A program made the translations under genes and the position numbers. From contig JAQCFW010000020.1 in NCBI GenBank assembly GCA_027619225.1, positions 1 through 33,988 of the forward strand: 33,988 nt of DNA. Reading direction: 5' to 3'. The notes beneath the pieces are model-generated. The model saw only the letters and a program-made list of their open reading frames with translations. It ran no database searches and was not told the DNA's origin. Below are positions 1 through 33,988 of the stretch, piece after piece; within the stretch, counting starts at the first letter, position 1, and each line of letters starts with the position of its first letter. The DNA is from Bacteroidota bacterium. GTDB lineage: Bacteria > Bacteroidota > Bacteroidia > Flavobacteriales_D > Sanyastnellaceae.

Positions 1-1
1 C

Positions 2-160
2 AAAAAACTTGTATTTGATGGAGAGAAGTATCGAACCCCAATCTTGAACAGAGGACTTGAGCTTATTACTCGCAGCATCAATGCTTTAGAGGTCGTTAAA
101 AACAAAAACGAGAGACAACCTTTCGGTTATCTCCCGTTATGTACCCGGAGCGGGAATTGA
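2..160 (+). CDS. Possible C-terminal tail of a site-specific recombinase (partial)
   Basis: An open frame of 52 codons enters from the left edge and stops with TGA inside the antisense of tRNA-Leu. The visible peptide contains KKLVFDGEKYRTPILNRGLE. Its pattern (LVF, a short gap, KYRTP, then an N and a hydrophobic run) resembles the C-terminal tail of Bacteroidota-type large serine recombinases, which is my only basis for the name. The last residues (PLCTRSGN) are simply the tRNA read on the other strand, so the natural stop has been taken from the tRNA. The frame also runs through the tRNA terminator hairpin. No catalytic domain is visible because the gene is cut by the window, and it could be a chance open frame. 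Confidence 0.3.
   Translation, partial: KKLVFDGEKYRTPILNRGLELITRSINALEVVKNKNERQPFGYLPLCTRSGN
97..136 (-). terminator. Rho-independent terminator of tRNA-Leu
   Basis: Read on the minus strand, positions 136-109 form a 12-bp stem (two G-U wobbles) with a GAAA tetraloop. It is followed by a T-rich run (108-97) and lies five bases beyond the tRNA-Leu 3' end. On the plus strand the two wobbles become A-C mismatches, so the hairpin is best formed on the minus strand. Confidence 0.85.
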
Positions 161-225
161 ACCCGCACGGCCTTACGGCCATCAGATTTTAAGTCTGACG
201 TGTCTACCAATTCCACCATCCGGGC
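142..225 (-). tRNA. tRNA-Leu (anticodon TAA)
   Basis: The minus strand folds as an 84-nt type II tRNA. The acceptor stem GCCCGGA pairs with TCCGGGT (G1-U72 wobble), the discriminator is A, the anticodon loop carries TAA, a variable arm GGCCGTAAGGCC-like is present, and the T-arm contains GGTTCAATTCC. CCA is not encoded. It is expressed from its own promoter (237-244) and ends at the terminator immediately after it. Confidence 0.95.
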
Positions 226-236
226 ATCAGCGGATG

Positions 237-244
237 CAAAGTTA
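237..244 (-). promoter_or_regulatory. -7 promoter box of tRNA-Leu
   Basis: TAACTTTG on the minus strand matches the Bacteroidota consensus TAnnTTTG. It lies 11 nt before the first tRNA base and between the tRNA and the kdtA stop codon. No clear -33 TTG element is visible. Confidence 0.65.
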
Positions 245-261
245 CGTAGTTATTTAAGAGA

Positions 262-1485
262 TTAGGGTAAATAGGAGGTGATTTTTTCTGCTGCTCCTTT
301 TTGGGATAACACCCAAGACTTGGCGGCCAGTCCCGAGCTCTTAAGTTCTTGCGAGTTTTCACTGGAAAGGAGTCTTTTCACCTGTTGTGAAAGATCGGAG
401 GGTGTGCTTGAAATATACAAAGCAGAAACATCTTGAAGAGAAAGAGCTTCACGAAAACGACTTGTATTTGGCCCCGAAAGTGACGGGATTCCGAAAGCTG
501 AAGGTTCGAGGATATTGTGTAAGCCCAATCCGAATCCTCCACCTATTACAGCAAGGTCAGCGAGATCGTAGAGGGAGGAAAGTAGGCCCACAGAATCGAT
601 GATTACAACTGAAGTATGCAAGTCACCTGAAGAATACCTTGAGGAATTGGGAAAGAGGGCAAGGATTCTTTGAATGTTAGCTTCGTTGACTTCATGGGGA
701 GCGATGAGAAGTTTAATCTGATCATCCCAAGTCAAAGATGCAAGAGCTCCCTCCTCCTCAGCCCATGAGCTGCCGGCAAGAACTAATGTTGAATCTCCTT
801 TCCAGGTTTGCAGATTACTGGGGGGAGTGGATTCTATTGCTATTTGTAATACGCGATCTGCTCTTGGGTCTCCGGCGATAACGGAGTCAATTCCAAGTAA
901 TTTCAACAGTCGTGATGAAGATTCGTCTTGTGTAAAGATCCTATCGAACCGGCGCCATGCAGAAAGAAGGAATTTACCAATAGGGTTGTTTCTTAGCGGA
1001 TATGCGTCAGCAGTGAAGTAGGTGGCGAATACAAAGGAGGGGATGTTCGCAGCCTCTAGTTGCTTCATAAGTTCAGGCCAAACCTCATATTTACACGTCG
1101 CAAAGAATTTCACATGAACAGCAGTTGTGCTTAGGAAATGTTTAATTCTACGAGGGGTGTCAAGGGGAAGAGCAGTGATAAGGTCGCCTTCGCGCATCCA
1201 TTTGGGTGGATTATGAACAAGTGGAAAATATCCTGAAGGGGAGAAGAAAGTGAGGAGGATGGGGGTTTCTGGTTGTCGTGAGATATAGGATTCTATTACT
1301 TTGACAGCCTGCTCGTATTCACCGAGGGAAGCACAATGAAACCAAGCTCGGGGAGTTGTTGAAGAGATGTTCTGCACAGAAGACCGCATCGCAAGGAAAG
1401 TCCTTGCACGAGAGTGACCTAAGATGGCTAAGAGGCGTAAAACAGCAACTGATACTGAAGCAAATATGTTATAAAAGGTATGCAC
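262..1485 (-). CDS. kdtA: 3-deoxy-D-manno-octulosonic acid (Kdo) transferase
   Basis: Inner-membrane GT-B glycosyltransferase that moves Kdo from CMP-Kdo to lipid IVA, the first core step of LPS synthesis. The 407-residue product has the family's usual length. It begins with a hydrophobic membrane anchor (about residues 4-22), followed by FHCASLGEYEQ, where E56 matches the catalytic base of the family. The C-terminal donor domain has the GGGFGLGLHNILEP motif. The start is GTG, one base after the TAA of the upstream gene, which suggests translational coupling. It probably shares the transcript starting before 2251. Lipid A genes lie elsewhere in the window (lpxD, lpxC/fabZ, lpxA). Confidence 0.93.
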   Translation of the reverse strand: MHTFYNIFASVSVAVLRLLAILGHSRARTFLAMRSSVQNISSTTPRAWFHCASLGEYEQAVKVIESYISRQPETPILLTFFSPSGYFPLVHNPPKWMREGDLITALPLDTPRRIKHFLSTTAVHVKFFATCKYEVWPELMKQLEAANIPSFVFATYFTADAYPLRNNPIGKFLLSAWRRFDRIFTQDESSSRLLKLLGIDSVIAGDPRADRVLQIAIESTPPSNLQTWKGDSTLVLAGSSWAEEEGALASLTWDDQIKLLIAPHEVNEANIQRILALFPNSSRYSSGDLHTSVVIIDSVGLLSSLYDLADLAVIGGGFGLGLHNILEPSAFGIPSLSGPNTSRFREALSLQDVSALYISSTPSDLSQQVKRLLSSENSQELKSSGLAAKSWVLSQKGAAEKITSYLP

Positions 1486-1486
1486 G

Positions 1487-2251
1487 TTAGTACCAATACT
1501 CTTTCGGAGCTCGCTTGTAGATATGGAGAACCCATCCCAATTCTAGGCCAAATCCAGCATCGAAGCGGGGCTCAGTATCGGGTATTCCAGTATCGAAATT
1601 TGTAGCGCGAAGGGGGGTCGTTCGAGAGGCAAAACCAAAAATTCCTCCGTAGGCATTAACTCTGCGGGAAGTATCCATGTACCAGTACCCCACGAAGCCA
1701 GAAGTGTATACTCCCCAAGACAGTCGATCATATCCGGCGAGGTAGGGGTCTTCAAGTTGGGAGATGTGATTTTCTGTGAAGTCGAAGCCGATCTTGTGAT
1801 GGAGAGATCCGAGGCCTCCACGGAGGAAAAGTCCTGAGTTGACATTGGAATCTGAGAGAGGAATAATTTTACCTGCGTGGAGGCCGAAGAGGGCGCCACG
1901 TCCGGAGACCGAAATTTTTGCTACGCGTCCTTCATTGTCAATAATCTCACCATCGGGAGTAAGGAGGTTAGAAAGCAAATCTGGCTCCTGGGCATCAGCG
2001 CCCGTGATCAGCGTGAGGCGGAAACCTAGATATTTATTAGACTCAGTTTTTATGCCAAACGAAGCGCCGACAGTGGCGAACGCTCCATATCTCGAATTGA
2101 GATCTGCAATGGGGAGGAAGCCCCCAGTAGTAATCGAGATGTGTGGAGTACGAAGGGGGGTGGAAGCGACGTCACGGATTGTTTGGGCTAAAGTTAGCGT
2201 AGCTGCAAATAAAAAAATCGTGAGGGCAAAAATCGACTTCGTGGAATTCAT
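1487..2251 (-). CDS. Secreted outer-membrane-type beta-rich protein of unknown function
   Basis: A 254-residue product with a clear signal peptide (MNSTKSIFALTIFLFAATLT, cleavage near LAQ at about residue 23). The rest is rich in alternating hydrophobic/polar stretches with Gly and aromatic residues, such as GGLGSLHHKIGF and GWVLHIY near the end. This is the look of a small outer-membrane beta-barrel (PorT/OmpW-like), but no family can be named with confidence. The frame is open further upstream, but ATG 2251 is chosen because the signal peptide starts there and the -7 box lies 5 nt before it. It is immediately followed by kdtA, so an envelope role is likely by context. Confidence 0.7.
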   Translation of the reverse strand: MNSTKSIFALTIFLFAATLTLAQTIRDVASTPLRTPHISITTGGFLPIADLNSRYGAFATVGASFGIKTESNKYLGFRLTLITGADAQEPDLLSNLLTPDGEIIDNEGRVAKISVSGRGALFGLHAGKIIPLSDSNVNSGLFLRGGLGSLHHKIGFDFTENHISQLEDPYLAGYDRLSWGVYTSGFVGYWYMDTSRRVNAYGGIFGFASRTTPLRATNFDTGIPDTEPRFDAGFGLELGWVLHIYKRAPKEYWY

Positions 2252-2254
2252 AAT

Positions 2255-2281
2255 AGCGAAGGTAGGGTGTGTATCTTCGCT
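2255..2281. promoter_or_regulatory. Back-to-back divergent promoters for the 2251(-) and 2286(+) genes
   Basis: The two halves AGCGAAGGTA and TATCTTCGCT form a 10-bp inverted repeat with one mismatch around a 7-base spacer. Each half reads as a near-consensus -7 box (TACCTTCG on minus, TATCTTCG on plus; consensus TAnnTTTG). The boxes end 5 nt and 6 nt before the respective ATGs, so both mRNAs would have almost no leader. Only the TTCG instead of TTTG departs from consensus. Confidence 0.5.
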
Positions 2282-2285
2282 TGCG

Positions 2286-3443
2286 ATGCAAGACGAGTTG
2301 GAAAACATTAAGATGGTTGATTTATCGGGCATGAATGCCCGGTTAAAACCTGAAATTGATGATGCCATAATGCGAGTCATCGCTTCTGAAAAATTTATCG
2401 GGGGTGAGGAGGTGAACATGTTTGCTGAGGAACTGGGCGAAAAACTTAAAATCAAAGGTGGCGAAACTCCGTATGTAATCCCATGTGCTAACGGGACAGA
2501 TGCGCTACAAATTGCGCTGATGTCTTTAGGCATTGTGTCGGGAGACGAAGTGATTACTCCAGCATTTACTTTTATTTCTACAGTCGAAGTGGTCGCTCTT
2601 TTAGGAGCCAAACCCGTTTTAGTAGATGTTTACCCAGACACTTTCAATATGGATTGCGAGGCCGTCGAAAAGGCGATTACGAAGAAAACGAAGGCGATCA
2701 TCCCAGTACATTTGTTTGGTCAATGTGCAGATATGGGCAGGTTATTGGAGATTTCGAAAAGGACTGGCGTGCCTATTGTGGAGGACACGGCACAGTCTCT
2801 GATGAGCATTTATTGTAACGGAAGCGGGTTAAGTGGAAGGGCAGGATTGATGGGGAAGTTCGGAACGACAAGCTTCTTCCCAAGTAAAAATTTAGGCTGC
2901 TTCGGAGATGGTGGAGCTCTTTTTACGCATGATAAAGAATTAGCAACAAAAGCGCAAGCCATTGCTAACCACGGAGGTCAAATAAGATACAAGCACGATA
3001 TTGTGGGGATAAACTCCAGACTCGATGCCATTCAAGCGGCCATTCTTAGGGTGAAACTTCCTTACCTTGAAGAAGGCAACCTCGCAAGGCAGAAAGCGGC
3101 AAATATGTATGACGAACTTTTAAAAGATGTTGACGGAATTGAAATTCCTAAAAGGGAGGCCAACTCTACACATGTTTTTCATCAGTATACAATTCAGGTT
3201 TCGGGAAATCAAAGAGATGATTTATCTGAGGCTCTCAAAGAAGACGGAATACCTACCGGCATATACTACCCGATGGGAATACATCATCAACCAGCCTACA
3301 AAAATTTAGGGTATCGTGCTGACGATTTTCCCAACACGAACTACTTAGCCTCTTCCGTACTTTCTCTCCCTATGCACACAGAACTTACTAACTTGCAACA
3401 AACTAGAATAGTGGAACGTTTACTCTCACGGTTAACGAACTAG
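2286..3443 (+). CDS. DegT/DnrJ/EryC1 sugar aminotransferase (WlbC/WbpE-like)
   Basis: PLP-dependent aminotransferase of 385 residues acting on a nucleotide-sugar. The sequence closely follows the WbpE/WlbC type, which aminates UDP-2-acetamido-3-keto-glucuronate at C3. Visible motifs are CANGTDALQIALMSLG (about residues 67-82), VEDTAQ (165-170) and TTSFFPSKNLGCFGDGG, where K201 is the expected PLP lysine. The C-terminal GIYYPMGIHHQPAY is also typical. Start 2286 gives MQDELENIKMVDL, matching the family's usual short lead before MVDL; 2313 is an alternative. The next gene is the matching N-acetyltransferase. The dehydrogenase and oxidase needed to make the substrate are not in this window. Confidence 0.85.
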   Translation: MQDELENIKMVDLSGMNARLKPEIDDAIMRVIASEKFIGGEEVNMFAEELGEKLKIKGGETPYVIPCANGTDALQIALMSLGIVSGDEVITPAFTFISTVEVVALLGAKPVLVDVYPDTFNMDCEAVEKAITKKTKAIIPVHLFGQCADMGRLLEISKRTGVPIVEDTAQSLMSIYCNGSGLSGRAGLMGKFGTTSFFPSKNLGCFGDGGALFTHDKELATKAQAIANHGGQIRYKHDIVGINSRLDAIQAAILRVKLPYLEEGNLARQKAANMYDELLKDVDGIEIPKREANSTHVFHQYTIQVSGNQRDDLSEALKEDGIPTGIYYPMGIHHQPAYKNLGYRADDFPNTNYLASSVLSLPMHTELTNLQQTRIVERLLSRLTN

Positions 3444-3458
3444 AATTATCAAAGTATT

Positions 3459-4073
3459 TTGCCCAACTCAATAGAAAATATCGATTCTTTGCCTGAAGCA
3501 TTCATTCACGGTTCTGCCATTGTAGATGAGGGGGCGGAGCTTGGGAGAGGCGTCAAGGTGTGGCATTTTTGTCATGTGATGGACGGTGCACGGCTCGGTA
3601 CAGGCACCTCTTTGGGACAAAATTCCTTTGTAGCATCAGGCGTCACCATCGGAGACAATTGTAAAATCCAAAACAACGTGAGCCTATACCAAGGAGTCAC
3701 TTTGGGAGACAATGTATTCCTCGGACCGAGCTGCGTATTTACGAACGTCATCAATCCCAGAAGCGCCGTAGTGAGGCGTGACTCCTACGCGACGACACAA
3801 ATCTGCGACGGAGTGACGATAGGAGCTAATGCCACCATCATATGTGGAAACACACTCGGAAATTTCGCCTTCGTCGGCGCTGGAGCCGTGGTCACTTCTT
3901 CCGTTAAACCATACGCCCTGGTAGTGGGAAATCCTGCCAAACAAATCGGATGGATGTCACCAAGTGGAATGCGACTTGAGTTTGACGCAGAAAACATCGC
4001 TGTTTGTTCTGAATCCGGAAGGAAATTTCAATTAGACGCGTTAAACGGAGTGTCACCTTATTCCGAAAAATGA
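3459..4073 (+). CDS. Left-handed beta-helix N-acetyltransferase (WlbB/WbpD-like)
   Basis: A 204-residue hexapeptide-repeat acetyltransferase that uses acetyl-CoA to acetylate the C3 amino group made by the preceding aminotransferase, giving a 2,3-diacetamido uronic acid for LPS or capsule. Typical family segments are [57 protein letters not shown] and [14 protein letters not shown]. The start is TTG at 3459, since no ATG or GTG lies suitably upstream. It follows the aminotransferase by 15 nt and its TGA overlaps the rfbB ATG (ATGA), so the three form one operon. The order and pairing support the WlbC/WlbB reading. Confidence 0.85.
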
Positions 4074-5134
4074 GATCGTTCTCGAATATATTGGTAACTG
4101 GAGGAGCTGGCTTTATCGGCTCTCACGTGATTCGGCAAATACTGAATAATCACCCGATTGTAAAGGTTGTCAACCTAGATCTACTTACCTATGCCGGGAA
4201 TTTAGATAACTTAACAGACATCGATTTGAACTTCCAAAGTTCTGGTCGTTACACCTTTGTGAAGGGAGATATTTGCGATAAGAGTTTACTGAAAGAATTA
4301 TTCTCCTCCTACCAGTTCGATGCAGTCATTCACTTGGCCGCTGAAAGTCACGTAGATCGAAGTATAGAAAATCCACAAGCATTTTTAGAGACGAATATTT
4401 TAGGTACTGCAGCTTTATTAGATGCGGCAAAACATTCTTGGCTAGACAGCGATTATAACCTCACAAAAGACAAGATGTTTTACCACATATCTACGGACGA
4501 GGTGTATGGATCGCTCGGGAACGAAGGGTTGTTTAGTGAAGAAACCTCATACGACCCCCGAAGTCCATACAGTGCTTCAAAGGCCTCAAGCGATCATCTT
4601 GTAAGGGCATATTTTCATACTTACAGACTTCCTGTTGTGATTAGCAACTGTTCAAACAACTACGGAGCAAATCAATTTCCAGAGAAGCTCATCCCTCTGA
4701 TGATTAAAAACATTAAAGACAATATCCCTCTTCCAATTTATGGGGAAGGGTTAAATATTCGAGATTGGTTGTTTGTAGAGGATCACGCAAAAGCAATCGA
4801 TTTGATCCTACACAAAGGAGAAGTAGGTGATACATACAATATTGGAGGTCTTAATGAATGGACGAATATAGATTTGGTAAAACATCTTATCAAGCTCACT
4901 GATAAAAAACTAAATCGACCTCAAGGAACGTCTAATTCACTGATTCAATTTGTGACTGATCGAGCTGGACATGACAAGAGATATGCCATTGACGCATCAA
5001 AAATAGAAAAGCATCTCGGATGGACTCCCAGTGTGAAATTTGAAGAAGGGTTAGAAAAAACCGTAGATTGGTATCTTCGCAATACCAAATGGTTAGATAA
5101 CATTGCTTCAAGGAAACTCACCCGAGAAGATTAA
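4070..5134 (+). CDS. rfbB: dTDP-glucose 4,6-dehydratase
   Basis: NAD-dependent short-chain dehydratase that converts dTDP-glucose to dTDP-4-keto-6-deoxyglucose, the branch point for rhamnose and other 6-deoxy sugars. The 354-residue product has the Rossmann motif GGAGFIGS (11-18), the catalytic triad region STDEVYG (T142, D143, E144) and the YxxxK pair Y167/K171. The segment [15 protein letters not shown] is also characteristic. It overlaps the preceding acetyltransferase by four bases. rfbA, rfbC and rfbD are not in this window, so the final sugar cannot be inferred. Confidence 0.93.
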
Positions 5135-5160
5135 ACAAAAGGACAACAAAGTAGAAGATT

Positions 5161-5973
5161 ATGTTTACCGCAATAAAAAATCTGTTCAGATTCAGTAAAA
5201 AAGCCAAGGATAAAAACCTGTTGGTTAGCAACGATTTAAGTGTGCTAATTAGCGATGTTCACTCTCACCTTGTTCCTGGAGTTGACGATGGATCTCCTGA
5301 TATGGATACCTCTATTGCCCTGATCCGCAGACTCCAAAACCTCGGTTTCAAAAAGCTTGTAACCACGCCACATATCATGGTCGACTTGTATCCCAACACC
5401 CCTGAAATACTGAAACCTAGATTTGAAGAACTCAAGGCAGAAGTGGCAAAAAGACTCCCCCCCATAGAGCTTTTCCTTGGAGCGGAATACTTCATGGATT
5501 TAGAACTTTTAGATTTACTTTCTAAGCCCGATGAACTTCTAACATTTCCTTGCACGGACCCTTTGAATGGGAGTAAACTTGAAATGATCTTGTTTGAGTT
5601 TGCATTTCATCTCCCTCCCAATTATGACATCTTAGCCGAAATTGTTTTCAAGATGCAAACCTCTGGACTCACTCCTGTTTTAGCACATTGCGCGAGGTAT
5701 CCTTATTTCCACAAAGACAGATCTGAATTGAAAAAACTTCACTCAAAAGGCGTGATTTTAACTGTAAATGCAGCTACTCTATGTGGAAGCTATGGGAATT
5801 TAGCGAAGGAAACCGCTCTTTATGCAATTGAACAAGGTTGGGTAAGAATGGTCTGCTCAGATACACATGCTCCTCATCATATCGCAGCGGTAAAAGAACT
5901 TGAAAGCTCTCACGTTTTAGCTGAAATGATCGCATCAGGAACGCTTCTCAATCCTGGCATCGGACTCAACTAA
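5161..5973 (+). CDS. PHP-type tyrosine-protein phosphatase (CpsB/YwqE-like)
   Basis: Metal-dependent phosphatase of the polymerase-and-histidinol-phosphatase (PHP) fold. CpsB/YwqE members dephosphorylate the tyrosine kinase that controls capsule or exopolysaccharide export. The 270-residue product shows all the metal motifs: DVHSHLVPGVDDG (H34, H36), TTPHI, GAEYF, LAHCARYP and SDTHAPHH. A basic N-terminal stretch (FRFSKKAKDK) precedes the domain and no membrane segment is seen. It lies 26 nt after rfbB in the sugar operon, consistent with control of surface polysaccharide. The partner kinase is not in the window. Confidence 0.85.
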   Translation: MFTAIKNLFRFSKKAKDKNLLVSNDLSVLISDVHSHLVPGVDDGSPDMDTSIALIRRLQNLGFKKLVTTPHIMVDLYPNTPEILKPRFEELKAEVAKRLPPIELFLGAEYFMDLELLDLLSKPDELLTFPCTDPLNGSKLEMILFEFAFHLPPNYDILAEIVFKMQTSGLTPVLAHCARYPYFHKDRSELKKLHSKGVILTVNAATLCGSYGNLAKETALYAIEQGWVRMVCSDTHAPHHIAAVKELESSHVLAEMIASGTLLNPGIGLN

Positions 5974-6002
5974 CACGAATTCATAGACTTCGCACAACTA
6001 GC

Positions 6003-6317
6003 TTAACCTACAGGTGCAAGCTTAATCTCTATCCCGTCGAGCGAATCTTCTAACTTAATTTGGCATCCAAGACGGCTGTTGTCTTCTACGAAAAACGCCT
6101 CATCTAACATATCCTCTTCGTCGTCAGACCTCTCCCCTATCTCGTGAGAACTGAGCACATACATATGGCAACTCGCACACATCGCCATACCTCCACAAGT
6201 GCCCTCTACAGGAAGTTCATAGCTCTTGCAAAGCTCCATCAAATTCATGTTCATATCGGTAGGAGCATCTAACTCATGGCGTTTGTCGTCTCTATCTATT
6301 ACGACAACTTTAATCAT
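6003..6317 (-). CDS. fdx: [2Fe-2S] ferredoxin, adrenodoxin type
   Basis: A small electron carrier of 104 residues. The cluster ligands are visible as C41-x5-C47-x2-C50 and C85, the adrenodoxin/ISC-type spacing, followed by the acidic stretch SDDEEDMLDEAF that usually binds the reductase. The start MIKVVVIDRD at 6317 is chosen because it begins the beta-grasp fold; the frame is open 16 codons further upstream but through A-rich intergenic DNA. It is the last gene after fnr, nfu and mrp, so the encoded reductase is its probable electron donor. The gap upstream holds phased T-tracts (see 6336-6421). Confidence 0.9.
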   Translation of the reverse strand: MIKVVVIDRDDKRHELDAPTDMNMNLMELCKSYELPVEGTCGGMAMCASCHMYVLSSHEIGERSDDEEDMLDEAFFVEDNSRLGCQIKLEDSLDGIEIKLAPVG

Positions 6318-6335
6318 GTTCTCAGTGTAAGTCAA

Positions 6336-6421
6336 TTTATTGTAATTTTTATCGCTTTTATTCAATTTTTGACGCTTTTAAGCACTTTTTATAGCGTTTT
6401 ATGGCATTTTATCTCTTTTTT
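6336..6421. repeat. Helically phased T/A-tracts (predicted curved DNA)
   Basis: Between fnr and fdx, T-runs start at 6336, 6346, 6356, 6366, 6376, 6386, 6397, 6407 and 6416. Eight of the nine are 4-6 bases long. The spacing is ten bases almost without error, with units like atcgctttta, gacgctttta and atagcgtttt. A-tracts repeated in phase with the helix are known to bend DNA. No hairpin precedes the runs, so they do not look like a terminator. They end about 20 bp before the fdx start codon, a position suited to an upstream activating bend. Confidence 0.8.
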
Positions 6422-6433
6422 CAAAACTCAAGA

Positions 6434-7438
6434 TCACATCCCTGGAGGGCCACTAACAGTGGTGTACTTAAGAACAAGATTTTTATTTGGATAAATTCTC
6501 TTATAAGCACTTTGAACCATCAAAGTAGCTTCGTGAAAACCGCACAGAATTAACTTAAGTTTACCAGGGTAAGTATTGATATCTCCTACGGCATACACAC
6601 CGGGAATATTTGTAGAATAATCAAAGGTGTCTACCTCAATGGCGTTTTTTGAAATATTCAAGTTCCACTCTCCCAAAGGACCTAGTTTGGGACTAAGGCC
6701 AAATAACGGCACCCAGTGATCTACCTCAATATTTGACAATCCATCGGACTTGTGTTTTACTTCAACCGCGCTTAGAAAATCATCTCCCGCTACGCCTACA
6801 ACTTCAGCATTGGTCAATAGAGTAATCTTCCCCGCATCGGCAAGGTCCATCACTTTTTGAACACTGTCGGGGTGTCCACGGAAACTTGGTCGTCTATGGA
6901 CTAAAGTTACTTCAGAAGCAACATCAGCTAAGAACACAGTCCAGTCTAGAGCTGAATCTCCTCCTCCAGAGATCACCACTTTCTTTCCTCTATAAAATTC
7001 GGGGTCTTTAATGATGTATTCTACACCCTTGTCCTCAAAATCTATCAAACCCTCAACCGGCGGTTTACGTGGTTCGAAACAACCTAGACCTGCTGCTATA
7101 ACAATAATAGGAGCGCGGTGCTGCGTGCCTCTCGTGGTGGTGACAATAAACTGATCTTCATCATCTTTCTCGATGAATTCAGCCCTTTCTCCCAAAGTAA
7201 ATCCCGGGCTAAATGGCTTGATTTGTTCCATTAACTGCTCGGTCAAATCTCCTGCTAAAATAAATGGGTGAGCAGGGATATCGTAAATCGGTTTTTTCGG
7301 ATATATCTCTGAGCACTGGCCTCCAGGCTTGGGTAAAGAGTCAATTAAATGACATTTTAACTTGAGAAGGCCCGCTTCAAAAACGGTGAAGAGACCTACA
7401 GGTCCTGCTCCAATAATCAAAATATCTGTTTGAATCAT
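6434..7438 (-). CDS. Ferredoxin-NADP+ reductase, thioredoxin-reductase-like
   Basis: A cytoplasmic flavoenzyme of 334 residues that passes electrons between NADPH and ferredoxin. It has the FAD Rossmann motif IIGAGPVGL (8-16), the PGGQCSEIYP segment (38-47), an NADPH motif SGGGDSALD (157-165) followed by HRR (181-183), and the C-terminal FAD motif YAVGDINTYPGK. The CxxC redox pair of true thioredoxin reductases is absent, which places it with YumC/TrxR-like FNRs. Its ATG overlaps the nfu stop (ATGA). The ferredoxin gene directly downstream is the likely partner. Confidence 0.92.
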   Translation of the reverse strand: MIQTDILIIGAGPVGLFTVFEAGLLKLKCHLIDSLPKPGGQCSEIYPKKPIYDIPAHPFILAGDLTEQLMEQIKPFSPGFTLGERAEFIEKDDEDQFIVTTTRGTQHRAPIIVIAAGLGCFEPRKPPVEGLIDFEDKGVEYIIKDPEFYRGKKVVISGGGDSALDWTVFLADVASEVTLVHRRPSFRGHPDSVQKVMDLADAGKITLLTNAEVVGVAGDDFLSAVEVKHKSDGLSNIEVDHWVPLFGLSPKLGPLGEWNLNISKNAIEVDTFDYSTNIPGVYAVGDINTYPGKLKLILCGFHEATLMVQSAYKRIYPNKNLVLKYTTVSGPPGM

Positions 7439-7698
7439 AGGTTGATTGCTTCAATCGCTTTCACTTCTGGGGCAGCGCCTCTAATTACAGCTTCTACCCC
7501 CCCTTTCATGGTCATATCGATAAAAGAACATCCCGCACATGATCCGTGAAGTTCTACTCTTACAATTAAATCATCCGTAATTTCTTTCAGCGTAATATCG
7601 CCTAGATCAGCCTTAAGATATGGGCGAATCTCTGCAAGCGCACCTTCAATTCTCGCAGCTAATTCACTGTGGTCTTGTGACATGATTTGGTCTGACAT
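7435..7698 (-). CDS. NifU C-terminal domain Fe-S scaffold/carrier
   Basis: An 87-residue protein made of a single NifU C-terminal domain. It carries the CxxC pair C54/C57 in HGSCAGCSF, which binds a shared Fe-S cluster for transfer to target proteins. The MTMKGGVEAVI segment is typical. The usual N-terminal A-type domain of longer NfuA proteins is missing. It sits 8 nt after mrp and overlaps fnr, placing a cluster carrier between a putative cluster-loading ATPase and a redox pair. Confidence 0.9.
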   Translation of the reverse strand: MSDQIMSQDHSELAARIEGALAEIRPYLKADLGDITLKEITDDLIVRVELHGSCAGCSFIDMTMKGGVEAVIRGAAPEVKAIEAINL

Positions 7699-7706
7699 TG
7701 TGTTAC

Positions 7707-8771
7707 TTATTTTTCTAGGACTTCAAGCAAGTTAGTTACAACAACACGAAATGCAGCTGCAGCTTCAGAATCACCTTGCAATACTGCCGGGCGTCCCACA
7801 TCACCCGCTTCTCGAATGGTTTGGAGTAAAGGAAGCTCTCCCAAAAAAGGAACATCCAATGTATCAGCCAATCTCTTAACACCATCTCTACCGAAAATAT
7901 GGTATTTAAATTCGGGGGCATCAGGAGGAATGAAGTAAGACATATTTTCGACCATCCCCAGAACAGGAACATTAATAGATTCAATTTTAAACATCCCCAC
8001 ACCTTTACGAGCATCGGCAAGAGCCACGTCTTGAGGAGTAGAAACAATGACCACTCCTGTAAGGTCTAACTCACTAACTAAAGTTAAGTGAATGTCTCCC
8101 GTACCAGGTGGTAAATCGACAATCATGTAGTCTAACTCTCCCCAAACTACATCTGTAAACAATTGTTTCAAAGCTTTTGTCGCCATAGGTCCACGCCAAA
8201 CTATTGCTTGGTCAGGATCTGCGAAAAACCCGATCGACAACATTTTCACACCATGCATCTCCACGGGTTCCATCATAGATTTCCCGTTAACGTCAATCGG
8301 CTTGGGGTTGTGACCCTGGACGCCAAACATAGTCGGAATACTTGGACCATATATATCTGCATCGCAAAGCCCCACTTTGTAGCCTAATAGGGCTAAAGAA
8401 ACTGCCAAATTAGAGCTTACGGTGCTCTTACCTACCCCACCTTTTCCGGAAGCTACGGCGATGATATTCTTTACTCCAGGAAGAATTTTTCTTGTCTCAA
8501 TAGTACGTTCTTCTGCAGGAAGAGCACCTACATTCACCTCGGTTTTAACTTCTGAACCGAAGGCTCTTTCAAGTGCAAACTCAACGGCGTCTTGCATTCT
8601 CTTACGAGCGTGAAGAGCTGGATTACTCGACTTTACCTCAACTTTTATTTGCCCTTCAGAAAGGTCAATTCCAGCTATCAGGTCCAAGGACACAATGTCC
8701 TTGCCGAAGTCAGGGTCCATCACCCCACTTAAAGCGACAACTACCTTATCTTTTGTTATTTCCGATGACAT
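7707..8771 (-). CDS. mrp: Mrp/ApbC-type P-loop ATPase with N-terminal DUF59 (MIP18) domain
   Basis: A 354-residue Mrp/NBP35 family ATPase involved in Fe-S cluster loading. Residues 1 to about 85 form a DUF59-like domain. The deviant Walker A GKGGVGKST lies at 109-117, and the later motifs CDADIYGPSIPTMFG and VDLPPGTGDI are complete. Many Mrp proteins carry a CxxC near the C-terminus in the MSYF region; here that stretch reads ENMSYFIPPDAPEFKYHIFG with no cysteine, which I believe is usual in Bacteroidota. The surrounding nfu, fnr and fdx genes support an Fe-S role. Confidence 0.92.
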   Translation of the reverse strand: MSSEITKDKVVVALSGVMDPDFGKDIVSLDLIAGIDLSEGQIKVEVKSSNPALHARKRMQDAVEFALERAFGSEVKTEVNVGALPAEERTIETRKILPGVKNIIAVASGKGGVGKSTVSSNLAVSLALLGYKVGLCDADIYGPSIPTMFGVQGHNPKPIDVNGKSMMEPVEMHGVKMLSIGFFADPDQAIVWRGPMATKALKQLFTDVVWGELDYMIVDLPPGTGDIHLTLVSELDLTGVVIVSTPQDVALADARKGVGMFKIESINVPVLGMVENMSYFIPPDAPEFKYHIFGRDGVKRLADTLDVPFLGELPLLQTIREAGDVGRPAVLQGDSEAAAAFRVVVTNLLEVLEK

Positions 8772-8793
8772 TCTATAGGCTCAATTTAGAACT

Positions 8794-9114
8794 TCAAAGT
8801 TCGGTCATGGGGTCCCAAAAACACTTCTCAAACTCAACTACTTGACCTTCTTTAACCTGAACACCTTCTTCGCGAAGTTCTTCAGCCATCGATCTCTCTG
8901 GAGGGAAGTGAAGAGCACCGGAAAGCATCCCCAATCTATTTACTACTCTATGTGCAGGAACATATGGAGTTGATGCAAAACTCTTATTCAAAGCCCAGCC
9001 AATCCTCCTACTCGCCCTCGCATCACCCAAGTATTTAGCGATTGCACCATACGAGGTTACCCTCCCTTTTGGGATTAACCTGACAACCTCAAATATATCT
9101 TTGTTGAAATTCAT
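8794..9114 (-). CDS. Alkyltransferase-like (ATL) DNA-damage recognition protein
   Basis: A 106-residue protein matching the DNA-binding domain of O6-alkylguanine-DNA alkyltransferase, with GRVTSYGAIAKYLG and the following helix. The active-site PCHRV motif reads PAHRVV, with Ala54 in place of the acceptor cysteine. ATL proteins with such changes bind alkylated guanine and flag it for nucleotide excision repair instead of repairing it. The start ATG 9114 is chosen because the fold begins there; the upstream open frame overlaps trmB. It lies 7 nt after trmB and 22 nt before mrp. Confidence 0.87.
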   Translation of the reverse strand: MNFNKDIFEVVRLIPKGRVTSYGAIAKYLGDARASRRIGWALNKSFASTPYVPAHRVVNRLGMLSGALHFPPERSMAEELREEGVQVKEGQVVEFEKCFWDPMTEL

Positions 9115-9121
9115 CGGATCT

Positions 9122-9808
9122 CTAAATCTTAAGTTGAATAAAGTGGATTTTCTTTCCTTCAGACAGCCACCTCGTCTCATAATAAGTGATAATCTCTAAA
9201 GCATCCCTTAGATCTTGAGGTACTCTATGAACCAACTCTCCGTAAACATCCTGACTGTCATACACGAACTTATATCCCGCCTCGATATAACCTTCTTTAG
9301 ACAAATCGTAGAGCAAAACAGAATCCGTTTTTACGTTAATTAAACTTCCAGGCTTAAGAAGTTTCTTATAAATCTCAATATATACAGGTGAAGTAATCCT
9401 TTTCGTTCCTTTTTCATCCTTGGGTTGAGGGTCTGAAAATGTGAGCCAAATCTCGCTCACCTCATCTGAAGCAAAATACATCTGTATAAATTCTAACCTC
9501 GTTCTTAGAAAAGCGACATTGGGCAATGATTCTTCCTTTGCCGTTTTTGCTCCTCGCCAGAATCTATGCCCTTTAATATCGACTCCCACAAAATTCCTTT
9601 CAGGGTATTTTCTTGCAAGCCCCACAGTATACTCTCCCTTCCCACAACCCAACTCCAGAGTAATGGGATGGTCGTTCTTAAACACGTCTTTCGTCCATTT
9701 ACCCTTCATCACAGACTCTACTCCTTTAACAGCTTCTTGCAAACACGGTTCGAATACATGATTAAATGTTTCATTTTCCGCCCATTTCCTAAGTTTATCC
9801 TTTCCCAT
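9122..9808 (-). CDS. trmB: tRNA (guanine-N7-)-methyltransferase
   Basis: SAM-dependent methyltransferase that makes m7G46 in tRNA. The 228-residue product has the SAM-binding motif LELGCGKGEY (51-60), VGVDIKGHR, and the signature FSDPQPKDEKGTKR, where most members have FPDPWPK-like text. The start at 9808 gives MGKDKLRKWAEN, the normal beginning of Bacteroidota TrmB; the frame continues 11 codons upstream but into the promoter. It is the first gene of the minus-strand run ending with fdx. A TAnnTTTG box lies 30 nt upstream. Confidence 0.93.
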   Translation of the reverse strand: MGKDKLRKWAENETFNHVFEPCLQEAVKGVESVMKGKWTKDVFKNDHPITLELGCGKGEYTVGLARKYPERNFVGVDIKGHRFWRGAKTAKEESLPNVAFLRTRLEFIQMYFASDEVSEIWLTFSDPQPKDEKGTKRITSPVYIEIYKKLLKPGSLINVKTDSVLLYDLSKEGYIEAGYKFVYDSQDVYGELVHRVPQDLRDALEIITYYETRWLSEGKKIHFIQLKI

Positions 9809-9838
9809 TTTGTTAATTTGCAGATGTGATTTGCTGTG

Positions 9839-9846
9839 CAAAATTA
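9839..9846 (-). promoter_or_regulatory. -7 promoter box for the trmB-fdx run
   Basis: TAATTTTG on the minus strand fits TAnnTTTG and lies 30 nt before the trmB start codon. It is inside the short divergent gap shared with the glycosyltransferase gene. Confidence 0.5.
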
Positions 9847-9859
9847 TGATATTGTTCCT

Positions 9860-10906
9860 ATGTCTCGAATATTAATTGCTGTACTAAATTGGGGGATGGG
9901 GCACGCCAGTCGTTCGCTCCCTTTAATTGAGGGTGCTATAGACCTCGGTTGGGAAGTCGATATCGCAAGTACGGGGGATGCTATGGTTTGGCTGAAAAGC
10001 AGGCTAAAAGGACAACCCAAAGTAAAATTCTTCGAGAAACCCGGAGCGACCATCACCTACAGTAGACATTTTACGATGCTGACTATTGCAGCCCAAACAC
10101 CAAAGCTAATTAAATCGATTTGGGATGAAAGAAAGTGGACTCTAGAGCACGTTGAAAAAAGATCCATCAGTAATATCTTGAGCGACAATTGTTATGGGGT
10201 TCATCACCCAGATGTACCCTCCGTTTTAATGACGCATTTGTTGAGATTCCCGGTCTCATCATTTTTCAGTTCATTCGCTCAAATCGTAATTAAAAAATTA
10301 GCCGCTCGATTTGATGAGGTTTGGGTACCTGACAATCCCAGGGGGGGCAGTTCTATCTCAGGTGTGCTTTCTTCAAAAACCATACATCACAATACCAAAT
10401 TCATTGGGATATTAAGCCGATTGAAACCATCTCAATCTAACTCCACTATCCCACTGGTAGGGTTGGTTAGTGGCCCCGAACCACATAGGACCACAATGGA
10501 AAATGCGCTTCGAAAGTGGATGGAGCACAAGGGAGAAATGGGGGTAATTATTGCAGGTAAACCTGGAGGTGGGAAAAGCGTCGTGAACAACATCACCACA
10601 CTTTACGACCCCAGTGACGAAGAAATTTCTGAGGCAATTTGTGGTTCTGAAATATTAATTTGCAGGAGTGGCTATACAACACTTTTAGACTTGGCTGCAT
10701 TGGAGAAAAGAGCTGTTCTGATTCCAACTCCTGGACAAAAGGAGCAAGAAATGTTGTGCGAGGTTTGGGCTGAGAAATTTGGATTCGCAATATGCACTCA
10801 AAGAGAATTAGAAAACATGTGTGTACCTGAAATTTCAGGAATTGCTCCTAAAAGCAATGGCAACCAAGCCGCAATAAACGAACTTGCAGCATGGCTGAAA
10901 AACTAA
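9860..10906 (+). CDS. GT-B glycosyltransferase, MurG/UGT-like
   Basis: A 348-residue cytoplasmic or membrane-associated glycosyltransferase. The N-terminal ILIAVLNWGMGHASRSLPLI (about 4-23) is the Gly-rich acceptor-domain motif of the family. The C-terminal donor half contains IAGKPGGGKS and the segment SEILICRSGYTTLLDLAALEKRAVLIPTPGQKEQE, typical of nucleotide-sugar binding in COG1819-like enzymes. The substrate cannot be told. ATG 9860 is preferred to GTG 9836 because the conserved strand starts there. Its 3' end overlaps tadA by 16 nt. Confidence 0.75.
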   Translation: MSRILIAVLNWGMGHASRSLPLIEGAIDLGWEVDIASTGDAMVWLKSRLKGQPKVKFFEKPGATITYSRHFTMLTIAAQTPKLIKSIWDERKWTLEHVEKRSISNILSDNCYGVHHPDVPSVLMTHLLRFPVSSFFSSFAQIVIKKLAARFDEVWVPDNPRGGSSISGVLSSKTIHHNTKFIGILSRLKPSQSNSTIPLVGLVSGPEPHRTTMENALRKWMEHKGEMGVIIAGKPGGGKSVVNNITTLYDPSDEEISEAICGSEILICRSGYTTLLDLAALEKRAVLIPTPGQKEQEMLCEVWAEKFGFAICTQRELENMCVPEISGIAPKSNGNQAAINELAAWLKN

Positions 10907-11421
10907 CCCTTCAAACCGAAGTAGAGCAGTTAGCTACTGACGAAAGGTTTATGAAACTTGCACTTCAACAGGCTGAAGAAGCGGGTGAGATCGATGAAGT
11001 TCCCGTAGGAGCAATTGTCGTTTCTAATGGAGTTGTAATCGCTCGGGGGCACAATCTATGTGAGCGACTTCGGGATTTCACTGCCCATGCTGAAATGCAG
11101 GTATTTACCAGCGCGTCAGGATTTGTCGGAGGTAAATTTCTTGACGAGTGTACACTTTATGTCACGATGGAGCCCTGTCCCATGTGTGCAGGCGCTGGGT
11201 TTTGGACTAGAATAGGAAGAATCGTTTATGGAGCAAGTGACCTGAAACGAGGCTATAAAAGATGGGAAGTGGGCGACGAAAAGAAGGGGCACGGCGGTGC
11301 AAATTCTGAAAACGGCTTGTTGCATCCTAAAACCATTGTAACCTCAGGTATTTTAGAACAGGAATGCTCTAAACTAGTTAAAGACTTCTTTCAATCTAAG
11401 CGCAAAAGGTCGCAGATCTAA
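10891..11421 (+). CDS. tadA: tRNA-specific adenosine deaminase
   Basis: Zinc-dependent deaminase that converts A34 to inosine in the tRNA-Arg(ACG) wobble position. The 176-residue product has the HAE motif (H66, E68) and PCPMC (C96, C99), the canonical zinc and proton-shuttle residues, followed by AGA. It carries an N-terminal extension of about 17 residues before DERFMKLAL. The ATG lies inside the end of the glycosyltransferase gene (16-nt overlap), so the two are co-transcribed. Confidence 0.92.
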   Translation: MAEKLTLQTEVEQLATDERFMKLALQQAEEAGEIDEVPVGAIVVSNGVVIARGHNLCERLRDFTAHAEMQVFTSASGFVGGKFLDECTLYVTMEPCPMCAGAGFWTRIGRIVYGASDLKRGYKRWEVGDEKKGHGGANSENGLLHPKTIVTSGILEQECSKLVKDFFQSKRKRSQI

Positions 11422-11423
11422 TT

Positions 11424-11431
11424 TATCTTTG
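11424..11431 (+). promoter_or_regulatory. -7 promoter box upstream of mgtE
   Basis: TATCTTTG is a perfect TAnnTTTG match, placed two bases after the tadA stop codon and 19 nt before the mgtE ATG. There is no room for a magnesium riboswitch. Confidence 0.55.
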
Positions 11432-11450
11432 AATTTGTATTACACCGGCT

Positions 11451-12809
11451 ATGCAAGAAATCACCAAAGAATATCTCTATGAAATCCAAACTCTGATTGA
11501 GCAGGGAGAGGAGAAGTCTTTGGTGGCGCATCTAGATGACCTGCATGAAACCGACATCGCACTCATTCTAAATCAACTTAGAAGGGACGATGTGAGTTAT
11601 GCGTATCGACTTTTAAAAGATGACATTAGACCTGCAGTCTTATCTGATGTCGATGACGAAGTACTAAAAGAAATACTTAGCTCTTTGTCATCGAAAGAAA
11701 TTGCTGAAGATGTCATCGACGGATTAGAATCTGACGATGCCGCGGATATCATAGGATCCCTCCCATCAGATAAAAGAATGGAGGTGATGTCTAAGGCTAA
11801 GAACAAAGAATCTGTTTCTGACGTCTTGTCATTGTTATCATATCCTGAGGGTTCAGCTGGAGCTTTGATGGCAAAAGAATTGGTTAAAGTTGAAGAGACT
11901 TGGACTGTAGCTACGGCGATTAAGGAAATACGTGTACAAGCACAAGATATTGAAAATATTTACACAATTTATGTGGTTGACTCCTATGGAAAATTGACGG
12001 GGAGGTTAAGTTTACAGCACCTATTGCTTACTGCAGCAAGTACCAGAACTCCTGTTGGAGAGCTTAAAGATGAGGAAAATATTATTTCTATAAAAGCAAA
12101 AGAAAAAGAGGAGTTGGTGGTCAGCTTAATGGAGCGATATGACCTTGTTGCCTTGCCAGTAACAGACGACAATGGTATTTTACTTGGACGCATAACAATT
12201 GATGATGCAGTTGATGTAATCATTGAAGAAGCTGAACGAGATTACCAACTTGCTTCTGGAATTTCGGAGGATGTAGAGTCGTATGATTCTGTTTGGACTT
12301 TAACAAGAGCTAGATTACCATGGCTTCTAATTGGGTTAGGTGGTGGTGTTGGAGGCGCTTATGTCATAGGAGCATTCGACATTGTATCTAATCCTGAAAT
12401 GGTGCTGTTTATTCCGCTTATAGCTGCTATGGGAGGCAACGTAGGCGTTCAATCGTCCGCCATTGTAGTTCAAGGGCTCGCTACTGCAAGCATCAACACA
12501 TCTAACATAGCGACAAGACTGATGAAAGAGCTTGGTGTTGGGCTTTTAAACGGGATAATCTGCGCGAGTATTATTTTTATTGTCACTTTACTACTGGGCT
12601 TTGACAAAGCACTGAGTGCTACTGTAGGAATATCGTTGTTATGTGTGATTGTTTTTGCTGCGTTGTTCGGCGCATTTGTACCCCTTATGTTAGAAAAACG
12701 CAAGATTGACCCCGCTCTGGCCACGGGGCCATTTATTACCACTGCGAATGATATTATAGGACTAATAATCTACTTTAGTGTAGGCTCATTTATTAGCACA
12801 CTTCTTTAA
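11451..12809 (+). CDS. mgtE: Magnesium transporter MgtE
   Basis: Inner-membrane Mg2+ channel of 452 residues, the normal length. It has the MgtE N-terminal superhelical domain (about 1-130, with LHETDIALILNQL and LESDDAADIIGSLP), two CBS domains (about 135-255), the plug helix, and a C-terminal membrane domain of about five helices (roughly 285-452). The conserved pore motif region includes IPLIAAMGGNVGVQSS and the last helix region ATGPFITTANDIIGL. It follows tadA with its own -7 box and is followed 9 nt later by the dehydrogenase gene. Confidence 0.94.
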   Translation: MQEITKEYLYEIQTLIEQGEEKSLVAHLDDLHETDIALILNQLRRDDVSYAYRLLKDDIRPAVLSDVDDEVLKEILSSLSSKEIAEDVIDGLESDDAADIIGSLPSDKRMEVMSKAKNKESVSDVLSLLSYPEGSAGALMAKELVKVEETWTVATAIKEIRVQAQDIENIYTIYVVDSYGKLTGRLSLQHLLLTAASTRTPVGELKDEENIISIKAKEKEELVVSLMERYDLVALPVTDDNGILLGRITIDDAVDVIIEEAERDYQLASGISEDVESYDSVWTLTRARLPWLLIGLGGGVGGAYVIGAFDIVSNPEMVLFIPLIAAMGGNVGVQSSAIVVQGLATASINTSNIATRLMKELGVGLLNGIICASIIFIVTLLLGFDKALSATVGISLLCVIVFAALFGAFVPLMLEKRKIDPALATGPFITTANDIIGLIIYFSVGSFISTLL

Positions 12810-12818
12810 TCAATTGAA

Positions 12819-13778
12819 ATGACTGTTGCTTTTTTAGATACGGTACATCCGATACTTAAAAACAAATTAGAAGAAAATGGTTTTCACTGCAAAGACTATT
12901 TAACACTATCACGAGAGGACATTATACTCGGTTCTCTAAAGGATATTGACGGAATAGTCCTTAGATCCAGGCTACAAATAGATGCAAAAGTTCTACACTC
13001 ACTACCCAATTTGAAATGGATCGCTCGAAGTGGTTCTGGATTGGAAAACATTGACTTAACTGAAGCAGAAGCCAGAGATATACATGTCTACAATTCACCG
13101 GAGGGAAACCGAGATGCTGTGGGTGAACACGTTCTTGGAATGATCCTGATGATCTTGCATAAGTTGAGAAGTTGTGATATAACGGTACACGATAGGGTTT
13201 GGGCAAGAGAAGAACACCGTGGAACAGAACTGTCAAGTAAAACCGTAGGGATCCTGGGGTATGGAGAAATGGGGTCTGCCTTTGCCTCTAAACTAATAGG
13301 GCTAGGTTGTAAAGTAATCGCTTACGACAAATACAAAAAGGGCTTTAGCTCAGAATTTGTAGAGGAAGTGCATGAGGATGAGTTTTTTGAAAGAAGTGAA
13401 ATCGTCAGCATTCATGTCCCTTGGACCGCTGAAACTAAACATCTCGTAAACTCTAGTTGGTTATCTAAATTTAAAAAACCAATTGTTTTAATTAACAGTT
13501 CGAGAGGTGCCGTTGTCAATACGTCCGATTTATTAGACGCGATAGACCTCGGACAAGTAAGCGCTATAGGGTTGGACGTATTAGAATTTGAAGGCAGCTC
13601 TCTTGAGTTTCTCGATAAATTAGAAGACGCTGATGCTAGGTCAACCCTAACCCGTCTTCTTAAGTCCCCGAATGCATATCTGAGCCCACACGTTGCAGGA
13701 TGGACAACTGAAAGTTATATAAAATTGAGTACTTATTTGGCAAATAAAATCTTAAAGGATTTTTCTGCTGAAAGCTAA
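12819..13778 (+). CDS. D-2-hydroxyacid dehydrogenase, D-3-phosphoglycerate dehydrogenase-like
   Basis: NAD-dependent D-2-hydroxyacid dehydrogenase of 319 residues. It has the NAD motif GYGEMG (147-152), a conserved Asp at 170, and the catalytic Arg229 (NSSRGA), Glu256 (GLDVLE) and His291 (SPHVAGW). The substrate-domain text WIARSGSGLENID resembles 3-phosphoglycerate dehydrogenases, so a role in serine synthesis is likely, but substrate choice in this family is hard to read. There is no C-terminal ACT domain. It sits 9 nt after mgtE, probably on the same transcript. Confidence 0.82.
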   Translation: MTVAFLDTVHPILKNKLEENGFHCKDYLTLSREDIILGSLKDIDGIVLRSRLQIDAKVLHSLPNLKWIARSGSGLENIDLTEAEARDIHVYNSPEGNRDAVGEHVLGMILMILHKLRSCDITVHDRVWAREEHRGTELSSKTVGILGYGEMGSAFASKLIGLGCKVIAYDKYKKGFSSEFVEEVHEDEFFERSEIVSIHVPWTAETKHLVNSSWLSKFKKPIVLINSSRGAVVNTSDLLDAIDLGQVSAIGLDVLEFEGSSLEFLDKLEDADARSTLTRLLKSPNAYLSPHVAGWTTESYIKLSTYLANKILKDFSAES

Positions 13779-13784
13779 TTACAC

Positions 13785-14258
13785 TTATTCTTCAGCTCCA
13801 GTACGAGCTCTACTTGTCGCAGAGTAAAGTATCTTCAAAGCTGAAGCCTGCCTTAACTCCTGCTTGACAGAAGTGACAATCCCCATTTTAGTTTCTTGAT
13901 CTACTTTAAGAGATACCCACATTTTACTTTGCTCTGACTCAGCAAGCGTTTCACGCTCTTTATCTATCCAATCACGGACATCTGAGGCTTGTGAAAAAGC
14001 ATCGTTGAGCTGAATAACAGGTTCCGTTCCATATCTCTTATCCATAGGAATGCCTATGTTTATGTAACGAATAAGGTGCTTTTTTTCAACTTTATAAAGC
14101 TCTGAGGCTTCAGGTTTTGTGACTTCTACCTTTTCATCTTCTGTTCGCAAAACTGTTGCAACCATGAAGAAAAACAAAAGCATGAAAACGATGTCCGGCA
14201 GAGAGGCTGTCGAAATAGATCCAGTAGGGCGGTTATTTCCTTTTTTAAACTTACTCAT
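13785..14258 (-). CDS. exbD: ExbD/TolR-family biopolymer transport protein (second copy)
   Basis: A 157-residue protein with a cytoplasmic basic start, one membrane helix (about 20-38, PDIVFMLLFFFMVATV) holding the conserved Asp22, and a periplasmic domain. ExbD with ExbB forms the proton-driven motor that energises TonB-dependent outer-membrane transport. It is the last gene of the exbB cluster, 2 nt after the longer exbD, and converges on the dehydrogenase gene with a 6-nt gap. Confidence 0.88.
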   Translation of the reverse strand: MSKFKKGNNRPTGSISTASLPDIVFMLLFFFMVATVLRTEDEKVEVTKPEASELYKVEKKHLIRYINIGIPMDKRYGTEPVIQLNDAFSQASDVRDWIDKERETLAESEQSKMWVSLKVDQETKMGIVTSVKQELRQASALKILYSATSRARTGAEE

Positions 14259-14260
14259 AC

Positions 14261-15085
14261 TTAGTAATATATTGATCCAGCATCACGAGGCTCAGCCTCA
14301 GAGATACGTTGTGGGTATAGAGCCCTTACTGCAGTAATCTTATCTAGCGTCTTTTTATCTTGTTTGTTTTTGCCATAAATTTCTTCAAGTTCAGAATAAC
14401 TTTGCCCAAACTTAGCGAAAGCCAGCTCATCTCTTAATTCATTGACAGCAGACTGCAACTCATTTTGAACCTGTAAATAGGTGTTATAAGTTGTGTTGTT
14501 GTCATTCTGCATAGAGATCAATGCAGAAGACGGAAGTTCTTTATAATCAGCTCCTAAAAGAGTAATTGTCGTTAGCTTTTCGTTCCATATTGCAAGCACC
14601 TTTCTAAATGCATCTTTGTTCTTAGCTTCAGCTATCTTAACGATTTGCTCATATTCAGCAATCTTCAATTTTACATCAGCTTTCCTTACCCATTCACGTT
14701 CCGGGAATGCTGCATTTGTTTTGCCATTAGCACCAGTAATTGAAACTACATCTCTGTTTTTTCCTATTTCTTGATTGTCGATAATATGGGACATAACACC
14801 ATCTCCAGTAGCAATAAGAAAATCTTTGGCTTTGTTCTTAAGCTGATCCATATCTAAAGGTTGGCCTTCTACTAACAGTAAGTCAAGAAAGTTCACCTTT
14901 ACATTAAATACATTCTGTTCTTTCGCTTGAGGGATCTCAATGTCGTCTGGAACGGGAGGTGGCAACTGACGTTTAATTCCCATGTCAGATTCAATCGTCG
15001 TGGTGACTAGCCAAAATATAAGAAGCAAGAACGCGATATCGGCCATAGAGCCGGCATTAATTTCTTGTAATTCTCGACGTGCCAT
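14261..15085 (-). CDS. exbD: ExbD/TolR-family protein with long periplasmic domain
   Basis: A 274-residue ExbD homologue, about twice the usual length. The membrane helix (about 14-31, SMADIAFLLLIFWLVTTTI) carries the conserved Asp16 for proton translocation. After the short IKRQLPPPVPDD linker, the periplasmic part continues far beyond a normal ExbD. It includes a charged, probably helical stretch in the last 140 residues (for example NTYLQVQNELQSAVNELRDE). It lies between the unknown membrane protein and the short exbD, so the two ExbD types may form one motor. Confidence 0.85.
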   Translation of the reverse strand: MARRELQEINAGSMADIAFLLLIFWLVTTTIESDMGIKRQLPPPVPDDIEIPQAKEQNVFNVKVNFLDLLLVEGQPLDMDQLKNKAKDFLIATGDGVMSHIIDNQEIGKNRDVVSITGANGKTNAAFPEREWVRKADVKLKIAEYEQIVKIAEAKNKDAFRKVLAIWNEKLTTITLLGADYKELPSSALISMQNDNNTTYNTYLQVQNELQSAVNELRDELAFAKFGQSYSELEEIYGKNKQDKKTLDKITAVRALYPQRISEAEPRDAGSIYY

Positions 15086-15103
15086 ATCTTCCTTAACTTA
15101 AAT

Positions 15104-15583
15104 TTACTTAAAGATGCTGCTTACCTCCGACCAAACAATAGAAGCCGCAGCCACTACGAATAAAAGGTAAACGTAAATCATACTTCCACCAGCAAAAATA
15201 CTCTCTGATTCTGAAACAGCAATACCACTTACTTCATAAGCATTTAAAACCGCTCCATCCGCTAAAATAAAATAGCTTACCAGACCTATAATTGCAAAAA
15301 CAGATATTCCAGCAAGTGTGCCCAATTGCGATTTGAAATCGTTTACAAGCTTCATTACGAAAGAATAAACCCCGAATCCAACAGCGGCTAATGAACAAGC
15401 AATACCTACAGTATAAATGATGTAGAACATCCAATCGAGGTAAATACCATAGTTTGCTTCTCCCTCCACGAAAGACTCATCACCATTGCTCTTACCAATT
15501 ATTATTGCAACAAGAAGTACGCCGAGTGAAATAATCACCAAACGAAGTCCTGTAAGAGCGAAATTGATTTTATTCTCTTCCAT
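15104..15583 (-). CDS. Membrane protein of unknown function in the exbB-exbD cluster
   Basis: A 159-residue protein with about four predicted membrane helices: near 11-27 (LRLVIISLGVLLVAIII), 50-78, 88-108 and 134-150. I do not recognise the family. It is spaced 8 nt after exbB and 18 nt before exbD, so it is made with the motor proteins. It has no signal peptide, no ExbB-type motif and few charged residues outside the loops. A role as an accessory or assembly subunit of the ExbB/ExbD complex is inference from position only. Confidence 0.7.
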   Translation of the reverse strand: MEENKINFALTGLRLVIISLGVLLVAIIIGKSNGDESFVEGEANYGIYLDWMFYIIYTVGIACSLAAVGFGVYSFVMKLVNDFKSQLGTLAGISVFAIIGLVSYFILADGAVLNAYEVSGIAVSESESIFAGGSMIYVYLLFVVAAASIVWSEVSSIFK

Positions 15584-15591
15584 AATTCTTC

Positions 15592-16461
15592 TTATTTACC
15601 TTGAAGCTTACGCTTGTAAAGAATATCTACTAGATCCATACTAGCCTCCTCCATATCAAGAACGATACCGTCAATCTTAGAAAGAATGTAGTTGTAGAAT
15701 ACCTGAAGTATAATCGCTACAATAAGTCCCGACACTGTTGTAATCAAAGCAATCTTAATACCACCAGCAACAATTGAAGCGTTAATTGTATTCGCTTCAG
15801 CAATATCGTCAAAGGCAGAAATCATTCCGATTACAGTACCCATGAATCCCAACATAGGGGCAAGAGCAATAAACAGTGAAATCCAACTTAAACCTCGCTC
15901 AAGCTTAGACATCTCTACGGAACCGTAATCCTCAATGGCTTTCGCCACCTCTTCATAGCTTCCTTCAGATCTATCGAGACCTTGATGGAAAATTGTCGCT
16001 ACTGGACCTGGTGTATTGCGACAAACTTCTTTTGCTGCATCAACACCACCCTTTTCAAGGCATTCGTCAATTTCATTCACGAGTTTCTTCGTGTTCGTTG
16101 TAGCCATGTTTAAGTATATGATACGCTCTATACTAAGTGCCAATCCAAGGATTAAACAAATGAGTACTGACGCCATAAAAGCAGCACCACCTTCAATGAA
16201 GTAACGCTTCACTGTTTGGTGAAAGCTTAAAACCTCACGCGTTTCTTCTACATCAGCAGCTGTTTCAGCAACTTCTATAGCAGGTTCTTCTACAGCAGTA
16301 AGACCTGCTGAGTCAGCAACAACTGTATCCGCTGAAACGCTATCAGCCTCGATAGACATAACCTCTTCAGTTGCAACTTCATCGAGTTGAGCGAAAACTG
16401 CAGCGGGGGTAGCTGCAAACATGATTCCCGCAAGTGCGAGAAGTGAAAACAAATTCTTCAT
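15592..16461 (-). CDS. exbB: MotA/TolQ/ExbB proton-channel protein with signal peptide
   Basis: A 289-residue ExbB homologue. It starts with a signal peptide (MKNLFSLLALAGIMFAATPA, cleavage near AVFAQ at 25), then an acidic Ala/Glu/Asp/Val-rich linker (about 26-75), then the channel domain with three membrane helices (about 94-112, 192-215, 234-258). The TolQ/ExbB core is seen in GLSWISLFIALAPMLGFMGT and VAGGIKIALITTVSGLIVAI. The frame runs further upstream through tRNA-Ser, so ATG 16461 is chosen for the signal peptide. It is the first gene of the cluster. Confidence 0.9.
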   Translation of the reverse strand: MKNLFSLLALAGIMFAATPAAVFAQLDEVATEEVMSIEADSVSADTVVADSAGLTAVEEPAIEVAETAADVEETREVLSFHQTVKRYFIEGGAAFMASVLICLILGLALSIERIIYLNMATTNTKKLVNEIDECLEKGGVDAAKEVCRNTPGPVATIFHQGLDRSEGSYEEVAKAIEDYGSVEMSKLERGLSWISLFIALAPMLGFMGTVIGMISAFDDIAEANTINASIVAGGIKIALITTVSGLIVAIILQVFYNYILSKIDGIVLDMEEASMDLVDILYKRKLQGK

Positions 16462-16510
16462 AGTCAATATTCTTGTTGAATGTATTTCATAATTAATTAG
16501 AACAACCTTG

Positions 16511-16595
16511 CGGAGAGACAGGGATTCGAACCCTGGATACCTTTCAGTAAACACGCTTTCCAAGCGTGCGCCATAAACCACTCGGCCATCCCTCC
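16511..16595 (-). tRNA. tRNA-Ser (anticodon GGA)
   Basis: The minus strand folds as an 85-nt type II tRNA. The acceptor GGAGGGA pairs with TCTCTCC (one G-U), the discriminator is G, the anticodon loop TTGGAAA sits in a CACGC/GCGTG-type stem, the variable arm is long, and the T-arm contains GGTTCGAATCC. CCA is not encoded. A 6-bp perfect inverted repeat (AATCCT...AGGATT, 16596-16611) abuts its 5' end. exbB starts 50 nt downstream. Confidence 0.95.
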
Positions 16596-16691
16596 AATCC
16601 TCGTTAGGATTGTTCTCAAATAACAAAATGCTATCATGAGGCGGCGCAAATTACTACACAATCGAGTGATAGAACAATCATTAACCTAGTT

Positions 16692-17765
16692 TTATTCCAA
16701 GATCGTTCTCTCACCTCTCAAGTCCTTGAGTATGCGTTCTCTAATTAAGCTTAAATCATCCGACTCGCCTAAAAGCATCATCAGCTTAATTATAGCTGCT
16801 TCAGTAGTCATATCACCCCCTGAGATTACTCCACAATCGGATAGTATTAAACTAGTTGCATATCGTTTCTGAACAACTCCACCATGGCCACACTGTGTAA
16901 CGTTCACAATGGAAACCCCCCTTTTTTGGGCTAAATCCAAAAGGTTTGTAAACTGCTTGTTGTCTGGAATATTTCCACTACCGAAAGTTCCTAAAACCAC
17001 TCCTCTCAACTCGTCCCAATTAAGAATTCGCTCAAAAACCTCAAAAGACATGCCCGGAAAAATAGGCAACCAAGCCACTTTAGATTCAAAATCATCGTGC
17101 AAGGTGAGCGCCCCTTCAGGTGCCCTATAAAGATTGTGTTTTCGGACCTTAAATCCAACACCAGCATCGACCAATGCTGGGTAATTGGGGCTGATAATTG
17201 CATTTAAACTCTCCGCACTTTCTTTGTGAGTTCTGTTGCCTCGAAAGAGTTGGTTTCCGAAATAAACTGCAACCTCTTGAATTGTAGATTCATCCCACTC
17301 TGACCTATTGGAATCGGGATTCTTAGGATTTGGATGGGCGGCGAGCATAACTGCACTTAGTAAATTCTCACGCCCATCGGTCCTGGGCATACCTATAGGC
17401 AGCTGGCTCCCTGTGATGATTACTGGCTTTCTCAGGCCCTCAAGCATAAAACTCAAAGCAGAGGCTGTATACGACATCGTATCAGTACCGTGCAAAACAA
17501 CAAACCCATCGTACAATTCATGCTTCTTCATCACCACACCCGCAATTTTTCTCCAATGCATCGGGGTTACGTTAGAGCTGTCGATAGGAGGTTGAAAACT
17601 TACAGAGTCAATAGAAATTCCAGCCCGGTTCAGCTCAGGAACATGGCGCGTAATTTGGCTGAAATCAATCGGAACAAGAGACCCGGTCATGGGGTCATGA
17701 ACACTCCCTATCGTTCCCCCAGTATAAATAAGTAGTATTTTCCTTTCCGCACTCATTTCTATCAT
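16692..17765 (-). CDS. ansA: L-asparaginase, type I (cytoplasmic)
   Basis: Hydrolyses asparagine to aspartate and ammonia. The 357-residue product has both threonine active-site motifs: YTGGTIGS (14-21, T18) and LHGTDTM (91-97, T94 and D95), followed by ITGSQLP. There is no signal peptide, so it is the cytoplasmic type. The start could be 17765 (MIEM) or 17756 (MSAERK); the latter begins nearer the first strand. It follows tatD by one base, so the two are an operon. Confidence 0.92.
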   Translation of the reverse strand: MIEMSAERKILLIYTGGTIGSVHDPMTGSLVPIDFSQITRHVPELNRAGISIDSVSFQPPIDSSNVTPMHWRKIAGVVMKKHELYDGFVVLHGTDTMSYTASALSFMLEGLRKPVIITGSQLPIGMPRTDGRENLLSAVMLAAHPNPKNPDSNRSEWDESTIQEVAVYFGNQLFRGNRTHKESAESLNAIISPNYPALVDAGVGFKVRKHNLYRAPEGALTLHDDFESKVAWLPIFPGMSFEVFERILNWDELRGVVLGTFGSGNIPDNKQFTNLLDLAQKRGVSIVNVTQCGHGGVVQKRYATSLILSDCGVISGGDMTTEAAIIKLMMLLGESDDLSLIRERILKDLRGERTILE

Positions 17766-17766
17766 T

Positions 17767-18570
17767 TCATTTTTTTAGACCAAACATTTTTACTGCCACC
17801 TCCGTTGTCACGCTCGCAACTTCCTCGAAACTCACACCCTTTATTTCCGCCAACTTTTTTGCGATGTGAACAAGGTAAGACGATTCATTCCTCTTACCTC
17901 TATGGGGTACAGGGGACAGATATGGGCTGTCAGTTTCTAATACCAGTGACTCCAGTGGAATGCTTGGCAATACTTTATCTAGTCCACCATTTTTATAGGT
18001 ACTAACGCCTCCTATTCCAAGTAGAAATCCACCGTAATCCAACGCTCTTTCAGCTTCTTTGAGTCCACCAGTAAAACAATGAAACACCCCCCTGAGACGA
18101 TCATCATTCACCTGATCCATTAACGTGAAGAGTTCTTCCCAAGCATCTCGAACGTGAATCACAATGGGCAATCCACGCTCTTTCGCCATTCTTGCCTGAG
18201 TTAAAAACGCTTCACTTTGCTCAGCCTTAAATTTCTTCTCCCAATACAAGTCTAAACCGATTTCACCAACAGCAACGAAATCCATATCATCAGGTGGAGA
18301 ATCTAAAGTTGCCATGATTGATTCTAATTCTTTCTCCCAATCTGCATCTACATAACAAGGGTGGAGACCCATCATTCCGTAGCATGCCTTTGGCCACTTC
18401 TTCATCATATCTAAAACCCTTGGCACACTCTCTAAATTAATATTAGGCAACAACAAGGTCTCAATTCCTGACTCAAAACATCGTGTCATCGCCTCTTCCC
18501 TATCACCATCAAACTGATCGAGATAAAGATGCGTGTGTGTATCTACAAGTTTAATTTCAGTGCTCGTCAT
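17767..18570 (-). CDS. tatD: TatD-family metal-dependent hydrolase (putative DNase)
   Basis: A TIM-barrel metal-dependent hydrolase of 267 residues; TatD proteins are 3'-5' DNases and have been linked to DNA repair. All metal ligands are present: H12 and H14 (DTHTH), E103 (VGEIGLD), H139 (VIHVRD), H164 (FHCFTG) and D214 (ETDSPYLSP). ATG 18570 is chosen over the longer frame because DTHTHL should lie near the N-terminus and a perfect -7 box lies 5 nt upstream. It is divergent from the GT9 gene and coupled to ansA. Confidence 0.92.
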   Translation of the reverse strand: MTSTEIKLVDTHTHLYLDQFDGDREEAMTRCFESGIETLLLPNINLESVPRVLDMMKKWPKACYGMMGLHPCYVDADWEKELESIMATLDSPPDDMDFVAVGEIGLDLYWEKKFKAEQSEAFLTQARMAKERGLPIVIHVRDAWEELFTLMDQVNDDRLRGVFHCFTGGLKEAERALDYGGFLLGIGGVSTYKNGGLDKVLPSIPLESLVLETDSPYLSPVPHRGKRNESSYLVHIAKKLAEIKGVSFEEVASVTTEVAVKMFGLKK

Positions 18571-18575
18571 AAATA

Positions 18576-18599
18576 CAAAGATACCTGCGACTACCTTTG
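18576..18599. promoter_or_regulatory. Back-to-back divergent promoters for tatD and the GT9 gene
   Basis: CAAAGATA (TATCTTTG on minus, 18576-18583) and TACCTTTG (plus, 18592-18599) are two perfect TAnnTTTG boxes facing outwards with only 8 bp between them. They end 5 nt and 4 nt before the two start codons. Each promoter's upstream contacts must fall within the other gene's start. Confidence 0.65.
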
Positions 18600-18603
18600 A
18601 ACT

Positions 18604-19578
18604 GTGCAAGCACCTAGATTTCTTATCGCAAGATTTAGCTCCATTGGAGACATTATACTAACATCCCCTGTAATACATGCTATCAGAGCACATTACGGAA
18701 GCAAAGCACGTATAGACTTTGTCTGCAACTCAAAATTTAAAGGGGCCGCAGAATTACTTCATGGTGTAGATGAAATTCATTTAGTCGAAAGAGCAACCAT
18801 TGAAATTGCGTCTGATCTGAAAAAATTAAACTTCAATTACTTCATTGATTTACACTGCAGCGTCAGGTCCAGGTCTTTATCTAAAGCCCTAGGAATATTG
18901 ACGTTTAAGGTCGATAAACAAACTGCACCTAGATTTGCGCTTACTCTTGGACTCAGAAAAAAGCCAGTTCTTCACTTTGTAGATAGATCTTTAAAACTTT
19001 TAGAAACTTTTAATATTCGTGAACCTGAGAGTTCTGTTTGGGGTACCATAAAAACAAGCAATGTGCCTGTCCCTGAATCGTACATAGCCATCACTCCTGG
19101 CGCAACATACAAAGGGAAGGCGATCCCTGAATTCATTCTCTTAGAAGTGTGCGAAAAACTCACTGATTTAGGAATTGTCGTCGCACTCGTGGGTGGCCCA
19201 GACACGGCTGAAAGTGCCTCAAGGATAGAATCCACCTCTCCACTTATCACCTCCTTCTGTGGTACCACAACATTAAAAGAAACTGCACACATTCTCAAGC
19301 ACTCAAGGCTTGCTATCGGAGGAGACACAGGAGTAATGCACTTGGCCTGTGCTTTGGGAATTCCTATCATCTCAGTTTGGGGTTGCACAAGACCTTCTCT
19401 TGGGCTTGCTCCTTGGAGACCAAACCTGAACTCAGCCATCCTCCTACCTACAGGGCGAGGTGAAAGACCATGCTCTCGTCACGGTGCCAAATGTCGATTC
19501 TCAAAAAGAGGCAAAGACCTTTGTATCAATCACGTTTCAGCTGATAGAATTGTTGAAGCCACACAAAGTCTATTGTAG
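18604..19578 (+). CDS. Glycosyltransferase family 9 (LPS heptosyltransferase-like)
   Basis: A 324-residue GT9 enzyme, the ADP-heptose:LPS heptosyltransferase family of the inner core. The N-terminal FLIARFSSIGDIILTSPVIH is the classic family start. The C-terminal half has SRLAIGGDTGVMHLACALGIPIISVWG, the donor-binding DTGxMHLA motif. The start codon is GTG at 18604, supported by the perfect promoter box 4 nt upstream. With kdtA and the lpx genes it belongs to LPS assembly, but the sugar acceptor cannot be read. Confidence 0.88.
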   Translation: MQAPRFLIARFSSIGDIILTSPVIHAIRAHYGSKARIDFVCNSKFKGAAELLHGVDEIHLVERATIEIASDLKKLNFNYFIDLHCSVRSRSLSKALGILTFKVDKQTAPRFALTLGLRKKPVLHFVDRSLKLLETFNIREPESSVWGTIKTSNVPVPESYIAITPGATYKGKAIPEFILLEVCEKLTDLGIVVALVGGPDTAESASRIESTSPLITSFCGTTTLKETAHILKHSRLAIGGDTGVMHLACALGIPIISVWGCTRPSLGLAPWRPNLNSAILLPTGRGERPCSRHGAKCRFSKRGKDLCINHVSADRIVEATQSLL

Positions 19579-19580
19579 AG

Positions 19581-20093
19581 CTACTCAAATAACGCCTTTA
19601 GCTCAGTAGCTTCTTCAGGCTTCATTTTACCAGCGAGAACTAGCCTTAACTGACGACGTCGCAAAGCCCCTTTAAACCTACCCATTTCCTCTTCGGTCTC
19701 TGGAATTGTTTCAGGCACTTCAATCGGAGCTTCTTGTCGGTCAACTGCTACAAAAGTGTACATCGCCTCATTACACCTAGACCGCTTTCCCGATACAGAA
19801 TTCTCGACAAAGACCTCAAGATAGACCTCCATAGAAGATCTAAACGATCTTGTTACTTGAGATTCTATGATTACAATATTCCCTAACTTAATCGGCTTTT
19901 GAAAAGACACATTGTTCACCGCAGCAGTAACAACTACCTGCCTACAATGCCTGTTAGCAGCGATAGCTGCAGCAATATCCATCCAGTGTAATAAATTACC
20001 ACCCATCAGGTTTCCCAAAGTGTTTGTATCATTTGGAAGAACAATTTTAGTAGTTGATGAGAAAGTCTCGCGGGGGTGCCTTGTTGTTACCAT
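19581..20093 (-). CDS. Acyl-CoA thioesterase, hotdog fold
   Basis: A 170-residue hotdog-fold thioesterase of the YciA/BFIT type, which hydrolyses acyl-CoA to free acid and CoA. The family start is seen in NDTNTLGNLMGGNLLHWMD (21-39), with D39 a likely catalytic residue, followed by VNNVSFQKPIKLGNI and the C-terminal EMGRFKGALRRRQLR tail. It converges on the GT9 gene with a 2-nt gap. A perfect -7 box lies 4 nt before the ATG. Confidence 0.87.
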   Translation of the reverse strand: MVTTRHPRETFSSTTKIVLPNDTNTLGNLMGGNLLHWMDIAAAIAANRHCRQVVVTAAVNNVSFQKPIKLGNIVIIESQVTRSFRSSMEVYLEVFVENSVSGKRSRCNEAMYTFVAVDRQEAPIEVPETIPETEEEMGRFKGALRRRQLRLVLAGKMKPEEATELKALFE

Positions 20094-20097
20094 GGTA

Positions 20098-20105
20098 CAA
20101 AAGTA
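20098..20105 (-). promoter_or_regulatory. -7 promoter box of the thioesterase gene
   Basis: TACTTTTG on the minus strand fits TAnnTTTG and stops 4 nt before the start codon, implying a leaderless mRNA. Confidence 0.6.
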
Positions 20106-20157
20106 ACATTCTAATTATTATGATTGGGCTTAATAGAAGTTTTTAAAACACCTACAC

Positions 20158-20165
20158 TATATTTG
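20158..20165 (+). promoter_or_regulatory. -7 promoter box of tRNA-Phe
   Basis: TATATTTG matches TAnnTTTG and lies 13 nt before the first tRNA base, much like the tRNA-Leu box at 237-244. Confidence 0.65.
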
Positions 20166-20178
20166 CCGTCTCTTAATT

Positions 20179-20251
20179 GGTGCTATAGCTCAGTTGGTAG
20201 AGCAATGGACTGAAAATCCATGTGTCCCTGGTTCAAATCCTGGTAGCACCA
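20179..20251 (+). tRNA. tRNA-Phe (anticodon GAA)
   Basis: A 73-nt cloverleaf: acceptor GGTGCTA pairs with TAGCACC, the D-arm contains AGCTCAGTTGGTAGAGC, the anticodon loop CTGAAAA sits in an ATGGA/TCCAT stem, and the T-arm contains GGTTCAAATCC; the discriminator is A. CCA is not encoded as such. A terminator follows at 20261, and the last 16 bases plus one are repeated at 20427-20443. Confidence 0.96.
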
Positions 20252-20260
20252 CAAAAAACC

Positions 20261-20292
20261 AAAAGCTCGACACTATGTGTCGGGCTTTTTTT
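20261..20292 (+). terminator. Rho-independent terminator of tRNA-Phe
   Basis: A stem of AAGCTCGACAC with GTGTCGGGCTT (one G-U) and a TAT loop is followed by seven Ts. It starts ten bases after the tRNA. Confidence 0.88.
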
Positions 20293-20426
20293 ATACCAAC
20301 TCCGTCACAAGCTCGTTTGTGTAAGGAGGAGGGTATAAAACAAAGCCCATACGCTCGAAGAGCGAGGAGCTTTTATTTTTTGTAAGACCCGCCCACCGAT
20401 CACGAGCACTGCACAGTAGTGTGAGT

Positions 20427-20443
20427 AATCCTGGTAGCACCAC
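20427..20443 (+). repeat. 17-bp copy of the tRNA-Phe 3' end
   Basis: AATCCTGGTAGCACCAC here is identical to 20236-20252, the T-arm/acceptor end of tRNA-Phe plus one flanking base, at a distance of 191 bp in direct orientation. The bases before it do not continue the tRNA, so this is not a second functional gene. Like the intact tRNA, it is followed closely by a terminator. This is what an att-like duplication or a truncated tRNA copy would look like. Confidence 0.8.
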
Positions 20444-20452
20444 TTAATATCG

Positions 20453-20486
20453 AAAGCCCCCCTGTAATTTGCAGAGGGGCTTTTTT
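20453..20486 (+). terminator. Rho-independent terminator after the tRNA-Phe fragment
   Basis: AAAGCCCC pairs with GGGGCTTT, with an inner CTG/CAG extension, followed by a T run. It sits ten bases after the copied tRNA end, in the same relative place as the tRNA-Phe terminator. Confidence 0.85.
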
Positions 20487-20564
20487 GTTGCTCAAATCTC
20501 AAACTGCACTTGAACGTTGTGGCATAAGAAAACGAACCCATACAAGTTAAAAAAAATAGGCCGC

Positions 20565-20597
20565 AAAAAAAAGCGCCAACACTCAAGTTGACGCTTT
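20565..20597 (-). terminator. Rho-independent terminator of the secreted-protein gene
   Basis: On the minus strand AAAGCGTCAAC pairs with GTTGGCGCTTT (one G-U) around a 6-base loop, then eight Ts follow. It lies 28 bases beyond the stop codon. Confidence 0.88.
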
Positions 20598-20624
20598 CAA
20601 AATCAATATTTAATGTATATCCTA

Positions 20625-22943
20625 TTAAAGTTCCGAACAACTAGCTCCATATGCTATAAGGAAACCAAGTAAATCGGCTGATCCGATTTCTCCATCCTCA
20701 TTAAAATCAAATGGACAATCGCCACCTGTACAAGGATCCATTACACAAGAACCATCATCGTTATTCGCAAACGCTACAAAGTTCTCTGCCAATGGGTCTG
20801 TACATCCTGAGAATACACAAGAACCATCTTCCGCAGTATTTACTTCTAGATAGTTATCTGCTCCCATGTAAGTACAACCTGTAGCTGTACAAGAACCATC
20901 GTCATCTGTAGCTGAAGCGTTATAGTTGTCAGCAACAGGATTCGTACAACCTGAAATGATACAAGATCCATCATCAACTAAAGCAGAAGAATCGTAGTTG
21001 TCAGCAGCAGGGTTAGTACATCCGGAGCAAGAACTGTTATCTCCTCCACAAATGCCACATTCATCAAGAACGTTTCCATCACAATCACAAGAACCATCAG
21101 CAATTCCGCCTCCACCACATACGCCACATTCATCAAGAACATTGCCGTTACAGTCACAATCTCCTGCGGGAATACCTGTACCGCCACAAACTCCACACTC
21201 ATCATCTATTGCACATGAACCATCCGCATAAATAGCCTCTGGATTATAGTTACATGCTGTAGCATCTTGACAACCAGCAATTCCTTCAGGGAAAGTCAAA
21301 ATCATTCCCTCAGCATAGTGAGATTCTAATGCTTGGTCACGAATTTGAATGTTAACTAGTGCCTGAATTTGTCCCGAAGTTGTAAACTGACCCAGTAGGA
21401 CTCTACCAGCTACAGGAACTCCTTGAGAGTTTGCGCCAGGAACAACGAAGATAGAACCTCCGATGAAAGTGTTGACTACGAAGTCGCCTCCTGTGTTAAA
21501 GTCAGCAAATGATGTTAAAGCTGCATCGAATGCACTGTTCAAGCCATCAGCGTCTCCTGGTTGAGCACCAATCGTAAACCAACTGTCGAATTCCATATTG
21601 GGGAATGAGCCGAAGAAAAGGGGGTTGATTGAACCACCGAAATCAGCTCCTACGGCATCGTTATAGAATCCATTAGCATCTGTAGCTATCATCTCCCAAG
21701 GAGCTGTATCCGTTCCATACATGGCTGTTACTTCAGCAGCATCTGCTGTCAAATTAGCATATAGGCGGTAAGTAGTAGCTCCTGTTCCCAATGGATCAGA
21801 AGAAACAACCTCGTAAGAAAGACCAGTACAAAGACCGTCTCCCCAAGCACATGAACCATCATCGTACATCGCTGAGGCATCATAGTTATCTGCATCAGGA
21901 TTCATACATCCACTGCAAGAAGAACCATCTCCGCCACAAATACCACAAACATCAGAAAGGCCACATGATCCATCGTCAATGATTGCAGATGGATCGTAGT
22001 TACACGATGATGCATCTGTACAACCTCCACAAGAAGAATTATCGCCTCCACATACACCACAGTCGTCCAACTGGTTACCATCGCAATCACAATTTCCGTC
22101 AGCTATTCCTCCTCCGCCACAAACTCCACACTCGTCAACAACGTTCCCATTACAATCACAGTCTCCGTCAGGGATGTCATAACATCCACACTCGTATATA
22201 GCCCCAGCTCCACCACAAATACCACACTCGTCTATTTCAAAAGCACACGTACCATTGTCAAGTTCTGCTGCAGGATTGTAGTTACAAGCTGTAGCATTCA
22301 TACATCCTACTTCAACTTGAGGGAATGTCATCGTTAAACCCTCTGCATAATGGCTCACACCAGCTTGATCACGAACTTGAATATTTACAAGAGCGTGAAC
22401 CTGTCCTGAGGTAGTAAACTGACCCAGCAGAACGCTACCAGCTACAGGAATTCCTTGAGAGTTAGCACCAGGAACAACGAAGATAGAACCTCCGATAAAT
22501 GTATTGACTACGAAGTCGCCTCCTGAGTTGAAGTCAGCAAAGGAAGTTAAAGCTGAATCAAATGCACTATTAAGTCCATCATCATCACCAGGTTGAGATC
22601 CAATCGTAAACCAGCTGTCATATTCTAAAGAAGGGAATGCTCCGAAGAAGAGTGGATTTACACCTCCACCGAAATCAGATCCTACAGCATCGTTGTAGAA
22701 GCCATTAACATCTGTAGCTATCATCTCCCAAGGAGCTGTATCCGTTCCATAAACGGCTGTAACTTCAGCAGCATCTACTGTAAAATTCGCGTATAAGCGA
22801 TAAGTAGCTGCGCCAGTTCCTAAAGGGTCAGACGAAACAACCTCGTAAGTAAGACCGGTACAAAGACCGTCTCCTGTTGGGTCTTGAGCGAAAAATTGAA
22901 TTGCGGAAAATAAAACGGCAATTAAAAGTATATATTTCTTCAT
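20625..22943 (-). CDS. Large repetitive secreted protein with Cys-rich repeats and dockerin-like end
   Basis: A 772-residue exported protein. Signal peptide at 1-19 ([19 protein letters not shown]). Residues about 24-224 and 368-568 are two copies of one domain, offset by exactly 344 residues, with the text [23 protein letters not shown] and DSWFTIG. Between and after them are about seven CGVCGG-type repeats (for example 270-277, 293-300, 604-611, 627-634) and eight GC...ADNYD..A..DDGSC-type repeats. The last four of these have their first Cys at 642, 666, 690 and 714, a strict 24-residue period. The end ([20 protein letters not shown], 743-762) looks like a calcium-binding dockerin-type half. 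The function is unknown. Such proteins are common in marine Flavobacteriales and are probably surface or matrix proteins. Confidence 0.85.
21240..22874 (-). repeat. Internal duplication of about 600 bp within the secreted-protein gene
   Basis: 22272-22874 and 21240-21842 encode the two domain copies, 1032 bp apart. They are strongly alike at the DNA level (for example the shared ACAAAGACCGTCTCC and AGGAACAACGAAGATAGAAC stretches), so the duplication looks recent or homogenised. Confidence 0.85.
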
Positions 22944-23067
22944 TTTAAATGTATTAATGTAATGATTGAGAAGCCATCATTTTTAGACAACTATCGGACA
23001 TCTAAGTTAGGACATAATATCTATTAAGAGCATTAAAACATCAAATTCACATTACCTATTTAAGTGT

Positions 23068-23075
23068 GATATTTG
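23068..23075 (+). promoter_or_regulatory. Possible -7 promoter box of aroB
   Basis: GATATTTG differs from TAnnTTTG at the first two positions in part only (GA for TA) and lies 16 nt before the aroB ATG. The 148-base divergent gap shows no better candidate and no box for the secreted-protein gene. Confidence 0.3.
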
Positions 23076-23091
23076 CAATTCATTATAGAAA

Positions 23092-24144
23092 ATGGAAAGT
23101 CATCTAACAACATCTTGGGAAAACAAGCTCAGCTTGGCTTCATCTGAGGCTTCAAGCATTCTGGTGATTGCTGATAGCAATCTTCCGAAGTCATACAGCA
23201 AAGAGGTTTTAGATATTTGCAACAAAGAATCCCCCACTCACATTATTTCATTTGAAGGCGGAGAAGGAATTAAAACCCTATCACATGTTTCTGAAGTGTA
23301 TGTACATCTCGAAAAGATGGGTGCAGATAGAAAAAGCTTAGTTGTTTGCTTGGGGGGTGGGACGATTACAGATATGGGTGGATTTGCAGCTAGCACGTAT
23401 AAAAGAGGAGTGAGTTTAGTTCATTTACCCACAACCGTTTTAGCAATGGTGGACGCCGCTATTGGTGGTAAAACTGGAGTGAATACTGAGATGCAAGAAA
23501 ACTTTGGGCTTTTAAAAAACCAAATAGGAACGTTCTACAATCCTAAAATGGTAGGGATTAATCACAATTGGCTACAGAGCTTAAAGGAGGAAGAAATCCT
23601 TAGCGGATGGGGCGAAATGGTGAAGCACGCATTGTTAAAAGGAGGAACACATTTAAAAGAGTTAATGAAACTCAGTCCCAAGTTAGAGGACCTATCACCT
23701 ATGTTAATTCGTTCTGCAAGAATTAAAGAAGCTATTGTGAATCGAGATGAAAAAGAGATTGGTGAACGTGCCTCATTAAATCTTGGGCATACTGTGGGTC
23801 ATGCGATTGAAAGCTTGGCGCATGATCAAGGGCGTGAAATGAAACACGGAGTTGCTGTTGCTTGGGGGCTCGTATTTGCTTTGGAGGCTTCTGTGATGAA
23901 AATGGGGTTTGATCCAACCACTGCTGAGGAGCTGCAAAACTGGATAGTTTCTGAGATTTTAAAGGGGATAGAGGTAGATGGAGCTGATGCTGTTTGGTCT
24001 AAAATGTCACAGGATAAGAAAAACGTAAAAGGCAACGTTATAGACGTGTTAATGATCGCGCCTGGGGAAGTTAAATGGGACTTTGTCTGGGAACGCGAAG
24101 AATTCACAATCTTATGGGAGAAGTTTCGAGGACGATACACCTAA
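23092..24144 (+). CDS. aroB: 3-dehydroquinate synthase
   Basis: NAD- and metal-dependent enzyme of the shikimate pathway that cyclises DAHP to 3-dehydroquinate. The 350-residue product has the NAD motif GGGTITDMGGFAA (88-100), TTVLAMVDAAIGGKTGVN, the metal ligands E175 (GWGEMVKHA), H233 and H237 (LGHTVGHAIE), and the lysine-rich C-terminal segment. The length is normal. It is followed 31 nt later by lpxD, which has its own promoter box. Its 5' side is divergent from the large secreted protein. Confidence 0.95.
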   Translation: MESHLTTSWENKLSLASSEASSILVIADSNLPKSYSKEVLDICNKESPTHIISFEGGEGIKTLSHVSEVYVHLEKMGADRKSLVVCLGGGTITDMGGFAASTYKRGVSLVHLPTTVLAMVDAAIGGKTGVNTEMQENFGLLKNQIGTFYNPKMVGINHNWLQSLKEEEILSGWGEMVKHALLKGGTHLKELMKLSPKLEDLSPMLIRSARIKEAIVNRDEKEIGERASLNLGHTVGHAIESLAHDQGREMKHGVAVAWGLVFALEASVMKMGFDPTTAEELQNWIVSEILKGIEVDGADAVWSKMSQDKKNVKGNVIDVLMIAPGEVKWDFVWEREEFTILWEKFRGRYT

Positions 24145-24160
24145 ATCATCTGCTTCTAAA

Positions 24161-24168
24161 TATCTTTG
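24161..24168 (+). promoter_or_regulatory. -7 promoter box of the lpx operon
   Basis: TATCTTTG, a perfect TAnnTTTG, lies between the aroB stop and lpxD, 7 nt before the lpxD ATG. It would start the lpxD-lpxC/fabZ-lpxA transcript at or next to the start codon. Confidence 0.65.
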
Positions 24169-24175
24169 TAGACAA

Positions 24176-25207
24176 ATGGAACAAACTGCAGCGGAATTAG
24201 CAATACTATTAGATGGATCCGTTTCTGGAAACCCGGAGACGAGAGTTCGTAAACTAGGGAAGATAGAATCAGCGGGGACAGGTGCTGTAACATTCTTAGC
24301 CAATAAGGAATATGAGAAGTACGTTTATAAAAGCGGTGCTTCAGTTGTTGTTGTCTCTAAAGATTTTCAACCCAAGAAAGACCTTCCCCCAGACATGACA
24401 TTGGTGAAGGTCGATGATCCTTATTCAGCTTTCGCAAAGTTGTTAGATGCATACGACAACATCCTTAAACGCGATGAAGGAGTTCATTCGTCAGCAATCA
24501 TCCATCCCGATGCAATTATCGGTGCAGGATGTGCAATAGGGCCTGGAGTGGTCATAGACAAAGGAGCTACAATAGGAGACAGGACTGAACTTAGGGCTCA
24601 TGTTTATATAGGACGTGATGTAACCATAGGGACTGATTGTATGTTTTTTTCCGGTGTGCGTATCTTAGACAGGTGCCACGTTGGCAATAGATGTACAATT
24701 CAAGGGGGGACAGTGATCGGATCAGATGGGTTTGGTTTTGCTCCGAAAGATGATGGGTCTTATGCCAAAGTTCCGCAAACTGGAAATGTGATTCTAGAAG
24801 ATGATTGTGATATAGGTGCCTTGTGTACCTTGGACAGGGCCACTTTAGGATCTACGATTGTTCGCAAAGGCTGTAAATTAGATAACCTTATTCAGGTTGC
24901 TCACAATGTTGTTATCGGTGAGAAAACTGTTATTGCAGCCCAAACAGGCATCGCTGGATCTACAACAATAGGTGCACAATGTATGATCGGAGGTCAAGTG
25001 GGAATTAGTGGCCACCTTAAAATTGCAAACGGATCAAGAATTGCAGCTAAATCTGGAGTTTCAGCCAGTATATTAACTCCAAACGGAACCTATCAAGGAA
25101 ATCCCGTGATGCCAATTAAAACTTTCCATAAATTTCATATTGCACTACGTAAACTTGTGAGATCACAAAAAAACCCTGAACTAATTATCGATGATTCAAT
25201 CAAATAA
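24176..25207 (+). CDS. lpxD: UDP-3-O-(3-hydroxyacyl)glucosamine N-acyltransferase
   Basis: Third step of lipid A synthesis: transfers a 3-hydroxyacyl chain from ACP to the free amine made by LpxC. The 343-residue product has the N-terminal uridine-binding domain (about 1-100, KLGKIESAGTGAVTFLANKE), a left-handed beta-helix of hexapeptide repeats (about 100-300), the GSDGFGFAP motif, and the catalytic His in VAHNVVIGE. ATG 24176 is chosen over the longer open frame, which overlaps aroB, because the fold begins here and a promoter box abuts it. It overlaps lpxC/fabZ by 17 nt. Confidence 0.95.
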   Translation: MEQTAAELAILLDGSVSGNPETRVRKLGKIESAGTGAVTFLANKEYEKYVYKSGASVVVVSKDFQPKKDLPPDMTLVKVDDPYSAFAKLLDAYDNILKRDEGVHSSAIIHPDAIIGAGCAIGPGVVIDKGATIGDRTELRAHVYIGRDVTIGTDCMFFSGVRILDRCHVGNRCTIQGGTVIGSDGFGFAPKDDGSYAKVPQTGNVILEDDCDIGALCTLDRATLGSTIVRKGCKLDNLIQVAHNVVIGEKTVIAAQTGIAGSTTIGAQCMIGGQVGISGHLKIANGSRIAAKSGVSASILTPNGTYQGNPVMPIKTFHKFHIALRKLVRSQKNPELIIDDSIK

Positions 25208-26609
25208 GCAACACACTCTTAAGAGTAAGATTACCTTTAATGGAGTGGGTTTGCATACTGGTGAGGTTTGTACCATGACTGTCGTCCCTGCTGAAGGGGG
25301 GCATGGTTATAAATTTCAAAGAATAGATATTGAGGGCCAACCCATCATTGACGCTTGCACGAAGAATGTTTGCTCAACTTTAAGAAGTACTTCACTCGGG
25401 AAAGATGGGGTCGAGGTTCACACAACTGAGCACATTCTTGCAGCCCTTTATGCTTCAGGTGTTGACAATGCCTTGATTCAACTAAATGGAGTAGAGGTTC
25501 CTATTCTTGATGGCAGTGCAGAAATGTTTACACAGGGCATTGAAAAGGCCGGCACAAAAGAACTTGAAGAAGATAGACTGTTTTTTAAAGTCAGAAAAAA
25601 CATAAGCTTTATAGACAAAGAACGAGGTGTCGAAATGCTCATCGTCCCGATTGTGGAAGATGAGCTTAGGCTGACGGTCATGGTTGACTACAACAGCCCC
25701 ATTTTAGGAACTCAACATGCAAGACTTGAAAGCCTTAGCGAATTTTCAAAAGAAATAGCATCGTGTAGAACCTTTGTATTCATGAAGGAGGTTAAGTACC
25801 TTGCTGAAAAAGGATTAATAAAAGGTGGAGATGTTGACAACGCAGTAGTTTTAGCTGAAAAACCATATTCAAAAGCAGAACTTCAAGATATTGCAAAATC
25901 TTTAGGGAGAACTGAGTTGGGGGTTATAGATGGAGAGACGGGGGTGGTGAGCACAAGTGCTCTCAGATTCACAAATGAGCCTGCGCGTCACAAACTTCTT
26001 GATATTTTAGGTGACCTTGCTTTAACAGGAAGGTATATACATGGTCATGTACTTGCTGCTAGGCCAGGACATGAAGCCAACGTAGCTTTTACAAAGGAAA
26101 TGGATTTAAAGATCAAAGCATTTGAAGACATCCCTGACTTGCGAACCGATAGAGAGGCCATTTTAGATATAAATCAAATTTCTAAACTTCTCCCACACCG
26201 CTATCCATTTCTTTTAGTTGACAGCATACTTGAGATGACTGAGGATAGCATTATCGGGTTGAAGAACGTGACGATGAACGAACCTTTCTTTCAAGGTCAT
26301 TTTCCCGAAAATCCAGTTATGCCAGGTGTACTTCAAATAGAAGCCATGGCTCAAGTAGGTGGTGTATTCGCACTTTCAAGTGTCGATGAACCAGAGTCTT
26401 GGTCCACCTACTTTATGAAATTAGATGATGTCAGGTTCAAACAAAAGGTTTTACCTGGTGACACGATTGTCTTTCATTTAAAATTAATTTCTCCCATCAG
26501 ACGCGGTTTAGTTCATATGTCAGGAAAAGGATATGTTCGAGGTAAACTTGTCTCTCAGGCTATTTTATTAGCTCAAGTAATTAAGGATAGAAATCCAACC
26601 AACGATTAG
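25191..26609 (+). CDS. lpxC/fabZ: Bifunctional LpxC deacetylase / FabZ dehydratase
   Basis: A fusion of two enzymes, well known in Bacteroidota. Residues 1 to about 305 are LpxC, the zinc deacetylase that commits UDP-3-O-acyl-GlcNAc to lipid A: HTTEH (H77, E80, H81), H267 and D271, and HGHVLAARPGHEAN with H294. Residues about 325-472 are FabZ, the 3-hydroxyacyl-ACP dehydratase of fatty-acid elongation: LLPHRYPFLLVD, and GHFPENPVMPGVLQIEAMAQ with H370 and E384. The 472-residue length fits the fusion. An extra stretch around 222-250 is longer than in proteobacterial LpxC. The gene overlaps lpxD and is 10 nt from lpxA. Confidence 0.96.
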   Translation: MIQSNKQHTLKSKITFNGVGLHTGEVCTMTVVPAEGGHGYKFQRIDIEGQPIIDACTKNVCSTLRSTSLGKDGVEVHTTEHILAALYASGVDNALIQLNGVEVPILDGSAEMFTQGIEKAGTKELEEDRLFFKVRKNISFIDKERGVEMLIVPIVEDELRLTVMVDYNSPILGTQHARLESLSEFSKEIASCRTFVFMKEVKYLAEKGLIKGGDVDNAVVLAEKPYSKAELQDIAKSLGRTELGVIDGETGVVSTSALRFTNEPARHKLLDILGDLALTGRYIHGHVLAARPGHEANVAFTKEMDLKIKAFEDIPDLRTDREAILDINQISKLLPHRYPFLLVDSILEMTEDSIIGLKNVTMNEPFFQGHFPENPVMPGVLQIEAMAQVGGVFALSSVDEPESWSTYFMKLDDVRFKQKVLPGDTIVFHLKLISPIRRGLVHMSGKGYVRGKLVSQAILLAQVIKDRNPTND

Positions 26610-26619
26610 CATCTTATCA

Positions 26620-27408
26620 ATGTCAGCAATAATAAGCCCTCAAGCCTTTGTTCACCCAAACGCTTCTATAGAAGACGGAGTTGTGATTGAGCCTTTTGCC
26701 TATGTGGGCGAGGGAGTGAAAATAGGGGGTGGAACTTGGGTTGGTCCCCATGCAACTATTTTATCAAGCACCACAATAGGTAAAGACTGTAAAATTTATC
26801 CAGGAGCAGTTATTGGGGCTGACCCTCAGGATTTAAAATTTGACAACGAAGAGACAACGGTCGAAATTGGAGATCGAACGATTATCCGTGAATGTGTAAC
26901 GATACACAAAGCAACTGTTGACAGGTATAAAACAGTTATCGGTGATGATTGCCTAATCATGGCATATGTTCATCTCGCCCACGATGTTAAAGTTGGAAAC
27001 AATGTTGTCCTAGCTAACGCTGTAAATGTAGCTGGTCACGTAACAATTGATGACTGGGTTATTATTGAAGGTATGGTTGGGATTCAACAATTCGTCCATG
27101 TTGGGGAACATGCATTTGTAGCTGGAGGGTCCTTGATTCGCAAGAATATACCTCCATACATTAAAGCAGCAAGAGAGCCACTGTCCTTCATAGGCGTTAA
27201 CTCCATAGGCCTTAGAAGAAGGGGGTTCACTCAGGATAAAATTCAAAGGATTGATGATATTTATAGAACACTATATGTGCAAAATGCAAATATGAGTATT
27301 GCCCTAAATGTCGCGGATGCCGAATTTCCAAGCTGTGATGTGAAGGATTTTGTTCTTGGATTTATTCGAAAATCCGACAAAGGAATTATCAGGGGTCCTT
27401 TCTCATAA
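26620..27408 (+). CDS. lpxA: UDP-N-acetylglucosamine O-acyltransferase
   Basis: First enzyme of lipid A synthesis; adds a 3-hydroxyacyl chain to UDP-GlcNAc. The 262-residue product is a left-handed beta-helix of hexapeptide repeats with the family motifs IGADPQDLKF, ECVTIHKAT, LIMAYVHLAHDVKVGN (catalytic His in the last), and the C-terminal helical part starting near NSIGLRRRGF. Length is normal. It closes the lpx operon and converges on galE with a 6-nt overlap of the coding ends. Confidence 0.96.
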   Translation: MSAIISPQAFVHPNASIEDGVVIEPFAYVGEGVKIGGGTWVGPHATILSSTTIGKDCKIYPGAVIGADPQDLKFDNEETTVEIGDRTIIRECVTIHKATVDRYKTVIGDDCLIMAYVHLAHDVKVGNNVVLANAVNVAGHVTIDDWVIIEGMVGIQQFVHVGEHAFVAGGSLIRKNIPPYIKAAREPLSFIGVNSIGLRRRGFTQDKIQRIDDIYRTLYVQNANMSIALNVADAEFPSCDVKDFVLGFIRKSDKGIIRGPFS

Positions 27409-28449
27409 GCCAGACTTCTCACTCAGCTTTTGTTGCCAGTTCCAAGAATCATTCAGCCCTTGCTTCAGGGAACGCTTGGTTTCCCATTTCAATTCCTCCT
27501 TGGCTCTTTCTGCATTAGCCCAAATAGCGACCACATCTCCTTCCCTCCTATCTCCAAGTGTATGAGGCACTTTCTGTCCGGTTACCCTTTCAAAAGCATC
27601 AATTACCTCAAGAACGGAAACCCCAGTCCCCGTTCCTAAATTAAAAGGCCTACAGCCTTTGCCTTTTCCGGTCTCGAATAAATAGCAAATTGCCTTAACA
27701 TGCGCTTCCGCCAAGTCCATAACATGCAAATAATCTCTAATACAAGACCCGTCTTTCGTTGGGTAATCTGTCCCAAACACGGTTAGAGGCCCTCTTAACT
27801 TCGCCACGGCTTGACATAAAAAGGGAATAAGATTGTTTGGGATTCCTCGTGGGGATTCTCCAATTACTGCTGATGGGTGCGCTCCAATAGGATTGAAGTA
27901 TCTCAGCAAAGCTGAACTAAACTCACGGTTCTCCTCAGCGTGATTCACAATTAATTTCTCGCAAGCTTGTTTGGTATATCCATAAGGCGATTCAGAAGGC
28001 AGGAAAGGAGATAGTTCATCAACAGGAATATTTTCCGGCTCTCCATACACTGTGCAACTTGATGAAAACACCAAGCTATGAACCCCGAATTCCTGCATTG
28101 TCTCTAACAAGCATTCGGTTCCCCCAATGTTATTCGACTTGTACAACTCCGGCTTTGCAACACTTTCTCCTACAGCTTTTAATGCGGCAAAATGGATGAC
28201 TCCTGAAATCGGAAAGCCCTGTTCCTTTTCTGTATTAAAAACGTTTAACAGGTCATTCTTATTCCTACAGTCTGCTTCGTAAAAAGGGACTTCTTGGGCA
28301 ACCAATGACCGCATAGCTTGCACCGCAGAAAATTCTGAATTACTGAAATTATCTAAAAGAACAACTCTAAAACCAGCTTCAACTAATGCTACAGCTGTAT
28401 GTGTTCCTATGTACCCCGCTCCGCCAGTGACTAAAATAGTTAAACTCAT
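27403..28449 (-). CDS. galE: UDP-glucose 4-epimerase
   Basis: NAD-dependent epimerase interconverting UDP-glucose and UDP-galactose, feeding galactose into surface glycans. The 348-residue product has TGGAGYIG (8-15), FAALKAVGESV (88-98), the serine region VFSSSCTVYG, and the YxxxK pair Y156/K160. The RYFNPIGAHPS and RDYLHVMDLA segments are typical of GalE. It is 21 nt after the membrane-protein gene and may be in one transcript with it. Confidence 0.95.
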   Translation of the reverse strand: MSLTILVTGGAGYIGTHTAVALVEAGFRVVLLDNFSNSEFSAVQAMRSLVAQEVPFYEADCRNKNDLLNVFNTEKEQGFPISGVIHFAALKAVGESVAKPELYKSNNIGGTECLLETMQEFGVHSLVFSSSCTVYGEPENIPVDELSPFLPSESPYGYTKQACEKLIVNHAEENREFSSALLRYFNPIGAHPSAVIGESPRGIPNNLIPFLCQAVAKLRGPLTVFGTDYPTKDGSCIRDYLHVMDLAEAHVKAICYLFETGKGKGCRPFNLGTGTGVSVLEVIDAFERVTGQKVPHTLGDRREGDVVAIWANAERAKEELKWETKRSLKQGLNDSWNWQQKLSEKSGL

Positions 28450-28470
28450 AATTCAATGTTAAGTGGGAAG

Positions 28471-29085
28471 TTATCCTATCTGTAATATTAGCACACCAAA
28501 CATACATACAAATCCCACGGAAAAACCTACGTAAACCTCCTTTAGTGTATGTGCTTCTAATTCTAGACGACTCCAGGCAAGAAGTCCAGATGCAATGACT
28601 ATCGAGGCAATCCAGTTTAAATCTGATGTTACATTAATTACCCCAACATAAATTACAGCAGCGAGTACGCCTCCAATAGCTAACAAATGCATACTCAGTT
28701 TGAAACGCATTGTAACAATTAAACCTGTGAGTATCGAAACAACCATCCCCAGCATAAGGGATCTATATAAAACTGGAATAGCAATTCCCGTAAGTTCTAA
28801 TGTGAGGACATATGCCATAACGTAATACCCAAGAACGATTAAAAAAGGCTTGAATCTTTCAGACCTGTTTCTGATATCTAAATCAGAAATCATCCCGCGT
28901 CTACGCATAAGTAAAATCGAAAAACCCGTCGCGAGTGTGGTAATCACAATTATTAATGCTAGGTATACAAATACATCTGTTCGGTTTGACAGATAAACAT
29001 CGAAATGCTTCAATAAAAATATTGTAAACAAAGGCATTAAAAAAGGATGGAAAACAGCGGAAATAAATTTGGCAAAACTCTGCAT
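28471..29085 (-). CDS. PAP2-superfamily-like membrane protein
   Basis: A 204-residue membrane protein with about six hydrophobic helices. The C-terminal part has SMHLLAIGG and WSRLELEAHTLKEVYVGF, matching PAP2 phosphatase motifs 2 and 3 (SxH-like and SRxxxxxHxxxE/DV). Motif 1 is poor (RNRSERFKPF in place of KxxxxxxRP). If active, it would dephosphorylate a lipid phosphate such as undecaprenyl or phosphatidyl phosphate at the inner membrane. The weak first motif makes this uncertain. It is 4 nt after rpoN, so co-transcribed with it. Confidence 0.6.
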   Translation of the reverse strand: MQSFAKFISAVFHPFLMPLFTIFLLKHFDVYLSNRTDVFVYLALIIVITTLATGFSILLMRRRGMISDLDIRNRSERFKPFLIVLGYYVMAYVLTLELTGIAIPVLYRSLMLGMVVSILTGLIVTMRFKLSMHLLAIGGVLAAVIYVGVINVTSDLNWIASIVIASGLLAWSRLELEAHTLKEVYVGFSVGFVCMFGVLILQIG

Positions 29086-29089
29086 TTTC

Positions 29090-30556
29090 CTATAATTCTT
29101 TTCTTAATCTAGCTACGGACAACCCCATCTGCTCGCGATATTTCGCAACCGTCCTTCGAGCAATGTGATACCCTTTTGAATTTAATATAATTCCCAACTT
29201 TTCATCCGTTAATGGCTTTGACTTGTCCTCTTCTTCTATCGCGTCCTTAAGAATGCTCTTCACTTCGCGAGAGCTAACCTCTTCTCCACTATCAGTAGTT
29301 AAACTCTCAGAAAAAAATGTTTTTAGGAGAAATGTGCCATAAGGAGTTTGGACATATTTACTGTTAGCGACCCTTGAAACTGTGCTAATGTCCATATTTA
29401 TCTTCTCAGCAATATCCTTCAAAATCATAGGTTTAAGATCCGTCTCATCTCCGCTTAAAAAATACTCCTCTTGGTGATTCACGATTGTGTTTATCGTTTT
29501 CATTAGCGTGAGTTGACGCTGCCTAATTGCATCTACAAACCACTTAGCTGCATCAATCTTTTGTTTCACAAAGGTTAAAGCTTCTTTTTGAGACTTCGAG
29601 GTTTTTGCACCACTTGCATATGTATGCATCATCTCTTTATATGAAGGACTAATTCTTAAATCTGGGGCATTTCTCTGATTTAACACTACTTGTAACTCAT
29701 CGTCATTCACAGTAAGAATAAAGTCTGAAACAACATGAGCTACTGTTCTAGCAGATTCTCCTCCTGAATCACCCGGCTTGGGATTTAGTTTTTTAATTTC
29801 AGAAAGGGCATCTTTGAGGTCGTCGTCTGAAATGCTTAGTTTAGAAGTAATCGAGGAGTAATGCTTTTTTGAAAAAGCCTCGAAATGATCTTCTAAAATC
29901 TCCTCTGCGTAAACCAGATTCTGAAGACGTAAGAAATTAGCTTTATCCTGTAGTATTTCTAGTTTACGCCTTATCTGTAGGAGTAAGCATTCTCTTAAAC
30001 TTTTAGCACCAACGCCTGCTGGATCTAGGGTTTGGATTGTTAAAAGGACATGCTCTAACTCGTCTCTTTTAACAGTAATATTTTGGGTAAAAGCCAAGTC
30101 ATTTACAATGCTGTCAAGGTCTCGCCTCAAATATCCCGCATCATCTAACTGACCTATTATATGCTCCCCTAGCATTTTCTGAGTTTCATTTAGCTGATAC
30201 AAACCTAATTGACCAATCAACAGCTCCCTAAAAGTTGAGCCCGCACCAAGGGGAATATCCTGGTCCTCTACATCTGGGCCGTGATTGCTGACTGACGTTT
30301 TATAATCAGGCGTTTCATCATCTAAATATTCATCAAAATCAAACTCGTCTAAAGCATCGTTTTGATCTTGATCATCCGGCTCTAACTCATCTTTTTCCTC
30401 CTCTTCTGCTCCTTCCTCTAAAGCTGGATTCGCCTCAAGCTCTTGCTTAATCCTAGCCTCAAGCTCCACCGTGGGCACTTGCAAAAGTTTCATCAGCTGA
30501 ATTTGCTGAGGTGATAACCGTTGAAGTTGCTTTTGTTGGAGTGATTGCTTGAACAT
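29090..30556 (-). CDS. rpoN: RNA polymerase sigma-54 factor
   Basis: Alternative sigma factor for promoters with -24/-12 elements, needing an AAA+ activator to open. The 488-residue product has the Gln-rich activator region at the start (MFKQSLQQKQLQRLSPQQIQ), an acidic linker (about 55-100), the core-binding region, and the HTH/RpoN box ARRTVAKYRE (466-475) that reads the -24 element. It lies 14 nt after asnS and 4 nt before the PAP2-like gene. No cognate activator gene is in this window. Confidence 0.95.
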   Translation of the reverse strand: MFKQSLQQKQLQRLSPQQIQLMKLLQVPTVELEARIKQELEANPALEEGAEEEEKDELEPDDQDQNDALDEFDFDEYLDDETPDYKTSVSNHGPDVEDQDIPLGAGSTFRELLIGQLGLYQLNETQKMLGEHIIGQLDDAGYLRRDLDSIVNDLAFTQNITVKRDELEHVLLTIQTLDPAGVGAKSLRECLLLQIRRKLEILQDKANFLRLQNLVYAEEILEDHFEAFSKKHYSSITSKLSISDDDLKDALSEIKKLNPKPGDSGGESARTVAHVVSDFILTVNDDELQVVLNQRNAPDLRISPSYKEMMHTYASGAKTSKSQKEALTFVKQKIDAAKWFVDAIRQRQLTLMKTINTIVNHQEEYFLSGDETDLKPMILKDIAEKINMDISTVSRVANSKYVQTPYGTFLLKTFFSESLTTDSGEEVSSREVKSILKDAIEEEDKSKPLTDEKLGIILNSKGYHIARRTVAKYREQMGLSVARLRKEL

Positions 30557-30570
30557 GTGCTTTAAAAAGG

Positions 30571-32001
30571 TTAAAATTCTGCCGAAAGTGGAGTTCTAGG
30601 GAATGGTATGACGTCTCGGATGTTGGACATCCCTGTCGCGAACATAACAAGCCTTTCAAAGCCCATGCCAAACCCACAATGTTCAGCCGACCCAAACTTT
30701 CTAGTTTCTAAATACCACCAAACATGATCCTCTGGAATATTAAAGTCTGCGCATTTCTTCTTCAGGATATCCAATCTCTCCTCACGTTGAGATCCACCAA
30801 TAATTTCTCCAATCCCAGGGACGAGAACGTCCATTGCAGCAACGGTTTTACCGTCGTCGTTTTGGCGCATATAAAACGCCTTAATTTCAGCGGGGTAATC
30901 GGTTACAATCACTGGCCCTCCGATGTGCTTCTCCACTAACCAACGCTCGTGCTCTGAATGAAGGTCATCACCCCACTCGCAGGGGTATTTAAATTTCTTC
31001 TTCTTAAACGGCTTAGAATCCCTAAGAGCATTGATCACTTCAGTGTATGTCATGTGAGCAAACTCCGACTCAACTACGTTCTGAAGGCGATCTGTTAAAG
31101 GGTGCTCATGTCTGTCCTTTTGGGGCAGCTGTTTTTCAGATTGAACTTCCCTGTTTTCTAAGAAATTCAAATCGTCTTTTCCATGTTCCAACACATATCC
31201 TAAAACAGATTTGAGACAATCCTCCGCAAGCTTCATATCGTCTTTAAGATCTGCAAATGCTATCTCGGGCTCTATCATCCAAAACTCAGCTAAGTGGCGA
31301 GATGTATTTGAATTTTCTGCTCTAAATGTGGGGCCAAAAGTATATACTTGTCCAAGCGCCATGGCCGCTAACTCTGCTTCGAGTTGGCCGCTCACCGTTA
31401 AGTTCGAGGGCTTACCAAAGAAGTCCTGAGAGAAGTCCGTAGAACCATCCTCTAATTTAGGGAGGTTCTCGAGGTCGAGGGTTGTCACTTTAAACATCTC
31501 CCCAGCCCCTTCCGCATCCGAACCGGTAATGATCGGAGTGTGGAGTTGATAAAACCCTTGATCGTGGAAGAATTTATGGACAGCAAATTGCAAAAGGTGA
31601 CGGATGCGGAAAACCGCACTAAAAGTGTTGGTACGAAATCTTAGGTGAGCTTTTTCCCTCAAAAACTCAAGGGAATGCTTTTTCATTTGAATTGGAAACT
31701 CATCGGGATCCGCGCCACCTAGTATTTCAAGTTCCTCTACTTGAATTTCAACTGACTGACCTCCTCCCTGACTCTCAACTAAAACTCCCAAAGCACGAAT
31801 CGCGGCTCCGGCGTTAAGCTGCTTTAATAAGGATTCATCGAAATCTTCTCGTTGCACAACAAGTTGAATATTGTGAATCGTTGAACCGTCATTAACCGCT
31901 AAAAATCGATCGTTTCTATACGTCCTTACCCAACCACAAACAGTAATCTTATTTGATGAAGGTGCGGTTTCTAGCACCTTTGAAATTCTTAGTCTTTCCA
32001 T
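30571..32001 (-). CDS. asnS: Asparaginyl-tRNA synthetase
   Basis: Class IIb synthetase that charges tRNA-Asn. The 476-residue product has an N-terminal OB-fold anticodon-binding domain (about 15-110, VCGWVRTYRNDRFLAVNDGS), then the catalytic core with FRAENSNTSRHLAEFWMIEPE (motif 2 region) and GFGMGFERLVMF (motif 3), ending in DVIPFPRTP, which fits AsnRS rather than AspRS. A perfect -7 box lies 6 nt before the ATG. Downstream are rpoN and the PAP2-like gene at short distance. Confidence 0.96.
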   Translation of the reverse strand: MERLRISKVLETAPSSNKITVCGWVRTYRNDRFLAVNDGSTIHNIQLVVQREDFDESLLKQLNAGAAIRALGVLVESQGGGQSVEIQVEELEILGGADPDEFPIQMKKHSLEFLREKAHLRFRTNTFSAVFRIRHLLQFAVHKFFHDQGFYQLHTPIITGSDAEGAGEMFKVTTLDLENLPKLEDGSTDFSQDFFGKPSNLTVSGQLEAELAAMALGQVYTFGPTFRAENSNTSRHLAEFWMIEPEIAFADLKDDMKLAEDCLKSVLGYVLEHGKDDLNFLENREVQSEKQLPQKDRHEHPLTDRLQNVVESEFAHMTYTEVINALRDSKPFKKKKFKYPCEWGDDLHSEHERWLVEKHIGGPVIVTDYPAEIKAFYMRQNDDGKTVAAMDVLVPGIGEIIGGSQREERLDILKKKCADFNIPEDHVWWYLETRKFGSAEHCGFGMGFERLVMFATGMSNIRDVIPFPRTPLSAEF

Positions 32002-32007
32002 GTCTTA

Positions 32008-32015
32008 CAAAGATA
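32008..32015 (-). promoter_or_regulatory. -7 promoter box of asnS
   Basis: TATCTTTG on the minus strand is a perfect TAnnTTTG, ending 6 nt before the asnS start codon. It lies in the 18-base gap after the ABC ATPase gene. Confidence 0.6.
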
Positions 32016-32019
32016 TGTC

Positions 32020-32691
32020 TTATTCAAGTTTACCGTCTCGAAGGCGGATTATCTTTTCAGCACGAGCGGCGATATCTTCTTCGTGAGTAACTAGAATAAT
32101 TGTATTTCCAGCTTTGTGGATTTCATCAAGTAGTTGCATAATGCCATCTGAAGTTTTCGTGTCGAGGTTTCCAGTAGGCTCGTCAGCGAAAATGATGGAT
32201 GGTCTCATAACCAAAGCACGGGCGACTGCAACTCGCTGCCTTTGGCCTCCGCTAAGTTCATTGGGAGTGTGAGTATACCTATCGCCTAAACCCACTTGCA
32301 CCAACACCTCTTTTGCTCTAGCAAGCCTTTTTTCCTTAGGAATGCCAGCATAAATCATAGGCAATGCGACATTCTCAAGCGCGGTATATCGGGGCAAGAG
32401 ATTGAAGGTTTGGAAAACAAAACCTATTTCCTTGTTGCGAATTGCTGCAAGAGAGTCATCATCAAGTGTACTAACATCATTTGAGTTTAAAAAATACTCA
32501 CCAGAAGTGGGTGAATCTAAGCAACCTAAGATATTCATTAGAGTAGATTTACCAGACCCTGAAGGGCCCATCAAAGCGATGTAGGAACCTTTCTCAATTG
32601 AAATATCTAAACCATCTAAAGCACGAACTTTAGTGTTACCAACTGTATAATACTTCGTAAGGTTTTTTGCCTGAATGATCGATGATGTCAT
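32020..32691 (-). CDS. ABC transporter ATP-binding protein, LolD/MacB type
   Basis: A 223-residue ATPase of the MacB/LolD class, which drives lipoprotein release or efflux by coupling to FtsX-like permeases. Walker [10 protein letters not shown] (42-50), the Q-loop region [17 protein letters not shown], the signature [15 protein letters not shown], and the Walker [14 protein letters not shown] are complete. The permease partner is not adjacent: the gene is flanked by asnS and a divergent secreted-protein gene. Its exact substrate is therefore open. Confidence 0.92.
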
Positions 32692-32696
32692 AGAAG

Positions 32697-32704
32697 CAAA
32701 TCTA
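32697..32704 (-). promoter_or_regulatory. -7 promoter box of the ABC ATPase gene
   Basis: TAGATTTG on the minus strand matches TAnnTTTG and ends 5 nt before the start codon. Confidence 0.6.
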
Positions 32705-32736
32705 AGTGCTTTAACTTATTGTAACCTAAAATTTTG

Positions 32737-32744
32737 TATGTTTG
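32737..32744 (+). promoter_or_regulatory. -7 promoter box of the right-edge secreted-protein gene
   Basis: TATGTTTG matches TAnnTTTG and lies 20 nt before ATG 32765. A TTG at 32719-32721 could be a short-spaced -33 element. Confidence 0.5.
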
Positions 32745-32764
32745 AGTAATTGAAAACTGCACCC

Positions 32765-33988
32765 ATGAAACCTGTCCTACAATTCTTGTTTTTATGTTTG
32801 ATTTTTATCACCTCAAACGCTTCCGCACAACTTCTTGTAGAACAACCGTATACCGTTGAGCAATACGTTAGTGAAGTTCTAATCGGAAACGGTGTTACAG
32901 CGACAAACATAACCTACACAGGTTCCGAGGAACAGATTGGATATATGAGCGGAGGAGAAGGGTTGTTTTCGGTAACGTCCGGTTTGGTTTTAAGCACTGA
33001 CCACGCTACTCATTTAAGCGACCCGGGGTGCTCCGATTCCCAAGTTTGTTTAGGATGTCTTGGATTAGGAACTGACATCGACCTACTCAACGTAGCTAAC
33101 TCTGTTCCTCCACTAATAGGACAATCTTTCTCAGTTTCTTCGGTAAACGATTTGTGTATACTGGAATTTGATTTCGAAGCCGGTGGTGATAGTATTTCGT
33201 TTAATTATGTCTTCGGATCAGACGAATATTTAGAGTGGGTAAACTCTTCCTATAACGACATTTTCGCTTTCTTCCTTTCTGGGCCAGGAATTTCAGGTTC
33301 TTTTTCTTCCCCAGCAGGATTCCCCGATGGAGCAATCAATATTGCCGAAGTACCCGAGACTGACCCAGCCCTTCCGGTAACAATTAGTTCTGTCAATAAT
33401 AGTACAAATCCCGAATACTATGTAGACAACGTTGCAAACAACAACATCTGTATAGACGGATATACACATACTTTTACAGCTTCGGCTTCGGTACAATGTG
33501 GTGAAACATACCACATTAAACTTGCAATAGCTGACGGTTCTGACAACGAACTTGAATCATTTGTGGTACTCGAAGAGGGAAGTTTCTCATCAAATGCCAT
33601 CGACATTGTTGCAAGTGCAGCTATTGATGGTGCAGAGATTTTTCTTGGAGACACAACTGTTGTAGAGGGGTGTAACACAGCAGTGTTTACAGTGATTAGG
33701 CCTGATGACACCGTACGTGATACCATTACTCTAAATGTTTTTGGTACAGCTGTAAACGGAAGTGATTACAATGAAATTGCTACTACTTGGGTTTTAGAAC
33801 CCGGAGAGAGCACTTTCGATTTATTTCTAGACCCTTACCCGGACAATGTAAATGAAGGTTCAGAAACCGTAATAATTGAATATCAATATATTAATAGTTG
33901 TGGAGACACTATTCTTAGTAGTGCGACTATTGTAATTATGGACCCTGATCCTATCACCCTTTTCACAGCTCCCGTAGGCTGTCTCGAC
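32765..33988 (+). CDS. Secreted choice-of-anchor-L-like protein (partial, cut at right edge)
   Basis: An open frame of 408 codons that runs off the window without a stop. It starts with a signal peptide (MKPVLQFLFLCLIFITSNAS, cleavage near AQ at 22). Residues about 25-280 show the choice-of-anchor-L pattern: a QYVSEVLIGNGVTATNITYTG start, GLVLSTDHA, FDFEAGGDSISFNYVFGSDE and FAFFLSGPG. Residues about 290-380 look Calx-beta-like (FTVIRPDDTVRDTITLNVFG and NGSDYNEI). In Bacteroidota such proteins are large, exported and usually end in a type IX secretion signal or a PKD/gliding-type tail, which cannot be seen here. It is divergent from the ABC ATPase gene. Confidence 0.82.
   Translation, partial: MKPVLQFLFLCLIFITSNASAQLLVEQPYTVEQYVSEVLIGNGVTATNITYTGSEEQIGYMSGGEGLFSVTSGLVLSTDHATHLSDPGCSDSQVCLGCLGLGTDIDLLNVANSVPPLIGQSFSVSSVNDLCILEFDFEAGGDSISFNYVFGSDEYLEWVNSSYNDIFAFFLSGPGISGSFSSPAGFPDGAINIAEVPETDPALPVTISSVNNSTNPEYYVDNVANNNICIDGYTHTFTASASVQCGETYHIKLAIADGSDNELESFVVLEEGSFSSNAIDIVASAAIDGAEIFLGDTTVVEGCNTAVFTVIRPDDTVRDTITLNVFGTAVNGSDYNEIATTWVLEPGESTFDLFLDPYPDNVNEGSETVIIEYQYINSCGDTILSSATIVIMDPDPITLFTAPVGCLD

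Follow-up and report, generated by a model that had tools for sequence, protein, structure and literature searches.

A helically phased A-tract array before a ferredoxin gene of a Bacteroidota bacterium: a candidate curved leader element in register with the start codon

Phased A-tracts, i.e., runs of adenines repeated at the helical period, are mostly treated as short upstream parts of promoters. Many such tracts in helical phase, conferring strong curvature, are present in the bent DNA of the kinetoplast (the mitochondrial minicircles of trypanosomatids). In Synechocystis promoters, the A-tracts ahead of genes are spaced by the helical period and keep phase with the start signal (PMC9825172). 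In Helicobacter pylori, the T-tract beside the start of sabA is a mononucleotide repeat at a known promoter; its length differs among strains and also inside one strain, and this length, relative to the helix turn, affects expression via DNA shape (PMC4081817). In Flavobacterium johnsoniae, the −7 box of promoters is preceded by AT-rich motifs at a distance of one and two helix turns, and the efficiency of translation correlates with a single A motif, i.e., adenines at positions −14 to −11 (PMC6847099).

The locus considered here was found in a window of 33,988 nucleotides, i.e., the whole stretch of DNA analysed, where nine A-runs follow one another in the gap between the genes fnr and fdx (Table 1). 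It shares the multitude of phased A-tracts with the kinetoplast DNA, in which these have no relation to a start codon. Like the Synechocystis promoters, it places A-tracts of helical period upstream of a gene, but in one long array registered to the start codon, with no recognised promoter and no average comb at gene starts. The position of a repeat beside a gene start is reminiscent of sabA, the difference being that the fdx array is a comb of decamers whose variation is known only between species. Finally, one tooth of the comb falls on the A motif known from F. johnsoniae if translation starts at a TTG codon, and further A-runs lie upstream, each one helix turn apart. A search of a limited body of literature revealed no apparent description of start-registered A-tract arrays.

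The original prediction placed the array in a tightly packed gene run, and this description holds: mrp, nfu, fnr and fdx succeed one another in this order on the minus strand, nfu and fnr overlapping by 4 bp and mrp and nfu lying 8 bp apart. The product of fnr, named after the gene pair, is probably a ferredoxin--NADP reductase. The fnr–fdx gap, bounded by the fnr stop (6434) and the fdx ATG (6317), comprises 116 bp. The nine T-tracts originally listed are all present, T-runs of at least three letters beginning exactly at 6336, 6346, 6356, 6366, 6376, 6386, 6397, 6407 and 6416; since the genes lie on the minus strand, these runs are A, not T, on the mRNA. They are 3–6 letters long (at least 4 in eight of the nine), with centre spacings of 9.5–11 bp (mean 10.2 bp), and thus form a phased A-tract in the usual sense of several A/T runs of about 4–6 at the helical repeat. 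The degenerate 10-bp unit was likewise recovered by Tandem Repeats Finder, either as such (64% matches) or as a 20-bp unit (70%).

Table 1. Coordinates of the features discussed (positions in the window)
Feature	Position	Strand	Basis
CpsB/CapC-family gene, convergent with fdx	5161..5973	+	Pfam CpsB_CapC
fdx, 2Fe-2S ferredoxin (from ATG)	6003..6317	-	Pfam Fer2; best NCBIfam match fdx_isc, below its cut-off
fnr–fdx gap containing the array	6318..6433	-	coordinates of flanking genes
In-frame TTG, proposed fdx start codon	6333..6335	-	in 4/4 array genomes; no stop before ATG; putative
Phased A-tract array, nine A-runs (coding strand), ~10-bp spacing	6336..6421	-	run scan, Tandem Repeats Finder, shuffles
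A-run with its centre at −13 relative to the proposed TTG; site of the Flavobacterium A motif	6346..6350	-	position count; motif from PMC6847099
fnr, thioredoxin-reductase-like flavoprotein	6434..7438	-	Pfam Pyr_redox_2
nfu, NifU-domain Fe-S protein, upstream in the run	7435..7698	-	Pfam NifU
mrp, Mrp/ApbC-type Fe-S carrier ATPase, upstream in the run	7707..8771	-	Pfam ParA/NUBPL

Nine chained runs were obtained in none of 20,000 dinucleotide-preserving shuffles of the 116-bp gap (maximum 7). The longest other chain of 9–12 bp spacing in the window consists of two runs of at least 4 letters or four runs of at least 3 (A strand, two places). Hence, the statement that no similar array occurs elsewhere is correct within the window; beyond it, like arrays precede some unrelated genes (see below). 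In an 834-kb sample of this genome, which contains the window and covers 41% of 2.03 Mb, the array is the longest 10-bp chain, followed by one of four runs, and other spacings yield chains of up to six runs. A six-run T chain spaced by 12–14 bp lies at L238:12741-12808. In the whole 2.03-Mb genome, a strict five-run pattern matched only this array; a weaker chain of five runs of at least 4 letters with 5–7 bp between them (C34:43832-43877) misses this pattern. Another kind of repeat (72 bp, 2.1 copies) is located at 20871–21020 of the window, inside a 772-aa ORF (20625–22943).

Curvature was computed as the ENDS ratio of 90-bp stretches with Bolshoy-type wedge values. As anticipated, the array displayed the highest predicted curvature of both the window and the 834-kb sample, with a best ratio of 1.63 (next best in the sample, 1.57) over a background with a mean of 1.04, a standard deviation of 0.03 and a 99.99th percentile of 1.39; positions 6336–6421 by themselves gave 1.54. 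When spacer lengths were randomised and the runs kept, the mean ratio was 1.11 and 1/1000 variants reached the observed value, whereas shuffling of the spacer letters with runs and spacing kept gave 1.44, with 193/1000 variants as high. Most of the computed curvature is therefore due to the spacing, and the fdx array appears, by computation, as a strong curved-DNA signal.

Ferredoxin is present in 13 of the 14 genomes of the genus. The array occupies the fnr–fdx gap in four of them (G000, which contains the window, G006, G010 and G009), and in the other nine, the gap measures ~50 bp or less and lacks it. The array genomes form a single clade, with support of 100/98, in a tree of the reductase (FNR) built from 12 genus genomes and two outgroups, with G004 left out and G013 being without a close fnr. 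The four orthologs, picked by gene and not by array, were compared without gaps from the fdx ATG. Their arrays comprise 9 (G000), 12 (G006), 12 (G010) and 8 (G009) chained runs, lie at a nearly constant distance to fdx, and show Fourier periods of 10.1, 10.2, 10.2 and 10.3 bp, respectively, in a free scan over 5–20 bp. Across the six pairs, the A-run columns match by 62–93% (A-runs shifted by 3–6 bp as a control, 32–52%); the spacers match by 15–26% in five pairs and by 61% in the closest one, G006/G010. For comparison, third codon positions of fdx match by 64–88%. Most of the spacer matches do not exceed chance; the comb is thus preserved while the intervening letters turn over. The expectation that relatives would keep the phase with drifting sequence was thus borne out in all four array genomes and fails for the genus as a whole, where nine of the 13 genomes carry no array. 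The lengths of successive intervals also appeared to compensate one another (mean percentile 0.69 over 20 arrays, 14/20 above 0.5, at periods of 9.95–10.35 in a scan confined to 9.6–11.2); the jitter expected from substitutions has the same sign, so this reflects few indels rather than selection.

The same gaps bear marks of tandem duplication, i.e., exact tandem units, seen by eye, of 10 bp in G006 and G010 and of 11 bp in G009, which together with the varying number of runs is consistent with a minisatellite: a decamer that multiplied through slippage within an AT-rich gap and is tolerated there, the phase being a consequence of the 10-bp unit and no function being involved. Perfect AAAATCAATC arrays in the genus g29, several at contig ends, would fit as well. 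On the other hand, a neutral decamer is expected to lose its A-runs as fast as its spacers, and the A-runs were kept better. For this and for the reasons given below (the scarcity of 12-bp arrays and the register to start codons), such an origin without function is considered a serious rival, yet an improbable one.

A search of the order returned seven-run arrays of 10-bp period in 22/399 genomes as compared with 3/399 for a 12-bp control, the single alternative period used; two of these three are poly-A-like by eye, the third being G222. In four of the 22 genomes (L295, L296, L307, L313), the matches are coding or of low complexity; the others belong to the genera g1 (3), g29 (10), g42 (4) and g49 (1). 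Five-run arrays of 10-bp period were detected in 10/14 genomes of the window's genus and 7/100 in the rest of the family (12-bp control, 1/14 and 4/100), some of these matches being coding or of low complexity. Contig C31 of G003 is full of low-complexity A-rich matches, so pattern counts for that genome are inflated. Of 24 non-coding seven-run places, 12 have an A-strand comb leading into a start codon, i.e., that of fdx (2), truB (1), a tdk-linked gene (3), an HMA-domain gene (5) or sbtA (1); the other 12, four of them at contig ends, are not start-registered or undecidable. The longest arrays reach 15 teeth (L303). A ten-run array (L298:1407-1504) starts at the end of a gene that looks transposase-like by eye. 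Contig ends coincide with arrays at L310, L370, L371, L373 and L334; assembly probably breaks at such repeats, leaving their number underestimated.

The second site in the window's genus is the junction between a TRCF-domain helicase gene and truB, where visual inspection showed a strong array in G004, G005 and G011, a weak one in G002, G007 and G013, and none in G000, G006, G009, G003, G008 and G012; G001 and G010 yielded no truB. This comb enters the coding tail of the helicase gene (L193:1481-1575, L314:1501-1565, L173:1492-1566). The lysine-rich C-terminal tail of the helicase varies between species. Further sites in the genus include the guaB–ppiC junction in G004 and, in G006, a nine-run array between convergent genes of the 2-oxoacid dehydrogenase E2 and FtsW/RodA types (L170:1460-1545). 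In the genus g42, a membrane-protein gene follows that of thymidine kinase (hence tdk-linked) in 7/11 genomes. All six fully readable loci, three taken from array-pattern genomes (L332, L337, L338) and three by gene only (L333, L335, L336), carry the array, the centre of its last A-run lying at −13 or −14. In the 15 pairs formed by these six, A-runs match by 76–97% and spacers by 20–53% in 14 pairs and 89% in one. The seventh locus (L334), read by hand and kept outside the register counts, is a loose fit: a TTG start with A-runs at −10.5 and −21, followed by the contig end. In g29, the array precedes an HMA-domain gene in five of the best 30 loci among 75 genomes with a match (L352 being mis-anchored and L355 cut by a contig end), the last A-run lying at −10 to −12; the upstream gene is TonB-dependent receptor-like by eye. 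On the tree of this family, the distribution of the array requires three changes, of which well-supported branches force only one; this counts in favour of the minisatellite.

The relation of the arrays to start codons deserves separate treatment. The original estimate that the bend ends about 20 bp from the fdx start is right with respect to the ATG, 18 bp away, although the array reaches the TTG proposed as the actual start, which lies 18 bp before the ATG and abuts the last run. In the nearest array-less genomes, fdx starts three codons earlier, with M-D-D (G001, G002, G007, G011), M-E-N (G004) or M-E-D (G005); in G003, G008 and G012, the protein begins with M-S-N/K-D-P-N. The codon matching this earlier start is ACT (G000, G006, G010) or GTT (G009) in the array clade, i.e., within 6315–6335 of the window the upstream start has been lost. 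Judging from the sequences, fdx translation may begin at TTG 6335–6333. Relative to this codon, an A-run is centred at −13, −12, −13 and −12 in G000, G006, G010 and G009, respectively; with the ATG as the start, the position of the A motif is missed. The fdx frame stays open upstream of the ATG for 20 codons in G000, 17 in G006 and G010 and 14 in G009. A coding role of the array is unlikely, though possible for its 3′ part: by eye, the four extended frames have little in common before the TTG.

A comb tooth near −12 recurs in six unrelated families (fdx, truB, ppiC, tdk-linked, HMA and sbtA), the means per family ranging from −11.0 to −12.9 and the individual arrays from −10.7 to −13.5 (TTG start for fdx). 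Six random phases would fall into so small an arc with P = 0.0014 (fdx from TTG) or 0.013 (fdx from ATG), and the five families without fdx with P = 0.006; since the families were chosen for an array next to a start, these probabilities concern the phase only. A register common to unrelated genes is not expected of a minisatellite. In the window's own genome, the frequency of A before 357 genes amounts to 0.53 at −11 and 0.41 at −12 (around, ~0.32), and no average 10-bp A comb was found at its gene starts. A genome-wide comb was rejected: a second A-run at −22 accompanied one at −12 in 8/56 cases (14%), compared with 11% of all 319.

These findings bring forward an explanation at the RNA level, namely that a repeated, unstructured A-box, located in the mRNA between the cistrons or in the leader of fdx, loads ribosomes, e.g., via protein S1, and raises fdx translation over that of fnr; the spacing of 10 nt may then equal the binding size of an RNA-binding protein. 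The A-runs, recognised on the coding strand, lie on it at six start-registered junctions. A tooth sits on the −14 to −11 motif (PMC6847099), and the own genome has its A peak at −12/−11. Moreover, most start-registered arrays are situated between co-directional genes and reach near the start, and 191/200 shuffles fold at least as well as the fdx leader. Still, A-richness alone requires no comb of ~10.2 nt with GC-containing spacers, and a similar comb with T on the coding strand exists upstream of sigma54-like sites (see below). The explanation is, accordingly, a serious yet rather unlikely one.

That the array marks a promoter of its own for fdx, as originally suggested, was not supported: no canonical core promoter was found in the gap by a test of little power, with just 25 TAnnTTTG matches in the final 40 bp upstream of 189 genes with long gaps. 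The TAnnTTYG box is absent from the 80 bp before the fdx ATG, the rest of the gap being inspected by eye. A single sigma70-like pair occurs at the gap (TTGACT/TAAAGT, 6335–6307); transcription from it would begin within fdx, and pairs of this kind are no commoner than in shuffles (4 observed vs. 6.1). As the array reaches the proposed start codon, little space is left for an intervening promoter. A classical promoter hidden in the gap, the array serving as an AT-rich (UP-like) stretch upstream of it, would agree with the F. johnsoniae architecture outlined above and with the presence of TAnnTTYG within 80 bp in 23/95 distinct fdx upstream regions (8 on the reverse strand; 14 of the 23 boxes within 45 bp of the fdx start). 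None of the 23 boxes belongs to the array clade, and this option is regarded as very improbable. Other readings of the locus were discarded as well. No Rfam family scored above threshold in 5900–7500, and a known RNA element was represented by a single sub-threshold miRNA match (6986–7049). The sense strand shows, by eye, no surplus of C of the kind expected of a Rho utilisation site. A single conserved operator is unlikely, the non-A part of the unit differing, by eye, between genera.

A different geometry emerged at three of ten further loci (L304, L372 and L374, of the genus g29 in another family), where the array is T on the coding strand of the nearby gene and ends 5–6 bp before TGGCA[CT]N5TTG, which we take to be a sigma54-like site; by eye, these loci are partly homologous. 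No such site was seen at the other seven (L301, L302, L305, L308, L310, L371, L203). Lying upstream of the sigma54-like site, the T-strand array is probably outside the mRNA of that gene. Sigma54 is among the alternative sigma factors of F. psychrophilum (PMC9723704).

Taken together, the period and the conservation of phase point to DNA, the strand, place and register to translation, and the tandem units to the birth of the arrays. The reading ranked first, tentatively and at slightly below an even chance as far as sequence comparison can tell, is that of a maintained, curved, start-registered leader element setting the expression of the downstream gene; the RNA-level enhancer, the tolerated minisatellite and the hidden classical promoter follow in this order. 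In the curved-leader reading, the nine helically phased A-tracts would curve the DNA of the fdx leader, and the array would be a maintained cis element of fdx. The curvature might act on fdx transcription within the mrp-nfu-fnr-fdx run by favouring the wrapping of RNA polymerase or a nucleoid protein at the fnr–fdx junction, so that fdx could be expressed apart from fnr. With a start at the TTG, the A-run 13 nt upstream would double as the flavobacterial A(−14..−11) initiation motif, which would anchor the comb to the start codon. The counts for 10 vs. 12 bp, the computed curvature, the conserved phase, the register and the T-strand loci of g29 argue for this curved leader, without raising it above a nearly balanced proposition. 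It is opposed by the lack of a core promoter in the gap and of an average comb at the own gene starts, and by the A on the coding strand at start-registered arrays, which curvature alone does not require. Half of the non-coding places are not start-registered, and most of the genus manages without the array at fdx. Duplication makes such arrays, as the exact units of G006, G010 and G009 and the perfect arrays of g29 illustrate. Further points against are the G006 array between convergent genes, the weakest ortholog pair (G010/G009, A-run match of 0.62 vs. 0.52 in the shifted control) and the fact that the curvature is a computed one. Regarding the curved-DNA control point for ferredoxin first proposed, its computed curvature, conserved phase and alignment to fdx have stood, its promoter has not, and its uniqueness holds for the window only.

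On a broader scale, start-registered phased A-tract arrays may constitute a hitherto undescribed regulatory module of Flavobacteriales which has arisen repeatedly before unrelated genes and, combining curved DNA with a serial translation-initiation signal, sets the output of downstream genes in operons; this generalisation is speculative and somewhat doubtful. The arrays sit inside gene runs and match start codons across unrelated genes and genera. If the sigma54-like sites are promoters, the arrays preceding them can only act as DNA. The helical phase kept despite sequence turnover represents a natural experiment separating shape from sequence, and the loci collected here offer a set for testing DNA curvature against leader RNA as a means of expression control in bacteria without Shine-Dalgarno signals.
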